Shown: positions 1 through 64,000 of the stretch, one piece after another
Numbering within the stretch: position 1 is the stretch's first letter
How the letters are laid out: every line of letters begins with the position of its first letter
From: an uncultured Sinobacteraceae bacterium
GTDB lineage: Bacteria; Pseudomonadota; Gammaproteobacteria; Nevskiales; Nevskiaceae
Direction of reading: 5' to 3'
NCBI GenBank assembly: GCA_903822975.1
Contig: CAIJRD010000002.1
Span: 186,001-250,000 of the forward strand
DNA: 64,000 nucleotides
The notes under the pieces: model-generated
Told to the model about the DNA's origin: nothing
The model's database searches: none
Seen by the model: only the letters and a program-made list of their open reading frames with translations
Program-made: the position numbers and the translations under genes

Positions 1-1332
1 TGGACCAAGCACATCACCATCGAAGGTGATCTGCGCTACCGCCAGGAAGGCGACTTCTACGACCAGTCGAACGATCCGAACCAGATCAATTTCCAGGCGA
101 TCAACAGCGGTGCGCCGGTCAACGTCAATTTCGCGTCGACCACGCCGGTGGTGCTGCCGTATCTGAACACGCAGAGCGATCGACAGCTGCCGCGCTTCCG
201 TGCGCGCCTCGGACTGGTCGCGCAGATCAGCGAAGACCTCACCACCAGCTTCCGCTTCAACAGCGGCAACAACACCAACCCGGTGTCGACCGATCAGACG
301 CTGGGCACCGATTTCAACAAGACCACGTTCGTCATCGATCGCGCGTATTTCGACTATCACCCGAGCAAGAACCTGTCGGTGTGGGCCGGGCGCGCGCCGA
401 ACCCATTTGAGTCGACCGACCTGCTGTTCGATCGCGATCTTAATTTTGATGGCGTGTCGACGCAGTTGCGCCACTCGTTTGCCGACAACCTGCGTGGCCG
501 CTTGACCCTCGGTGCGTTCTCGATCGAGAACACCGCCTACGATTTCCCCAGCACCAGCTCGCAGAAAGGTTCTGGCCGCGACAAGTGGCTGTTCTCCGCA
601 CAGCTCGGTCTCGACTGGAAGCTGCAACCGGGTATGACCGTAAGCGGCTCGGTGGCGTATCACGATTACTACGAGCTCGACGGCAAGGCGCGTCCCTGCG
701 ATCCGAACCCCTTGAGCGCGAGCATCGCCTGTAGCGCCGACGACGGTCGCCCCGGTTTCATCCAGAAGGGCAATACGCTGTTCGCGCTGCGCCAGCTGAC
801 GCCGGCGCAGCCGACCGATCCACAGTTCCAGTACTTCGGTCTGGCTTCGCCGTTCCGCATCCTCGACACGCTGGTGACATTGGACCGCACGATCGACGGA
901 CCGGTGCACGCGCGGATCGATCTCGATTACGTGCGCAATCTCGGCTATCACCGCAAGGCGGTGGTCGACAAGGGCCCGGTCAACAACTTCGGTGGCTGCG
1001 CCACCAGCGATCCGAGTTGCACGGCGAGCTTCGCCGGCGGCGGCAACGCCTTCATGGTGCAAGCCCGATTCGGTTATGGCGAAACGGTTGCGCGCTGGCA
1101 GTGGAATGCCTTCGGTGGCTACAAGCGCCTCGACAGCGATGCCGTGGTCGATGCCTTCACCGATTCCGATTTCCATTACGGCGGCACCAACGCCAAGGGT
1201 TATTTCATCGGCGGCAACCTTGGTCTCGCGCACAACACCTGGTTCACCGCGCGTTACCTGAGTGCCAGCGAAGTCAGCGGTCCGCCGCTGTCGATCGATG
1301 TGCTGCAGTTCGATCTGAACGCGCGCTTCTGA
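1..1332 (+). CDS. putative porin, 5'-truncated by window edge
   Basis: The frame is open from base 1, so about 443 C-terminal residues are visible and the start lies upstream. The sequence has the alternating polar/aromatic pattern of an outer-membrane beta-barrel, with repeated short strands rich in Tyr, Phe and Gly, and it ends in Phe (Leu-Asn-Ala-Arg-Phe), as outer-membrane barrels usually do. One loop near 690-740 and another near 990-1030 each carry two Cys and may be disulfide bonded. The overall look fits the 'putative porin' (Porin_5-like) family. That assignment is from memory of the family, not from a search. It sits 10 bases before a periplasmic coiled-coil gene, so the first four genes probably form one operon leading to the giant exoprotein. 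Confidence 0.75.
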   Translation, partial: WTKHITIEGDLRYRQEGDFYDQSNDPNQINFQAINSGAPVNVNFASTTPVVLPYLNTQSDRQLPRFRARLGLVAQISEDLTTSFRFNSGNNTNPVSTDQTLGTDFNKTTFVIDRAYFDYHPSKNLSVWAGRAPNPFESTDLLFDRDLNFDGVSTQLRHSFADNLRGRLTLGAFSIENTAYDFPSTSSQKGSGRDKWLFSAQLGLDWKLQPGMTVSGSVAYHDYYELDGKARPCDPNPLSASIACSADDGRPGFIQKGNTLFALRQLTPAQPTDPQFQYFGLASPFRILDTLVTLDRTIDGPVHARIDLDYVRNLGYHRKAVVDKGPVNNFGGCATSDPSCTASFAGGGNAFMVQARFGYGETVARWQWNAFGGYKRLDSDAVVDAFTDSDFHYGGTNAKGYFIGGNLGLAHNTWFTARYLSASEVSGPPLSIDVLQFDLNARF

Positions 1333-1342
1333 GGCAAGGCTC

Positions 1343-2011
1343 ATGAACGACTTGCTAGGGCTTCGATCGACCCGCTTCGCCGTTGTCTGCTGCCTGTCGC
1401 TCTCGGCAATCGTCGCGCTGCCGGCACAAGCGCAGTCGGCGGCGGAGACGCGTCTGCGTGATCAATTGCGGCAGACCACGCTGGCGCTGCGCGACATGGA
1501 AGACCAGAACACCGAGCTCAAGCAGAAGCTCGCGGAAGCCGAGCAGAAGCCGGCCGCACCGGCGCCGGCAGCACCTGCAAACAGCGCCGACAGTGCGAAG
1601 GCGCGACGCCTCGAAGCCGAACTGCGCGCACAAACCGAAAAGGCCGCCACGTTGCAGAAGGCGCTCGATCAGGCGCGCGGCACACAAGAGCAGTGGCAAA
1701 CCTCGTACGCGCAAACTGCCGCGCTGGCCAAATCGCGCGATGCCGACGCCAAGAAATTCGAAGCCGACGCGCAATCGCTCGGCGAACGCGTGCAGCGTTG
1801 CGAGCGCGACAACGCGCAGCTTTCGACCATCAGCGAAGACCTGTTGCAGCGTTACAAGAACAAGGGCCTGTGGCGCGCAATCGGCGATTCCGAACCGCTG
1901 ACCGGCTTGCAGCGCGTGCAGCTCGAAAAGCTTGCGCAGGACTATCACAGCCGCATCGTCGACGCCGGTGTCGCCGCGCCGGCGCCTTCCACACCATCCG
2001 CGCCGCAGTAA
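1343..2011 (+). CDS. secreted/periplasmic coiled-coil protein of unknown function
   Basis: This 222-residue protein has an N-terminal signal peptide: basic start, hydrophobic core, then Ala-Gln-Ala near residue 30. The mature part is a long Ala/Gln/Glu/Lys-rich helix with heptad-like spacing, interrupted by a Pro/Ala linker near residues 70-80. It ends in a Pro/Ser/Ala tail. I do not recognise a named family. A periplasmic coiled coil beside a porin and a two-partner exoprotein could act as a chaperone or tether for surface export, but that is inference from position. It starts 10 bases after the porin stop and ends 19 bases before the YbjN-like gene. Confidence 0.7.
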   Translation: MNDLLGLRSTRFAVVCCLSLSAIVALPAQAQSAAETRLRDQLRQTTLALRDMEDQNTELKQKLAEAEQKPAAPAPAAPANSADSAKARRLEAELRAQTEKAATLQKALDQARGTQEQWQTSYAQTAALAKSRDADAKKFEADAQSLGERVQRCERDNAQLSTISEDLLQRYKNKGLWRAIGDSEPLTGLQRVQLEKLAQDYHSRIVDAGVAAPAPSTPSAPQ

Positions 2012-2030
2012 GCGCAGGAGATTCGATTCC

Positions 2031-2492
2031 ATGAGTGATTCCATTCAACTCGCCGTTACCCCCGCGCTGATCGCAGACGCCCTGCAAAAATGCGGCTATC
2101 GCGCGCAGGCCGTCGAGCGCGACGGCGTGCGGCAGCTGCAGAGCGCGGCACAGGGTCTCGGTTTCTTCGTCAGCTTCGGCAATCCGGCGGCGGTTGCCGG
2201 CAGCTTCATCGACTACTCGTTCCAGTGCTGGATCGCGATCGAAGGCACGCTCGCGCCGGAGCTGATCGATAGCTGGAATCGCGGCAAACGCTTCGCGCGG
2301 CTGTATCGGCAGGAGCAGATGCTGGTGCTGATCATGGACGTGCTGGTGGCCGGCGGCGTCACCGAAAATTATTTGCGCGCACAAGTCGAGATCTGGGATC
2401 GCGTGCTGCACGACTTCGTGCAGCACTTGCGTCAGAGCGTGCCGGCGGCGGCCGAAGCGAACACATCCGCCGCGACGGCCGAAGCCGCCTGA
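2031..2492 (+). CDS. YbjN-like (type III chaperone fold) protein
   Basis: This is a 153-residue cytoplasmic protein. The ATG at 2031 is chosen because AGGAG ends 10 bases before it; a longer reading from 1932 overlaps the previous gene and lacks this signal. The order of elements (an early 'LxxCGYRAQ', a central 'FFVSFG' strand, then 'NRGKRFARLY' and a closing helix) fits the YbjN domain family, which has the fold of type III secretion chaperones. The Ala-rich tail from about residue 140 is low complexity. Members are linked to stress and motility in other bacteria, but the biochemical role is unknown. The stop overlaps the next ATG by one base (TGATG), which implies translational coupling. 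Confidence 0.75.
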   Translation: MSDSIQLAVTPALIADALQKCGYRAQAVERDGVRQLQSAAQGLGFFVSFGNPAAVAGSFIDYSFQCWIAIEGTLAPELIDSWNRGKRFARLYRQEQMLVLIMDVLVAGGVTENYLRAQVEIWDRVLHDFVQHLRQSVPAAAEANTSAATAEAA

Positions 2493-2917
2493 TGTTGCAG
2501 CGCGCGTGCAGCGTCGGCGCGATCGCCGCGCTGATGTGCGCTGCCGCGTTGCAGGCCAGCGCGGTTGGCGCGCCGACCGCGGCGCCCACTGCCGAACCGA
2601 CCGCCGCGCCCACGACAGGGCCGGCAGTTGCGAACGCAGGCGCGCCCTGTGTCGAGATCGAAGGTGCCGCGCGCGAGCGCTATCTCGACTGCCTGTCGGC
2701 ACAGCTCGCCGCGCGGTCGCAGGCCGACGCAGCGCTGCATCGAGCGTCGATGGACGCAGTGATCGAATCGGTCGCGCCGGCATCGCCGGCTGCTGCCGGT
2801 GTGTTCAACCAGACCGCGACGCACCAGACCCTCGGCAGCGCGTTCGGGCATGGCGTGCGCCGTCCGGAAACGGTGATGGTGTATCCGCAACCGCTGCAGC
2901 CGCCCGCGCGACATTAG
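2492..2917 (+). CDS. small secreted protein, unknown function
   Basis: This 141-residue protein has a signal peptide (residues 1 to about 25, hydrophobic core with Ala-rich end). A Pro/Thr/Ala stretch then repeats 'APTAxPTA', followed by a globular part with two Cys (about residues 52 and 66) that may form a disulfide. No family is recognised. Its ATG overlaps the stop of the YbjN-like gene. It is the last gene before the octamer repeat array and the giant exoprotein, so it may be an accessory of that surface system. The secreted nature is well supported; the role is not. Confidence 0.6.
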   Translation: MLQRACSVGAIAALMCAAALQASAVGAPTAAPTAEPTAAPTTGPAVANAGAPCVEIEGAARERYLDCLSAQLAARSQADAALHRASMDAVIESVAPASPAAAGVFNQTATHQTLGSAFGHGVRRPETVMVYPQPLQPPARH

Positions 2918-2922
2918 TCGTT

Positions 2923-3218
2923 GAACGGTTGAAGCATTGATTCAATGAACTGCCGAACCGCTGAACCGCTGAACCGCTGAACCGCTGAACCGCTGAACCG
3001 TTGAACCGCTGAACCGTTGAACCGTTGAAGCGTTGAAGCGTTGAAGCGTTGAAGCGATGAAGCGATGAAGCGATGAAGCGATGAAGCGATGAAGCATTGA
3101 TGCGTTGATGCGTTGATGCGATGAAGCATTGATGCATTGATGCATTGATGCATTGATGCGTTGATGCGTTGATGCGTTGATGCGTTGATGCGTTGATGCG
3201 ATGAAGCGTTGATGCCTT
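2923..3218 (+). repeat. octanucleotide tandem repeat, 37 copies
   Basis: Thirty-seven consecutive 8-base units run in exact register. The unit drifts along the array: GAACCGCT/GAACCGTT (about 2955-3026), GAAGCGTT and GAAGCGAT (3027-3090), then GATGCGTT and GATGCATT (3099-3202). The general form is GA(A/T)(C/G)C(G/A)NT. Because 8 is not a multiple of 3 and each unit carries TGA across its junction, the plus strand has stops in every frame and cannot be coding. The minus strand lacks stops and only seems open. The array fills most of the gap before the exoprotein gene and ends 27 bases before its first possible ATG. Confidence 0.97.
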
Positions 3219-3317
3219 GAGTTGTGAGTTTCAAGTTGCGAATCGATGAGTGGTCAGGCGCAGCAGAGTCGTACAGATATTCAGCAGCAGTCGAATTGGC
3301 ATTCTGGAGCAGCACCG

Positions 3318-6300
3318 ATGAAGCGCACCCAGCAGTTTGACCTCCGTGTCGTCTCCGCACCGCAGCTGCAGCTGTCGGTGCAGGGTCGCTTGCGCCGTTA
3401 TGCGCTGCTCAGTGGCATGGGCATTGTCATCGCGTCTGCGCTGGATGCGCCGGTCGTGCAGGCCGCCGCGCCGTTCGGCAGTCCGGCCTGGTTCGCGCAG
3501 GCGCGCGCGGCGTCGCCGGTGACCGCGACTGCAGGCACCGCCGCCAATCCGCCGAGTGCTGGCGCGCCGGGCGCGGTGGTGACGCCACAGCAGGCAATTC
3601 TGCAGGCGCAGCGCTCGACCACCGATCTCGCACGCGCAGCTGCCGCAGTGACGTCGGCACTCGCGGCGCAGAAGGCGGCACAGCAGCTTTCGTTGGGCGC
3701 GCCGTCGAATGTGCCGGATGGTCTCGCAGCGGGCGGCCTACAAGTCGCCAACGGTGTCGGCAGCAATCCCTCGCTGTGGCAGAACGCAAAAGCGCCGACG
3801 CAGAGCGTGGCCGCCGGCAAGACCACGGTCAACGTCAAGCAGACCGCGCAGAAAGCGATCTTGACCTGGGACTCGTTCAACGTCGGCCGCAACACGACGC
3901 TGAATTACGACCAGAGCGCCGGCACTCAGGCCAATGGCAGCAACGACTGGATTGCGCTGAACCGCATCAGCGCCGGTGGTTCGCCGAGCCAGATTCTGGG
4001 CCAGATCAAAGCCGACGGTTCGATCTATCTGATCAATCCGAGCGGCATCATTTTCGGCGCGGGCAGCCAGGTCAATGTGCATTCGCTGATCGCCTCGTCG
4101 CTGCCGCTGTTCAACGACAGCGTCGCCGCCAGCAATGCGTTCTTCCTGAATCAGGGCATCGCCAATGCGGTCGGCTCGCAGCCGATTCTCGGTGGTGCGC
4201 TGACCCCGCAGCTCGTCGCGAGTCCAGCTGCCAGTGCGCAGATCACGATCGAAGCCGGTGCGTCGATCACCACCGGCGAACTCGGCTATTCGCTGATCGC
4301 GGCACCGAAGATCGTCAACGCCGGCAGCATCACCGCCAGCGGCGGCCAGGCGATTCTTGCGGCTGGTCTGCGCGTCTCGCAGCAGCAGGTGGCGAGTTCG
4401 TCGAACAGTGCCTCATCGGCGCTGCTGGTGCCGGTGGTGACCGGAACGATCGTCGACAGCAACGGCCACGACATCACGCCGGTCGGCTCGATCGTCAACA
4501 CCGGCATCATCCAGTCGCCGCGCGGCAACATCAGCTTGGTCGGCGGCAACATCCAGCAGAACGGTGTGCTCGCGGCGTCGAGCAGCGTAACGACGCCGGG
4601 CAGCATCACCATCGATGCGCGCGACGAGCGCGATGTGGTCAGCGCGCTGACGCAGGCGCGCGTCGGCTCGGTCAAGTTCGGTCCTACTTCCGTAACGACG
4701 CTGTTGCCGGAAGAAGATGGCCAGACCACTACTTCGACCGCCTCTGCCGATCAGACCTTCCAGACCGGCACCATCAAGATCACCGGCGGTTCGGTCAGCT
4801 TGAATAGCGGCGCCTTGATTGAAGCGCCGGGCCAGAATGTGCAGATCACCGCGATCGCGGAGAATCTGCCGGGCCAGACTTTCTCTGGAATCACCGACGG
4901 CTCCGTGGTCGGACGGGTTTACGTCGACCAGAATGCGACGATCGATGTCGCCGGCCTCGCCAATATCGAACTGGCGATGGCGGTCAACCAGGTCACCATT
5001 CCGCGTCTCGGCCTCAACGAGCTTGCGGATTCGCCGCTGCAGCGCAATGGTTTCCTGTTCGGTCAGCCGATCACGGTCGATGCCAGTGCCGTCGGTGTCG
5101 ATGCCAATGGCAACGCCTATGTCGGCACGCCGCTGGCGAACGTTGGCGGCTACATCCAGCAGGTGCCGCGCAAGATCGATCAGCTATTGCAGAACGGTGG
5201 TGCAATCACGCTGGCTGGCGGTGAAGTGCTGACGCGCACCGGCTCGCAGCTGAATCTCGATGGCGGCTACATCCATTATCTCGGCGGTCTGCTGACAACC
5301 ACCAAGCTGGTCGCGGCCAATGGCGCGATCATCGACATCTCGAATGCCGATCCGAACGTCAGCTATATCGGCATCGCCGGGCAGTTCACGCAGGCGCAAC
5401 CGCGCTTCAATCTGACGCGCAGCTACAGCAATCCCTTGCTGGCAGGTGGCGCGCAGTACGTGTCGGATTACATTCAGGGCGGCAAGGCCGGCACGCTCAA
5501 CGTGTTCGGCCTGTCGACGACGATTCTCGATGGTGACGTTTCGGCGCATGCGTATGCCGGTCGCAATCAGGTGGCCGGCGGCGCGATTCCGGCGGGTGGC
5601 CAGTACAACGCCGGTGCCGGCAGCAACAACAAGCTGGCGTCGGCGGTGTTCCCGGATATCGACACCGTACTGCTGGCAGGGCCCAGCTACGTGCTGGAAA
5701 AGTCGAGCCCGGAGCTGAAGCTGATCGATGCGGATTTCAGCTTCGATACGCCGTTGACCAGCAGCGTGAGTGCGCTAAACGATCCCGACAACTTCCTCAA
5801 GTGGACGCCGATTTCCACTGACCTGCTGCGCGACGGTGGCTTCTCCGGCATCAGCGTGATGGCCGACGATCCTGCGCGCACGCGCAAGGATCAGGGCGGT
5901 GAAATTCTGGTGCGCAACGCGGTTGATGTGCAGGCCGGCGGCAGCATCAGCCTGACCGGCTCGCGTGTGCGCATCCGCGCCGATCTGAATGCGGAGTCGG
6001 GCAGCATCAACGTCACCGCGACCGGCAACACCTCGGTGGTCGGTTCGACCCTGCGTCCGACCGAAGCGGACAGCGCCACACGCGATGGTGATCTGATCGT
6101 CGCCAACGGCGTCACCCTCGATGCGCGCGGCCAGTGGGTCAACGATGCCGGTCTCGATCAGGATCACATTCGCGGCGGCGCCTATATCAACGGCGGCAGC
6201 ATCAGCCTGCAAACCTTGCAGAACGCATTTCAGATCGACGGCACGCAGGTTGTCGATACCACCGGTTCCGTACAGCTCGGCAGCGGCAGCCTGCTCGATG

Positions 6301-9300
6301 TTTCGAGTGGCGCGCGCATCCTGCCGAGTGGCAAGTTCAGCATCGCCAATGATGTGCTGAAAGGGCGCGGCGGCAACCTCTCGCTGGCCGTGTATGCGCC
6401 CAATGCGGCAGGACCATTCGGTGCGGAACCGCCATCGGCGCCACTGCCGACCGCGATGCCGAACAGCGGACAGCTGCAACTCGACGGCAACCTGCGCGGT
6501 TATGGCTTCTCCGGCGGTGGCAGTTTGAGTCTGCGTGCGCTCGGCATTCAGATCGGTGATTCCGCAGCTGCGGCGCCGTCCTGGGCCTTGGTACTTCCGG
6601 CGAACTTCTTCAGCGCGCAGGGTTTTGGCAAGTACGTACTGACTGCTGAATACGACGCCACCATCACCGCGGGCACCGTGGTCGCGCCGAGTCAGGTCAA
6701 TCTGATTCCGAATGTCGCGGCACTGCTGAGCGCCGCCAGCGGCAGCGACATCCTGCCGATGATTGACAGCAGCAGCAGTGGCGCCAGCAGTGTTACAGGC
6801 GGCCTTACCAGTCTCGGCAAGCTCGACGACTATCACCGTCAGGCCGCGGGTTTCAGCCTGTTCGCAGGCGACTACCTCAACTGGCGTTCAAACAGCGGTC
6901 TGCCGGATTACAGCGGCTCGCCGAGTATCGCCGGTGCGCCGGGCATCACCGGCACGGTGCTGCTGGCGCAGAACGCCTCGATCAACGCGGATGCCGGTGC
7001 GCAGGTGCTGCTCGGATCGATCAATCAAGTCACCGTCGAAGGCTCGATCATCGCGCGCGGCGGCAGCATCACACTGACCGGAGACACTGGCGGCGGTGGG
7101 TATTCACAAGTGCCCGGCGTTTTCAGCACGGCGTCGTATACCAGCAACAGCAAGTCGGTCTGGCTCGGCAGCAGCAGCCTGCTCGATGTTTCCGGCATCG
7201 CGCTGATCGATCCGCTCGCTACGCCGGTGTCGGTCGACGGCAGTCTCGTCACGCCGCGTACGGGCCGTCTGCTCGCCGGCGGACAGGTCGTCCTCACCGA
7301 CGATACCGGCTACGTCATTGCGCTGAACTGCAGCTCGGTGAACGCTTGTGGTGCCGATGGCGTGCCGGGCGCGCGCATCCGTGCCGATGGTGCGAGCGCC
7401 GAATTCGATTTGCCGTCCGCCGCCGGTGGTTATACGCGCCAGACAATTTACAGCGACGCCGGTTCGATCACGGTCGGCGCCGGTGCCGGCCTGTTCTTCA
7501 ATGCGCGCCTCAGTGCGCAGGCGCCGAGCGGTTCGACAGCGGCCGGCGGCAGCTTGACCATTGCACCGGAAAGCAATCTGCCGTTCCCGCCAGGTGCCGG
7601 TTTCGACGGCGCTACGCAAATGGTAGTCAGAGAGAATCTGCAGGCGCTACCTACCGGCGCGTTGACACCGGGTGCAACGATTGATGCTAAGGGCCCGGTC
7701 GGTGTGATCGGCTTCGGCGCCAGTGAGCTGAACAACTCCGGCATCGAGACGCTCAACCTGGGTAGCGATCCAGCGCTGCGCAGTGCAGCGATCCCGCTGC
7801 TGTTCGGCAGCAATGTCAGCCTCAAGCTCGACCGCGCGATCACGATCAATGCCTCGGTCATCACCGGCGCTTCGCCGGCCGCCGCCGCGGACGGTAGCGC
7901 CGGCACCTCGGTGGTCACGCTCGATGCGCCCTATGTGGCGCTGCACGGCTACACGCCGGGTGCGAATTACGCGGCGCTGCCGACTCCGAAACTGCCGGAT
8001 GCGAACGTCAGCCTGGTCGTGCAGGCCGACAACATCGATCTGGGCGGACAGTTCGAGCTGCGCAACTTCGGCAGCGCCAGTTTCAATGCCAATGGCGACA
8101 TTCGCTTTGTTACGCCGGCGGCGGACGAGTTCTACACACCCAACAGCACCAGCGCACCGATCACGATTCCCGGCCTGTTGCTCAGCGGCGGCGATCTGAC
8201 GTTCGATGCAGTGCAGATCTATCCGGCCACCGGCAACCGTTTCATCATCGACGCGGTCGCGATCACCGATCCCGACACCGGCAACAATCAGGCGACCAAG
8301 ATCACGTTCGCGCGCAATCCCGGCAAACAGAACGCCTCGCCGCCGATCTCCGCAGGCGGCAGCCTGTTGGTGGATGCGTCCAACATCGTGCAGAACGGTG
8401 TGCTGCTGGCGCCGGATGGTCAGATCACGCTCGGCGTGAACGATATCCACGATGGCGATACGCGCGATGCGTACAGCTATCCGAACACCGACCTCAGCAA
8501 CACGCAGCGCACCGTGCAACTGCCGCTGACGGTGACCGGCTCGGTGCAGCTCGGCGAGCGCAGCATCACCTCGGTGTCGCTGAGCAATACGATCGTGCCG
8601 TATGGCGAGACTGTCGACGGCCAGAACTGGCAGTACAACGGCGCGGCGCTGATCAATGCGGCGTCGGGCTCGCAGGTGCCGGACCTCACTGCACCGCCGA
8701 TCAAGCAGGTGACGCTGAGTGCGCGCAATGTGTCGGTGAAGCAGGGCGCGAGTGTCGATCTGTCCGGTGGCGGCGATCTGCAGGCGCAGGAGTTCGTCCC
8801 CGGTACCGGCGGTTCGCGCGATGTCTTGTCGCAGTACCAGACCAGCTATGCCAGCGGTTCGTCGCAGCAGGTGCCGACCTACGGCGATGCGCGTCCGGTG
8901 TACGCGATCATCCCCGGTTACCACGGCATCGCGCCTTACGATCCAGCGATAGTCGGCGGCGCGCCACTGGTCGGCCAGTCGGTGTATCTGTCAGGCGTGC
9001 CGGGTCTGCCGGCCGGTGTTTACACGCTGATGCCGGCGAAGTACGCCACCTTGCCGGGGGCCTTCCGCGTGGTTGAGAACACCGCGGCGACCGATGCAGT
9101 CGCCAGCCAGAACCAAACGCTGGCCGATGGTACGCAATTGGTAGCGGGTCGATTTGTCGACGGCATCACCGGCAGTGAGTCCTCGCGCAGCACTGCGTTC
9201 TTCGTGCAGTCGAATGCGGTCTGGCAGCAGTATTCGCAGTACACGCTGAGCAGCGCGAACACTTACTTCGCAGCGCTGGCGGCAAGCAAGGGCGAGGCAG

Positions 9301-12300
9301 CCCCGTTGTTGCCGCAGGACGCTGGACACTTGGTGCTGGCGGCAACCAAGACGCTAAGCCTGGGCGGAACCGTCAATGCCGCTGCTGCCAATGGCGGCAC
9401 CGGCGCGGAAGTTGACATCGCCGCACCTCAGATTCAGATCAGCGGCAGCGGTGCTGTGGCACTCGACGGCTACGTGCAAGTCAGCGCCACCGACCTCGAC
9501 GATCTCAAAGCAAGCAGCCTGCTGATCGGCGGCACCAGCACGCGCACCGGCGAAGGCCAACAGATCAAGGTGCTCGCCACCAGTGTCGTGGTCGACAACG
9601 GCAGTCAGGCGCTGAGCGCACCGGAAATCACGCTGGTCGCCAATGCGGTCGACGGTGCCGGCGGCATCACGGTGAATGCCGGCAGCGTGATCAAGGCCGA
9701 TGGCACCCTCAGTGCCGGCAACGATGTGCCGGTGATCATCGGACAATTGCCAAGCTCGACCGGTGCGAAAGATGGCGCCAGTGGTGATGGCGCCTTATTG
9801 CGCGTCAGCAATGGTGCGGCGACCACCGTCACGCGTCGCAACGTGCCCGGCGTGGATGGCGCCAGCGGTAGCGCTGCCGGTGTGTTGACGATCGGCGCGG
9901 GCGCCAACATCAGCGGCGGTGTCGCGCTGACACTCGATGCCAGCGGTAATACCGTGGTCGATCCCACAGCCTTGTTCAGCGCCAAGGAGATCGATGCGGA
10001 CAGCAGCCTGATCACCTTCGTTGGGAGCGGTGGCAGCACTGCGCCGATTGCAGGGCTGGTGATCAGTCCGCAGTTGTTGCAGCAGTTCGCAGCCGCGCAG
10101 ACGATCAATCTGAGCAGCCGCGGCGATCTCGCGTTCAACGGCGCGGTCGATATCGCGCTGAGCAATGCCTTGAGCCTCAACGCCGAGCGTTTTGTCGGCG
10201 ATGGTCATGCGGTTTCGATCAAGGCCGGCACGCTGACACTTGGCAACAGCATCGGCGGCGATCCGGCCGCGGCGACTGCCGGGAGCGGCGGCGCATTGAG
10301 CTTGCACGCAGATGAGATCGTGATCGGCGGCGGCGACAAGGCGCTGGCTGGATTCGGTAGCGTCAACGCCACTGCGACCAAGGGCATGTTGTTGCAGGGC
10401 AAGGGCGCTTTCGATTTCGGTGCGGCTGCGTTGAGCCTGAACACGCCGATCCTGATCGCGGATGCCGGTGCCGATGCCAGCCTGCGTACCGCGGCCGCAT
10501 TGAATATCGCCAGCGCCAGCGGCGGCAAGCCGCTGACCTTGATGCCGATTGGTGGTGCGATGCATCTGACCGGTGCCAGCGTTGCCGTTGCGACGAGCTT
10601 GCAGGCGCTCGGCGGCACCATCGGGCTCGACGCGACAACCGGCGACGTCAGCCTGGCCTCGACCGCCGCACTCGATGTCTCAGGCATCGCAAAACAGTTC
10701 TTTGATGTCACGCGCTACGCCGCCGGCGGCAGCATCAAGCTGCGGTCCGAACTGGGCAATGTGCAACAGGCCAGCGGTGCGAAGCTCGAATTCGGTGGCG
10801 CCACCGGCGGTGGTGATGCGGGCAGCCTCGGCGTGATTGCAACGCAAGGCGCTGCGCAGTTGGGCGGAACGCTCAGCGGGGCTGCCGCCAACGGATACAG
10901 CGGTGGTGCCTTCACGCTCGATACCTTGGCCGCGACCGATCTCGACGCACTGGCGCATCAACTCGCCGATGGCGGCGTTGATCGCGCGGTTGCAGTCCAT
11001 ACCCGCAGCGGCAATCTTCAGTTGTCGGCCGGCAATACCTTGAGCGCGGAGCAGGTGAGCCTGACCGCCGACGGCGGCAGCGGCGCGCCGAGCGCGATTC
11101 AAGGCAATGTCAACGTGCTCGGCACGATCGACGCCAGCGGTGCGGCTGGCGGCAGCATCGCGCTGTTCGGCCGCAGCGGTGTGGATCTCGAAGGTACGCT
11201 GCGCGCGCGCGCGAACGACGCGAGTCAGCGTGGCGGCAACGTCGACATCGGCACGCTCGGCATCAGCGACGGCACGGTCGACGCGAGCTATGGCTACGAG
11301 AATGTCAGCGCCGCGAACGCCGGCACGCTGCGCTTTGGTAGCGGCGCGCAAATCGATGTGAGCGGCGGCACGCTCGACGGCAGCGTGCATCTGCGCGCAC
11401 CGCTGCTCGCGGGCGGCGAACTCAATGTCGCGGTTGCAGCACCGGCCACCCTGGTGAAGGGCGCACGGGAAACCACGCTCGAAGCCTTCGCGACCTGGAG
11501 CACCGACGACGCGAGCCTCGGCGCCAAGCACTTCGACGGCATCATCGATCCAGCGGGTCTCTACGATGCACAGGGTCAGTCGGTCGATCCGGTCAACGCC
11601 GAGCACAGCGGTTTCTATCAGACCACCTTGCTCGGGTTCGTCCAGCAGCCCGGCTTCAGCTTTGGCAACCGTTACAACGCGATCAAGGGTCTGGTGGTGC
11701 GGCCGGGCATCGATCTGGTCAACAACGATGCCGCAATCAACAGCGGCAACATCTCGGTGCTGAGCAACTGGAACCTCGGTGCCGGCACGCTCAGCGGCGG
11801 GCTACCCGTGCTGTCGTATCGCTATGCCGGTTCGATCGCACCAGTCTTGAGTCTGCGCGCGGCGAGCGACATCAACGTAGACGCCAGCATCAGCGACGGT
11901 TTCTTCCAGTACAGCAATCCATTCGGTCCCAACGCCAACGGCGCCTGCGATGCTGTGGTGTGCGACAACTCGATCGCGCCGCAGGCGACCAAGAAAGATC
12001 CGCTGCCGCTGCTGACCGCCAGCCTCGATGGTGCCACGACCGGCTTCGATGCCAACGGCAAGCCGTTCGTGCTCGCGGCGGATTCGACCTCGTACCGACT
12101 GGTTGCTGGCGCCGATACGGCGAGCGCCGATCCCTTGGCGTTGTCGAATGCCGCATATCAGGCGGGACGCGGCAATGTCAGTCTCGACGGCCATACCGTC
12201 GCGACCTACATCAAAAACGTCAATACCGGCGCAAGTGTGCAAGTGGTGGCGCCGACGATGATCCGTACGGGTGTTGGTTCGATCGACATCGCCGCTGCGA

Positions 12301-15041
12301 ACAACGTGCAGCTGCTCGATACCGTAGCCCCCGGCGTGATCTACACCGCGGGCCGTCCGTCCGCCAACACGACCGCCGAAGATACGAGCCGGATCGTCAA
12401 GAGCATTGGCAAGATCCCGGTGATCGTCGACAGCGGGCAGGTCAATCCGGATTCGGCAGGCGACATCTCCATCGTGGCCGGCAACGACATCATCGGTGTG
12501 GAGCAGATCACCGACGATGGTTCGCGTAGCGGCAAAGCCGGCACCAATCTGAGCCAGTTCTGGTGGCCGTGGATGCAGCAGGACTGCGTGTTCATCGGCA
12601 ACGGCTGTGCAGCGCCGACCAGTTCGTCGATCAACTTCGGCAACTTCGATCAAGGCGTGCTCAGTGTCGGTGGCAATGTCTCGGTCTCGGCCGGCAACGA
12701 TATCCGTGACCTCGGCGTATCGCTGCCGACGACCTGGACGCTGACAACGCGCAGCGACGGAGGTCAGCTCGTCAACACGATTGGCGGCGGCAACCGGCTT
12801 ACGGTGAGTGCCGGCGGCAACATCCTCAGCGGAACCTACTTCGTCGCCCAAGGCCAGGGCCAGCTCAGCGCGGGCGGCGATATTGCGTCCGACATCGTCG
12901 GCAAGGTGGGTTCGGTGGCGACACTGCTGGCAGTGCAGGACGCACAGCTCAGCGTCAACGCGCGCGGTTCGATCGATATCGGCGGCGTGTTCGATCCGTC
13001 CTATCTGTTTCAGAACTTCGATTCCCAGAGTTACAGCGCCGCTTCGGCGGTCAATCTCTCGGCTACTGCGGGCGATGTCGCGTTCAATACGCTGACCAAT
13101 CGAACTGGCGAATACGGCTATGGCAGTAATCTGGTCTCGGCCTATTCCTATCTGCTGCCGGCCGCGCTGAATGTCACCGCACTGAATGGCGATATCCAGA
13201 TTCAGCAGCGCGGCGAACTGTATCCCTCGGCCATCGGAAATCTAAGACTCATCGCCGCCGGCAATACTGAACTGTTCGACACTCTGAAGTTCGGCAACCT
13301 CGCGTACTTCGGCTTGATCGACGCGCCTGACACGGTGCTGCCGTCGCCGCTGAATCCGCTGGGTTCATCGGGCTTCGTACCGACCTTCATCAACAACGGC
13401 GGAATTTCGAACCTGCTGCTGCATACCGACACGCTGTTACATGCAGCCGATCCCGAACCGGTTCGAATCTATAGCCTCGTCGGCGACTTGGTCGACGGCA
13501 CCAGCAGCGGTCGCGACATGCTGATCGTCGCCGCCGACAAGCCCGCACAGATCATCGCCGGCCGCGACATCGTCAACCTTGATTTCCGCGGCCAGAACCT
13601 TTACGCCTCGGACATCAGCCTGATCTCGGCCGGTCGCGACATTTACGACACCGCCTTGTCGGAGTCGCAGCAACTCGCGGCGATTCAGCTCGGCGGCATC
13701 GGCACCTTGGCGCTGTCGGCGGGTCGAAACATCGGCCCGATCACCTCCGCCAACGAAGCCTTCGACGCCGGCTTCCTGCCGAATGGCACGACGCTGTATC
13801 CCGGCATCGACACGGTTGGCAACTTGTACAACGCGCACCTCGAGCACGCCGGCGCCGATATTGCGATCAGTTTCGGCATCGCGCCGGGTGTCGATCTGCA
13901 GTCATTCGAGCAGGCGTATCTTGATCCGAGTGTCACTGCCGTTGGCCTGCCGAGTTACAGCACGCAACTGATCCGCTTCGTGCAGCAGTACGAAAACGAC
14001 GATCTGATGCGGCACGGACTGAGCGGCAAAGTCGGCAAGCTCAGCGCGGCACAGGCCTATGCCGCCTTCGGCAAGTTGCCGGCGGTGCAACAGCAGCTGT
14101 TGGTCAGCAGCGTGTTCTTCGACATCCTCAATCGCACCGGCATCGACTTCAACAAGCCGGACAGTCTCTACGCCGGCCAGTACGGTCGCGGTTATCAGGC
14201 GATCAGCACGCTGTTCCCGTCGGCGCTCGGCTACACCGCGAACAATCTTGGCAGCGGCAGCAACGGTGCGCAGGCGCCGGTTGCGACCGGCTTGTTCGAC
14301 ATGCGCGGTTCAACCGTGCAGACGCAGCAGGGCGGCGATGTTTCGGTGCTGGGACCCGGCGGCGAAGTGCTGGTCGGCAGCACCGCGGCACCGCCGAGTG
14401 TTGCGGCAACGCCGAGCAGTGCCGGCATCGGTCCGAATGATCAGGGCATTCTGACGTTGGAGCAGGGCAGCGTCAGCATCTTCACCGATCGCAGTGTGCT
14501 GCTGGCACAGAGTCGCATCTTCACCGAGCAAGGCGGCGACGTCCTGATCTGGAGTTCCAACGGCGACGTCAATGCGGGCAAGGGTGCCAAGACCGTGTCT
14601 GAAATTCCGCCGCCGGACTATCTGTGCGATCTTGATCATTACTGCGTGGTCGACGCCAAGTCGCAAGTCAGCGGCGCCGGCATCGCGGTGCTGCAGACCA
14701 AGGCCGGCGCTGCGAGTGGCAATGCCAACCTGGTGGCGCCGCGCGGGACCGTGGACGCGGGTGAAGCCGGCATTCGCGTGTCCGGCAATCTCAATGTCGC
14801 GGCGCTGCATATTGCCAATGCCAACAACATTCAGGTGCAAGGCAACAAAGCAGGTGTTCCGACCGGTCTGGTCAACACCGGTGCACTGAATCTCGCGAGT
14901 TCAGTCGCGGCAGCGGTTTCGCAAAACGCGACCGCGCTGGCGTCGAGCCGGCCGCAGGACAGTGCGGTCAACGCGATCAGTGTGGAAGTGATCGGCTTCG
15001 GCACGCCAAGTGCCGATCAACAAAACGAATTGCGCCAATAG
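3318..15041 (+). CDS. giant filamentous haemagglutinin-type two-partner secretion exoprotein (TpsA)
   Basis: From the ATG at 3318 the product is about 3,907 residues. That start is preferred because GGAG lies 8 bases upstream; an ATG at 3246 in the same frame lacks a ribosome site. A long signal peptide ends near Val-Gln-Ala (about residue 49). Residues about 150-360 look like the haemagglutination-activity/TPS domain, with 'ILTWDSFNVG' and 'INPSGIIFG' (near residue 239) matching the conserved TPS motifs. The rest is imperfect beta-helix sequence rich in Gly, Asn, Ser and Ala. The end ('ISVEVIGFG') resembles the DUF3739 class. An RGD occurs near residue 2268. No toxin-like tail is evident, so a CdiA role is unlikely. 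It should be exported by a TpsB barrel, which is not in the window. Confidence 0.9.
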   Translation: MKRTQQFDLRVVSAPQLQLSVQGRLRRYALLSGMGIVIASALDAPVVQAAAPFGSPAWFAQARAASPVTATAGTAANPPSAGAPGAVVTPQQAILQAQRSTTDLARAAAAVTSALAAQKAAQQLSLGAPSNVPDGLAAGGLQVANGVGSNPSLWQNAKAPTQSVAAGKTTVNVKQTAQKAILTWDSFNVGRNTTLNYDQSAGTQANGSNDWIALNRISAGGSPSQILGQIKADGSIYLINPSGIIFGAGSQVNVHSLIASSLPLFNDSVAASNAFFLNQGIANAVGSQPILGGALTPQLVASPAASAQITIEAGASITTGELGYSLIAAPKIVNAGSITASGGQAILAAGLRVSQQQVASSSNSASSALLVPVVTGTIVDSNGHDITPVGSIVNTGIIQSPRGNISLVGGNIQQNGVLAASSSVTTPGSITIDARDERDVVSALTQARVGSVKFGPTSVTTLLPEEDGQTTTSTASADQTFQTGTIKITGGSVSLNSGALIEAPGQNVQITAIAENLPGQTFSGITDGSVVGRVYVDQNATIDVAGLANIELAMAVNQVTIPRLGLNELADSPLQRNGFLFGQPITVDASAVGVDANGNAYVGTPLANVGGYIQQVPRKIDQLLQNGGAITLAGGEVLTRTGSQLNLDGGYIHYLGGLLTTTKLVAANGAIIDISNADPNVSYIGIAGQFTQAQPRFNLTRSYSNPLLAGGAQYVSDYIQGGKAGTLNVFGLSTTILDGDVSAHAYAGRNQVAGGAIPAGGQYNAGAGSNNKLASAVFPDIDTVLLAGPSYVLEKSSPELKLIDADFSFDTPLTSSVSALNDPDNFLKWTPISTDLLRDGGFSGISVMADDPARTRKDQGGEILVRNAVDVQAGGSISLTGSRVRIRADLNAESGSINVTATGNTSVVGSTLRPTEADSATRDGDLIVANGVTLDARGQWVNDAGLDQDHIRGGAYINGGSISLQTLQNAFQIDGTQVVDTTGSVQLGSGSLLDVSSGARILPSGKFSIANDVLKGRGGNLSLAVYAPNAAGPFGAEPPSAPLPTAMPNSGQLQLDGNLRGYGFSGGGSLSLRALGIQIGDSAAAAPSWALVLPANFFSAQGFGKYVLTAEYDATITAGTVVAPSQVNLIPNVAALLSAASGSDILPMIDSSSSGASSVTGGLTSLGKLDDYHRQAAGFSLFAGDYLNWRSNSGLPDYSGSPSIAGAPGITGTVLLAQNASINADAGAQVLLGSINQVTVEGSIIARGGSITLTGDTGGGGYSQVPGVFSTASYTSNSKSVWLGSSSLLDVSGIALIDPLATPVSVDGSLVTPRTGRLLAGGQVVLTDDTGYVIALNCSSVNACGADGVPGARIRADGASAEFDLPSAAGGYTRQTIYSDAGSITVGAGAGLFFNARLSAQAPSGSTAAGGSLTIAPESNLPFPPGAGFDGATQMVVRENLQALPTGALTPGATIDAKGPVGVIGFGASELNNSGIETLNLGSDPALRSAAIPLLFGSNVSLKLDRAITINASVITGASPAAAADGSAGTSVVTLDAPYVALHGYTPGANYAALPTPKLPDANVSLVVQADNIDLGGQFELRNFGSASFNANGDIRFVTPAADEFYTPNSTSAPITIPGLLLSGGDLTFDAVQIYPATGNRFIIDAVAITDPDTGNNQATKITFARNPGKQNASPPISAGGSLLVDASNIVQNGVLLAPDGQITLGVNDIHDGDTRDAYSYPNTDLSNTQRTVQLPLTVTGSVQLGERSITSVSLSNTIVPYGETVDGQNWQYNGAALINAASGSQVPDLTAPPIKQVTLSARNVSVKQGASVDLSGGGDLQAQEFVPGTGGSRDVLSQYQTSYASGSSQQVPTYGDARPVYAIIPGYHGIAPYDPAIVGGAPLVGQSVYLSGVPGLPAGVYTLMPAKYATLPGAFRVVENTAATDAVASQNQTLADGTQLVAGRFVDGITGSESSRSTAFFVQSNAVWQQYSQYTLSSANTYFAALAASKGEAAPLLPQDAGHLVLAATKTLSLGGTVNAAAANGGTGAEVDIAAPQIQISGSGAVALDGYVQVSATDLDDLKASSLLIGGTSTRTGEGQQIKVLATSVVVDNGSQALSAPEITLVANAVDGAGGITVNAGSVIKADGTLSAGNDVPVIIGQLPSSTGAKDGASGDGALLRVSNGAATTVTRRNVPGVDGASGSAAGVLTIGAGANISGGVALTLDASGNTVVDPTALFSAKEIDADSSLITFVGSGGSTAPIAGLVISPQLLQQFAAAQTINLSSRGDLAFNGAVDIALSNALSLNAERFVGDGHAVSIKAGTLTLGNSIGGDPAAATAGSGGALSLHADEIVIGGGDKALAGFGSVNATATKGMLLQGKGAFDFGAAALSLNTPILIADAGADASLRTAAALNIASASGGKPLTLMPIGGAMHLTGASVAVATSLQALGGTIGLDATTGDVSLASTAALDVSGIAKQFFDVTRYAAGGSIKLRSELGNVQQASGAKLEFGGATGGGDAGSLGVIATQGAAQLGGTLSGAAANGYSGGAFTLDTLAATDLDALAHQLADGGVDRAVAVHTRSGNLQLSAGNTLSAEQVSLTADGGSGAPSAIQGNVNVLGTIDASGAAGGSIALFGRSGVDLEGTLRARANDASQRGGNVDIGTLGISDGTVDASYGYENVSAANAGTLRFGSGAQIDVSGGTLDGSVHLRAPLLAGGELNVAVAAPATLVKGARETTLEAFATWSTDDASLGAKHFDGIIDPAGLYDAQGQSVDPVNAEHSGFYQTTLLGFVQQPGFSFGNRYNAIKGLVVRPGIDLVNNDAAINSGNISVLSNWNLGAGTLSGGLPVLSYRYAGSIAPVLSLRAASDINVDASISDGFFQYSNPFGPNANGACDAVVCDNSIAPQATKKDPLPLLTASLDGATTGFDANGKPFVLAADSTSYRLVAGADTASADPLALSNAAYQAGRGNVSLDGHTVATYIKNVNTGASVQVVAPTMIRTGVGSIDIAAANNVQLLDTVAPGVIYTAGRPSANTTAEDTSRIVKSIGKIPVIVDSGQVNPDSAGDISIVAGNDIIGVEQITDDGSRSGKAGTNLSQFWWPWMQQDCVFIGNGCAAPTSSSINFGNFDQGVLSVGGNVSVSAGNDIRDLGVSLPTTWTLTTRSDGGQLVNTIGGGNRLTVSAGGNILSGTYFVAQGQGQLSAGGDIASDIVGKVGSVATLLAVQDAQLSVNARGSIDIGGVFDPSYLFQNFDSQSYSAASAVNLSATAGDVAFNTLTNRTGEYGYGSNLVSAYSYLLPAALNVTALNGDIQIQQRGELYPSAIGNLRLIAAGNTELFDTLKFGNLAYFGLIDAPDTVLPSPLNPLGSSGFVPTFINNGGISNLLLHTDTLLHAADPEPVRIYSLVGDLVDGTSSGRDMLIVAADKPAQIIAGRDIVNLDFRGQNLYASDISLISAGRDIYDTALSESQQLAAIQLGGIGTLALSAGRNIGPITSANEAFDAGFLPNGTTLYPGIDTVGNLYNAHLEHAGADIAISFGIAPGVDLQSFEQAYLDPSVTAVGLPSYSTQLIRFVQQYENDDLMRHGLSGKVGKLSAAQAYAAFGKLPAVQQQLLVSSVFFDILNRTGIDFNKPDSLYAGQYGRGYQAISTLFPSALGYTANNLGSGSNGAQAPVATGLFDMRGSTVQTQQGGDVSVLGPGGEVLVGSTAAPPSVAATPSSAGIGPNDQGILTLEQGSVSIFTDRSVLLAQSRIFTEQGGDVLIWSSNGDVNAGKGAKTVSEIPPPDYLCDLDHYCVVDAKSQVSGAGIAVLQTKAGAASGNANLVAPRGTVDAGEAGIRVSGNLNVAALHIANANNIQVQGNKAGVPTGLVNTGALNLASSVAAAVSQNATALASSRPQDSAVNAISVEVIGFGTPSADQQNELRQ

Positions 15042-15138
15042 CGCGCGAGCGGATCGAGGATCAATGCGCGTGCGTACGGTTCGCACGCGCAGGGTAGTAA
15101 TTCCATGGTGCTACCAAACCTGTAAAGAACCGCTACGG

Positions 15139-15156
15139 ATGTCGTAAAACCGTAAA
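15139..15156 (+). promoter_or_regulatory. possible Pho box before the PstS-like gene
   Basis: Two 7-base half-sites, ATGTCGT and CCGTAAA, are separated by AAAA, giving the 11-base spacing of PhoB sites (consensus CTGTCAT-N4-CTGTCAT). The match is partial. A further CTGTAAA lies just upstream at 15120. The position 100 bases before a phosphate-binding-protein gene makes it plausible. No clear -10 element is seen at the expected distance, so this is tentative. Confidence 0.3.
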
Positions 15157-15252
15157 GCTCCTGAAACGAACGCTGGGTATGTTTGAGCGCGCTGCCGATC
15201 ACGGCAGACGGGAATTCGAATACACCTTATTGCTCTTCACCTGGGAGAAGTT

Positions 15253-16755
15253 ATGTCTGTCAATTTCAAGCCTGCCCTGCGCATCGCGCTCGTCAGCGCC
15301 TTCATGACGCCGATGATCGCTGGTGCCGTTACGCCGGCGCCTAGCGATACCTTGTATGGCGGCGGCGCAACGCTGCCGGCGATCGGCTACGTCGGCAATT
15401 CGTGGCTCACCAACGATGGCACACACGTCAACAACCCGCAGCTCCGCCTGACCAACCCGGCGGGCCTCGGCTCACTGTTCGGCGCGTTCACTGCTGCCAC
15501 CCCGCCGGCCAGCACGCATCTGACCAACTACCCGAATGTGTCGTACTGCCAGACCGGCAGCGGCGGCGGTCGTAAGATTTTCTACGGTCTGACTGGTTTT
15601 GCAGCCAACCAGGCTTGCGGCGATTACACCACCTCGAACAAGAACGGCTTTTCGGCGCCGAATGCCGAACCGAACTTCGCTGCTTCCGATGCACCGTTGT
15701 CCGCCAGCGAGTACAACCAGTTCATCACCAACAAGGGCGCGACTCACGCCGAGCCAGTGCAGATCCCTGAAATTGCTGGTGCGATCGGCGTTATTTATGC
15801 CAACAGCGACACGGCCGTCTCCAGCAAGATCAACCTGACCGAATCGCAGATCTGCCAGATCTTCAAGGGCACGATCAACAACTGGAACCAGATCAGCCCG
15901 AGCTTCCAGAACAAGGCGATCAAGCTGGTCTATCGTTCGGACGACAGCGGCACCTCGTTCAATTTCACCAACCATCTGTCCAAGGTCTGCCCTTCGGCAT
16001 TCCCGACGGCCGTGTCTGGCATCAGCACGCAGTCGACTTTCGTCAACATCTATCCAGGTGCGACGGCGCCGACCGGTGCAATTGGTGGTAGCGGCAATGG
16101 CGGCGTGGTGCAGGCCGTGCAGACCACCGATGGCTCGATCGGCTACGCCGAAATCCAGGATGCGGTCGAACGCGGCAATCTGGCCGGCAGCAAGGTCAAC
16201 TACGCCACCGTATCAATCCGTCCTGACGTTGCAACCGTTAAGGGTGGCGCGCCCGGCATCACGTACAAGAAACTCGATCCGACCAGCCTCTCCAACACCT
16301 TCAAGATTCCGGCTGGTGGTGTTCTGACCGACATGGTCATTACCGGCAACGACAGCAACGGCCGTCCGGTGCTGGCGAGCATTGCTTCGGCAACCAGCCC
16401 GTCGGTCACGCCGCCGCAAGCGGGCTGTCTGTTCGTCGCCGCTCCGGATGCAGTGGCTACTGCTGCTACCAAGACCTACACGAAGACCAACAGCTTCGGC
16501 ACGACGACGTATGACGACTATCTGCTTTATCCGATCGTCGCGCCGACCTACCTGCTGGCCTACAACACTGGCAACGGCGCGAATACCGCTGGCGTTCAGG
16601 GTCTGATGACGGCTGGTCTCACCGCTGCGATCAAGAACACGGTCAGCACGATCGGCAAGAACTCAGCGACCGGCAATGTCGCCACCGGCTTTGCGTATCT
16701 GACGGGTCTGCCGTCGGGTATCGCCGGCACCGTGAAAGGCTGCATCAAGAACTAA
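15253..16755 (+). CDS. PstS-like phosphate-type substrate-binding protein
   Basis: This 500-residue secreted protein has a signal peptide ending near 'AGAV'. 'LYGGGATLPA' follows, matching the start of the PstS fold where binding-site residues lie. 'FAASDAPLSASEY' and 'YRSDDSGTSFNF' correspond to the Ser-Asp and Arg-Ser-Asp-x-Ser-Gly-Thr phosphate-contact motifs of the PstS/PBP-like family. It is longer than classical PstS (about 350 residues), and no pstC, pstA or pstB follows, so it may scavenge phosphate or organophosphate outside a standard Pst system. A good ribosome site (GGAGAAG) precedes the ATG. It is followed by a strong terminator and therefore likely monocistronic. Confidence 0.85.
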   Translation: MSVNFKPALRIALVSAFMTPMIAGAVTPAPSDTLYGGGATLPAIGYVGNSWLTNDGTHVNNPQLRLTNPAGLGSLFGAFTAATPPASTHLTNYPNVSYCQTGSGGGRKIFYGLTGFAANQACGDYTTSNKNGFSAPNAEPNFAASDAPLSASEYNQFITNKGATHAEPVQIPEIAGAIGVIYANSDTAVSSKINLTESQICQIFKGTINNWNQISPSFQNKAIKLVYRSDDSGTSFNFTNHLSKVCPSAFPTAVSGISTQSTFVNIYPGATAPTGAIGGSGNGGVVQAVQTTDGSIGYAEIQDAVERGNLAGSKVNYATVSIRPDVATVKGGAPGITYKKLDPTSLSNTFKIPAGGVLTDMVITGNDSNGRPVLASIASATSPSVTPPQAGCLFVAAPDAVATAATKTYTKTNSFGTTTYDDYLLYPIVAPTYLLAYNTGNGANTAGVQGLMTAGLTAAIKNTVSTIGKNSATGNVATGFAYLTGLPSGIAGTVKGCIKN

Positions 16756-16794
16756 GCCGTAGGCTTGTTGCGACTGCGAAGTCGCCAACACTGA

Positions 16795-16827
16795 GCCCCC
16801 GGTGCGTTAGCACCGGGGGCTTTCTTT
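16795..16827 (+). terminator. rho-independent terminator of the PstS-like gene
   Basis: A perfect 11-base stem (GCCCCCGGTGC / GCACCGGGGGC) with a GTTA loop is followed by TTTCTTT. It lies 40 bases after the stop codon. Confidence 0.95.
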
Positions 16828-16928
16828 ATGTGCAGGCCTGCTTCATCCACTACGCAAAATCATAAAGGCGGGAGATTGATTTGTGCGGCTAATCGGTCGC
16901 GGATATTGGCACAGACGATTTCATCGAT

Positions 16929-16946
16929 TGGTCATATCGACGTCAC
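16929..16946 (+). promoter_or_regulatory. possible Pho box before the phytase-like gene
   Basis: TGGTCAT and ACGTCAC are spaced by 4 bases, so the GTCA cores repeat at 11 bases, the PhoB pattern. The match to CTGTCAT is 5 of 7 and 4 of 7. Alone this is weak. Together with a similar sequence before the neighbouring PstS-like gene it suggests shared phosphate control. Confidence 0.25.
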
Positions 16947-17010
16947 GCGCCACCTTAAGAATGCGTCGCAATATTCGCAGTACATCGAAGCACAACCAGG
17001 GGAGAGTTGT

Positions 17011-18432
17011 ATGTTGAAGAAGAAACTGATTCCACTAGCGCTGGCCTCGCTGTTCGCCATTCCCGCCGCACAGGCGAGCGTTGATCTGATCGCATTCGGC
17101 AGCATCAGCGGCAACTATCGCGACATGTCGACGGAGACTGCCGGGCTGCTCGAAAACGGCGTGCCAGGCAATTTGCTTGGCGGGATCGGATCAGGCATTG
17201 CCTATGCGGGCGGCAACACCTTCATTGCAGTGCCGGATCGCGGCCCGAATGCCGTGTCGTACAACAGCGCGATCGACGACACCGCCTCCTATATCAACCG
17301 CATGCAAACGCTGCGGCTGACCTTATCGCCGAATCCTGCGGGTTCGGCACTGCCATTTACGCTATCGCCGTTTTTGACCGACACAACGCTCCTGTCTTCA
17401 GCCGCGAAAGTGCCATTGGTTTATGGCAGCGGTTCTGGCCTTGGTGTCGGTAGCGGTGAGCCCGCGCTGAATGCAGTCAACGGAGTCTCGTACTTCACTG
17501 GTCGTTCCGATGGATTTGATCCGACCAAGATTTCCACATATTTCCGCGACGCACGCCTCGATCCTGAAAGCATTCGTGTTGCAAACGATGGAAAGACGGT
17601 CTTCATTTCTGACGAATACGGACCTTATGTCTATCGCTTCAACCGTTTCACCGGTCGTTTCATGCACGCGTACACGCTGCCGGCCAAGTTCGCAGTTACC
17701 AGCCTGAGCCCGGTCAGCGCCACCGAAATTTCCGGCAATACGGTTGGCCGCGTGGCCAACAAGGGCATGGAAGGCCTGGCGATCTCGCCGGATGGAAGCA
17801 CGCTGTTCGGCATCCTGCAGAGCGCGCTGATTCAAGACGGTGGCACCAATGGTGCGATCACGCGCATCATCAAGATCGACGTCGCCACCGGCGCCACCAA
17901 CGAGTACGCCTATCAGTTCGACAACATCGGCACCGTGTCGAAGCCGAAGTACCCGACGGCGAGCGACTTGCTGGCGATCAACGACCATGAGTTTCTGGTT
18001 GATGAACGCGACGGCAAGGGCCTCGGTGACAACTCGACGGCGGTCCAAAAGAAGCTGTACCGCATTGATCTGTCCGGCGCCCAGGACGTCAGCAGTCTCA
18101 CGGGCTCTCAGCTGATTGGTACCGCAGTGACCAAGACGCTGTTTCTCGATGTGGTCGCGGCACTCAACGCGCAGGGTTTTTCGAGCAATGACATCCCGGC
18201 GAAGATCGAGGGGCTGGCATTTGGTCCGGATGTGGTGCAGAACGGCGTGACGCGTCACACGCTGTTCGTCGCCAACGACAATGATTTCATCGCCACGGTC
18301 ACCGACAGCAACCATCCGACTGGAATCGACAACCCGAACAAGTTCTTCGTGTTCGGCATCGACGCATCGGATCTGCCAACCTATCAGGCGCAGCAGATCA
18401 CCGACGTTCCGCAGCCGCTCGCCTGCCATTGA
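17011..18432 (+). CDS. secreted esterase-like phytase family protein
   Basis: The ATG at 17011 has an excellent ribosome site (AGGGGAGAG), so the longer reading from 16828 is rejected. The product has 473 residues with a signal peptide (Lys-rich start, Ala-Gln-Ala end near residue 23). 'GSGIAYAGGNTFIAVPDRGPN', 'FISDEYGPYVYRF', 'NKGMEGLAISPDG' and 'DERDGKG' are features of the phytase-like / esterase-like beta-propeller family, secreted proteins thought to release phosphate from esters. Its place after a PstS-like gene supports a role in phosphate acquisition. It ends before a bidirectional terminator shared with the convergent glycosyltransferase gene. The exact substrate is unknown. Confidence 0.82.
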   Translation: MLKKKLIPLALASLFAIPAAQASVDLIAFGSISGNYRDMSTETAGLLENGVPGNLLGGIGSGIAYAGGNTFIAVPDRGPNAVSYNSAIDDTASYINRMQTLRLTLSPNPAGSALPFTLSPFLTDTTLLSSAAKVPLVYGSGSGLGVGSGEPALNAVNGVSYFTGRSDGFDPTKISTYFRDARLDPESIRVANDGKTVFISDEYGPYVYRFNRFTGRFMHAYTLPAKFAVTSLSPVSATEISGNTVGRVANKGMEGLAISPDGSTLFGILQSALIQDGGTNGAITRIIKIDVATGATNEYAYQFDNIGTVSKPKYPTASDLLAINDHEFLVDERDGKGLGDNSTAVQKKLYRIDLSGAQDVSSLTGSQLIGTAVTKTLFLDVVAALNAQGFSSNDIPAKIEGLAFGPDVVQNGVTRHTLFVANDNDFIATVTDSNHPTGIDNPNKFFVFGIDASDLPTYQAQQITDVPQPLACH

Positions 18433-18519
18433 TCCGATCACCGCGCTCGGGCCGAATTGCTGAGGATTCGGCTTGAGTTCGTTGGGGGATTGGATAGCTT
18501 GGAGGGAGGTGGAAACAAA

Positions 18520-18543
18520 AAAAGGCCGCGAAAGCGGCCTTTT
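18520..18543. terminator. bidirectional rho-independent terminator
   Basis: AAAAGGCCGC, GAAA loop, GCGGCCTTTT. The A-run on one side and the T-run on the other make it functional on both strands. It lies between the phytase-like gene (+) and the convergent glycosyltransferase gene (-). Confidence 0.93.
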
Positions 18544-18558
18544 TCTTTCACTCTTTTA

Positions 18559-20070
18559 CTACTCGCTTCGGTCTTCGAATCGCTCGTTTTGCGGACCTTC
18601 TGCCGAAGTCGCCGCAATTCGCTCTGGAGGGCCGAGCGTTTCGACCAGCGCAGGCACTGCGGCCGGGCTGGGATCGACCAGGGCGTCCATCGGTTTCGGC
18701 GGCAAGCCGACCAAGGCAGCCTTCAGCGTGCCCTGCGCCAGCACGCGTTTATAGAGTTCGCCGATCTTTATCTGATACGCCTCCGGCGAAAACAGGTCCG
18801 CGCGACGCTTGCCGCGTGCGCTGAGGTCGGCGCGAAGCTCGGCATTTCGATCGAGTTCTGCGATTCCCTCAGCGATGGCACGGGTGTCATAAGGATCGAC
18901 CAGCAGCGCGTTGTCGCCCGCGACTTCCTTTAGCGCGCCGTCATTTGAGGTCAATACCGGTGTGCCAAGTTTCATTGCCTCCAGCACCGGCAGACCGAAT
19001 CCCTCGTACAGCGATGGGAACAGCACCGCCTTCGCGCCGCGAATCAGACTGACCAGTAATGGAAACGGCGCGTAGTCGACGTGGAATACGCGGCGTCGGC
19101 GGAAGGTTTGTGATCCGAGTTGCTCAAGGTAGGACGTGGCGTCGTCGTTCACCAGGCGCATTTCCTGTTCGGATTTCCACGCCAACTTGCCGACGATCAA
19201 CAGCGGCGTATCGACTTTCGAGCCAAGGTAGCCTTCGATCAGGCGCCCGACATTCTTCTTCGGCTCGATTGCACCAAAGAACAGGAAGTATTCCTTGTAG
19301 CGAACGTTGAACGTGCCTTCGATCTCGCGCTGAACAACGTCTTCCGGCTTGTTGGCGTACTTGGCTGGAATCTCGACGGCCTGATAGGTGTTGGTGACGC
19401 GATCCTCGCGCACGCCGAGCAGGTTGATCAGGTCGCGTTTGGAGGTTTCCGAAACCGTGACAATATGGTCCGCGCGACGCGCCAGCAAACGCGTCATGTG
19501 GAAATAACGCCGCTTGTCGTCCAAGGTGGTGTAGGGCAAGCGCAAGGGCACGAGGTCGTGCAGCGTATAGATGTTCTTTGCGCCGGGCACGTAGATCGGC
19601 AGCGGATAGGTCCAGTGCGCCAGATGCGGCTGATGGTGTGGCAGCTTCACGCGCAGACGGGTCGGAAACAGAAAGCTGCTCAGATAGAACAGGCGCTCGG
19701 CGCGTCCGAACACGTCCGGCGAATTCCAGATGGTGTCGTAGTAGGGCAGCCGCGAGTTGTAGGTCGTCGTGATCACGCGGCCCGTGATCGGCACTTTTCG
19801 TGCCGATACGCCATAGGGCGAGGAAAGCAGTTGGCGCAACTGGCGCAGCCAAACCAGCCAGGCCGGCGGCGTGCCGACGTAGGGGTCGAAGAATGCAATT
19901 TCTTTCAGCAGCGTGTGGATGCCCGGCGCTTCGCGAACGTTATAGAGCACGTTGACGTCGTAGCCGAGATCTCGTGCGCAGAAGCTCAAGTTACGCGCGT
20001 AGGTCGCGACGCCCGTGCCTGTTTCCAGTCCGAGGTTGAACCCGTCGATCAGAATCCTTTTTTTACTCAT
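18559..20070 (-). CDS. GT4-family glycosyltransferase
   Basis: This 503-residue protein is read from the ATG at 20070 ('MSKKRILIDGFN'); an in-frame start at 20091 is possible, and neither has a strong ribosome site. The N-terminal Rossmann half begins 'ILIDGFNLGLETGTGVATYAR', a common acceptor-side start in this group. The C-terminal half has 'FLFFGAIEPKKNVGRLIEGY' and the EX7E motif 'EGFGLPVLE' (about residues 356-364), which binds the nucleotide-sugar donor. The last 60 residues, Pro/Ala/Glu-rich, extend beyond the fold. It probably adds a sugar to an exopolysaccharide precursor at the inner membrane face. It opens the polysaccharide region and is divergent from the sulfotransferase gene. 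Confidence 0.9.
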   Translation of the reverse strand: MSKKRILIDGFNLGLETGTGVATYARNLSFCARDLGYDVNVLYNVREAPGIHTLLKEIAFFDPYVGTPPAWLVWLRQLRQLLSSPYGVSARKVPITGRVITTTYNSRLPYYDTIWNSPDVFGRAERLFYLSSFLFPTRLRVKLPHHQPHLAHWTYPLPIYVPGAKNIYTLHDLVPLRLPYTTLDDKRRYFHMTRLLARRADHIVTVSETSKRDLINLLGVREDRVTNTYQAVEIPAKYANKPEDVVQREIEGTFNVRYKEYFLFFGAIEPKKNVGRLIEGYLGSKVDTPLLIVGKLAWKSEQEMRLVNDDATSYLEQLGSQTFRRRRVFHVDYAPFPLLVSLIRGAKAVLFPSLYEGFGLPVLEAMKLGTPVLTSNDGALKEVAGDNALLVDPYDTRAIAEGIAELDRNAELRADLSARGKRRADLFSPEAYQIKIGELYKRVLAQGTLKAALVGLPPKPMDALVDPSPAAVPALVETLGPPERIAATSAEGPQNERFEDRSE

Positions 20071-20575
20071 TGTCTCGACATGACTGGGCACGTGCCTAAA
20101 CTAACTCAAGAAACTGCAGCGGCCAGTATGCAGGTTATCTAACCGGCAAATAACCCAAACGTTCATGCTACAAAAAGACGATGAAAGCGCGGGACATTGT
20201 TCTGTAAGTCTGAACCTGGCGTCGCAGGACGCCGTCGTTTTCAATCTTCGGGGGGCGCAATCGTAATTGCCCTGTGAGTCTGGAAATCGGGTCGAAGAGA
20301 CGGCAGCGTTTGTGGGGGCTGTCGCAGGCAGTAACGGGTCCAAAGTAAAGCTTAGAGATCGAATGTAACGGTTTAATTAAAACGGCAGCATTCTTTGGTG
20401 CGACGGTCTTCACACTCGACCGCAATACGTCGACCGAGCGCTGATCAAACCGCGAATGCATCGCGTTGGCCGTTATAATTCGATTGTCGAAGCGCGTAGC
20501 GAGAGCCAGCGGTCGTTGATCGATACGGCGTGGCCCCAGGTAGATCGTACAGAGAATCAGGAGAGGGTTACTTTA
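20071..20575. other. divergent intergenic region, 0.5 kb
   Basis: No convincing gene is seen. The region separates the divergent glycosyltransferase and sulfotransferase genes and is AT-richer than its surroundings. It contains a consensus -10 hexamer TATAAT at 20474-20479 (plus strand) without a good -35. A 12-mer, ACGGTTTAATTA, at 20368-20379 recurs in the other large divergent gap at 27688-27699. Promoters for both genes are expected here. Confidence 0.6.
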
Positions 20576-21349
20576 ATGATAGTACTTAGCTACGGAATGA
20601 CGAAGTCTGGTAGCACCTTGGCGTTTGAGTTGTGCAAAGCAATTCTGGAAAAGCGCGGATTCGCGCAGCGTCGTCTGCCTGACGAAGTCGTCACGCCCGG
20701 ACACCACATAAACTTCCTACAGGAGGTTAGTGTGGTTGGCTTGCAAGCGCTTTTGAAGGAGGTTGCTCAGGGGGAATTTGTTGCGATTAAATTGCATACC
20801 GGGTTGCGGCAGCCGGAGGCAGATTTCATCGGCCAGCAGATCAGCGCGGGAACGATCAAGCTGCACGTCAATTTTCGTGACCCGCGTGAGGTATGTCTGT
20901 CGTTGGTTGATGCCGGCGCCAAGGCGCGCGAAAAGCAACGACAGGCATTTTCAGAGATCGTGACGCTTAGCGATGCTGCAAATGCGGTCAAACGTCAGTT
21001 GAACATTTGTCGCCGGTGGGGATCGATTGAGGGCGCCTTGCCGTTGTTCTACAACCAGGTCGCTTTCGAAACGGGTGCAGCGATTGAGCGCATATGCGCC
21101 GACTTCGGCTTTCCGATGTTTGATCAGCCGACATGTGCGGAATTGATGGCGCCATTATTCGGTGAGACCTTCACGCAGAAGAATAAAGCCGTCAAGGATC
21201 GTTACAAAGACGATCTCACCGTCCGACAGAACGAAATGTTGCTCGATCAAATTCCAGGGGTTCGACCTTTCATCAACAGAGTCTGCGAGCAGGGTGACTA
21301 TTCGTGGTTTTCGCAGATTCGCAGGGGCGCGACGGAGGAAGTCGTTTAG
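20576..21349 (+). CDS. sulfotransferase-family protein
   Basis: The ATG at 20576 is preceded by GGAGAGG nine bases upstream, so it is preferred over the longer reading from 20456. The product has 257 residues. 'SYGMTKSGSTLAFELCKAIL' at the N-terminus is the 5'-phosphosulfate-binding loop (P-loop-like) of PAPS-dependent sulfotransferases. 'VNFRDPREVCLSLVDAG' about a third of the way in is the 3'-phosphate-binding strand and helix with the Arg-Asp-Pro core. It would transfer sulfate from PAPS to a hydroxyl or amino group. In this region a sulfated exopolysaccharide is a natural guess, but the acceptor cannot be read from sequence. It converges with the hydrolase gene 8 bases downstream. Confidence 0.8.
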   Translation: MIVLSYGMTKSGSTLAFELCKAILEKRGFAQRRLPDEVVTPGHHINFLQEVSVVGLQALLKEVAQGEFVAIKLHTGLRQPEADFIGQQISAGTIKLHVNFRDPREVCLSLVDAGAKAREKQRQAFSEIVTLSDAANAVKRQLNICRRWGSIEGALPLFYNQVAFETGAAIERICADFGFPMFDQPTCAELMAPLFGETFTQKNKAVKDRYKDDLTVRQNEMLLDQIPGVRPFINRVCEQGDYSWFSQIRRGATEEVV

Positions 21350-21357
21350 GCCACGGT

Positions 21358-22398
21358 CTACTTGGAATTGAGCGGCTCATCAATTGACGGTCGCTTGTTG
21401 GATCGTTGCTCTGCGCGAGCCAGACATTCTGCCGCATGCTGTAAGTTCCCAGCCTTCATGTACAGCCCGGCGAGGGTTCGCAAAGCGCGTGGGCTGTCGA
21501 CACCCTCGAGCATATGAATTGCTGTATCAAGATCTGTTTTAGCGACCGCGCTCGCGGATACAGATAACGCCAACGCGGATTTAGGACTGCGTTCCGCGGC
21601 AAGCGCGAGTACGCGAGTTGCTAACTTGTGACGGCCAGAGGCATGTAGTCGTTTGCCTAGGCTGGCGTAGTACATCGGTGATTGCTTTCTTTGTGAATGG
21701 AGCAGGGCGGCGATGCTGCGTTTTGCCAGCAGCGGTCGTTGCTGCGTAAGTGCGATCACACGTTTCAGAATGTCGGATCCGAGCACCAGGTTCACTGTTG
21801 CATGGTCCGCATAGCGAACCGGAAGCAATGCAACAGTTGATGGCTGTTGCTTCCGGATGAGCAGTGCATTGAGGCGGTCGAGCGTGTGCATGCGGTCGAA
21901 TACGATCATGCTGCGAGTCGACAGGTCTGCTGCCTCTATCGACATCCGTCGATTGTACGGCCGAAAGTTCGCGCGGAAGCGCTCGTCATCGATTTCGTTC
22001 GGATCGATAGAAAACTGCGGCGAAAAAGCCAGTACGACGTCGGCGGCGAGCAGCTTGGAGAATTTCAGCGCGGCATAGCCGCCCATACTGAAGCCGTAGA
22101 GGACACGCCGCAGTTGTGTAGGAAGTTCGGGGCGAATCGCGCGAATCAGACGTCGCGTATCAGCATTCGGGTACCAATGTGCTTGCTTGGCGACGAACGA
22201 CAACGTTGTAACTCGATTCTTGAGTGCGAATTTATCTGCCCAAAACGCCTCATGTTCGCCTGCTTGGCGCATCGGGCTAAACGTTACCAATAGGTACTCG
22301 CTGTCACCCCGCGCGAACACAACTTTCGTATGCTCTGACTCGGCGAGTATTTCGATATCGGCGACGTGTACCGGGTCAGATGACTCTTCCGAATTCAT
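21358..22398 (-). CDS. alpha/beta hydrolase with C-terminal TPR-like repeats
   Basis: This 346-residue protein starts at the ATG at 22398; a TTG at 22434 would overlap the divergent gene. The N-terminal half is an alpha/beta hydrolase with the nucleophile elbow 'GFSMGG' (Ser about 104). A likely acid/His pair lies near 'VRYADHATV' (about residue 206). From about residue 230, helical pairs of about 34 residues ('SPMYYASLGKRLHASGRHKLATR', 'ALRTLAGLYMKAGNLQHAAECL') look like TPR repeats. No signal peptide is seen, so it is probably cytoplasmic. A deacylase or esterase acting on a polysaccharide precursor or carrier is possible but unproven. Only about 36 bases separate it from the divergent gene start. 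Confidence 0.7.
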   Translation of the reverse strand: MNSEESSDPVHVADIEILAESEHTKVVFARGDSEYLLVTFSPMRQAGEHEAFWADKFALKNRVTTLSFVAKQAHWYPNADTRRLIRAIRPELPTQLRRVLYGFSMGGYAALKFSKLLAADVVLAFSPQFSIDPNEIDDERFRANFRPYNRRMSIEAADLSTRSMIVFDRMHTLDRLNALLIRKQQPSTVALLPVRYADHATVNLVLGSDILKRVIALTQQRPLLAKRSIAALLHSQRKQSPMYYASLGKRLHASGRHKLATRVLALAAERSPKSALALSVSASAVAKTDLDTAIHMLEGVDSPRALRTLAGLYMKAGNLQHAAECLARAEQRSNKRPSIDEPLNSK

Positions 22399-22428
22399 AG
22401 GTTTAGGGTAACGAGGCAGCCCTGCAGT

Positions 22429-23253
22429 ATGCAAATGAAAAGTATCCTCTGCTACGGGTTGGCAACGATTCTTTACGCGTCCTGCTCCGCGTTCGGGGAA
22501 GCGCCTTCGGCGATAACATCTGCGACATGGACAGAGTCGCTATGTGAGGATTTGCCGCATTCGGCAGTTGTTGATATCCCCGCTTTCTGGCGAGCATCCA
22601 ATTCTCGCGCTCCGCTTGTCGTTTTCGTGCATGGAGGTGCCTGGAGCAAGGGTGATAAGAATCAGGCCGCTGGCCTCGCGCCTTTCTTCAATCGGCAAGG
22701 ATACGCGCTAGCATCGGTAAATTACCGATTGGCGCCGCGCGTGAACGTGGCTGCGCAGGTGGCAGATGTTTGTGCCGGAGTTCTATACCTGCGAGCTCAT
22801 GCGAGCAGCCTTGGTGTGGATGCTGAAAGAGTTGCCTTAGTCGGCCATTCAGCTGGAGCGAATCTGGCGGCGCTCGCTACGCCCGGCCTTGCCCCGAGAG
22901 CGCTTGTTTTGCTGGACGGTGTTGGCCTCGACGTTGGCGACGAAATAAGCAGAATACCTTCGTTGGCTCGTGTCTTCGGTAGCGATCCGGCAACGTGGTC
23001 TCGGCTCTCGCCGGTGTCCCTCGCGCGCGCGGGTTTAAAGTTCCCTCAGACATTTGTGGGGTACACCGATTTTCGAGCCGATACGGTCCCGCAGGCGCAG
23101 TCGATGGTCGCCGCACTTACTGCGGAAGGGATTAGGGCGGAGTCGAAGTTCTATCCAGGGCGACGGCATGGCAGCTTCTTCATGAACTTACGTCGACCAG
23201 AAGACCCGATGTCGACGGACGTCCAGGCCTTTCTGGCGAGGGCACTAAAATAG
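22429..23253 (+). CDS. exported alpha/beta hydrolase (HSL/BD-FAE-like esterase)
   Basis: This protein has 274 residues (272 if the second ATG at 22435 is used). It has a hydrophobic N-terminus with Cys near residue 19 that might be a non-classical lipobox or a signal peptidase I site. 'VVFVHGGAW' (about 65-72) is the HGG oxyanion-hole motif of the hormone-sensitive-lipase/carboxylesterase group. 'LVGHSAGANLA' gives the nucleophile (Ser about 141). The Asp is probably in 'YTDFRAD' and the His in 'GRRHGSFF' near the end. It likely hydrolyses acyl esters outside the cytoplasm. It is divergent from the TPR hydrolase and convergent with the kps-type operon, 11 bases away. Confidence 0.82.
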   Translation: MQMKSILCYGLATILYASCSAFGEAPSAITSATWTESLCEDLPHSAVVDIPAFWRASNSRAPLVVFVHGGAWSKGDKNQAAGLAPFFNRQGYALASVNYRLAPRVNVAAQVADVCAGVLYLRAHASSLGVDAERVALVGHSAGANLAALATPGLAPRALVLLDGVGLDVGDEISRIPSLARVFGSDPATWSRLSPVSLARAGLKFPQTFVGYTDFRADTVPQAQSMVAALTAEGIRAESKFYPGRRHGSFFMNLRRPEDPMSTDVQAFLARALK

Positions 23254-23264
23254 CGCGTAGAAAA

Positions 23265-24467
23265 CTAGCGCGTCGGGGCCCAAATGTTCGACCCGTATGC
23301 CAGCAGGACCAGTGGCGCAACTTCGTTGGTCTGCTTGGCAATCGCTGGGATGTTTAGCTTGCAGTCACTGGCATCCGGACTGCAGTAGTTTGACCACATG
23401 CCGCCGCTGGGTGATTGCGCTGACCACAGCTTCTGTTCGAGCTGCGCTTTCTGCACGCTTCCTAGTTGCGACTGGGTGCCGACACCCAGCGCATTCGCAC
23501 ACATCAGTGCAAATGCAAGATCGCGTGTCCAATAGACGCCGACCAACCGACCGCCTGATTCGGGATCATTCTTTGGATTCGCGAATCCATTGCCGTCCCA
23601 ACGGGTCATCGCAAGATCGAACATTTGCTGTGCAGTTCTTGTGTGGCCGAGCAAAGATTGGCGGAGGCAGCCGTACTTGAATAGATCGCGTGCGGATTTG
23701 CGCGAAATTGCAGCCATCTGAACATGGCCCGTTCGATCGGCGGGGTAGTCGGTGCCGATGATCGGCGTCTGTAGCGAGTCGAAGGCAGCGTCGGCTGGAT
23801 CTGGGTATTGGCGCATGCGCAGGTATTGCCAGTCGCCAGGAGTTGGCAGGCGACACCGAGAATCGGTAGGCGCGCTGCCGCGCTCGTAGGCCGGTAGTGC
23901 CCCGACAACGACATCGCTCTGTGTATCGGGGCAGAAGTCGGGATAGGTGCGTTCCCAGTGCGTACGCCAACTCTGCGAAAGAAGGCGGCCCAAAGCCGGC
24001 GCGTATTGCATCAAGGCCCCGGCGCCGTACAGTGCGTTGTCCTGCAACCAGTAGGTTTTCTGCAGCTGGCGTAGACGTGTGCTTGATTCAGGTCGGCCTG
24101 CTGCTTGACCATCCGGTACTGCTGAGAGCAGTCGCACCGACAGGTTGTTGGCGTAGTCATGAACGACCCACCGGAGCAAATCCGCTAGATGCGAGTTAAT
24201 TGCGGCCGGCGGCAGCGTTGATTGCAACTTGCTCGCCTTGCGCACCGCCTGAACCGCAGCGAGTGCAGACAGTCGATTCTCGGAAAGCAGTGAGTCGATG
24301 TCGCTGCGCTCTGCACTAGTGCTGCTTGCGTCGGCAGACGATGCCGCGCTGTAAGAACTCGTACCAAGCACCATCGCAGCAACCAGCGCAGGCAGCAGCA
24401 ATTGGGCGGTCGGGCAATTCCAAATCCGATTTCTCAGGATTGCAGTAGTTGAATTGGCGATCGTCAA
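23265..24467 (-). CDS. secreted protein of unknown function in the capsule export operon
   Basis: This 400-residue protein has a long N-terminal region ending in a hydrophobic signal segment (about residues 20-42, 'LLLPALVAAMVLGTSS'). The mature part is helical, with aromatic-rich 'TYWLQDNALYGAGALMQY', 'VGVYWTRDLAFALM' and a closing 'EVAPLVLLAYGS'. Six Cys lie in the second half, including Cys pairs near 'NYCSPDASDC'. The helical, Trp/Tyr-rich pattern is reminiscent of alpha/alpha-toroid carbohydrate enzymes, but I do not recognise a family. It starts 9 bases after the KpsT-type gene, so it is very likely co-transcribed with the exporter and may trim or modify the exported polysaccharide. Confidence 0.65.
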   Translation of the reverse strand: MTIANSTTAILRNRIWNCPTAQLLLPALVAAMVLGTSSYSAASSADASSTSAERSDIDSLLSENRLSALAAVQAVRKASKLQSTLPPAAINSHLADLLRWVVHDYANNLSVRLLSAVPDGQAAGRPESSTRLRQLQKTYWLQDNALYGAGALMQYAPALGRLLSQSWRTHWERTYPDFCPDTQSDVVVGALPAYERGSAPTDSRCRLPTPGDWQYLRMRQYPDPADAAFDSLQTPIIGTDYPADRTGHVQMAAISRKSARDLFKYGCLRQSLLGHTRTAQQMFDLAMTRWDGNGFANPKNDPESGGRLVGVYWTRDLAFALMCANALGVGTQSQLGSVQKAQLEQKLWSAQSPSGGMWSNYCSPDASDCKLNIPAIAKQTNEVAPLVLLAYGSNIWAPTR

Positions 24468-24476
24468 GCCGATTCC

Positions 24477-25136
24477 TTACGCGACCAGGGCATACTTCTT
24501 CCAGTCGCTACCGTGTTTTACGTCGAAGGTATCGATGTGGCGACCCTTTTCGATCAGAATGCCGATATCGCAGGATTGCTTGATCGTCGCGGGTTGATGC
24601 GAAACCATCAGCAGCGCGCGATCGCTCCGTTTGTCAAATAATTCCTCTTTGCATTTCTTGCGGAATCTACGATCACCCACAGCAAAAACTTCATCGACCA
24701 GATAGCAGTCGAATTCGATCGCCAGTGATACGCCGAAGGAGAGCTTGGCACGCATGCCGGATGAATAGGTCTGCACGGGATCGCGAAGCCGCGCGCCCAA
24801 TTCTGTGAAGTCTTCGACATAGGCGCAAAGTTCTTCAAAGGAGCGCTGATAAATCCGAGCGATGAATCGCAGGTTTTCATAGGCGGAAAGGTTGTTCTGA
24901 AATCCGCCACGAAATGCCAGCGGCCATGAAACACTCATTTCGCGCCGCACCTTGCCGCGTGTGGGCAGCTCGACGCCGCCAACTACCCTGATCAGCGTGG
25001 ACTTGCCCGATCCGTTCTTGCCCAACACACCGATGCGCTGACCGCGACAGACAGTCAAGTTGATTCCGTCCAGCGCGCGAATGCGTCCGCTGTTGGTTCG
25101 ATAGTCTTTTACTAGGTTCGAAACGGTAATCATCAA
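24477..25136 (-). CDS. kpsT: ABC transporter ATPase, KpsT/Wzt type
   Basis: This 219-residue ATPase has the usual size for KpsT. Walker A is 'GKNGSGKST' (about 39-47). The signature 'YSSGM' (about 124-128) is the degenerate form typical of polysaccharide exporters. Walker B ends in 'CYLVDEVF' (Asp-Glu about 148-149), followed by the D-loop 'AVGD' and the switch His in 'MVSHQ'. There is no C-terminal carbohydrate-binding extension, which points to the capsule (KpsT/BexA/CtrD) rather than the O-antigen Wzt type. The start overlaps the stop of the KpsM-type gene by 4 bases. It powers export of lipid-linked polysaccharide across the inner membrane. Confidence 0.93.
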   Translation of the reverse strand: MMITVSNLVKDYRTNSGRIRALDGINLTVCRGQRIGVLGKNGSGKSTLIRVVGGVELPTRGKVRREMSVSWPLAFRGGFQNNLSAYENLRFIARIYQRSFEELCAYVEDFTELGARLRDPVQTYSSGMRAKLSFGVSLAIEFDCYLVDEVFAVGDRRFRKKCKEELFDKRSDRALLMVSHQPATIKQSCDIGILIEKGRHIDTFDVKHGSDWKKYALVA

Positions 25137-25912
25137 TCGTTCATCCGTGAACGCCCGATATGCAGCACGACGAGCCCGATCAGCGTCAGCAGCAGATTGA
25201 CGCCGATGGTGTATGGCAAATCGAAATAGGTCGAGTACGATGCGCCGAAGTAGCCGCGCCGCAAAACTTCCGAGGCGTTCGCCGGGGGAAACAGGAGCAG
25301 GTAATAGCGGAGGTTCTCAGGAACCCAATCGAGCATGAAGAACGCGCCATAAGCGGGAAGCATCAACAGCGAGATTGGCATGAAAAGTCGACGCACAGTC
25401 TCCCAAATCAATGCCAAACCCGAAAAGAAAAAGCAGGCCGCAGCGATGAACCAAATATGTAGAAACCAACCCAAATAGATATAGCCAAGCAGGCGCGGCA
25501 TCGTCAGCTGATCAAAAAGATAGAAGCCGAAATAAATCGCGCAGAACGCAATCAGTACCGAAATGATCTCAACCAAAAGTCGGGAGAGCACCAGGTCGAG
25601 GTAGTGCACTTGGCGGTGGTAGAGCAGTCCGCTATTCGCCTTCAAAGCCGCGACCCCGGCGACGCCGCCATGACGGAACAGCAGGTGCGGCATGTAGCCC
25701 GTCAAGATGAAAAGTATTACCGGCACCGACTGGATCTGCGTGGCGCCTTTGAAAACATGAATGCCTACGACAATCATCGTCACCAAAGCTGGTTCGATAA
25801 GTAACCAAAGAACGCCGGCCGCGTCGCCCCCATGACGCGATCCGATGTCGCGCAACAGCAGGGCATGAATCACCCTCGATTGAGCCTTCAGTCCGGCGAC
25901 CAGGGTGCTCAT
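25133..25912 (-). CDS. kpsM: ABC-2 permease of capsule polysaccharide export, KpsM type
   Basis: This 259-residue protein has six hydrophobic segments and the N-terminal amphipathic 'LLLRDIGSRHGG' typical of ABC-2 polysaccharide permeases (KpsM/BexB/CtrC). The second half has 'FSGLALIWETVRRLFMPISLLMLPAYGAFF', a conserved transmembrane region of this family. It lies 6 bases after the KpsE-type gene and overlaps the KpsT-type gene, giving a tight kpsE-kpsM-kpsT order. It forms the inner-membrane channel with the ATPase. Confidence 0.92.
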   Translation of the reverse strand: MSTLVAGLKAQSRVIHALLLRDIGSRHGGDAAGVLWLLIEPALVTMIVVGIHVFKGATQIQSVPVILFILTGYMPHLLFRHGGVAGVAALKANSGLLYHRQVHYLDLVLSRLLVEIISVLIAFCAIYFGFYLFDQLTMPRLLGYIYLGWFLHIWFIAAACFFFSGLALIWETVRRLFMPISLLMLPAYGAFFMLDWVPENLRYYLLLFPPANASEVLRRGYFGASYSTYFDLPYTIGVNLLLTLIGLVVLHIGRSRMND

Positions 25913-25918
25913 GTCGCG

Positions 25919-27028
25919 TCAGTTTGAAACGTGTTCTTTGGCGACACTGACCATCAGTCGACCGATTGCATAAATCAGCAAGAACGTGATGACCGCAATC
26001 AGTGTGTCGAGCAACTTGTATGGATAGAGTGCACGATCTGGAATATTCGGTGCGGCGACACGTTCGATATACAGCTGTTGCTGCTGTACGGTGACTTCGG
26101 CGGTCTCAAGTGCGCTGACTGAGGTTTGTAGCATTAACTGTACGAACTGCTGCTTATTCAGTAGTTGCTCGTACTCCGCCATCTTGGGAGCCAGCGACTG
26201 GGTTCCGCCCGAGTCGCGCTGCTCCTCTGCGGAAACCTGCTGCTGTAGCGATTCGATTCGTTGACGAAGGCTGGCAATCTGAGGGCTCTGCGGCGACGCC
26301 TTCTGGATTTGCGTGAGCAAACCTCGGGTGGAAACGAGATCGGCCTCCATTGATGCCAATCGCGCCAGCGCGGCGGTTGATGATGCAGTTGGATCGATCA
26401 TCAATTCGCGAAAGCGGAAGTCGGTGATCTGCTTCTGAATGTCGCCTCCCTCGTGCTGAAGATGCTCCACTTCGAGACGCGCGGCGGCGAGGGAATCATT
26501 TCGTGCCCGCTCGTTCAGTGCATTGACCAGGGATTCGCTCAGATCCAGAAGCTTTGTGGCGACAAGTTGAGCATCATCAGGCCGAAACGCGAACACTGAC
26601 AGTGTGCTTACCCCGGATTGCAGGTCGTAGTCGACCTCGGTCCAATAGCCGTAGTGAATAAAGAGATTTTCGAACGACGGCCGATAGAGCAGGTTGGGAA
26701 ACTTTGCGACAAAGTCGAAACGGGCTTCTGGACGGGCGTAGATCGAACGGATGTCGGCGCTCTGTTCCAGCGAATGCAGCGCATCGCGCGACAGCAGATA
26801 AGCGGCGACGGTGTACGAGTCCGAAGAGCCTCCGAAGCCGCTACCCTGAAGCATGGAAGACAGACCGCTAGTGGCCGTCGACTGCGTTGTGTTCTTGACC
26901 ACGTATTGCGCTTCAGACTCGTAAATGTCTGCAGCAAAGATCGCATAGTAAATTGCGACGAGAACGCTGGGCAGCAGAACGACGAGACTGAATCCTGGAC
27001 GAGCGCGCAGGTAGCCGATGAGGCGCAT
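25919..27028 (-). CDS. kpsE: capsule export inner-membrane PCP protein, KpsE/CtrB/BexC type
   Basis: This 369-residue protein has a transmembrane segment near residues 14-33 ('FSLVVLLPSVLVAIYYAIFA') followed by 'DIYESEAQYVVKN', the classic start of the KpsE/BexC polysaccharide co-polymerase group. The periplasmic domain is a long coiled coil (about 150-310). A second transmembrane segment lies near the C-terminus ('LLDTLIAVITFLLIYAIGRLM'). It bridges the ABC transporter and the Wza/KpsD outer-membrane channel; a matching lipoprotein is encoded at 29926. It is the first gene of the minus-strand export operon. Confidence 0.92.
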   Translation of the reverse strand: MRLIGYLRARPGFSLVVLLPSVLVAIYYAIFAADIYESEAQYVVKNTTQSTATSGLSSMLQGSGFGGSSDSYTVAAYLLSRDALHSLEQSADIRSIYARPEARFDFVAKFPNLLYRPSFENLFIHYGYWTEVDYDLQSGVSTLSVFAFRPDDAQLVATKLLDLSESLVNALNERARNDSLAAARLEVEHLQHEGGDIQKQITDFRFRELMIDPTASSTAALARLASMEADLVSTRGLLTQIQKASPQSPQIASLRQRIESLQQQVSAEEQRDSGGTQSLAPKMAEYEQLLNKQQFVQLMLQTSVSALETAEVTVQQQQLYIERVAAPNIPDRALYPYKLLDTLIAVITFLLIYAIGRLMVSVAKEHVSN

Positions 27029-27148
27029 AGAAAGTATTTCGAAAGGAAAACTGTTATTGAAACAGCGGATTCTTCGATTCCAGCCCCGGTCGCCTCGGCT
27101 GGCGCCTTGAGCGTGGCGCTCGAGACTGAACCAAGGTCCGGCCTGGCG

Positions 27149-27451
27149 CTATTTGGTCTCTGCGATTTCGCGAAATTTTTTGGCAACAGCCAGAACCACC
27201 CGCTTCGATGCCGGTCCGGCCTGGGCGTCGCCGCCGCTCTTGGGAACTACGTCCTTTACACGCAACCTGCCGAGTTCGCCGATTTGAACCAGCTTGCCCT
27301 TCTTCAGTTCCTGCGCGGCAAGGGCAACCATCCCATCGATTGTTGTTTTAACTTTGATTTTAGGAAGCTGTAGCTGCTTCGCCAAGGCTGCGATGAGTTC
27401 GGGGTAACGAACGACACCGGCGCTGTCTTGATCATTTTTCATGAGTCCCAT
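27149..27451 (-). CDS. HU/IHF-like DNA-binding protein, divergent member
   Basis: This is a 100-residue basic protein (alternative start at 27442). 'YPELIAALAKQLQLPKIKVKTTIDGMVALAAQELKKGKLVQIGELGRLRVKDV' follows the helix-helix-strand pattern of HU, including the position of the conserved 'G-x-G/L-G-x-F' turn as 'IGELGRL'. The DNA-intercalating arm (RNPxTG in HU) is replaced by 'KSGGDAQAGPASKR', so the usual Asn-Pro is missing. 'RVVLAVAKKFREI' at the end matches the HU C-terminal helix. It lies 120 bases upstream of the export operon on the same strand, so it may be co-transcribed with it or regulate the region. The assignment is by pattern only. Confidence 0.72.
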   Translation of the reverse strand: MGLMKNDQDSAGVVRYPELIAALAKQLQLPKIKVKTTIDGMVALAAQELKKGKLVQIGELGRLRVKDVVPKSGGDAQAGPASKRVVLAVAKKFREIAETK

Positions 27452-27946
27452 TGTGTTCTTTTCCCGTTGATTACTTAGTTAACCCTGATGGACGTCTAAG
27501 CCGATAAAACGGCTTTTCATAATTAGTTTCTTGCAACTAACTGGCCAGCCGAGACGGCGCGATTGCTACCACGATCGGCGCGACATGGTCGCCTATGCAT
27601 TAGTGCCAGTGGGGTCGCGTTTGGCGGATTCTTGTCCCGCAAGGAGCGGGTAAAAATGACTGTTCATTATTGTCATCTGTAAGTGCTACGGTTTAATTAC
27701 ACCAAGGCGACTAGGTATCGATTAACAAAGGCCGCGTGTCCGGGTGCTTTTCGAATGGTGGTGAAAAGCAATGGTGGTGAAAAGCGTAGCGACGCAAAAA
27801 AGAAATATTACACGTATAGACTGTTTGTGCAGATATTCAGACGCGTGAGGCGCCCGGAAATAGGCACCTAATGCTATCAATGAATTGATTTGGAGCACTC
27901 CGGTGATTTATGAGTGCCCGATAACTCGGAAGGCGGGAACAGCGGC
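27452..27946. other. divergent intergenic region, 0.5 kb, AT-richer
   Basis: This gap lies between the minus-strand HU/kps genes and the plus-strand glycosyltransferase gene. It contains an exact 16-base tandem duplication (AATGGTGGTGAAAAGC at 27754-27769 and 27770-27785). It also has ACGGTTTAATTA at 27688-27699, shared with the gap at 20368. The one ORF inside (27683-27871, 62 codons) is basic, low in complexity and lacks a ribosome site, so it is not called. Regulatory sequences for both directions are expected here. Confidence 0.6.
27754..27785 (+). repeat. 16-base exact tandem duplication
   Basis: Two adjacent identical copies of AATGGTGGTGAAAAGC lie about 160 bases before the glycosyltransferase gene. 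This may be a recent slippage event or a paired regulator site. Confidence 0.9.
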
Positions 27947-29356
27947 ATGGCGGGTATGTTCGGGGGCGTGGACCATCTCATCCTGTTTGACCTGACGCAG
28001 TTGATACTGCGTTCAGGATTTGCAACGCCCACCGGCATTTCGCGCGTCGAGTTGGCCTATGCCAAGTACCTTCTGGAAGAGCACTCCGACAAGACGCGAT
28101 TTCTGATTGCGTTCCCGCCGAGCACGCGCGTTATTCCGAACCACGTTGCCCGGCGCTACATCAATGCAACTGAAATGGCGTGGGCGCGTTCGGATCAGCA
28201 GGTGCGGCGTAAAACGGCTCATCGACTGCGGCGCTTCCTCGGCATCGATCCTTCGGAGCTGTGCACCTCGACCGAGGTTGTGACGCCGCCGCAGCGTGCC
28301 CCGAAGAACCGTCTGCTGCTCGGCGCCAGCGTGATGATGTCGACGGTCATCGAAAGTCTTCGGCCGAAAAATCTGCAGGCTTTGAGCCGGGGCGCACGCA
28401 GAATCACCTATATATCGGTCTCCGGCTCGCGTTTGACGTCGCCTTGGCTGACGCGCTGGTTGTTGCAGAACGAAAACGTCAATGGCGTGTTCATGCTGCA
28501 CGATCTGATCCCGGTGACGCACCCGGAGTACAGTCGTCCGCGCGCGTCGGAGCGGCATGCGCGGCATGCTCGTCAACTGTTGCGGTGCGCATCGGTAATC
28601 GTGGCGAATTCGCAGTCCACGGCAGACAGCCTGAAGGAATTTGCTGAGCACGAAGCCTTGGCGATGCCGATGATCGCGGTCGCGCCGCTCGGGGTTGGCG
28701 AGCTATTTCGCAAACCGCCGCGTCATGTTCCGTCCAATCCATACTTCGTATTTGTCGGCACGATCGAGCCACGCAAAAATCACATTCTGTTGCTGCAAGT
28801 GTGGCAGCGACTGGTGATGAAGCATGGTGCGCGGGCGCCGAAGCTGGTGCTGATCGGCAAGCGCGGCTGGGAGAACGAGAACATCGTCGATCTGCTCGAT
28901 CGTGGCGGCAATCTGCGTCGCCATGTGATCGAACTCAACCAGATCTGTGACGACGTGTTGGCCGGTGTCGTCGCGAATGCGCGTGCGCTGCTGTTGCCAT
29001 CCCATGTCGAGGGTTACGGCTTACCGGTGGCAGAGGCCTTGGCACTGGGTACACCGGTGATCTGCTCGGACCTGCCTTCACTGCGCGAGATTGCTGGGGA
29101 TGTCGCCGAATATGTGGATCCCTTGGCCGGGCGTGGCTGGGCGCGAACGGTGATGGATTATGCGGATCTCGAAAATCCACGGCGACAAGCGCAATTGCTG
29201 AGAATGCAGCAATTTCGCGCGCCGCAATGGAGCGATCATTTCGCGCGGCTGGACGAGGCGATCATGCAGCTGGGACGCAATGCGGAATTGCCAAAACGAA
29301 GCGTCCGCCAGCTGGTTGCGCTGGGCGGCGCCGCGTCGCAAACCCTTGTGCATTAG
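27947..29356 (+). CDS. GT4-family glycosyltransferase
   Basis: About 469 residues from the ATG at 27947. A GTG at 27914 and an ATG at 27956 are alternatives, and the choice is uncertain. The N-terminus has 'LILFDLTQLILRS...TPTGISRVELAYAKYLL', a start seen in polysaccharide GT4 enzymes. The C-terminal domain has 'FVFVGTIEPRKNHILLLQVW' and the donor-binding EX7E motif 'EGYGLPVAE' (about residues 355-363). It would transfer a sugar from a nucleotide donor during exopolysaccharide assembly. It heads the plus-strand group with the small membrane protein and the Wza-type lipoprotein and is divergent from the kps-type operon. Confidence 0.88.
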   Translation: MAGMFGGVDHLILFDLTQLILRSGFATPTGISRVELAYAKYLLEEHSDKTRFLIAFPPSTRVIPNHVARRYINATEMAWARSDQQVRRKTAHRLRRFLGIDPSELCTSTEVVTPPQRAPKNRLLLGASVMMSTVIESLRPKNLQALSRGARRITYISVSGSRLTSPWLTRWLLQNENVNGVFMLHDLIPVTHPEYSRPRASERHARHARQLLRCASVIVANSQSTADSLKEFAEHEALAMPMIAVAPLGVGELFRKPPRHVPSNPYFVFVGTIEPRKNHILLLQVWQRLVMKHGARAPKLVLIGKRGWENENIVDLLDRGGNLRRHVIELNQICDDVLAGVVANARALLLPSHVEGYGLPVAEALALGTPVICSDLPSLREIAGDVAEYVDPLAGRGWARTVMDYADLENPRRQAQLLRMQQFRAPQWSDHFARLDEAIMQLGRNAELPKRSVRQLVALGGAASQTLVH

Positions 29357-29487
29357 CGGACCACTCATCAGGTCTGTTCGTTCGCGAGTAGTGGCACAAG
29401 TAGGGCTGGGTAGCGCGGTTGGATGCGTCATCAATCGATGAGCTTCGTTCGCCGAACAAAAACATAAATTGACTGGGGTAATTTGAA

Positions 29488-29832
29488 GTGGAACAAATGA
29501 TCACGCGAGCGCTGAAGCCGTTAGTTGAATCCATCATCACGTTTGTCGCCGTGCATTACCTGACCGGGAGCACGACGACGGCAATCGGAATCGGCCTGAT
29601 CCCGTTGGCACTTGGCTGGTTGTCGATCGGCTCGGCACTGGGGGCCGCGGTGACCGTCATCAGCGTCGTTGCGGGTCTGTCGTGGTATGCCGTTCCGCCC
29701 GATTTCAAAGGTGTTGTTCATGCCCAGGTCAAAGAGGCGATGGGTGACGAGAGCAATCAAGCGAAGCCGCCACAAACCGCGCACCGCGACGATGCGGACG
29801 CCAGTACCGATGCGCACAAATCCAATCAGTAA
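29488..29832 (+). CDS. small membrane protein, unknown function
   Basis: This 114-residue protein starts at GTG 29488 (GGGGT lies 8 bases upstream); an ATG at 29497 is the alternative. It has two hydrophobic segments (about 10-30 and 32-70, the latter likely two passes: 'IGIGLIPLALGWLSIG', 'AAVTVISVVAGLSWYAV') and a charged Asp/Ala/His-rich tail of about 40 residues. No family is recognised. It sits between a glycosyltransferase and the polysaccharide export lipoprotein, so a role in exopolysaccharide assembly is plausible by position only. Confidence 0.65.
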   Translation: MEQMITRALKPLVESIITFVAVHYLTGSTTTAIGIGLIPLALGWLSIGSALGAAVTVISVVAGLSWYAVPPDFKGVVHAQVKEAMGDESNQAKPPQTAHRDDADASTDAHKSNQ

Positions 29833-29925
29833 TTAGGGAAAGGAATCGCGCGCGACCTTAAGACGTTACGGTCGCAGCAAGTCCCATCATCAACTTTGCA
29901 CATTAAGTCGCAATCCGGGGAACAC

Positions 29926-31107
29926 GTGAAACTGATTAAACAGCTGCTGGGAATGGCTGCTAGCGGCGCACTGCTTGCAGGCTGTTCGACCCTGCCGACC
30001 GCCGGGCCTTCGACCAACGAGGTTTTTGGCCAGGCGAAGAATGATTCGGACTCGAAGCTGGTCGACAACTATGTAGTTGCCGACATCGATGCGAAGGTAT
30101 TGAGCCTGCTCAAGGCGCAAGCCTCGCCGAGCCTGTACGACACGTTTGGCAATGTTCGCTCGGACGAACAGGGAACCATTCGTGCAGGTGACCAAATTCA
30201 GGTGACGATCTGGGAGACGGGGCCGGGTGGTCTGTTTTCGAACAGCCAATCCACGACCACGTCGCTGACGCCTGGGCAAACCACGCAAATCCCGCCGCAG
30301 GTGGTCGCCACCGACGGTACCGTCTTGGTGCCGTATGCCGGCCGACCCAAAGTTGCGGGCCTAAGCCTGCCAGATGCGCAAGCGCTGGTGCAGGAGCGTC
30401 TGAAACATACGGCCGCGCAGCCGCAGGTATTGTTGACGTTCGCAGCCAGCGTTGCCGACCAGGTCACGGTGTCCGGCGACAACATCAAGGGTGGCTTGAT
30501 TCCGCTGGCGCAGAGCAGTGGTCGCGTGCTCGATGTGATCGCCCTGTCCGGTGGAATTCTGGGCCCCACCTACGCGGCTTGGGTGCAAGTGGTCCGCAGC
30601 GGCGTGTCGGTCACCGAGCCGCTGCAGGACATCATCCAAAACCTGCGCGACAACATTCAACTGCAGCCCGGCGACAACTTGATCGTTTCGAAAAATCCGG
30701 AAGTGTTCACCGCTCTGGGTGCCTCGGGTACCAATCTGGTAATCCCATTCGATTCGAAGCGCGTGAGTCTGGTGCAGGCACTCGGCAAGGCCGGCGGCCT
30801 GCTCGATCAACGTGCCGATCCAGCCGGCGTCTTCGTGTTCCGCTACGAACCGCGTGGCATTGCCTCGCAGCTGTGCGCCGATTGCCGCCTGCCGGAAGGC
30901 GATGGTCCGGTCCCCGTGGTGTTCCGTCTGAACTTGCGCAATTCGGTCAGCATGTTCACCGCGCAATCGTTCCAGATGTCGAACCAAGACGTGTTGTACA
31001 TCGCCAACGCGCAGCAGGTGCAGGTGCAGAAAGCTCTGAACGTGCTGAGTTCGTTCCTGTCGCCGGTGCTTGCAGGCGCCGTTGTCGATAACGCCGTGAC
31101 TCGGTAA
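29926..31107 (+). CDS. outer-membrane polysaccharide export lipoprotein, Wza/KpsD/CtrA type
   Basis: The GTG at 29926 follows GGGG, and the resulting N-terminus is a lipoprotein signal with lipobox Leu-Ala-Gly-Cys near residue 18. The product has 393 residues. The polysaccharide export domain covers about residues 80-180 ('IRAGDQIQVTIWETG', 'VPYAGRPKVAGLSLPDAQALV'). SLBB-like segments follow ('VTVSGDNIKGGLIPLAQSSGRVLDVIALSGG', 'VSLVQALGKAGGLLDQRADP'). The family forms the octameric outer-membrane channel that completes the ABC-type capsule exporter encoded at 24.5-27.0 kb. It is likely co-transcribed with the 114-residue membrane protein. Confidence 0.93.
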   Translation: MKLIKQLLGMAASGALLAGCSTLPTAGPSTNEVFGQAKNDSDSKLVDNYVVADIDAKVLSLLKAQASPSLYDTFGNVRSDEQGTIRAGDQIQVTIWETGPGGLFSNSQSTTTSLTPGQTTQIPPQVVATDGTVLVPYAGRPKVAGLSLPDAQALVQERLKHTAAQPQVLLTFAASVADQVTVSGDNIKGGLIPLAQSSGRVLDVIALSGGILGPTYAAWVQVVRSGVSVTEPLQDIIQNLRDNIQLQPGDNLIVSKNPEVFTALGASGTNLVIPFDSKRVSLVQALGKAGGLLDQRADPAGVFVFRYEPRGIASQLCADCRLPEGDGPVPVVFRLNLRNSVSMFTAQSFQMSNQDVLYIANAQQVQVQKALNVLSSFLSPVLAGAVVDNAVTR

Positions 31108-31344
31108 TCGTTCGCGGGATTTGCCAGAGTGGCTGATGATAGGCGCTTGCTGCGGTGGGTCGTCCAATTGGTCCGGTGCAGCGTAAGCTTGCGGTTAGGT
31201 TCAGTGCCGCAAGTGGCATAGCCGCTGTTGCACGGCAGAACCCCGAACGATTCGCCTGCATACTAGGCGGGTCATTGGTACTGTTACTTGATTGATCGCT
31301 GGTTCCGTTTCAGATGTTCCGATGAATAGACAGGAGTTGCCCGA

Positions 31345-31644
31345 ATGAACAGGCCCCTGAAGTTTGCTTCCGTTCTGTTTGGTTCCTTGTGCGTCGTTAG
31401 CGTCGCGGCGGCCGCCAATCCCCAGCTTCGCGCCGATGCCGGTGCTGTGGATCAAGCCTGTGCGAGCGAAGCGGCCACCGCGCATTGCAGCGGCGAACAG
31501 GTCGGCCAAGGCATGCTGAAATGCATCGCCAACTATCGCAAGACCACGCCGGACTTCAGGCTTTCTGCCGGCTGTGCTGCGGCGGTTAAGCAACTACGCG
31601 CAGATCGCCAGCAGGCCAAGGCTGCTGCAATGCCGGCTCAGTGA
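31345..31644 (+). CDS. small exported Cys-rich repeat protein
   Basis: This 99-residue protein has a signal peptide ending near 'VAAAANP'. The mature part has Cys at regular spacing ('DQACASEAATAHC', 'LKCIANYRK', 'SAGCAAAV'), which fits the cysteine-rich repeat family (Golgi GLG1-like repeats found in bacteria). GGAG lies 9 bases before the ATG. The function of bacterial members is not known. It stands alone between the exopolysaccharide genes and tRNA-Pro. Confidence 0.7.
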   Translation: MNRPLKFASVLFGSLCVVSVAAAANPQLRADAGAVDQACASEAATAHCSGEQVGQGMLKCIANYRKTTPDFRLSAGCAAAVKQLRADRQQAKAAAMPAQ

Positions 31645-31731
31645 GCGGCGAAAGACTTCGCAGAGCTTCGAAGAACTTCTGAAATCTTCGCGGGATTTCG
31701 AAACGGCGCATTCGTGGGTCGACGCCAACGA

Positions 31732-31757
31732 AAACGCCAGCGACAAAGCTGGCGTTT
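31732..31757 (-). terminator. hairpin terminator of tRNA-Pro, possibly bidirectional
   Basis: A perfect 10-base stem (AAACGCCAGC / GCTGGCGTTT) has a 6-base loop. On the minus strand it is followed by TTTTCGTT, 24 bases after the tRNA 3' end. On the plus strand it could also end the Cys-rich gene, although the T-run there is short. Confidence 0.75.
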
Positions 31758-31780
31758 GAGGTGTCATGCAATCGTGAAAG

Positions 31781-31857
31781 TGGTCGGGGCGACAGGATTC
31801 GAACTTGCGACTTCCTGCTCCCAAAGCAGGCGCTCTACCAGACTGAGCTACGCCCCG
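31781..31857 (-). tRNA. tRNA-Pro (anticodon TGG), CCA encoded
   Basis: A full cloverleaf can be drawn on the minus strand. The acceptor is CGGGGCG / CGCCCCG, with the C1-G72 pair typical of bacterial tRNA-Pro. The D arm has 'AGCTCAGTCTGGTAGAGC'. The anticodon stem is CCTGC / GCAGG with loop TTTGGGA (anticodon TGG). The T loop is TTCGAAT, the discriminator is A, and CCA is encoded. The T stem GCAAG / CCTGT contains one G-T wobble and an A-C mismatch next to the closing pair, which is unusual. Confidence 0.96.
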
Positions 31858-31974
31858 ACATTTTCAAGCTTGTGTGCCCGCGTATTCTAACCGGATGTAG
31901 CCTGGGCTGGCGACCGCGTTCTCGTTCGGTGCGTCGGCTCGGCAATAAACAGCGGGCTGGGGTCGACGAACAAC

Positions 31975-32793
31975 CTACAGATCGCGCAGTAAGGCGTTGA
32001 TGCCGACCTTCTTGCGCGTCTGTTCGTTAACGCGTTTTACGATGATCGCGCAGTTCAGACTGTACTTGTCGCCGCGCGGCAGCGAGCCGGCCACAACGAC
32101 GCTGCCGGCCGGCACGCGGCCATAGGTCACGGTGTCGCTCTCGCGATCATAGATTGGCGTGCTCTGGCCGATGAATACGCCCATCGAGATCACGGCGCCT
32201 TTTTCGACGATGACGCCTTCGACGATTTCCGAACGCGCGCCGATGAAGCAGTCGTCCTCGATGATGGTCGGTGCGGCCTGCAGTGGTTCCAGCACGCCAC
32301 CGATGCCGACGCCGCCGGACAGGTGAACGCCGGCGCCGATCTGCGCGCAGGAGCCGACGGTGGCCCAGGTATCGACCATCGTGCCGCGGCCGACGTAGCC
32401 GCCGATGTTGACGAAGCTCGGCATCAGGATCGCGCCGGGCGCGATGTACGCGCCCTTGCGAACGGTGGCGGGCGGCACCACGCGAGCGCCGGCGGCTTTG
32501 AATTGGTCCGCGCTCCAACCATCGAACTTCAACGGTACTTTGTCGTAGCCGCTGAGCTGCCCCATCTCGATCGGCGCGTTGTCGTGCAGGCGAAAATACA
32601 AAAGCACCGCTTTTTTAAGCCAGTCGTTGACGACCCAGCCGCTGCCGGTCGGCTCGGCGACGCGTGCGGCGCCGGAGTCGAGCAGGGCGATTGCTTGCTC
32701 GACCGCATCGGCAACCTCGGCATCCTTAGAATTGAGGCTGTCGCGGCGTTCCCAGGCGCCCTCGACGAGGGCGCGTAATGCGTGTTGGCTCAT
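31975..32793 (-). CDS. dapD: 2,3,4,5-tetrahydropyridine-2,6-dicarboxylate N-succinyltransferase
   Basis: This 272-residue enzyme of the succinylase branch of lysine/meso-diaminopimelate synthesis uses succinyl-CoA. The N-terminal helical domain is followed by a left-handed beta-helix of hexapeptide repeats (about residues 105-230). Conserved stretches include '[30 protein letters not shown]' and '[17 protein letters not shown]', which line the active site. The length is the family norm. It follows glnD on the same strand, the classic dapD-glnD-map arrangement. Confidence 0.97.
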
Positions 32794-32839
32794 TGTGGTT
32801 CTTCTGTGAGGCGATGGACGCGCGGCTTTGCGGCCGCTG

Positions 32840-35527
32840 TTATTTGACGGGGTCGCTGTTGTCGAACGTGCGAGTCAGCACCTGACGCAATTCGTCGAGC
32901 AGTTTTTCATCGGTGATCGGCTTGTGCGCGCGATCGGTGATGAAGAAGACGTCCTCGGCGCGCTCGCCGATGGTGGCGATCTTGGCGGCTTCGAGCAGGA
33001 TGCCGCGTTTGTGGAAAATGCGGCCGATCATCGACAGCAGACCCGGCTGATCGGCGGCGACCAGTTCCAGCATCGTGCGGCTGCGCGCCAGATCCTGACG
33101 GAAGTGCACCGTGGTTGGCGTATCGAAATGCTTTAGCCGGTTGGATCGGCGCCGATTGACGTCGACCACCGAAATCCCTGGATCGCCAATGACCGCACGC
33201 AGGCGATCGGCAATTTCCTGCTTGCGCACGCGCGGATCGACCGCGCCGCCATCGCTTTCCATCACCACGAAGGAATCCAGCGCGTAGCCATCGCCGCTGG
33301 TGTTGATTCGCGCATCCAGAATGTTGAGGCCGAGCTTGGCCAGAACGCCGGTGGTCAGACCAAACAGGTGATCGCGATCGCGCGTGTAGACGAAGACGGT
33401 GGTGCCGAAGCCGTCGATCACATCGACCAGCACCAGCGGCAGGTCGACGTCCTTGGCTGAGATGATGGCCGGCAGATGCCAGGCCAGTTCGGCGGCCGAG
33501 TGGCGCAGGAAGTAATCGCCGTCGAAGCGTGCCCAGACCGATTCGGCCTGCGCGGCATCGATGCCCTTGGGCGCGAGTAGGGGTAGGGCTGCGCGCTTGA
33601 GTTCGGCAATGCGCTCCGCTTCGCTGAGCGGATTGTCGAGGCCGCGTTCGAGCGCGCGCGCAGTGGCCTTGTACAGATCGCGCAACAGGCTTTCGCGCCA
33701 GGAATTCCACAGCGCCGGATTGGTTGCACGGATGTCGGCGACGGTCAGCAGCAGCAGATAGTCGAGCCGCTCGCGCGTGCCGACGCGGGTGGCAAATGCG
33801 GTGACGATTTCGGGATTGCTGATGTCCTGGCGCTGTGCGGTGAGCGACATCATCAGGTGTGAACGCACCAGCCAGGCGACCAGCTCGGCGTCGGCATGCG
33901 ACAGGCCATGTTCGAGACAGAACTGGTAGGCATCGACGGCGCCGAGATCGGAATGATCGCCACCGCGACCCTTGGCGAGGTCGTGATGCAGGCCGGCGAT
34001 ATAGAGCAGTTCCGGACGCGGAATCTTGTCCATGATCGCGCTGAAGAACGGCAGCTCGTTCTTGAACTGGTCCATCGCCATGCGGCGCAGGTTGCGCACC
34101 AGATGTAGCGAATGTTCGTCGACCGTCAGCGTATGGAACAGGTCGTACTGCATGTGGCCGATGATCTGGCCGAAAGCCGGCAGGTAGCGTCCGAGTACGC
34201 CGTACCGGTTCATCCGTCGCAAGGTGTTGGTCAGGCCGTTGCCTTCCTGGAACAGCCCGATGAACAGCGCACGTGCGCGGATGTCGTTGCGGTGCGCGTC
34301 GATCAGGCGGCAATCGCGGCGAATCATGCGGATGGTCGAAGCCCGAATGCCTTCGAGTTCCGGATGGCGCTGCAGCAACGCGAAGATCTCGATCAGCGCG
34401 GTTGGCTGACGTGCGAAGACATCGTCGCCAATTGCCTCGATGTAACGGCCGCGGCTCTGGAAACGCGGATTCAGCGGTTTCGGCTGTTCGTGCTGGCCCT
34501 TGCCGAGTATGGCTTCCTCGAACAGCTGCATCAGCATGTCGTTGAGGCAGGACAGCGACTTGATCGTGCGGTAATAGAGCTGCATGAACAGCTCGACCGC
34601 CTTGTTGTGATCCTCGTCGACGTAACCGAACAGTCCGGCCAGCTTGATCTGGTTGTCGAACAGCAGGCGGTCTTCGTGGCGGCCGGTGATCATGTGCAGC
34701 GCAAAGCGCACGCGCCACAGGAAGTCCTGACTGGCGAACAGCTCGTCACATTCCGGCTTGGTCAGGAAGCCGCGATCGCGCAGTTCGGTCAGCGAACTCT
34801 GGCCGAAATGGCGCTTGGTCACCCAGGCGATGGTCTGGATGTCGCGCAAGCCGCCGGGCCCCTCCTTGACGTTGGGCTCCAGCTTGTAGCCGGTGTCGTC
34901 GTACTTGGCGTAGCGGTTGCGCTGCTCGTCGAGCTTGGCGCGGAAAAAGGCATCGACCGGCCATTGGTGCTCGGGCGTGATGCGCGCCTGCAGATCGGCG
35001 TACAAGCGGGAATCGCCGACCAGGAAGCGCGATTCCATCAGGTTGGTGATGACGGTGATGTCTTCCGCCGAGAGTGCGGCGCATTGCGCGGGCGTGCGCA
35101 CACTGCTGCCGACTTCCAGACCGATGTCCCACAGGAAAGCAAAGAAGCTCTCCATGCCGTTCTGCTGGTCGCCCAGCGTTTCGCCGGCGTGCAGGACCAG
35201 CAGGTCGATATCGGAATGCGGCAGCAGCTCGCTGCGTCCGTAACCACCGACGGCGATCAGCGCCAGACCCGGCGCGTTCTCCGGAAGAAAGCGCAGCCAG
35301 GCCTGGTGCAGGACTTCGTCAACCAGATGCGCGCGTGCGCGCACCAGCGAATCGGTCGGGGCGCCCTCGTGGAACATGCCGTAAAGGCGCTTCTTGCCCC
35401 AGTCCAGCGTGGCGCGGAACACCGCGATCGGCTTTGCGTCGCCATCCAGGCGTAGCCGTGCCCGCACGCGCCGCGCGGAAAAAACCGCGGCGGCTTCGTC
35501 TTCGGCCAGCTCGATCTCTGCACTCAT
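32840..35527 (-). CDS. glnD: [protein-PII] uridylyltransferase / uridylyl-removing enzyme
   Basis: This 895-residue nitrogen sensor modifies and demodifies PII in response to glutamine. The nucleotidyltransferase domain near residue 100 has '[19 protein letters not shown]', with the metal-binding Asp-x-Asp. The central HD domain has '[14 protein letters not shown]' (His-Asp pair for deuridylylation). Two C-terminal ACT domains (about residues 705-780 and 815-890) bind glutamine. The gene lies between map and dapD on the same strand. Confidence 0.97.
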
Positions 35528-35555
35528 TACGGATGGGGCTCTGTTTTTTGCCGAT

Positions 35556-36344
35556 TCAGTGCGTCTGTTCGCCTTGGCGCAGGGTCAGAATCTCGACCCC
35601 GGTGTCTGTGACAAGCACAGTATGTTCCCACTGGGCGGATAGTGAGTGGTCCTTGGTGACGACCGTCCAGCCATCCGGCAGCAGGCGCACGTCGGCTCGG
35701 CCGGCATTCAGCATCGGCTCGATCGTAAAGGTCATGCCGGTCTTCAGTTCCATGCCGGAACCGGGGCGGCCGTAATGCAGGATCTGCGGATCTTCGTGAA
35801 ACACGCGGCCGATGCCGTGGCCGCAATATTCGCGCACAACCGAGAAGTTATTGGCCTCGGCGATCTGCTGCACGGCATGGCCGATGTCGCCGAGACGTGC
35901 GCCGGGGCGCACCTTGCGGATGCCGGCCAGCATCGCATCGCGCGTGACTTCGACCAGGCGCTTGGCCAATACCGGCGGCTCGCCGATATAGAAGGTCTCG
36001 CTGGTATCGCCGTGCCAACCATCGAGGATCACGGTGACGTCGACGTTGACGATATCGCCGCGCTTGAGCTGCTTGTCACCGGGAATACCATGACAGACCA
36101 CATGGTTGACCGAGGTGCAGACCGATTTCGGAAACGGCTGGCGTTCGCGGCTGCCGCCATAGCCGAGCGGGGCGGGAACGGCCTTCAATTCATTGACGAT
36201 GTAGTCGTGGCACAGCTTGTCGAGCGCTTCGGTGGTCACTCCGGCCTTGACGTGGGGTCCGATCATTTCCAGGACGCTGGCGGCGGCGCGACCGGCAGCC
36301 CGCATCTGTTGCTGTTCTTCGGGGGTCTTGATCGTAATGGACAT
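35556..36344 (-). CDS. map: methionine aminopeptidase, type I
   Basis: This 262-residue enzyme is read from the ATG at 36344; a longer in-frame start at 36377 lacks support. It removes N-terminal Met from nascent proteins. The five metal ligands are recognisable: Asp in 'NVDVTVILDGWHGD' (two), His in 'GHGIGRVFHEDP', Glu in 'FTIEPML' and Glu in 'SAQWEHTVLV'. There is no N-terminal zinc-finger extension, so it is type Ia. It is divergent from rpsB, as in many gammaproteobacteria. Confidence 0.97.
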   Translation of the reverse strand: MSITIKTPEEQQQMRAAGRAAASVLEMIGPHVKAGVTTEALDKLCHDYIVNELKAVPAPLGYGGSRERQPFPKSVCTSVNHVVCHGIPGDKQLKRGDIVNVDVTVILDGWHGDTSETFYIGEPPVLAKRLVEVTRDAMLAGIRKVRPGARLGDIGHAVQQIAEANNFSVVREYCGHGIGRVFHEDPQILHYGRPGSGMELKTGMTFTIEPMLNAGRADVRLLPDGWTVVTKDHSLSAQWEHTVLVTDTGVEILTLRQGEQTH

Positions 36345-36426
36345 TCGCGGGTTAAAGGCCTGAAGCGGTGGTCGCAAAGCAGCGGAAAAACGGCGCGTCG
36401 GAGCGGAAATACTAAGGCGCCGCGCG

Positions 36427-36455
36427 TTGTCCCGCGCAGCCCGCTATGGTATAAA
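36427..36455 (+). promoter_or_regulatory. extended -10 promoter of rpsB
   Basis: A -35 TTGTCC (36427-36432), a 17-base spacer and a -10 TATAAA (36450-36455) preceded by TGG (extended -10) are present. The predicted start near 36462 gives a leader of about 160 bases, similar to the known E. coli rpsB leader. Confidence 0.75.
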
Positions 36456-36552
36456 GCGCGCCGCCGCAAGGCAACGAAGCGAGCGATTCTAGTCGATCGA
36501 AAGATCTGCGGTGACTAAGAATCGACGCATATCCCATCCGCGCCCGTCCCTG

Positions 36553-36589
36553 GGTGCCTGCCCAGTTCGAAAACTGCCAGCAGGTGACC
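36553..36589 (+). promoter_or_regulatory. rpsB leader hairpin, probable S2 autoregulation element
   Basis: GGT-CCTGC-CAGTT pairs with AACTG-GCAGG-ACC around a CGAA-containing loop, just before the ribosome site AAGGAG. Gammaproteobacterial rpsB leaders are known to carry a conserved structure through which S2 represses its own operon. The pairing is seen here; the role is inferred. Confidence 0.5.
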
Positions 36590-36624
36590 GGCGCGCGGTT
36601 TGAATGAACCCAAGGAGACTGTAA

Positions 36625-37467
36625 ATGTCGAGCATTACCATGCGTCAGCTGTTGGAGGCCGGTGTTCACTTCGGCCACCGTACCCGTTACTGGAACCCGA
36701 AAATGGATGCTTACATTTTCGGCAGCCGTAACCGCATCCACATCATCAATCTCGAGCACTCGCTGCCGCTGCTGAAAGACGCCTGCAGCTTCGTCGGCAA
36801 GCTCGCTGCGAATGGTGGCCGTATCCTGTTCGTCGGCACCAAGCGCGCCGCGCGCGAAGCGGTTGAAGTCGAAGCGCAGCGCTGCGGCCAGCCGTTCGTG
36901 AGCCAGCGCTGGCTCGGCGGCACGCTGACCAACTTCAAGACCATCAAGGCCTCGATCAAGCGTCTCCAGGAAATGGAGAAGCAGATCGAAGACGGCACCG
37001 TCACCCGCCTGACGAAGAAAGAACAGCTGGTGTTCACGCGCGAGCGTGAAAAGCTGAACCGTTCGCTCGGTGGCATCAAGGACATGCCGAGCCTGCCGGA
37101 CTGCCTGTTCGTGATCGATACCGGCTACGAGAACATCGCCGTGTCGGAAGCCAAGAAGCTCGGCATTCCGGTGGTCGCCGTGGTCGATACCAACAACGAC
37201 CCCGACAAGATCGACTACGTGATCCCGGGCAACGACGACGCCACCCGCGCGATCAAGGTGTACGCACAGTGCATCGCCGACGCGATCATCGAAGGCCGCG
37301 GCAGCAACACCAACGGCCGCCCGGAAGACTTCTCCGAAGCCACCGCCGACGACCGCAACAACAAGGGCTCGCGCCGTCCGCGCAAGCCGGCCGGCAAGGC
37401 CGACAGCAAGCCGGCCGCCGTTGAAGCCGTCGCCGAAGCGCCGGCTGCCGACAAGACCGAAGGCTAA
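36625..37467 (+). CDS. rpsB: 30S ribosomal protein S2
   Basis: This 280-residue protein starts '[27 protein letters not shown]', the canonical S2 start. '[35 protein letters not shown]' and '[28 protein letters not shown]' are family signatures. The last 45 residues, Lys/Ala/Pro-rich, extend beyond E. coli S2. A strong ribosome site (AAGGAG) precedes the ATG. It is the first gene of the rpsB-tsf unit. Confidence 0.98.
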
Positions 37468-37486
37468 ACGCCTGCGGTCTTCGCGG

Positions 37487-37511
37487 GCACACCGGCCTGG
37501 CGCCGGTGTGC
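37487..37511 (+). terminator. rpsB-tsf intercistronic hairpin
   Basis: GCACACCGGC / GCCGGTGTGC is a 10-base perfect stem with a 5-base loop and no T-run. A hairpin at this place is expected to act as a partial attenuator or RNA-stability element between rpsB and tsf rather than a full terminator. Confidence 0.6.
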
Positions 37512-37590
37512 TCCGCGACTGTGTCATCCGATCGTTTTGATTGGCCTCTACGCTGATCGCGTGCAGGCACTGACCCGAAAGAGAACTCAA

Positions 37591-38514
37591 ATGAGCACAC
37601 CCATTACTGCTGCGCAGGTCAAAGAACTGCGCGACCGCACCGGCGCGGGCATGATCGACTGCAAGAAGGCACTGGAAGCCACCGGCGGCGACCTCGATAG
37701 CGCGGCGGAAAAGCTGCGCATCGAAGGCATGGCCAAGGCCGACAAGAAGGGCGCCCGTACCGCCGCCGAGGGCATGATCGGCACCGCCGTCAGCGCCGAC
37801 GCAATCGCGCTGGTCGAAGTCAATTGCGAAACCGATTTCGTCACCAAAGGTGCCGATTTTCAGGACCTCGCCAACACCGCCGCCAAGCTCGCGCTCGCGC
37901 ATCGCCCGGCAACAGTTGAAGCCCTGCTGGCCCTGACGGTCGACGGCCAGACGCTGGAACAGAAGCGCAAGGCGCTGGTTGCCAAGATCGGCGAGAACAT
38001 GACCGTGCGCCGCTTCGAAGTCGTGGCCAAAGCCGGTGGCGCGATCGCCAGCTATATGCACGGCGCGCGCATCGGTGTGGTGGTCGCGCTGGCGACTGGC
38101 GACGAAGCATTGGCCAAGGACCTGGCGATGCACGTGGCCGCCAGCCAGCCGCGCTATCTCGACGCCGCCTCGGTGCCGGCAGATGTGATCGCCGCCGAGC
38201 AGAAGGTGATCGACGCGCAGGTGGCGCAGGAGCAGGAAGACGCCGCTGCTGCCGCCAAGGAAGCCGGTAAGGACTTCAAGCCGAAACCGGCTGACATCCT
38301 CGCCAAGATGACCGAAGGCAAGATCCGCAAGTTCGTCGGCGAGATCACGCTGCTGGGTCAGCCGTTCGTGAAAGACCCCGATCAGACGGTCGAAAAGCTG
38401 TTGAAATCGAAGAACGCCCAGGTCGCCTCGTTCGCGCGGCTGGCGGTCGGCGAGGGCATCGAGAAAAAGCAGACCGACTTCGCCGCCGAAGTCGCCGCGG
38501 CATCAAAAGTCTGA
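37591..38514 (+). CDS. tsf: translation elongation factor Ts
   Basis: This 307-residue protein is read from the ATG at 37591 with GAAAGAGA upstream; an in-frame start at 37537 is rejected. The N-terminal UBA-like domain has 'VKELRDRTGAGMIDCKKALEATGGDLDSAAEKLR'. 'VEVNCETDFVTKGADFQDL' is the core motif that contacts EF-Tu. Two further dimerisation domains follow. It exchanges GDP for GTP on EF-Tu. The length is slightly above E. coli EF-Ts (283). Confidence 0.98.
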   Translation: MSTPITAAQVKELRDRTGAGMIDCKKALEATGGDLDSAAEKLRIEGMAKADKKGARTAAEGMIGTAVSADAIALVEVNCETDFVTKGADFQDLANTAAKLALAHRPATVEALLALTVDGQTLEQKRKALVAKIGENMTVRRFEVVAKAGGAIASYMHGARIGVVVALATGDEALAKDLAMHVAASQPRYLDAASVPADVIAAEQKVIDAQVAQEQEDAAAAAKEAGKDFKPKPADILAKMTEGKIRKFVGEITLLGQPFVKDPDQTVEKLLKSKNAQVASFARLAVGEGIEKKQTDFAAEVAAASKV

Positions 38515-38694
38515 AATTTTCGAAAAAGCTCTAAAATGTGAGATCGGCCCCGGCGACGGGGCCCTCTCCAATAACGGGGCAATGCCTGCGCGTGGGAATT
38601 CCGACGTGAACGAACCGTTTGCCTGCCAGCGAACGACTACGGTCCGCGGAATTGACGGCCAGTGCGCCCCTTGCGCAAGGACTGCCGTCTCCTA

Positions 38695-39417
38695 ATGAGC
38701 AACCGTCTGCCGTACAAGCGCATCCTTCTGAAACTTTCCGGCGAAGCCCTGATGGGTAAGCTGGAGTTCGGCATTTCGCCGGACGTGATGTCGTTCCTGG
38801 CACACGAGATCAAGGCCATCATCGATCTCGGCGTGCAGGTGGCGCTGGTGGTCGGTGGCGGCAATATCTTTCGCGGCGAAGGTCTCGCGCGTGCCGGCAT
38901 GGACCGCGTCACCGGCGACCAGATGGGCATGCTCGCCACCTGCATCAACGCGCTGGCCTTGCAGGACGCCGTCGAACGCGTTGGCCTCGGCGCGCGCGTG
39001 CAGTCGGCCATCCGCATCAACGAAGTCTGCGAGGATTTCATCCGTCGCCGCGCCGTGCGGCATCTGGAAAAAGGCCGCGTGGTGATCTTCGCCGCCGGCA
39101 CCGGCAACCCGTTCTTCACAACCGACTCGGCTGCGGCCTTGCGCGCGATCGAGATCAATGCGGATCTGTTGCTGAAAGCGACCAAGGTCGACGGCATTTA
39201 CACCGCCGATCCGAAGAAAGACCCGGGCGCCAAGCGCTACGATGCCTTGACTTACGATCAGGCACTCGACCAGCGCCTCGGCGTGATGGATCAGACGGCG
39301 CTGGTGTTGTGCCGCGACAACAAGATCCGCCTGCGGGTTTACGACATGGACCGTCCGGGCGCTCTGCTCAGCATCGTCACCGGCGATACCAATATCGGCA
39401 CGCTGGTGCAGGTCTAG
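38695..39417 (+). CDS. pyrH: UMP kinase
   Basis: This 240-residue amino-acid-kinase-fold enzyme phosphorylates UMP to UDP. '[13 protein letters not shown]' is the N-terminal nucleotide-binding loop. '[13 protein letters not shown]' and '[20 protein letters not shown]' are UMP-binding signatures. '[17 protein letters not shown]' is a conserved ATP-side segment. The ATG at 38695 gives the expected start; a longer reading from 38662 is not supported. Confidence 0.98.
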
Positions 39418-39513
39418 TCAGGTCCGGTTCAGGCGACAAAACAAAGGATAGGCGCCCGAGGCCGCTGCACGCAGCGCGGCGGACGCGAAGGCGGCAATTA
39501 GGAGTGATGAACA

Positions 39514-40071
39514 ATGGTTGAAGACATCAAGAAAGACGCCACACAGCGCATGCAGAAATGTCTGGACGCGCTGAAGGCTTCGCTGGTCAAGTTGCGGACC
39601 GGTCGCGCCAACACCGCGATCCTCGAACACATCCGCGTCGACTACTACGGCAACGAAACGCCGCTGTCGCAGGTTGCCAGCGTGGTGGTCGAAGATGCCC
39701 GCACGATCTCGATCTCGCCGTACGAGAAGACCATGGTCGGCGTGATCGAAAAGGCCATCTTCGCTTCGGATCTCGGCCTGACGCCGAATACCGCCGGCAC
39801 CACGATCCGCATCAACTTGCCGCCGCTGACCGAGGAGCGTCGCCGCGATCTGATCAAGGTCGTCAAGTCGGAGACCGAGGGCACGCGTGTCGCGATCCGC
39901 AATGTACGCCGCGACGCCAACCAGGATGTGAAGGAACTGGCGAAGGAAAAGATCATCACCAGTGATGACGAAAAGAAGGCCGAGACCGAAATCCAGAAGA
40001 TGACGGACCAGTACATCGCGAAGGCCGAAGAAGTCATGACGGCCAAAGAAAAAGAACTGCTGGCAGTCTGA
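39514..40071 (+). CDS. frr: ribosome recycling factor
   Basis: This 185-residue protein has the family-typical length. 'RMQKCLDALKASLVKLRTGRANTAILEHI' starts the long three-helix bundle. 'YYGNETPLSQVASVVVEDARTI' and 'LPPLTEERRRDLIKVVKSETEGTRVAIRNVRRDANQ' are signatures. With EF-G it splits post-termination ribosomes. AGGAGTGATG precedes the start. Confidence 0.98.
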   Translation: MVEDIKKDATQRMQKCLDALKASLVKLRTGRANTAILEHIRVDYYGNETPLSQVASVVVEDARTISISPYEKTMVGVIEKAIFASDLGLTPNTAGTTIRINLPPLTEERRRDLIKVVKSETEGTRVAIRNVRRDANQDVKELAKEKIITSDDEKKAETEIQKMTDQYIAKAEEVMTAKEKELLAV

Positions 40072-40090
40072 AGGCGCAGAGGCGACTGCG

Positions 40091-40810
40091 ATGACCCGTT
40101 CTCCACCTGCGATCGAGCCCTCGAAGGTACCGCGACACGTCGCGGTGATCATGGATGGCAATGGCCGCTGGGCCAAGCAGCGCACGCGCCCCCGTGCGTT
40201 CGGACATCGCGCCGGCGTCGGCGCCGCGCGACGCATCGTGCGCGCCTGTCATCTGCACGGCGTCGAGGTGTTGACCTTGTTCGCGTTCAGCCAGGAAAAC
40301 TGGCAGCGTCCGCCGACCGAAGTCAGCCTGCTGATGCAGTTGTTCGTGCGTACCCTGAGCCGCGAAGTCAACAGCCTGCACAAAAACGGCGTACGCATTC
40401 GCTTCATCGGCGATCACGGCGATTTTCCGGAATCCCTGACGCGCCTGATGGCGGATGCCGAAGCGCTCACGGCAGGCAATACCGGCCTGACCTTGGTCGT
40501 AGCAGCCGGCTATGGCGGCCAGTGGGACATCGCCAATGCGGCGCGTAGCCTGTGTGCCGAAGGCCAGGCGATTACGCCGGAAAGCCTTGAATCCCGGCTG
40601 GTGCTGCCGCAGTTACCGCATCCGGATTTGTTGATCCGCACCGGCGGCGAAAAGCGGCTCAGCAATTTTTTGTTGTGGCAGCTGGCGTACACCGAGTTGT
40701 TGTTTGTCGACACGCTGTGGCCGGATTTCGACGACGCCGAATTTGAACGCGCGCTAGAGTGGTACGGCAGCCGACAACGCCGCTTCGGCCGCGTGCCGGA
40801 AGGCGTATGA
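40091..40810 (+). CDS. uppS: undecaprenyl diphosphate synthase (cis-prenyltransferase)
   Basis: This 239-residue enzyme makes the C55 lipid carrier precursor for peptidoglycan and polysaccharide. 'HVAVIMDGNGRWAKQR' contains the catalytic Asp and substrate-binding Gly-Asn-Gly-Arg. 'LTLFAFSQENWQRP' and 'PDLLIRTGGEKRLSNFLLWQLAYTELLFVDTLWPDF' are conserved. The final motif normally reads GGE-x-R-x-SNFLLWQ, as here. It lies 19 bases after frr. Confidence 0.98.
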   Translation: MTRSPPAIEPSKVPRHVAVIMDGNGRWAKQRTRPRAFGHRAGVGAARRIVRACHLHGVEVLTLFAFSQENWQRPPTEVSLLMQLFVRTLSREVNSLHKNGVRIRFIGDHGDFPESLTRLMADAEALTAGNTGLTLVVAAGYGGQWDIANAARSLCAEGQAITPESLESRLVLPQLPHPDLLIRTGGEKRLSNFLLWQLAYTELLFVDTLWPDFDDAEFERALEWYGSRQRRFGRVPEGV

Positions 40811-40990
40811 GTGACCAGGTTCGGCACGATCCATTAGTGACGCGCTACGTCTTGGGTAGCGCGTCTGCTTCGGGTCTTGCAGGCAGGTCGACGTCGATGG
40901 CGCACCCGTGCGAGGGACCGCAAATCTTGATCGGCTGGAAGGCAGGCGACTTTACGTGCTGCTCCGCAAAATTCTGCAAGGACTGCTGAA

Positions 40991-41806
40991 ATGCTGCTGC
41001 AACGCGTCATCACTGCCCTGGTCCTGCTGCCGCTGGTGTTGGCGCTGGCCTGGTTCGCGCCGGCAGGCTGGCTGTATCTGGCATTTGCAGTGATCGGCTT
41101 GCTCGGCGCGCACGAATGGTCCGCCTTGCTGGGACTGACCACTGCGCCCGCGCGTCTCGCCTATACGGCGGGATGCGCGTTGTTGATTGCCCTGGCCTGG
41201 GTGCTGCAGGCCTACTGGCAATGGCTGGCAGCGGCCGAAGTACTGTGGTGGTTGTTCGCGCTGTACCTGATGTTCGGCTTCCCCGAAAACCTGCAGCGCC
41301 ATCGACCCGGTACGTTCGCGCTGGGTCTGCTCGGCCCCTTGCTGTGGACGCCGGCGATTCTGGCGCTGGTCAAGTTGCGCGAAATGCCGAACGGGGCCGA
41401 GCGGTTGATCTTCCTGCTGGTGCTGGTGTGGGCGGCGGATGTTGGCGCCTATCTGGCCGGGCGCAATTTCGGCCGCGTAAAGTTGGCGCCGAAAGTATCG
41501 CCCGGCAAGACCCGCGAGGGCGCACTCGGTGGCCTGCTGGTCTGTTTCCTGTGGGCAGTTGCGGCCGGCGCCTATGTCTTCATGCCGAATGACCTGGCGA
41601 CACTCGCGCGGATCGTCGGATTGAGCCTGGCGGTGGCGCTGCTGTCGATCGTCGGCGACCTCGGCATCAGCATGTTCAAGCGTTTGTCCGGCATCAAGGA
41701 CAGCGGCAAGTTGCTGCCGGGCCATGGCGGCGTGCTGGATCGGGTCGACAGCCTGTTGGCGGCCGCGCCGGCGATGGCATTGGGCCTGTACGGACTGCAG
41801 CTTTAA
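40991..41806 (+). CDS. cdsA: phosphatidate cytidylyltransferase
   Basis: This 271-residue integral membrane enzyme makes CDP-diacylglycerol. It has about eight hydrophobic segments. The family signature near the C-terminus, 'SGIKDSGKLLPGHGGVLDRVDSL', includes the metal-binding Asp residues. AAGGA lies 9 bases before the ATG. Between uppS and cdsA a 180-base gap holds a 60-codon reading that overlaps the uppS stop but has no recognisable content. dxr does not follow. Confidence 0.96.
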   Translation: MLLQRVITALVLLPLVLALAWFAPAGWLYLAFAVIGLLGAHEWSALLGLTTAPARLAYTAGCALLIALAWVLQAYWQWLAAAEVLWWLFALYLMFGFPENLQRHRPGTFALGLLGPLLWTPAILALVKLREMPNGAERLIFLLVLVWAADVGAYLAGRNFGRVKLAPKVSPGKTREGALGGLLVCFLWAVAAGAYVFMPNDLATLARIVGLSLAVALLSIVGDLGISMFKRLSGIKDSGKLLPGHGGVLDRVDSLLAAAPAMALGLYGLQL

Positions 41807-41931
41807 GTGTCTTTACACGCCGACCGCGGCAGGGTGCAGGACTTGTGCGCGCTAAGCGCTCATAATTCGAATCTGCGCCGCAACTTGCGTGCGTATGTTT
41901 CAAGCTCAGCGCAGTTGCAGGAGCGGTCCTA

Positions 41932-43308
41932 ATGTTTGAAATGCTGAATACCGGCGTACACAACACGATCTGGTTCATCGTCGCGATCGGCGTGCTGGTC
42001 GCGTTCCACGAGTTCGGCCATTTCTGGGTTGCGCGTCGACTCGGCGTGAAAGTGCTGCGCTTCTCGGTGGGTTTCGGCAAGCCGCTGTGGAAGCGCACCG
42101 CCCGTGACGGCGTCGAATATGTTTTGGCGATGATCCCCCTGGGTGGCTACGTGAAACTGCTCGACGAGCGCGAAGGACCGGTCGATCCGGCGGAACTGTC
42201 GCGCGCGTTCAATCGCCAGCCGGTGTGGTCGCGCATCGCGATCTTCGCCGCCGGTCCGGCATTCAACTTCGTGCTGGCGGTGGTGTTCTATTGGGCCGTG
42301 TTCGTCGTCGGTATTCCGGACTTCAAACCACTGATCGCCAAGCCCGCCGAAGGCTCCGCTGCCGCGGCTGCGGGTCTGCACGAAGGCGACCGCGTCGTGC
42401 GCCTGAATGGCGTAACGATCCAGACCTGGAGCGTGCTTCGGACCGACCTGATCGAAGCGGTGTTGACGCATAAACCGGCGAGCATCGCGGTGGTCGATAG
42501 CGCGGGCGCCGAACGCGAAGTGCAACTCGATTTCAGCAAGGTCCGTGTCGATCCTCAATTCCTGTTCGACGATCTCGGGCTCGATCGCTACCTGCCGCCG
42601 CTGCCGCCGAAGTTTGGCGAGCTGCTGGCGGGCAGTGCGGCGGAAGTCGGTGGACTCAAGGCTGGCGATGTCGTGCTGGCGATCGACGGTAACAAGATCA
42701 CGACGTTCCAGGAACTGCAGAAGATCGTCGCTGCGCATCCGGGCGAGACCTTGCACTTCGAAGTGCAGCGCGGCGCCGAGACGCTGACGCGCGCGGTGCT
42801 GGTCGGCACGCTCAGCAGCGGTGGCGTGACCCGCGGATATCTGGGGGCGGCGTCGGCTCGCATGGCCAATGCGGACAAGATGTGGCAGGATTTGGGCGCC
42901 GAGTTGCGCTTGGGTCCGGTTGCGGCGGTGCCGGCGGCGCTGCAGCAAACCTGGGAAATGACGCGGATGGTCGCGCAGCTGTTCTACCGGATGCTGGTCG
43001 GCGATATTTCGGTGAAGAACCTGAGTGGGCCGATCAGTACGGCGCAGGCGGCGGGCAGTGCCGCAAAAGCCGGTCTCTCGACCTTTCTCGGGTTCGTTGC
43101 ATTCGTCAGCCTCAATCTTGGCATCGTCAACCTGATTCCGATCCCGGTACTGGACGGCGGTCAGATCGTTGGGCTGCTGGTTGAGGCGGTAAAGGGCAAG
43201 CCGTTGTCGGAGCGGGCGCAGGTGCTGGTACAGCAGCTAGGGCTGGCGCTTTTGGTTTTGATTATGGGATTCGCAATTTTTAATGATATCGCGCGCCAAT
43301 TCGGCTGA
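41932..43308 (+). CDS. rseP: site-2 intramembrane zinc protease of the sigma-E pathway
   Basis: This 458-residue membrane protease carries the zinc motif 'HEFGH' near residue 25 and 'NLIPIPVLDGGQI' near the C-terminus, where Asp is the third ligand. Two PDZ domains lie between (about residues 130-200 and 205-290; 'GLHEGDRVVRLNG', 'GLKAGDVVLAIDG'). It completes cleavage of the anti-sigma factor RseA after outer-membrane stress. GGAG precedes the ATG. It directly precedes bamA, whose product it helps to monitor. Confidence 0.96.
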   Translation: MFEMLNTGVHNTIWFIVAIGVLVAFHEFGHFWVARRLGVKVLRFSVGFGKPLWKRTARDGVEYVLAMIPLGGYVKLLDEREGPVDPAELSRAFNRQPVWSRIAIFAAGPAFNFVLAVVFYWAVFVVGIPDFKPLIAKPAEGSAAAAAGLHEGDRVVRLNGVTIQTWSVLRTDLIEAVLTHKPASIAVVDSAGAEREVQLDFSKVRVDPQFLFDDLGLDRYLPPLPPKFGELLAGSAAEVGGLKAGDVVLAIDGNKITTFQELQKIVAAHPGETLHFEVQRGAETLTRAVLVGTLSSGGVTRGYLGAASARMANADKMWQDLGAELRLGPVAAVPAALQQTWEMTRMVAQLFYRMLVGDISVKNLSGPISTAQAAGSAAKAGLSTFLGFVAFVSLNLGIVNLIPIPVLDGGQIVGLLVEAVKGKPLSERAQVLVQQLGLALLVLIMGFAIFNDIARQFG

Positions 43309-43360
43309 TCTGCACGAGCAGCTTCCGCACCCGTTTCCCGCAACTCCGAGCCGACCCTGA

Positions 43361-45673
43361 ATGGGCCCGAACTTCCGACGCAACCGCATTCGCCGTGTTG
43401 CCGCAGCACTCGCCGCAGGTCTGGCCTTTCAGGGCTCCGCCTGGGCGTTCGATGCGTTCACGATCCGCGAGATTCGCGCCGATGGCCTCAAGCGCATCGA
43501 AATCGGCACGGTACTCACCTACCTGCCGCTGTCGGTCGGCGACCAGCTGAATTCGAACACGTCGAGCCAGGCGATTCGCTCGCTGTACCAATCCGGCCTG
43601 TTCCAGGACGTTCAACTGCTGCGTGACGGCGACGCGCTGGTCATCAAGGTCAAGGAGCGTCCGTCGATCGCGACCTTCAAGATCGAAGGTAACGACAAGA
43701 TCGGCGGCGACGAACTGAAGAAGTCGCTGAAGGATCTCGGCCTGGTGGAAGGCGAGCTGTTCAAGCGCGACCTTCTCGATGGCGTCGAACAGGAGTTGCA
43801 GCGCCAGTACCTCGCCAACGGTTTTTATGACGTCAACGTCGATACGACGGTGACGGATCTGCCGAACAATCGCGTCGACATCCACATCAAGGTCACCGAA
43901 GGCCCGGTGTCACGCATCAAGCAGATCAACATCATCGGCAACAAGATCTACCCGACTGCGGAGCTCTTGAAGCAGCTGAAACTGCAGACGGCCAGCTGGA
44001 TCCCGTTCATCAAGAACGACAAGTATTCCAAGCAGCAGCTGGGCGGCGATCTCGAAACGCTGAGTTCGTATTACCAGGATCGCGGCTATCTGCAATTCAA
44101 CATCGCCTCGGTACAGGTGGCCTTGTCGCCCGACAAGAAAGACATCTACATCACGGTGAATGTCGAGGAAGGCGACAAGTACACGATCAGCTCGCATCGC
44201 TTCTCGGGCGAAACGGTGCTGAACGAAGCCTTCCTCGAGCGCCTGATTTCAACCAAGGACGGCGACCAGTTTTCGCGCAAGGAAGCCACCGAGAGCGCCA
44301 ACCGCATCGAGGGTGCGCTGTCGGACATCGGCTACGCCTTCGCCAAGGTCACGCCGTTGCCGGAAGTCGACGAGAAAGCACGCAAGGTCGGCCTGAATTA
44401 CTACATGGAGCCGGGCAAGCGCGCCTACATCCGACGCATCAACTTCACCGGCAACGCCGGAACCAACGACGAAACGCTGCGTCGTGAAATGCGCCAGCTG
44501 GAAGCCGCGCCGTTCTCCAAGAGCGCGGTCGAACGTTCGCGTGCGCGCCTGGCGCGTCTGCCTTACATCGAGTCGGCGGAAGTCGAGACCAAGCCGGTTC
44601 CCGGCACCGACGACCTCGTCGATATCGAATTCAAGGTCAAGGAACGTGCGCCGGGTTCGGTGCAGTTCGGCGTCGGCTATTCCGGCGCGCAAGGCTTCCT
44701 GATCAACGCCAGCGTGGTCAACAGCAACTTCCTCGGTACCGGCGATCGCGTCGCGATCACGGCCGAGAACAGTGTGTTGACACGCGTCTTGAACGTCAGC
44801 TGGACCGATCCTTACTTCACCGAAGACGGCATCAGCCAGACCATCTCGACGTTCTATCGCCGTTCGAAAGGCCTGATCCGCTACAGCTCGGGATTCGACT
44901 ACGACGTCATCGGCGCGGATCTGACTTACGGTATTCCGCTGTCCGAGTTCACCTCGCTGCGCCTCGGCGCGGGCATCTCGCAAACGGCCGTGCAAACCTT
45001 CCCGGGCGCGAGCTCGGATCAGGTGCTGGATTTCATCATCAACAACGGTACGGTGTTCAACAACTACCAGTTGAAGACCGGCATCGGCCGCGACACCCGC
45101 AACAAGACGTTCTTCGCCAATCGCGGATCGCTGAGCCGCCTGACGCTGGACGTGTCGATTCCGGGCAGCGACCTCGAGTACTACAACCTCGGCTTCGAGC
45201 AGCAGCAGTACCTCACGCTGCCGTACAAGTTCTTCGTCCAGGCCAATGGCTCGGTCGGCCTGCTCGGCACCTACGGCAAGACCAGTTTCGTGCCGCCGTA
45301 CGAAAACTACTTTGCCGGTGGCCCGACCACGGTGCGTGGCTATCGCGATGGCGAACTCGGTCCGCGCGATACGCCGAACAACAATCCGTTCGGTGGTCGT
45401 CTGCGCACCACGGCACAGACCGAACTGGTGTTCCCGATTCCGCTGGTCAGCGACAACAAGGTCACCCGCCTCGGCGTGTTCTACGATGTCGGCAACGTGT
45501 TCGCCAAGCCGAGCGATTTCGCCTTCAGTGAACTGCGCATGGCCTATGGTCTCGGCTTCAGCTTCTTCACGCCGATTCTCGGTCTGCTCGATTTGAGTTA
45601 CGCTTTCCCGCTCAATCCAAAGCCCGGCGACCAGACCGCGCACTTCCAGATTTCGTTCGGGCAGGGCTTCTGA
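43361..45673 (+). CDS. bamA: outer membrane protein assembly factor BamA
   Basis: This 770-residue Omp85 protein has a signal peptide ending 'GSAWA', then five POTRA domains (about residues 25-425) and a 16-strand barrel. 'VRGYRDGELGPRD' is the conserved loop-6 (VRGF/Y) motif. The C-terminal strand ends '...ISFGQGF' with terminal Phe. 'YYQDRGYLQFN' and 'EGDKYTIS' are POTRA signatures. It inserts barrels such as the window's porin. It is flanked by rseP and skp as in related genomes. Confidence 0.98.
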   Translation: MGPNFRRNRIRRVAAALAAGLAFQGSAWAFDAFTIREIRADGLKRIEIGTVLTYLPLSVGDQLNSNTSSQAIRSLYQSGLFQDVQLLRDGDALVIKVKERPSIATFKIEGNDKIGGDELKKSLKDLGLVEGELFKRDLLDGVEQELQRQYLANGFYDVNVDTTVTDLPNNRVDIHIKVTEGPVSRIKQINIIGNKIYPTAELLKQLKLQTASWIPFIKNDKYSKQQLGGDLETLSSYYQDRGYLQFNIASVQVALSPDKKDIYITVNVEEGDKYTISSHRFSGETVLNEAFLERLISTKDGDQFSRKEATESANRIEGALSDIGYAFAKVTPLPEVDEKARKVGLNYYMEPGKRAYIRRINFTGNAGTNDETLRREMRQLEAAPFSKSAVERSRARLARLPYIESAEVETKPVPGTDDLVDIEFKVKERAPGSVQFGVGYSGAQGFLINASVVNSNFLGTGDRVAITAENSVLTRVLNVSWTDPYFTEDGISQTISTFYRRSKGLIRYSSGFDYDVIGADLTYGIPLSEFTSLRLGAGISQTAVQTFPGASSDQVLDFIINNGTVFNNYQLKTGIGRDTRNKTFFANRGSLSRLTLDVSIPGSDLEYYNLGFEQQQYLTLPYKFFVQANGSVGLLGTYGKTSFVPPYENYFAGGPTTVRGYRDGELGPRDTPNNNPFGGRLRTTAQTELVFPIPLVSDNKVTRLGVFYDVGNVFAKPSDFAFSELRMAYGLGFSFFTPILGLLDLSYAFPLNPKPGDQTAHFQISFGQGF

Positions 45674-45735
45674 TCCTGACCTGGCTTCGCTGGAAATCCA
45701 ACCGCTCGTTTCACCGATCAACCAAGAGAGAGACT

Positions 45736-46251
45736 ATGAAGATTCAGCATCTGTTCGCGACTGTTGCCGTCGCCCTGGCATTCGTTGCCGCACCGGCGTT
45801 CGCCGACACCAAGATCGCCGCGATCAACTTCGAAGACGTCGTGCAGAAGTCGCCGCAGTACAAGGCCGCCGATGCCAAGGTCACCGCCGAATTCGGCAAG
45901 CGCCGCACGGATATCGAGACGCAGGGCAAGCAGCTCAACGACGACGCGCAGAAGTATTCGAAGGACCGCGACGTGCTCAGCGCCGATGCGCGCAGCAAGA
46001 CGGAAAAAGACCTGCAGCAGCGCCAGATCGACCTGCAGTACGCGCAGAAGAAGTTCCAGGATGATTTCGTCGCGCGCAACCGCGAGCTGACGCAGCAGAT
46101 CGTCACCCAGATCCGCACGGTCATCACCCAGGTCGCCAAGGAAAAGGGCTACGACCTGATCGTCACCGATCCGGTGTATGCCTCGCCGACGATCGACATC
46201 TCCGACGACGTGCTGAAGCGTCTGGCCGCGCTGCCGGACGCCAGCAAGTAA
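45736..46251 (+). CDS. skp: periplasmic chaperone Skp/OmpH
   Basis: This 171-residue protein has a signal peptide ending Ala-Phe-Ala near residue 23. 'KIAAINFEDVVQKSPQYKAA' resembles the OmpH/Skp start, followed by a long charged coiled coil (about 50-125) and a short beta end ('YDLIVTDPVYAS'). It holds unfolded outer-membrane proteins for BamA. It lies 62 bases after bamA with AAGAGAGAG before the ATG. Confidence 0.95.
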   Translation: MKIQHLFATVAVALAFVAAPAFADTKIAAINFEDVVQKSPQYKAADAKVTAEFGKRRTDIETQGKQLNDDAQKYSKDRDVLSADARSKTEKDLQQRQIDLQYAQKKFQDDFVARNRELTQQIVTQIRTVITQVAKEKGYDLIVTDPVYASPTIDISDDVLKRLAALPDASK

Positions 46252-46343
46252 GACGTGCCGTGCTGCGGCGCCGGTTCGGCTTCTTGCCGCGCCGGCGTCA
46301 CTGCGGCACTGCCGTTTGATCGCGCGACCTGGAGCGCTCCCGC

Positions 46344-47408
46344 GTGACCGTCCTGCGACTCGCCGAGTTGGCGCAGCGCTTTGACCTGCAACTGGTCGGC
46401 GATCCTGAAGTGCAGATCAGCGGCGTCTGCGCGCTACTGCCCGGTAAGCCGGGCCTCCTGAGCTTTTGTGCGGATCCGCGCCTGCGCGCGGGACTTGCGC
46501 AGACGCAATCGGCTGCCGTCGTGCTCGGCGCGCGCGACGCCAAGAATTTCGCCGGCAATGCACTCATCGCCGCCGACGCTGCGGTGGCGTTCGCGCGTAT
46601 TGCTGCGCTGTTCGATGATCGCGCCGGCTTCAGCCCAGGGCGACATGCGGCGGCGAGTGTGGCGAGCGATGCGCAGATCGGCGCCGACTGCTGGATCGGT
46701 AGCGGTGCGGTGATCGAAAGTGGTGCCACGATCGGCGCCGGAACCTTTATCGGGCCCAACTGTGTGATCGGGCGCGACGCGTCGATCGGCGCGGGTAGCC
46801 GCCTCGAGGCCAACGTGTTTGTCTCCGCGCGTTGCCGCCTGGGTGCGCGCGCGCAGGTGCAGCCAGGCGCGGTGATCGGCAGTCGCGGCTTCGGCCTGGC
46901 GCGCACACGCGAGGGCTGGATCGAAGTGCCGCAGTTGGGCGCGGTAATCATCGGCGACGATGTCGAAATCGGCGCCAACACCACGATCGATCGGGGTGCG
47001 CTGGACGACACCGTGATCGAGGATGGTGTCAAGCTCGACAACCAGATTCAGATTGCACACAACTGCCGTATCGGCGCGCACACCGCGATTGCTGCGTGTG
47101 TTGGCATTGCCGGTAGTACGCAGATAGGCCGACGCTGTCTGATCGGTGGCGCCGCCGGCATCGGTGGGCATCTGAAGATCGGCGACGACATTGTCATTCT
47201 CGGCCGCGCGATGGTGACCAAGTCGCTGACGGCTCCGGGCGCCTATGGGTCAGGTTTGCCCGTGATGCCGGCGCGCGAATGGCGCAAACTGGTCGGGCGC
47301 GTGCGTCGGCTGCCACGAACCGAAGCACGCGTGCAGGCAATTGAACAACAACTCAAAATAATGCCGTCCGATGGAGAGACCGAGATTGAGCAACCAGATG
47401 ACTTCTGA
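46344..47408 (+). CDS. lpxD: UDP-3-O-(3-hydroxyacyl)glucosamine N-acyltransferase
   Basis: This 354-residue enzyme starts at GTG 46344 with GGAG nine bases upstream. It catalyses the third step of lipid A synthesis. The N-terminal uridine-binding domain (1 to about 100) is followed by hexapeptide-repeat beta-helix (about 100-310). '[29 protein letters not shown]' contains the catalytic His. The C-terminal 35 residues form a helix that extends past the stop-overlap with fabZ. Confidence 0.97.
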
Positions 47409-47901
47409 AACGCTGTACGACATCCGCGACATCATGGGCATGCTGGCGCATCGCGCGCCGTTCCTGTTGGTCGACAAGGTGATCGGTTACCAGAAGGGCG
47501 TAGCGCTGACGGCGATCAAGAACGTCACCTACAACGAGCCGTTTTTCACCGGCCACTTCCCGCAAGTGCCGACCATGCCCGGCGTGTTGATTCTCGAAGC
47601 GATGGCGCAAGCCTGCGGATTGCTGACCTCGCTGGATACCGGCATCCGCGCCGACTCCGGCGTGATTTTCTATTTTGCCGGCATCGACGACGCCCGCTTC
47701 AAGCGCATCGTCGTGCCCGGCGACACGCTGCAGCTCGATGTCGCGATCGACAAGATCAAACGCAATCTGTGGAAGTTCAAAGCGCGCGCCAGTGTCGCCG
47801 GCGAGCTTGCTTGTGAAGCCGGACTGATCTGTGTGTTCAAGTATCCCGACAAAACCTCGGGTGCACCGGACACCGCTGCCAGCGCACCGGCCGAAGCATG
47901 A
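47398..47901 (+). CDS. fabZ: (3R)-hydroxyacyl-ACP dehydratase FabZ
   Basis: This 167-residue hot-dog enzyme is read from the ATG at 47398, overlapping the lpxD stop; a start at 47371 would add 9 residues. It dehydrates 3-hydroxyacyl-ACP in fatty acid elongation. '[29 protein letters not shown]' holds the catalytic His and Glu. The usual 'PHRYPFLLVDRV' reads '[12 protein letters not shown]', a mild variant. It overlaps lpxA by 4 bases, giving lpxD-fabZ-lpxA coupling that balances lipid A and phospholipid synthesis. Confidence 0.97.
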
Positions 47902-48686
47902 GTGCAGCGGCGCTGATCCATCCAACGGCGGTGATCGAAGCCACCGCCGAACTGCATCCGAGCGTGGAAGTCGGCGCTTACAGCGTGATCGGCGCGAACG
48001 TGTCGATCGGCGAGGGCAGCATCATCGGCGCCCACGCGGTGCTGAAAGGGCCGATGCGGATCGGCAAGCACAACCGCATCTATTCGTTCGTTGCCCTCGG
48101 CGAAGTGTCGCAAGACAAGACCGCCAAGCCGGAAGATGCCACCTCGGTCGAGATCGGCGACGGCAACACCATTCGCGAGTTCGTCACGATCCAGCGCGGC
48201 ACGCTGAAAGACACCGGCATCACGCGCATCGGCGACGACAACTGGATCATGAACTACGTGCACATCGCGCACGACTGCGTGATCGGCAGTCACGGTGTGT
48301 TTGCGAACAACTCCACGCTGGCGGGCCACGTCACCATCGAAGATCACGTCGTGCTCGGCGGTGGAACCCTGATCGCGCAGCACGTGCGTCTGGGTGCGCA
48401 TTGCTTCTCGGCTGGCGGCGCCGGCATCACGCGCGATGTGCCACCGTTTTTCATCGTGCAGGGCAATCCCGCCGGCCCGCGCGGCATCAACATCGAAGGC
48501 ATCCGTCGGCGTAATTTCAGCGCCGAAGACCTCGCCGACATCAAGCACGCCTACCGCATCCTGTTCATCTCGGATGTCAGCGCTGCCGACGCGCGCGCGG
48601 AGCTGTCCGAGCTGGCGAAAACCTCGCCGCAGGTGCGCCGGATCAGCGAGTTCGTCGAAAGCTCGAAACGCCTGATCCAGAAGTAG
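47898..48686 (+). CDS. lpxA: acyl-ACP--UDP-N-acetylglucosamine O-acyltransferase
   Basis: This 262-residue enzyme performs the first step of lipid A synthesis. The hexapeptide beta-helix covers about residues 1-190, with a helical C-terminus. 'NYVHIAHDCVIG' holds the catalytic His (E. coli H125), and 'TLAGHV' the His equivalent to H144. By hand alignment the segment equivalent to E. coli 'TAVHQF' reads 'TLIAQH', so the H160 position is Ala. The start overlaps fabZ (ATGA). The role is certain; the substitution may affect acyl-chain or substrate contacts. Confidence 0.97.
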   Translation: MSAAALIHPTAVIEATAELHPSVEVGAYSVIGANVSIGEGSIIGAHAVLKGPMRIGKHNRIYSFVALGEVSQDKTAKPEDATSVEIGDGNTIREFVTIQRGTLKDTGITRIGDDNWIMNYVHIAHDCVIGSHGVFANNSTLAGHVTIEDHVVLGGGTLIAQHVRLGAHCFSAGGAGITRDVPPFFIVQGNPAGPRGINIEGIRRRNFSAEDLADIKHAYRILFISDVSAADARAELSELAKTSPQVRRISEFVESSKRLIQK

Positions 48687-48703
48687 CTGGCGCGGCTCCG
48701 CAC

Positions 48704-49849
48704 ATGCGTATCGCAGTGCTGGCCGGCGAACCCTCGGGCGATCTGCTGGGTGCGGCAATCGTCCGCGCGCTGCAACTGCGCTTCCCCGAGGCGAGCTTCT
48801 ACGGCGTAACCGGTCCGCGCATGCGCGAAGCCGGTTGCGAGTCGATCGCCGACATCGATGCGCTGTCGGTGATGGGCTTGGCCGAAGTGCTGCCGAAACT
48901 GCCCTCGATCCTGCGCTTGCGCAAAAGCTTGCGCGAGCGCTTCGTTGCGGATCGGCCCGACTGCGTGATCGGCATCGACGCGCCCGATTTCAATCTGCCG
49001 CTGGAGCGTCGACTCAGCGAGGCCGGCCTTAATACCGTGCATGTGGTCAGCCCGACGGTCTGGGCCTGGCGCGCCGGTCGCGTGAAGTCGATCGCGCGCT
49101 CGACCCGGTTGCTGCTGTGCCTGTTTCCGTTCGAGCCGAAGTTCTACGCCGATCAGGGCGCGCATCTGAAGACCGCCTACATCGGTCATCCGCTGGCCGA
49201 AGAACTGAGTGCGCCGATTGCGCGTGCCGATGCGCGCGCGCAGCTCGGCCTGCCGGCCGACGCCAGCGTCGCGGCACTGCTGCCCGGCAGCCGCGGCGGC
49301 GAACTCAAATATCTGGCCGAGTCGTTCGCGCAGACCGCGGCCTGGCTGTCGGTGCGCCATCCGCAACTGCATTTCGTTGTGCCCCTGGCGAAGCCGAGCC
49401 TGCGTCCTGCGTTCGAGGCCGCCATTTCCCTGCATGCGCCGGCGGTGCACTGGCATCTGGTGGAAGGCGAGTCGCGCGCCGCGATGCGTGCGGCGGACGC
49501 GGTGCTGCTGGCCTCCGGCACGGCGACACTAGAATGCCTGCTGCTCGATCGACCGATGGTGGTCGGCTATCGCGTCTCGGCATTCACCGCCTGGCTGCTG
49601 CGATCTCTGAACCTGCTGAAGATTGAGCGCGTCAGCCTGCCCAATCTGCTGTGCAGCGCGCCGGTGGTGCCGGAGTTCTTGCAGGAAGCGGCGACGCCGG
49701 AAAATTTCGGTGTGGCGCTCGAAAAGCTGCTGTTCGACCCCGCAGCGCGGGCCGCACAGCTGGCGCCGTTCGCGGACGTGCGCGCGACGCTGAAGCAGGA
49801 TGCGGCCGCACGCGCTGCGCAGGCAATTGCCGAGCTGCTCGGGCACTGA
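48704..49849 (+). CDS. lpxB: lipid-A-disaccharide synthase
   Basis: This 381-residue GT19 glycosyltransferase joins UDP-2,3-diacylglucosamine and lipid X. 'AGEPSGDLLGAAIVRALQ' is the N-terminal signature. 'GIDAPDFNLPLE' and 'VSPTVWAWRAGRVK' are conserved. 'LLPGSRGGELKYL' and 'ASGTATLECLLLDRPMVVGYR' form the donor site. The last seven codons are the first half of a 34-base repeat unit that continues past the stop, so the C-terminus is drawn from the repeat or gave rise to it. Confidence 0.97.
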   Translation: MRIAVLAGEPSGDLLGAAIVRALQLRFPEASFYGVTGPRMREAGCESIADIDALSVMGLAEVLPKLPSILRLRKSLRERFVADRPDCVIGIDAPDFNLPLERRLSEAGLNTVHVVSPTVWAWRAGRVKSIARSTRLLLCLFPFEPKFYADQGAHLKTAYIGHPLAEELSAPIARADARAQLGLPADASVAALLPGSRGGELKYLAESFAQTAAWLSVRHPQLHFVVPLAKPSLRPAFEAAISLHAPAVHWHLVEGESRAAMRAADAVLLASGTATLECLLLDRPMVVGYRVSAFTAWLLRSLNLLKIERVSLPNLLCSAPVVPEFLQEAATPENFGVALEKLLFDPAARAAQLAPFADVRATLKQDAAARAAQAIAELLGH

Positions 49850-50032
49850 GCGCAGGACGGTCGCTGAAATGCTCGGGCGCTGAACGCTGGTTGATCGCTG
49901 AAATGCTCGGGCGCTGAACGCTGGTTGATCGCCGAACTGCCTGGGGCTGAACTTGGGGCCATCGCCGAACGGCTCGGGCGCTGAACGCGGGGCGGTCGCC
50001 AAAATAGCTGCGGTGCTGAGCGCGGCAATGTC
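49829..50032 (+). repeat. 34-base tandem repeat, 6 units, starting inside lpxB
   Basis: The units are 49829-49862, 49863-49896, 49897-49930, 49931-49963, 49964-49997 and 49998-50032 (34, 34, 34, 33, 34, 35 bases). The second and third are identical; the others differ at several bases. Each begins GC(C/T)GAA-like and centres on CTCGGGCGCTGAACGC. The first unit contains the lpxB stop. The minus strand is open across it ('FSARAFQR'-type repeat) but is not judged coding. Confidence 0.93.
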
Positions 50033-50316
50033 CCCTGGCGTTGTCCGCCATCGACGTGCGACGTCGACGTCCGCACTCCCTGCGAGCGCTCACTTGCCTG
50101 CGCATCCCAGCAATTGATTCCCCAGAACCAGTACTGCGAGGCGTCGAACTGATTCCGGCGCGGTTCATGCAAAAGTTGTCCGACTGGCTCGGCAAGTCGT
50201 CGGCATCGGGGGGATAATGGGGCCGTAGTCGGAGAAGCTGCTCAGCGAATTTCTCTGGCGATTTTGGCTTTTTCACTCGCCCGCAAGCGGGCTTCACGAC
50301 AGGTGACAGGTCGCGG
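50033..50316. other. intergenic region between the lpxB repeat and rnhB
   Basis: No gene is supported. Together with the repeat it makes a 467-base gap in an otherwise packed block. The region is GC-rich and holds no clear terminator. A promoter for rnhB-dnaE could lie here but no convincing -35/-10 pair was found. Confidence 0.5.
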
Positions 50317-51027
50317 ATGGCGGAACTGATTGCAGGCATAGACGAGGTCGGCCGTGGTTGCCTGGCCGGGCCGGTCTACGCCGCGGCGGTGATCCTGCCA
50401 GTCGCACCGCGCCTGCGCGGATTGCGCGATTCCAAAGCCCTCACCGCGAGCGCGCGCGAAGCGCTGGTGCCACGCATCGAGGCACGCGCACTGAGCTGGG
50501 CCATCGGCATCGCAACGCCCGCCGAGATCGACGAGATCAATATCCTGCAGGCGACCTTCCTCGCCATGCGGCGCGCGCTCGCCGCGTTGGCGGTGACGCC
50601 GGATCGCTGCCTGGTCGATGGCAATCAGAATCCGCGACTCGGCCTGCCGACCGAACTGGTGATCGGTGGCGATGCGCTGCACGATTGCATCATGGCGGCG
50701 TCAATCGTGGCGAAGGTCGCGCGCGATGCCGAGATGCGGCGCCTGTGCGCTGAGCATCCGCGTTATGGATTTTCGCGGCACAAGGGCTATGGCACGCGCG
50801 AGCATCTGCAGGCGCTGCAGCAGCACGGACCCTGCAGCATCCACCGGCGCAGCTTTGCGCCTTGCGCGCAGGGCAGTCTCGATCTGCTGGATCTGTTGGC
50901 CGATGGCGATTCACTGCTGGAGCCGGTCGCCGACGATGTGATTGCGATCGAGTTGGCCGCCGGCGCCGAACGTGGCGCGAACCGTCGTTCGAGCGCCGAC
51001 GACTACGACGGCGCTGCGCGCGCATGA
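50317..51027 (+). CDS. rnhB: ribonuclease HII
   Basis: This 236-residue enzyme removes ribonucleotides from DNA and RNA primers. The catalytic carboxylates are in 'GIDEVGRGCLAGPV' (Asp-Glu), 'LVDGNQ' (Asp) and 'ASIVAKVARDAEM' (Asp). About 40 extra residues follow the usual 'HRRSFAPC' end, rich in Asp and Ala. They are encoded just before the dnaE start, which overlaps the rnhB stop by 4 bases. Confidence 0.96.
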   Translation: MAELIAGIDEVGRGCLAGPVYAAAVILPVAPRLRGLRDSKALTASAREALVPRIEARALSWAIGIATPAEIDEINILQATFLAMRRALAALAVTPDRCLVDGNQNPRLGLPTELVIGGDALHDCIMAASIVAKVARDAEMRRLCAEHPRYGFSRHKGYGTREHLQALQQHGPCSIHRRSFAPCAQGSLDLLDLLADGDSLLEPVADDVIAIELAAGAERGANRRSSADDYDGAARA

Positions 51028-54000
51028 GCTTCGTTCACCTCCATCTGCACACCGAATTTTCGCTGTCGGACGGCCTGATCCGCGTCGAAGCACCGGCGCG
51101 CAGCAGTCCCGGTGCGAACGTCTCGACGCTGACCTTGCAGGCGAAAGCCTTGAAGCTGCCGGCGATTGCGGTGACCGATCAGCACAACCTGTTCGGCATG
51201 GTGAAGTTCCTCAAGTACGCCGAAGGCGCGGGCATCAAGCCGATCGTCGGCGCCGACGTGCAGGTCGAATTCGGCGGCGATACCGATCCGCCGGAACGCG
51301 CAACCTTGCTGGTGCAGAACGATCGCGGCTATCGCAATCTCACGCGTCTGTTGTCGCGCGCGTATCAGGAGGGCCAGGGCCGTGGTGGACCGCGGCTGCG
51401 GCGCGAGTGGCTGCGCGAGGATGCTGCGGGCCTGATCGTGCTGTCGGGCCGCGAAGGCGAAGTCGGCCGCGCGCTGCTGGCCGGCAATCTGTCGCGCGCG
51501 CGGGCAGCGGCGGCGTTTTGGCGCGAAGCATTTCCGGATCGCTTCTATCTGGAGATCACGCGTTGCGGCCGCACCGGTGACGAGGACCATCTGCGCGCAG
51601 CAGTTGCGCTTGCGCGCCGCGATGGCCTGCCGGTGGTGGCGAGCAACGACGTGCGCTTTCTCGAGCGTGGCGATTTCGATGCGCACGAGGCGCGCACCTG
51701 CATCGCGCAAGGCCGCGTGCTGAACGATCCGCGACGACCGCGCGACTATTCCGCCGAGCAATATCTGAAGTCGTCCGAGGAAATGCGCGCGCTGTTCGCC
51801 GACTTGCCAGAGGCGATCGAGAACACGCTGGAGATCGCGCGGCGCTGCACCTTGAGTCTGAAATTCGGCGTCAATCATCTGCCGAATTTCCCGACCGCCG
51901 AGGGCATCACGGAATCGCAACTGCTCGCCGAGCAGGCGCGCGCGGGCCTCGAACGGCGCCTGACCACACATGCGCCCGCCAAGCCGGTAGAGGAATACCA
52001 GCAGCGGCTCGCCTACGAACTCGGCGTGATCGACAAAATGGGCTTCGCCGGCTACTTCCTCGTGGTGGCCGATTTCATCGATTGGGCCAAGAACAACGGC
52101 GTGCCGGTGGGGCCAGGACGCGGCTCCGGCGCGGGCTCGCTGGTGGCGTATGCGATCGGCATCACCGATCTCGACCCGCTGCCGTACAACCTGCTGTTCG
52201 AGCGTTTCCTCAATCCCGAGCGCGTGTCGCTGCCAGACTTCGATGTCGATTTCTGCATCGAAGGCCGCGACCGCGTGATCGACTACGTATCGCAGCGCTA
52301 CGGCCGCGAGCGCGTCTGCCAGATCATCACCTACGGCAGCATGGCGGCGCGCAACGTCGTGCGCGACGTCACCCGCGTGCTCGGTCATCCGTACGGCATG
52401 GGCGATCGCATCGCCAAACTCATTCCCGGCATCCCGGCGTTCAAGACCGAAGCGGAGAAAGCCAACCGCTCGACGCTGGAACACGCGCTGGTCGTCACGC
52501 CGGAATTGAAGCAGTTGTACGACGACGATGAGGAAGTCCGCGCGATCATCGATCTCGGCATGACGCTGGAAGACCTCACGCGTGGTGTGGGTATTCATGC
52601 AGGCGGTGTTGTCATTGCACCGCGGCCGTTGACCGAATACACGCCGCTGTTCTGCGAACCCGGTGGCGCCGGACTGCGCACGCAGTTCGACATGAAGGAT
52701 CTGGAAACCGTCGGACTGGTGAAGTTCGACTTCCTCGGCCTGCGTACGCTGACGATCATTCAGGCCGCCGTGGACCAGATCAACGCACGCACGCCAGAGC
52801 GCAAACTCGATGTGCTGCAACTGCCGCTGAATGATGCGCGTGCGTACAGTCTGTATGCGAAAGGTGAAACCACCGCGGTGTTCCAGATGGAATCGCCGGG
52901 CATGCAGAAGGCATCGAAGGATCTGAAGCCGGATAACTTCGAAGACATCATCGCGCTGGTGTCGTTGTACCGGCCCGGACCGATGGAGCTGATTCCGGAG
53001 TACTGCAAGCGCAAGCGCGGCGAGTCGCCGATCGAATATCTGCATCCGGACATGGAGCAGGTGCTGCAGCCGACTTACGGCATCTTCGTTTACCAGGAAC
53101 AGGTGATGCAGATGTCGCAGCGCCTGGCCGGCTACACGCTCGGTGGCGCCGATCTGCTGCGCCGCGCGATGGGCAAGAAGATCGCCTCGGAAATGGCCAA
53201 GCAGCGCATCGTGTTTCAGGACGGCGCGCAGGGGAAGGGCATCGAGCCGGCCACCGCCAGTGCGGTGTTCGACCTGATGGAGAAGTTCGCCAACTACGGT
53301 TTCAACAAGAGCCACGCCGCCGCGTATGCGCTGGTGTCCTACCAGACTGCCTGGCTGAAGGCGCATTACCCGGCCGAATTCATGGCAGCGGTGATGTCTG
53401 CGGAAATGAATCACACCGAGACGGTGGTGGTGATGCTGGCCGAATGCGAGCGCATGCGGCTGAAGGTGCTGGCGCCGGATGTGAACAGTTCGAAGTACCG
53501 CTTCACCGTTAACGATCGCGGCGAGATTCTTTACGGCCTCGGCGCGATCAAGGGCGTCGGCGAGGGCGCGCTCGAAGGCATCATCGCCGAGCGCGACGCC
53601 CGTGGCGGCTTCCGCGACCTGTTCGATTTCTGCCGCCGCATCGATACGCGCAAGGCCAACAAGCGCGTGATGGAAGCGCTGATCGGTGCCGGTGCGCTCG
53701 ACTGCTTCGGACTGAACCGGCCGAGTCTGCTGGCAACGCTGCCGCGCGCGCTGCAACTGGCCGAGCAGACCGCGGCGGGTGTCACCGCTGGCATTGCCGA
53801 TCTGTTTGGCCTGGGTGCGCCGCAGGACGAAGGCGACAAGGTCGAGGCGCGGATCGAAGCCGACTGGCCCGATAACGAACGTCTTGCGCGTGAAAAGGAA
53901 GTGCTGGGGCTTTATCTCTCCGGTCACCCGATCGAGGCCTACCGCGAGCTGATCGAGCAGATCTGCTCGGGCACGATCAAGAAGCTGATCGACGACGCCG

Positions 54001-54623
54001 GTGGTCCCACACCGGCTTTCGGCGGCGACGATGACGAAGCCCCCGCGCCGGTGCGCCGACCCTTCCGCCGCACGGTGATGCTGGCCGGCTGGCTCGGCGA
54101 AGTTCGCACCATCGGCGGCGAGCGCCCCGGCAAGATCGTGATGCTGGACGATCGCAGCGCGCAGATCATCAGCTGGCTCGATTTCGACGCCTGGCAAAAA
54201 TTCCAGCACGTGCTGCGGCGCGACTCGCTGATTTTCGCCACCGGCGACATCCGCGCCGTACAGCGCGAAGGCCGCGATCTGGAACACCGGCTGTATCCCA
54301 AGCAGTTTTTCGACCTCGACGGCATCATCCGCGAATGCGCCGACCGCCTGATGCTGACCTGGCGCCGCCCGGCCAACGACGTGGGCAGCCTGCACACCCG
54401 GCTGGCCGGCCTGCGCACCTTCGAAGGCGGCGCCCAGGTGACGCTGGACTACCTCAACGGCCAGGCCCGGGCCACGCTGGAATTCGGCCGGGACTGGCGC
54501 ATAAAACTGCAGGAGGCGACACTCTCGGAACTGCGGCGCATGTTGGGCGATAATGCTGTCCAGGTCAGCTACCGGCGCTTTGTCCCGCCCGCGACCCACC
54601 GGAACGAATCCTATGGCGAATAA
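51024..54623 (+). CDS. dnaE: DNA polymerase III alpha subunit
   Basis: This 1,199-residue replicative polymerase is read from the ATG at 51024, overlapping rnhB by 4 bases; the longer reading from 50862 lies inside rnhB and is rejected. The N-terminal PHP domain starts '[17 protein letters not shown]'. The polymerase active site has 'LPDFDVDFC' (two Asp) and 'FDFLGLRTL' (third Asp). '[17 protein letters not shown]' and '[30 protein letters not shown]' are conserved. A helix-hairpin-helix, OB domain and tau-binding tail follow. Confidence 0.98.
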
Positions 54624-55641
54624 CACGACGCAACTGGCCAACCAAGCCGTGAACTATCTCGAATTCGAACAACCGATCGCCGAACTGCAAAAGAAGATCG
54701 ACGAACTGCGCTTCATGACCGGCGGCAGCGAACTCAACCTGACCGACGAGATCGCCCGGCTCGAAGCCAAGATCGGCGAGGCCACCCGCCAGATCTTCGC
54801 CAATCTCACGCCCTGGCAAGTCGCACAGGTTGCGCGGCATCCGCAGCGGCCGTACGCGCTCGACTACGTCAACGGCATCTTCACCGAATGGGAAGAGCTG
54901 CACGGCGACCGCCATTTCGGCGACGACCCGTCGATCGTCTGCGGCATCGCGCGCCTCGAAGGCCGCGCCTGCGCAGTGATCGGCCACCAGAAGGGCCGCG
55001 ACACCAAGGAGCGCATCTACCGCAACTTCGGCTCGCCGCGTCCCGAGGGTTATCGCAAGGCGCTGCGCATCATGAAGCTCGCCGAGAAATTCAACCTGCC
55101 GATCATCACGCTGATCGACACCGCCGGCGCCTACGCCGGCATCAGCGCCGAAGAGCGTAACCAGTCCGAAGCCATCGCACGCAACCTGTTCGAACTCTCA
55201 CGCCTGCGCACGCCGGTGCTGGTCACGGTGACGGGCGAGGGCGGCTCCGGTGGCGCGCTGGCGATCGGCGTGGGCGATCACTCGATGATGCTCCAGTACA
55301 GCATCTACTCGGTGATCTCGCCGGAAGGCTGTGCTTCGATCCTGTTCAAGAAAGCCGAACGCGCGAAAGACGCCGCCGAAGCCATGCGCATCACCGCGCA
55401 GGATCTGCTCGAATTCAAGCTGGTCGACGAAATCATCCCCGAGCCACTAGGCGGCGCCCACCGCGATCCCGCCGCGATGCTGGCATCGGTGAAGGCGAGG
55501 CTCGTCGCCAACCTCGAACGCCTCTGCACCATTCCAATGACCAAGCTGCTCGCCGACCGCTACACGCGCCTGATGAGCTACGGCGCCTACGACGAACCGC
55601 AGCGCGTCACGCAGATCAAGGGCGTGGCCGAGTCGCGCTGA
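54613..55641 (+). CDS. accA: acetyl-CoA carboxylase carboxyltransferase subunit alpha
   Basis: This 342-residue protein is read from the ATG at 54613, overlapping dnaE by 11 bases. With AccD it transfers carboxyl from carboxybiotin to acetyl-CoA. '[19 protein letters not shown]' is the N-terminal helix. '[37 protein letters not shown]' and '[16 protein letters not shown]' are signatures; the latter forms the oxyanion site. It is the last gene of the conserved housekeeping block before the integron relic. Confidence 0.98.
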
Positions 55642-55831
55642 GAAACAACGCAGCGCGGGCGCAAGCAGCTTGTTGCGAACGCGCGATCGAGTTCCTTACG
55701 TTCGTAAGCAGCGCAGGACTCGTTAAGGAGTAGTCGCGCCGCTGCTCGCCTGCACGGCCACGACGCTTGAAGGGTTGTGCTGTGGCGATCAACTGCCGCG
55801 CTCCTCTGGCGAGCCGCACACACCAACACCC
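55642..55831. other. intergenic sequence between accA and the integrase relic
   Basis: No supported gene and no strong terminator. Minus-strand readings here continue from the integrase fragment but lack integrase motifs, consistent with unrelated sequence joined at the breakpoint. Confidence 0.5.
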
Positions 55832-56089
55832 TCATAACGAGTCGACCCGACTGCGGACGCCACGTCCTCCGCACCGGCACAAAAAAACCGTCACCTCCTC
55901 GGCGCCTATCTCCACCGGGTGGCGTTTGCCGTGAAAAAGGATGTAACGTCTGATCCAGGCGATATAGGTCTTTTCAGTACGGAGACTGTAATGACGAACC
56001 CGCAGTGCCATGCGCACCCTGTCCAACGGCCGCGGCTGTTCGGACGCCGGAACTAAAACGGACTCGACGGAGGTTCCATCATTCTGCAT
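55832..56089 (-). pseudogene. intI: integron integrase, N-terminal remnant
   Basis: This is an 85-codon reading. Residues about 18-70 ('PLDRVRMALRVRHYSLRTEKTYIAWIRRYILFHGKRHPVEIGAEEVTVFL' in pieces) closely resemble the N-terminal SAM-like domain of IntI tyrosine recombinases: 'RxRHYSxRTExxYxxWIRRxIxFHGKRHPxExG'. After 'VTVFL' the similarity stops and the frame ends 15 codons later. The catalytic domain, with the Arg, His-x-x-Arg and Tyr residues and the IntI-specific patch, is missing. It points away from the downstream gene array, the standard intI-to-cassette orientation. It cannot be active. The family call is from recognised pattern, not a search. Confidence 0.85.
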
Positions 56090-56279
56090 TGCGATAACTC
56101 ATCTCCCGGAAATCCGAAGACAAGTGTCATTGGATCAAGCCGGTCTCATCGTGCAGATCCGCATTATTTCCAGGCGACAGACGCTGTCAAAATGACACCA
56201 ATCAATAGATAGCAGAGATTCGAAAGTGGTTATCCAGCAGCGCCGCCGGGTTATCGTGCGGATGTGCACACTAATTACA

Positions 56280-56286
56280 GTTGGGC
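56280..56286 (+). other. attI-side recombination core, start of cassette 1
   Basis: GTTGGGC fits GTTRRRY and is the exact reverse complement of the R'' core (GCCCAAC, 57467) of the attC that ends this cassette. That match is expected when both come from one circular cassette. The ATG of the cassette gene follows two bases later. The flanking attI could not be defined further. Confidence 0.7.
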
Positions 56287-56288
56287 AC

Positions 56289-57422
56289 ATGAAAATCAGT
56301 GACGTCACGTTTGATTTGGTATGTAGATTGTGCGCCCGAGTCGCACCTTTGTTTATCGTCACGGTTGCGATTATGGGCGCCTGGTCTCTGTGCCGAGCGG
56401 CAGACGCCCCCTATGAACTACCCCTCGCACCGTTTCATTCAGAAGGAAAAAGAATCAGTGCGGAAGAAAACCTCGGCGCAGCAGTCGTCAAGAATTTAAC
56501 AAACGCTCTGAACGCAGGCGACGTAGACGCACTTGAGCAATTGGCGAACTCGCTGCTCAGACAAAAGACTAAGACCCCTGCTGGATTTCTGCCGATTCGC
56601 TATATCCACGGCGGAATCAGAATTTACCTTTCTCAGGACAATGAGGATGCGGTCAAGGCACATACATTTGATCGTATCTTGGAGACTATCCATGCCTGGC
56701 AGAAGAGGTATCCGAACTCTGGTACGGCAATCGTCGCTGAAGCGGACGTCTTCCTGCGTCGCGCGTTGGCGGCACGTGGCGGAGAGACGATCGACCAGCT
56801 ACCGCCGGGTCGCCTGAAACTTTTTAGAACGAACGTCCTAATCGCGAGAGGTGTTTTGCTCGAGAAAGCGAAAATCGGGAAGACTGATCCGCTTTGGTAC
56901 GAGAAGATGGCGACTGTCGGGCAATACATCGGTGCCGACAGACAGCAATTTCTCCGCCTGATTGACGCGGGCATGCGCGACCATCCGGAAGACTTGGAAA
57001 TGGCCGACAGCGGTGTCACTTACATGGTGTCTCGCTGGGGGGGAGGCGACGAAATGGTTGCCGCCTACATTAAGCATGTGCTGTCACGAGTATCAAAGGA
57101 AGATGCACCGATCGTGGCGGCGCGAATTTATTATCGTCTGCTCAATTCGGGCTTCTACTATGCCGGGAGCGAGCTCGTATATGTGTTGCATACCAGTGTC
57201 GAGCAAGTCGAACGCGCTATGGCGGATGTTGTCGCCCGCTATCCCGACCCGGTCAACGTCGATGCCCAGGCGATGGTTACTTGCGCACTTGGTGACAAGC
57301 TCCGTTTGAGGCCACTGCTAGCAGAAATCGGCGATTCTCCAATCCTCAGCCATTGGGCGGCGGGCAGCGCCCCTGATGGATCATATTTTTCGCTTTGCAG
57401 AAACTTCGCAGCCCAGAATTAG
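56289..57422 (+). CDS. cassette 1 protein: exported helical-repeat protein, unknown function
   Basis: This 377-residue protein is read from the ATG at 56289, just after the cassette core; an in-frame GTG at 56226 would place codons on the attI side. A hydrophobic segment (about residues 18-36) followed by 'CRAADAP' looks like a signal peptide. The rest is helical and TPR-like ('ALNAGDVDALEQLANSLLRQ', 'ETIHAWQKRYPNSGTAIVAEADVFLRRALAARG', 'LWYEKMATVGQYIG'). The pattern recalls DUF4034-type proteins, but this is not secure. It is larger than most cassette genes and its base composition is lower in GC than the housekeeping block. Confidence 0.7.
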   Translation: MKISDVTFDLVCRLCARVAPLFIVTVAIMGAWSLCRAADAPYELPLAPFHSEGKRISAEENLGAAVVKNLTNALNAGDVDALEQLANSLLRQKTKTPAGFLPIRYIHGGIRIYLSQDNEDAVKAHTFDRILETIHAWQKRYPNSGTAIVAEADVFLRRALAARGGETIDQLPPGRLKLFRTNVLIARGVLLEKAKIGKTDPLWYEKMATVGQYIGADRQQFLRLIDAGMRDHPEDLEMADSGVTYMVSRWGGGDEMVAAYIKHVLSRVSKEDAPIVAARIYYRLLNSGFYYAGSELVYVLHTSVEQVERAMADVVARYPDPVNVDAQAMVTCALGDKLRLRPLLAEIGDSPILSHWAAGSAPDGSYFSLCRNFAAQN

Positions 57423-57466
57423 ACCTGCTATGACTTACTGGATTTGCAGGGTATGGGCTACGGCGC

Positions 57467-57530
57467 GCCCAACTGGCGGTTCCAGGCGACCTGCTCGCGT
57501 TGCTCGCGCGCGTGAACCGCAGCGTTAGAC
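57467..57530 (+). other. attC site (64 bases), complete
   Basis: R'' GCCCAAC (57467-57473), L'' GCGGTTC (57476-57482), L' GAACCGC (57514-57520) and R' GTTAGAC (57524-57530). L'' and L' are perfect inverted repeats, and both R boxes fit RYYYAAC / GTTRRRY. The central 31 bases are GC-rich. This is the canonical fold recognised by IntI as a bottom-strand hairpin. Confidence 0.9.
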
Positions 57531-57534
57531 GGAC

Positions 57535-57870
57535 ATGAGAGCGCCACATGAACACGAACGGCCACTACTGGCATACCTGTTCTCGCTTGCGTCAATATCG
57601 GTCGATCTGGATGCTCTTGAGGTTGAGTCTATGACGGACGGCGGTATGGGCAGCCTTCTGATCGGTCCGAGCGATCGGATCGGACGGAAGCGTGGCTCGA
57701 CGTGCGCCGAGTGCCATTTTTACGATGTTGACGACATGCCCGTATCCATTCTTTTGAATCTCGATGATTGTGGCTTGCCGTTTGAGATTGACGTTTGGAA
57801 AGTCGATTTCTCTAAGACGGTGGGCTGGCCATTGACTAATGAACTGCGCCAAGGACCGCCCAACGAATAA
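57535..57870 (+). CDS. cassette 2 protein, DUF6984-like
   Basis: This 111-residue cytoplasmic protein has its ATG 4 bases after the attC core. 'MTDGGMGSLLIG' and 'VDDMPVSILLNLDDCGLPFEIDVWKVDFSKTVGWP' resemble the small family known as DUF6984 (recalled, not searched). There is no signal peptide. The function of that family is unknown. The downstream boundary is eroded: a GCCCAAC at 57858-57864 could be R'' of its attC, but no R' core follows, so the cassette may no longer be excisable. Confidence 0.7.
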   Translation: MRAPHEHERPLLAYLFSLASISVDLDALEVESMTDGGMGSLLIGPSDRIGRKRGSTCAECHFYDVDDMPVSILLNLDDCGLPFEIDVWKVDFSKTVGWPLTNELRQGPPNE

Positions 57871-57936
57871 TTGACTCCGAAGCGGTTTCGCGGAGCGGCG
57901 TATGGTGACTTTGGAGATGAGGGGGAGGAGCTGGCC

Positions 57937-58383
57937 ATGAAAATGACCTTCGACTGGCTTATCGCCGTTGGGTTGTCCACGATTTACTTTTTTGGCATAG
58001 CCACTGCACTGGGCTACGTTGCCGGCATGGACCTTCCTTGGTATCCGCTCAAGGGAAAGCCCGCCTGGGACGTCTACGCGCTCCTGAGCTTCGAGGATCT
58101 TGCCACTGTTTTTGCAGTTTCTTCGGCTGTCGCCGCTGGTATAGCACTGCGCTTTCCGGGCCGCGCCTTTACGATCGGTCTGGTCGTTGCAGCACCTACG
58201 GCGCTGTATAGCGCTCGGGACATCTTGCGCGTCCTCGGTGTCGGTTCTGTCTCTGGCGTCGATCTGGGTGTTGAGATCGCGCAATCGGTAGTGCTGCTGT
58301 TTGCTCCAGCCGGCCTGTCGTTGTGCTTCGCGCGACTCATATCCAATCACCTGATTAAGCCAACCGCTAACGCGGCGGCTTAG
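57937..58383 (+). CDS. cassette-array small membrane protein, unknown function
   Basis: This 148-residue protein starts at the ATG at 57937 with a strong ribosome site (GGGGGAGGAG). It has four hydrophobic segments (about residues 7-30, 52-70, 76-95 and 115-137), with few charged residues in between. No family is recognised. Just before its stop, CGCTAA / TTAGCG (58365-58370 and 58380-58385) forms an inverted repeat that may be what remains of an attC. Confidence 0.65.
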   Translation: MKMTFDWLIAVGLSTIYFFGIATALGYVAGMDLPWYPLKGKPAWDVYALLSFEDLATVFAVSSAVAAGIALRFPGRAFTIGLVVAAPTALYSARDILRVLGVGSVSGVDLGVEIAQSVVLLFAPAGLSLCFARLISNHLIKPTANAAA

Positions 58384-58399
58384 CGGAGCGTCGGACCAC

Positions 58400-58735
58400 T
58401 TGACCAATCACTTCGTAGCTAAGATTCAGCTTGCTACCACCGAGGCTGGCGGTCGCAAGGGTCCGCTTGTTTCCGGTGAGTGGCGCACTGTACTTGGTGC
58501 AAAAAACGAGAATTGGTCAGCGCGCCTAACGTTCTCGGACGAACCAATGCCGGGGGACAGCTTTGTAGCCTTTGTCGAGCTTTTACGGTCTGATATTGCC
58601 CTGGGTTTCTTTCCGGTTGGAGCCGAGTTCACAGTTTGGGAGGGCAGTGTCAAAGCAGTTGGTCGGGTCATCTCGCTTGCGGCCCAACCTGCAATTCAAC
58701 CGAAAGCGCCGGCATCCGGCCAGCCGTCGGATTAA
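58400..58735 (+). CDS. free-standing homologue of EF-Tu domain III
   Basis: This 111-residue protein starts at TTG 58400, four bases after a GTCGGAC core. By eye it follows the C-terminal beta-barrel of EF-Tu: 'KIQLATTEAGGRKGPLVSG' parallels EF-Tu 'EVYILSKDEGGRHTPFFKG', 'MPGDSFVAFVELL' parallels 'MPGDNIKMVVTLI', and 'GAEFTVWEGSVKAVGRVI' parallels 'GLRFAIREGGRTVGAGVV'. There is no GTPase domain or domain II. In EF-Tu this barrel contacts tRNA, EF-Ts and several inhibitors. A decoy or binding role is possible but speculative. The tail (from about residue 95) is Pro/Ala-rich. Confidence 0.75.
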   Translation: MTNHFVAKIQLATTEAGGRKGPLVSGEWRTVLGAKNENWSARLTFSDEPMPGDSFVAFVELLRSDIALGFFPVGAEFTVWEGSVKAVGRVISLAAQPAIQPKAPASGQPSD

Positions 58736-58750
58736 CATCGGAAGTTGAGG
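58682..58750 (+). other. degenerate attC candidate
   Basis: R''-like GCCCAAC (58682-58688) and R'-like GTTGAGG (58744-58750) lie 69 bases apart. The inner parts can pair imperfectly (AACCGA with TCGG-A-TT), but canonical L boxes are missing. It overlaps the 3' end of the preceding gene. Confidence 0.4.
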
Positions 58751-58759
58751 GCGAAGTAC

Positions 58760-59143
58760 ATGAATCAGGAACAATACAGGCAAGCATTGGATGCGATGCC
58801 TCCTTATGCGCGATCTCAGTTTTTGTGCCACCTTGGTCACAGTCTTACGGTCGCAGGTCGTTGCGCATACGAATTTCAGGCGCCTGGAGTGACCGATCGT
58901 GATTTACTTCGAGACTTAAACGAAATTCACCATCGCCTTTACCCCCAAATTGGCAGACTCATAAAAGCGGAGGAACTTGCGTTCGATACAGCGTCGCTCG
59001 CCTCTTGGCTCGAGGGGGTAGACCGGCCGAAGGAGTTCCAGGCAGCGTGTCAGTATGCATTCGAACAATGCCTCGCATACGCTGAAGCGAATCCGCCAAC
59101 TCGCTCAAGCGGAAGTCGCCCGGAGCCTGGTAGTTCCGATTAA
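58760..59143 (+). CDS. cassette-array protein, unknown function
   Basis: This 127-residue protein is read from the ATG at 58760; a TTG at 58745 lies inside the putative attC core. It is helical and acidic, with 'YARSQFLCHLGHSLTVAGR', 'LLRDLNEIHHRLYPQIGRL' and 'FQAACQYAFEQCLAYA'. No signal peptide, membrane segment or known family is seen. It is followed by an attC-like segment and the arr-type gene. Confidence 0.6.
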   Translation: MNQEQYRQALDAMPPYARSQFLCHLGHSLTVAGRCAYEFQAPGVTDRDLLRDLNEIHHRLYPQIGRLIKAEELAFDTASLASWLEGVDRPKEFQAACQYAFEQCLAYAEANPPTRSSGSRPEPGSSD

Positions 59144-59156
59144 TTCTGCGTTGGCC
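59094..59156 (+). other. degenerate attC candidate
   Basis: CGCCAAC (59094-59100) and GTTGGCC (59150-59156) are near-complementary (6 of 7). CGGAA / TTCCG inside forms a short stem. Spacing is 63 bases. The boxes deviate from consensus at one or two positions each. Confidence 0.4.
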
Positions 59157-59175
59157 TATCGAGGAGTCATTGAAC

Positions 59176-59625
59176 ATGGACGTGAACAATGACGAGTGGA
59201 TTCCAGTCTCCCACGAGAATTGTGAATCTGCGAGTGGGCCGTTCTATCACGGGACAGAGGCCAAGTTGTCGATAGGCGACCTGCTGATCTCTGGACGTCC
59301 ATCCACCTTCGAGGAAGGCCGTATTTCGAATCACATCTACTTCTCTACTCGGATGGAAGCCGCTATCTGGGGAGCGATGCTTGCAATGTCGTTGGCGGGT
59401 TTGGCGGGACGGGGTCACATCTTCGTCGTCGAACCGATTGGGCCATTCGAGGACGACCCGAATCTGACGAACAAAAAAGTCCCGGGAAACCCGACGCGGT
59501 CCTATCGCACTCGCGAACCCATCGGGATCGTCGGCGCGGTCGAAGACTGGGTCGGTCACCCCAGAGGCATCTTCCTCGCGGTCAACTTGATATCGCCTCA
59601 CTTCAATATCAATACTCCGAGTTAA
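59176..59625 (+). CDS. arr: Arr-family NAD-dependent rifamycin ADP-ribosyltransferase
   Basis: This 149-residue protein is read from the ATG at 59176 with GAGGAG nine bases upstream. 'GPFYHGTEAKLSIGDLL' (His about 25), 'SNHIYFSTRMEAAIWGA' (Tyr about 55) and 'VVEPIGPFEDDPNLTNKK' followed by 'PGNPTRSYRTREP' match the Arr family, including the expected His, Tyr and Asp. 'IVGAVEDW' follows. Arr enzymes ADP-ribosylate rifampicin and are well-known integron cargo. The last 20 residues diverge from other Arr proteins and run into an attC-like hairpin, so the C-terminus may be altered. Activity cannot be judged from sequence. Confidence 0.88.
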   Translation: MDVNNDEWIPVSHENCESASGPFYHGTEAKLSIGDLLISGRPSTFEEGRISNHIYFSTRMEAAIWGAMLAMSLAGLAGRGHIFVVEPIGPFEDDPNLTNKKVPGNPTRSYRTREPIGIVGAVEDWVGHPRGIFLAVNLISPHFNINTPS

Positions 59626-59627
59626 GT
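59580..59627 (+). other. degenerate attC candidate at the end of arr
   Basis: GGTCAAC (59580-59586), then the perfect inverted repeat TTGATAT / ATATCAA (59587-59593 and 59606-59612), and GTTAAGT (59621-59627), which fits GTTRRRY. It is short (48 bases) and overlaps the arr stop. It lies 8 bases before the next gene start. Confidence 0.4.
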
Positions 59628-59635
59628 GCATTAGC

Positions 59636-60130
59636 ATGCGCTCCATCTTCGCACTGCTTCTCTTTATAGCGACGCTAATAGCGCTCGTTGCGTCTGTGGA
59701 ATACTCAGATCGGTATGGACTGAGTTCGGATGTGGAAGATTGGTCCTGTAGTGCGGGAGAATGCAAAGTTCGGGTCGAAATGCGGAGTACAAGAAAGACT
59801 GCTACCTCGGTTGGATTGCGTTTGTCCGTTCGTAGACTAACCCGCTATCCCGTCGGGAACCAGATTGCGGCGCGCGTGTTTTATGGGAAGCTGTTGCCCG
59901 GAGAAACCCGGGTTCAAGACTTTTCGCTTCCCTATGCAGTAAACCCGCTTATTGGTAATAAGCTACTGCGTTCACTATTTTCCTTGGGCGTTTATGCTGA
60001 TATTTTTGAATCAAAAAGGCCCGTTTTACAGCTAGACTTTTTGCCAATCGACACAGCACTACAACAGCTGCGATGGCTCCATAGTCGGCGGAATAATGTC
60101 ATTGCCGAAACCCCGAGTAGTGAAAATTGA
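59636..60130 (+). CDS. membrane-anchored protein, unknown function
   Basis: This 164-residue protein has an N-terminal hydrophobic segment (about residues 3-20, 'IFALLLFIATLIALVASV'), likely an uncleaved anchor or signal. The rest is beta-rich with two Cys close together ('WSCSAGECKV', probably a disulfide) and Arg-rich strands. No family is recognised. Its start lies 8 bases after a GTTAAGT core, so it could be the last cassette, but no attC is seen after its stop. A weak hairpin (AGCGCC / GGCGCT, 60142-60167) follows. Confidence 0.6.
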   Translation: MRSIFALLLFIATLIALVASVEYSDRYGLSSDVEDWSCSAGECKVRVEMRSTRKTATSVGLRLSVRRLTRYPVGNQIAARVFYGKLLPGETRVQDFSLPYAVNPLIGNKLLRSLFSLGVYADIFESKRPVLQLDFLPIDTALQQLRWLHSRRNNVIAETPSSEN

Positions 60131-60204
60131 GCGGCTGACCGAGCGCCTTTTCCAGTTATAGGGCGCTGTTTGCCATGGCGATTCGACCTTGACCGGAGAC
60201 TAAG

Positions 60205-60591
60205 ATGAAGCGAGTGACTGGCATCGGTGGCATCTTCTTCCAGGCGAAGGATCCTGTCGCTTTGCGCGCCTGGTACAAGCAGCATCTCGGTATCGATGTG
60301 CAGGCTTGGGGTGGCACCGCATTCACGTGGTCGGATGCGGCGGGCAATCCAACGACGGGAACAACGGTTTGGTCGATTGGCGCGGCGGGCGGGGACGCCT
60401 TCGCGCCAAGCCAGTCGAGCTTCATGATCAACTACCGTGTGGACGATTTGGTGTCGCTGCTGCAGGCATTGCGCGCAGAAGGTTGTGATGTGCTGGATAA
60501 GACGGATGACTCCGAGTTCGGCAAGTTCGGCTGGGTCATGGACCCGGAAGGGAACAAAGTCGAACTCTGGCAGCCGCCCGAAGGCCAATGA
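60205..60591 (+). CDS. VOC-family (glyoxalase/dioxygenase fold) protein
   Basis: This 128-residue single-module protein has GGAG nine bases before the ATG. 'GIGGIFFQAKDPVALRAWYKQHLGI' is the first beta-alpha unit. 'FGWVMDPEGNKVELWQP' is the typical closing strand, with Glu as a metal ligand. Substrates of such proteins range from methylglyoxal adducts to antibiotics and cannot be predicted. It lies just after the integron relic and is followed by a 12-base tandem repeat. Confidence 0.88.
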   Translation: MKRVTGIGGIFFQAKDPVALRAWYKQHLGIDVQAWGGTAFTWSDAAGNPTTGTTVWSIGAAGGDAFAPSQSSFMINYRVDDLVSLLQALRAEGCDVLDKTDDSEFGKFGWVMDPEGNKVELWQPPEGQ

Positions 60592-60718
60592 AGCTGGATT
60601 CATTCATTGAGGCTGAATATATCTCCTTGCTCATTGGTTGCCTTGCGGACGTTTCGCAGTGCGCATCCGGCGATATGAATGTATCAATGCACGTGACCCT
60701 GCATGAATCAGCCAGCAT

Positions 60719-60838
60719 GAAGTCTTAAGTGGAGTACTAAGTGAAGCCTTAGGAGAAGTCCTAAGTAAAGTCCTAAGTAAAGTCCGAAGTGAAGCCCTAG
60801 GTGAAGTCCTAGCTGAAGCCCTAGCTGAAGCCCTGTGC
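60719..60838 (+). repeat. 12-base tandem repeat, 10 units
   Basis: Ten units run in exact register, with the general form GAAGYCCTARGT (from GAAGTCTTAAGT to GAAGCCCTAGCT). Stops (TAA, TAG) occur on the plus strand. The minus strand reads as a 4-residue repeat but is not judged coding. The array lies 127 bases after the VOC gene stop and 33 bases before the MmcQ/YjbR gene. Confidence 0.93.
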
Positions 60839-60871
60839 GCTTGAATTGCCGCCCACTCGCGGAGTATTCCG

Positions 60872-61225
60872 ATGAACCTTGAGCAAGTTCGCCGTATCGC
60901 CATGGCGCTTCCGTCGGTTACGGAAGAGCCGCACTTCACATCTACCTCGTTCCGTGTGGTCGGCAAGATTTTCGCAACCGCGCCGCCGAGCGGTGAGCAT
61001 CTGCATGTCTTCATCGAGGAGGAGGCGCGCCAGCGTGCGCTGGCGCTCGCGCCGGAAACGCTTGAGATTCTGACCTGGGGCAAAAACGTAGTCGGTATCC
61101 GCGTGATCTTGAAGAACGCATCGCCGGCCCTGGTGAAAGACCTGCTGCTGCAGTCCTGGACCCGCAAGGCACCCAGGCGACTGCTTGCGGAAAGTGCAGC
61201 GGCTGCTCCGCGCGGCAAGGCGTGA
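60872..61225 (+). CDS. MmcQ/YjbR-family protein
   Basis: This 117-residue protein fits the MmcQ/YjbR family (a CyaY-like fold once called DNA-binding). 'VRRIAMALPSVTEEPHFTSTSFRVVGKIFATAPP' gives the typical 'LPxVxExxHFxxxxFRVxGKxFA' start. 'VVGIRVILKNASPALVKDLLLQSWTRKAPRRL' ends it. The biological role is unsettled. It is probably independent of the repeat just upstream. Confidence 0.88.
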   Translation: MNLEQVRRIAMALPSVTEEPHFTSTSFRVVGKIFATAPPSGEHLHVFIEEEARQRALALAPETLEILTWGKNVVGIRVILKNASPALVKDLLLQSWTRKAPRRLLAESAAAAPRGKA

Positions 61226-61358
61226 GCGACGATCGCAAGAAACTGTCAAAAGTTTCAACCGAGCGCTGACTTCCTTTTGAGACAAGGCCCGCGCATGCGT
61301 TATTTGGCGCCGACATGCGAATGAGACAAGATCTGCACATTCACTCAATGCGCTTCTC

Positions 61359-61781
61359 ATGAACGAACTACAACAACGCATCGCGAACAGCTTCGGCGCC
61401 CAGGGCTTGATGGCCACACTGGGTGCCACGCTCGTCTCGGTATCCGAAGGCGAGGTGCATATCGCATTGCCGTATTCCTCGCGACTCGCGCAGCAGCGCG
61501 GTTACGTGCATGCGGGGGCGATCAGCAGCATCGTCGACAGCGCCTGTGGCTACGCTGCTTTGACGAAGGCGCCCGCGGACTGCGACGTCGTGACGGCCGA
61601 ATTCAAAATCAACCTGATGCGACCAGCAATCGGCGAGCATTTCCTTGCGATCGGCAGGGTGCAGAGCGCGGGGAAGCTTTTGACGGTGTGTACCGGAGAA
61701 GTGCGGGCCTTTGCAGGCTCGGCGACTGAGTACAAAGTGGTCGCGCTGATGCAGGCGACGATCGTCAGCATTCGCGCGTGA
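61359..61781 (+). CDS. PaaI-type hot-dog thioesterase
   Basis: This 140-residue protein fits the PaaI/YdiI group. 'GYVHAGAISSIVDSACGYAA' is the helix motif (usually HGGxxxxLxDxAxGxA) with the active Asp, and 'VVTAEFKINLMRPAIGEHFLAIGRV' is the second strand pair. It would hydrolyse acyl-CoA thioesters. It stands in a row of small single-gene units with no clear operon. Confidence 0.87.
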   Translation: MNELQQRIANSFGAQGLMATLGATLVSVSEGEVHIALPYSSRLAQQRGYVHAGAISSIVDSACGYAALTKAPADCDVVTAEFKINLMRPAIGEHFLAIGRVQSAGKLLTVCTGEVRAFAGSATEYKVVALMQATIVSIRA

Positions 61782-61886
61782 AAAAAAGTGATCGGCGCGC
61801 AGATGCGTGCGGAGATGCATCAATAATTGGCCTGCATTGATCGCGCCCGGAGCGCGCGGCGACGATAAACGAGGAGCGGAAGCGCC

Positions 61887-62285
61887 ATGAGCCAGTTGTT
61901 TCGATTCGCGAGTGCGGTCCGGCGCGATCCCGCCGTCGAAGCCTGGATGCAGGCGCATGCCGGGCCCTTGGGTGCGATTGCGCAGTGCTGGTTCGATGTG
62001 ATGCGCGCCTGCGGCAGCGATGTCCACGAGCTGTTGCATGATGGTCATCCAACCGCCTGTGTTGGCGATGCCGCGTTCGGCTATGTGAATGCGTTCAAGG
62101 CGCACGTCGATGTCGGTTTCTTTCGCGGCGCCGAGATTGACGATCCGGAGTCGCTGCTGGAAGGCACGGGCAAGTTCATGCGCCATGTAAAGCTGATGCC
62201 TGAGCGTGCAGTGAACGCGGCGGCGCTGACGAAACTGATCGAAGCGGCCTTCGCCGATATGAAGCAGCGGCTGCAGTCGGAGTAG
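61887..62285 (+). CDS. DUF1801-family protein
   Basis: This 132-residue protein has GAGGAG upstream of the ATG. 'VGDAAFGYVNAFKAHVDVGFFRGAEIDDPESLLEGTGKFMRHVKL' is the conserved core of DUF1801 (YdhG/YobT-like). The function is unknown. It lies between a thioesterase and a non-coding gap before the PQQ dehydrogenase. Confidence 0.85.
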   Translation: MSQLFRFASAVRRDPAVEAWMQAHAGPLGAIAQCWFDVMRACGSDVHELLHDGHPTACVGDAAFGYVNAFKAHVDVGFFRGAEIDDPESLLEGTGKFMRHVKLMPERAVNAAALTKLIEAAFADMKQRLQSE

Positions 62286-62654
62286 TCCACCCGGCGTGTA
62301 AGTTCCGGCGTTCTGGCGCGGCGGCACAGCACCGTTGCTGCCGTTGCATCACTACCCGACAACTACCCTTGAACCCTCTGGCGCCGAGCCTGGCGTATGG
62401 ATCAGCATTCTGCTCGTGTCTGCAGGCAGACGATGGCTGCGCGCGATGGCTGCGCGGCTTTTCATCGGGCATTGCTGTGGTTGAAAAAGGCCGCGCCGGA
62501 TGGCATCGCCTGCGGCCGCGCAGAATGGCATCGCCTGCGGCGCTGGCGCATGATGCGAACGTAGCGGTCCCGGCAATGCTGCTGAATCAAGCTGCCTGCA
62601 AGCCGCCCCAAGGTGCGCCATCGATGCGCACCGAATAAAGCGAGGAGATGCACA
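62286..62654. other. intergenic region, 0.37 kb, with short direct repeats
   Basis: No gene is supported. A 17-base direct repeat, ATGGCATCGCCTGCGGC, occurs at 62500-62516 and 62525-62541, and GATGGCTGCGCG is repeated just upstream. The plus-strand reading 62369-62638 is built on these repeats and has no recognisable content. The promoter of the dehydrogenase gene probably lies here. Confidence 0.55.
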
Positions 62655-64000
62655 GTGAAACTACAAGCATGGGCGCTGGCGGGTGCAGTCGTGGTCGGCA
62701 CTTTTGTCAGCGGAGTGGCGGGCGCTAACAGCGATAAGGCGGCCAAGCATGCCGGCAAGGCGACGGCCAAAGTGGTGGACGCCGCGCGCATTCAGGCCGC
62801 GGATACGGAGCCGGGCAGTTGGATGAGCACCGGCCGCACTTATGGCGAGCAGCGCTTCAGTCCGCTCACCCAGATCAACGCCGATAACGTCGGCAAGCTC
62901 GGCCTCGCGTGGACCTATCGTCTCGATGTCGATCGGGCGACCGAAGGTACGCCGATCGTGGTCGACGGCATCATGTACGTCACCTCGGCCTTCAGCATCG
63001 TCACCGCGCTCGATCCGGTGAGCGGCAAGCAGTTGTGGAAGTACGATCCGAAAGTCTCGCGTGACCGCGATCGCGATGGCTGCTGCGATGTCGCCAATCG
63101 CGGTGTCGCCGTGTGGCAGGGCCGCGTCTACGTCGGCGCCTACGACGGCCGCCTGATCGCGCTCGATGCAAAAACCGGCAGGAAGGTCTGGATCACCGAC
63201 ACCGTGATCGACCACAACCGCAGCTACACCGTCACCGGCGCACCGCGCATCGTCAAAGGTCGCGTGATCATCGGCAACGGCGGCGCCGAACTCGGCGTGC
63301 GCGGCTACGTCTCCGCATACGATGCCAAGACCGGCAAGCTCGACTGGCGCTTCTTCACGGTGCCCGGCGATCCGAAACTGCCGCCCGAGAACAAGGCCAT
63401 GGAAATGGCGCAGAAGACCTGGTTCGGCGATACCTACTGGAAGCAGGGCGGCGGCGGAACGCCGTGGGATTCGATGGCCTACGATCCCGATCTCGATCTG
63501 CTCTATGTCGGCACCGGCAACGGCTCGATGTGGAACCGTGGCGTGCGCAGCGAGGATCACGGCGACAACCTGTTCCTGTCGTCGATCGTCGCGCTTAAGC
63601 CGGAGACCGGCGAATACGTCTGGCACTACCAGACCACGCCGGGCGATAGCTGGGACTACACCGCCACGCAGTCGATCATCCTGGCCGATCTCACCATCAA
63701 CGGCGAAGTGCGCAAGGTGCTGATGCAGGCGCCGAAGAACGCGTTCTTCTACGTCATCGACCGCAAGACCGGTGAACTGCTTTCAGCGGAGAAATATGTC
63801 AACGCCAACTGGGCGAGCAAGGTCGATCTGAAAACCGGTCGGCCGGTCGAAAGTGCGAGCGCCGATTGGTCGCAGAAAGCACAGCTGGTGATCCCCGGGC
63901 CGCTCGGCGGCCACAACTGGCAGCCGATGTCGTTCAGTCCGCAGACCGGCTTGGTCTACATCCCGACGCAGGACGCACCGGCGGTGTATACGCCGAACAA
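62655..64000 (+). CDS. PQQ-dependent methanol/ethanol-family dehydrogenase, 3'-truncated by window edge
   Basis: The reading starts at GTG 62655 (GAGGAG nine bases upstream) and is open to the last base: 448 residues with no stop. A signal peptide ends near 'VAGANS'. '[20 protein letters not shown]' opens the propeller. The vicinal Cys-Cys pair (about 143-144, '[14 protein letters not shown]') is the disulfide over PQQ. Tryptophan-docking repeats follow ('[10 protein letters not shown]', '[15 protein letters not shown]'), and '[24 protein letters not shown]' and '[11 protein letters not shown]' are PQQ-site signatures. Whether a C-terminal haem domain is present cannot be seen. It oxidises primary alcohols in the periplasm. 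Confidence 0.93.

Follow-up and report, generated by a model that had tools for sequence, protein, structure and literature searches.

The genome of an uncultured Sinobacteraceae bacterium (GenBank assembly GCA_903822975.1) was found to carry an array of 37 octamers in front of a very large two-partner-secretion (TPS) exoprotein gene, and about a fifth of the same genome contains some fifty shorter intergenic arrays that have practically no counterpart in the congeners sampled. The single array is an element of a known kind; of greater interest is the burst of arrays, seen in the present genome and not in the congeners sampled. The explanation towards which we incline is that the octamer array is a slippage-grown microsatellite in the untranslated spacer of a secretion operon conserved among congeners, and the longest sampled case of the burst. 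Positions given without a locus name refer to the window, the whole analysed stretch of 64,000 nucleotides (contig CAIJRD010000002.1, positions 186,001 to 250,000).

Structure and setting of the octamer array

The array consists of 37 units in register on the forward strand (2924–3219, 296 bases) with no insertion or deletion, as the sequence-only reading had proposed and as both direct reading in register and Tandem Repeats Finder bear out; the program gave period 8 over 2946–3093 and 2962–3220 in two overlapping rows. The first four units are degenerate, and the other 33 form a clean core (2956–3219, forward strand) in which four of the eight positions are invariant and whose main blocks are AACCGCTG, AAGCGTTG, AAGCGATG, ATGCATTG and ATGCGTTG. 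At the array the best lag-8 self-match score was 200, whereas none of 50 windows simulated by a Markov-1 model with the same dinucleotide frequencies scored above 11. The array is far beyond chance, and chance is excluded.

Drift of the unit sequence in blocks had been attributed to repeated local amplifications, and the description holds and the explanation is supported. The differences between adjacent units sum to 34, whereas 20,000 permuted orders averaged 73.9 and none fell below 52; neighbouring octamers thus resemble one another far more closely than a random order would give, which is the pattern expected from local amplification. The array had also been described as being in perfect register and highly prone to slippage. 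The register is indeed unbroken, but identical units occur at most five in a row, and an array with such interruptions is expected to be less prone to slippage than 37 pure copies.

That the array is an artefact of assembly or sequencing is hardly credible. The genome sequence was assembled into 20 contigs and comes without reads as a check, which leaves some room for this reading, but the longest exact internal repeat of the array is 40 bases and can be placed by ordinary reads, the unit drift is ordered, and many other arrays of the genome are short. TGA recurs along the array and interrupts each of the three forward frames; on the reverse strand the frames stay open over long distances. The array has head-to-tail short units in noncoding DNA, with blocks of local amplification, as is typical of an intergenic microsatellite or VNTR.

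The gene coordinates confirm the array's place between a set of upstream genes and the gene of a very large exoprotein. The genes form a same-strand run in the order ShlB, ExbB, ExbD, TonB, Porin_5, a protein without Pfam match, YbjN, a small gene and the exoprotein, with gaps of −4 to 27 bases between those upstream of the array. First in the run is a gene for a transporter with POTRA_2 and ShlB domains (−5132 to −3516, upstream of the window), a ShlB/FhaC-type neighbour and presumably the exoprotein's cognate partner. On the forward strand of the window there follow the Porin_5 gene (1–1332, starting at −512), a gene without Pfam match (1343–2011), a YbjN-family gene (2031–2492) and a small gene with a PT-repeat match below the Pfam cut-off (2492–2917), the TAG stop of which lies six bases before the first in-register octamer. 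As the exoprotein ends this operon-like run, the array occupies the gap in front of its last gene, a spacer of 400 bases from the stop at 2917 to the start at 3318, nearly 300 of them array. The run from ShlB to the exoprotein looks like one operon, and the array would probably be transcribed within it, judging by gene order alone.

The ExbB protein of the run also has DUF2341 and laminin-G domains, and its gene is grouped, together with those of ExbD, TonB, Porin_5 and YbjN, with the TPS transporter gene (L100:8868–14000 and window 1–2917). A TonB system adjoining a TPS pair seems an unusual arrangement.

The exoprotein gene (3318–15041, forward strand) encodes 3,907 residues with an N-terminal TPS domain (PF05860, E 2.2e-17), as found in TpsA proteins, and DUF3739 near the C-terminus. 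The start at 3318 had been preferred to an in-frame ATG at 3246, rightly so, since a Shine-Dalgarno-like GGAG (3306–3309, forward strand) stands eight bases ahead of it and the N-terminus read from it resembles that of the homologue in congener G012, QGRLRRYALLSGMG being common to both; no comparable Shine-Dalgarno sequence or homologue support was seen for ATG 3246. The array ends 27 bases before ATG 3246 and 99 before ATG 3318, as had been given.

Short tandem arrays in the genome and its congeners

Arrays were counted in 878 kb, about a fifth of the genome (contig 12, 1–400000; contig 2, 1–160000 and 172001–490000), as intergenic repeats of at least 3.5 copies passing the thresholds, with genes called by a small purpose-made codon-usage caller that gives approximate starts and ends. 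The present genome contained 49–50 such arrays, whereas 14 of the 17 congeners (all except G001, G003 and G010) had none in 889 kb, and under relaxed thresholds the counts were 82 against three. They shift slightly with settings (28 or 27 in the first 400 kb, 50 or 49 in 878 kb). The intergenic DNA sampled came to 147 kb in the present genome and 105 kb in the congeners, so the contrast is not due to its amount. Strict arrays inside genes numbered 19 in the present genome and five in the congeners. If the sampled fifth is typical, there would be about 250 arrays per genome.

Periods range from 6 to 39, the commonest being 12 (13 arrays) and 8 (seven arrays), and the array before the exoprotein is the longest in the 878-kb sample. 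Unit sequences differ from array to array, and there is no recurrence of a single motif of the kind seen with TAACTGA or GGGNATC in other bacteria. A TGA-octamer pattern was present in six arrays of the genome, with different units, and arrays found with this pattern share TGA by construction. A search of 61 genomes with the same pattern, biased as it is towards one motif, gave matches in the present genome and in four of the 60 others, the 17 congeners having none. The contrast with the congeners and the variety of periods and units favour a microsatellite grown by slippage.

Three further observations speak in the same direction. No other long match to the array DNA occurs in the genome, and block drift is present in other arrays as well (L070, L074). 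Between lpxB and the gene for RNase HII, an imperfect array of about 34-base units (49822–50025) consists of copies of the lpxB 3' end, stop codon included; as a repeat of the gene's own end, it suggests that such arrays can start by tandem duplication at a gene end.

Another array of the window (60718–60834), with a 12-base unit (TGAAGTCCTAAG, 9.8 copies), is intergenic and flanked by glyoxalase-like and YjbR-like genes. In other genera, octamer arrays at L076:5202–5276, L078:5220–5293 and L079:5288–5355 overlap the 3' end of a gene or lie within about 8 bases of it, as placed by the approximate gene caller.

The proteins encoded beside other arrays are mostly not surface proteins. Twenty were considered, 18 beside long census arrays and two beside TGA arrays, a chosen sample with no background rate that serves as description. 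Two look like outer-membrane proteins (CsgG-like and phospholipase A1), and a chemotaxis receptor, an MFS transporter, a Na/H exchanger, an ALG10-like and an RskA-like protein belong to the inner membrane. The remainder are mostly housekeeping proteins, among them LpxB, RNase HII, DnaJ, an acyl-CoA dehydrogenase and a protein of queuosine synthesis, and one had no match.

A preference of the arrays for gene 3' ends was considered and rejected. Eleven of 42 arrays lie within 20 bases of such an end, where a fair null gives 8.4 and reached the observed number in 195 of 1000 runs. A first null had given 4.6 expected, with three of 500 simulations as high, but it was unfair in forbidding overlap with genes while four of the 11 arrays overlap one, and the preference was withdrawn as evidence. 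Arrays clear of a gene and near a 3' end numbered seven against 3.9 expected (71 of 1000 runs of the fair null were as high). In tandem gene pairs 20 of 29 arrays are closer to the end of the upstream gene than to the start of the following one, and 13 arrays lie in convergent gaps, for which length would predict 9.0. A 3'-end preference would have favoured tolerance of the arrays, and its failure under the fair null counts against the microsatellite explanation to that extent. A stop-codon rule was likewise rejected, a stop being found in the unit in 14 of 42 arrays when read in sense and in 15 of 42 when read in antisense.

The exoprotein N-terminus was matched in 16 of the 18 genomes of the genus, the present one included, although several matches are weak or cut by contig ends; among named genomes the search gave a single distant match, in a Nitrosomonadales bin. 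The upstream spacer was read at nine of the 15 congener loci, and none of the nine has an intergenic array there under strict or relaxed thresholds. The gap between the preceding gene and a plausible start of the exoprotein is about 150 bases in G012, 87–132 in G002, 68–104 in G016, 75–105 in G014, 72 in G008 and 28 in both G005 and G015; the exoprotein of G009 is a distant copy and was left out of this measurement. G002 has the same gene order from ShlB to YbjN and then the exoprotein, which supports the view of a conserved operon. The simplest account is that the array was gained in the present lineage. For the Tex protein, matched in 13 of the 18 genomes including the present one (five had no match), the best congener is 80% identical, so no close relative is known by which the gain could be dated.

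Possible effects of the array on the exoprotein

It had been proposed that copy number alters the spacing of a promoter or leader. For a promoter this finds no support here, as the upstream genes are a single run ending in the exoprotein and a simple consensus scan of 2400–3400, a weak test, gave no sigma-70-like site. In G007, about 376 array-free bases precede the exoprotein, and a spacer of this length makes an internal promoter before the exoprotein possible, which weighs against the assumption of co-transcription in the explanation we prefer.

Folding of the spacer RNA offers another route. The segment 2918–3330 has a predicted fold of −153 kcal/mol (z −4.4), and none of 100 shuffles was as stable. 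This stability comes from the downstream part of the array (3100–3219, forward strand), which is predicted to form a single long hairpin of −61.1 kcal/mol because its units pair with themselves through G-U wobbles. Good pairing is limited to the ATGCRTTG units, and among random octamers 6–8% at the composition of the array and 10–12% at that of the genome pair as well, so that the hairpin may be incidental; shuffles of the two ATGCRTTG units themselves were as good in 13 and 26 of 150 cases. The leader after the array (3210–3340) folds worse than its shuffles, 192 of 200 being as stable.

A structured intercistronic RNA, in which this predicted hairpin of 120 bases would protect the upstream mRNA or hinder expression of the exoprotein, is on this balance improbable, for all the stability of the modelled fold. 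Hairpins of REP elements have a somewhat similar effect on mRNA. If the spacer is transcribed, the modelled hairpin could nevertheless be a concrete route for copy number to matter. A general RNA fold of the genome's arrays was rejected, none of 22 other array units pairing beyond its own shuffles (the best was equalled by 24 of 150), and this too speaks against a structural role.

The known case closest to the present array is that of the adhesin genes of Haemophilus influenzae. In that species, TGAAAGA arrays of up to 38 copies lie 69–106 bases upstream of hmw1A and hmw2A, and in other strains octamer arrays of 12–15 copies lie 200–213 bases before the hmw genes (PMC2651432). Transcript and protein of hmw1A and hmw2A fall as the repeat number rises (PMC8262952). 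The present array, too, is a long tandem array of short units ahead of a TPS exoprotein gene, and it is comparable in copy number and in its distance from the gene. The heptamer array in H. influenzae differs in touching two mapped promoters and in a copy number that varies and changes expression, whereas the present one precedes the last gene of an operon-like run, with no promoter-like site found, and is known from the sequence of one genome.

By this analogy the array might be a contingency locus, kept since changes in copy number would raise or lower exoprotein expression and give a phase-variable adhesin. We consider this rather unlikely. The 37 copies ending 99 bases before the start, in the longest of 50 sampled arrays, agree with it, and a placement before a TPS exoprotein at a nearly hmw-like distance is something that chance need not give, which counts against our preferred explanation. 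In genomes with contingency loci, arrays would be expected to concentrate at surface or adaptation genes. Here the 48–49 other intergenic arrays, and the varied and mostly non-surface proteins among the 20 neighbours considered, argue against a dedicated locus. So do the short runs of identical units and the position of the exoprotein at the end of the run with no promoter-like site at 2400–3400; the comparison covers a single genome of the species.

Other bacteria offer parallels for arrays of general distribution. The GGGNATC heptamers of Xanthomonas and Nostoc likewise form many arrays genome-wide, are over-represented in noncoding DNA, reach 26 units and lie mainly beside genes of general metabolism, and their authors judged phase variation unlikely, the neighbours being mainly metabolic genes (PMC4692102). 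There, one G-rich motif recurs near stop codons on the coding strand (PMC4692102), whereas in the present genome each array has its own unit, the motif is different and the lean towards 3' ends fails the fair null. The TAACTGA repeats of marine Beggiatoaceae are also abundant intergenic short direct repeats containing stop triplets (PMC4679880); the units in the present genome, unlike those, are diverse.

The preferred explanation, a slippage-grown microsatellite, would thus hold that replication slippage enlarged the array in the untranslated spacer before the exoprotein gene and that the array is tolerated rather than selected, tolerated slippage being the default. Any effect on the exoprotein would most likely arise from the length of the 400-base stretch at 2917–3318 or from its folding, by polarity, mRNA decay or leader folding, and not through promoter spacing.

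Candidate causes and significance of the burst

Loss of mismatch repair was rejected as an explanation for the burst, since the present genome has intact mutS and mutL; the 5'-3' exonuclease domain of PolA and RecJ are present as well. The presence of all four weighs against the preferred explanation. For sbcD, none of the 18 genomes of the genus gives a match above the cut-off, so the gene does not distinguish the present one. Among MutS, MutL, the PolA exonuclease, RecJ and sbcD no cause was found. A second gene with a 5'-3' exonuclease domain besides the polA-like one occurs in two of the 18 genomes, the present one (G000:C11:111284–111772) and G006 (G006:C130:22567–23058), and 36.6 kb of G006 yielded a single array under relaxed thresholds and none under strict ones. 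A mutS or mutL match is absent from the assembly of congener G017, which is 91% complete.

It may tentatively be proposed, with rather less confidence than in the microsatellite itself, that one species of the genus has undergone a genome-wide burst of short intergenic arrays whose units are diverse and measure 6 to 39 bases, practically none being seen in 14 sampled congeners, with the mismatch-repair genes intact. This would suggest an unrecognised alteration of replication or repair by which short tandem duplication is favoured; the array before the exoprotein would be its most extreme product, perhaps co-opted as a switch.

A real array before an adhesin easily suggests phase variation in a genome that is rich in arrays. 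Should the array modulate the exoprotein, it would represent an HMW-like case that probably arose independently and has its repeat within the spacer of an operon. Because 14 sampled congeners differ so sharply from the present genome, the cause of bacterial microsatellite bursts becomes testable by comparing a species with its relatives.
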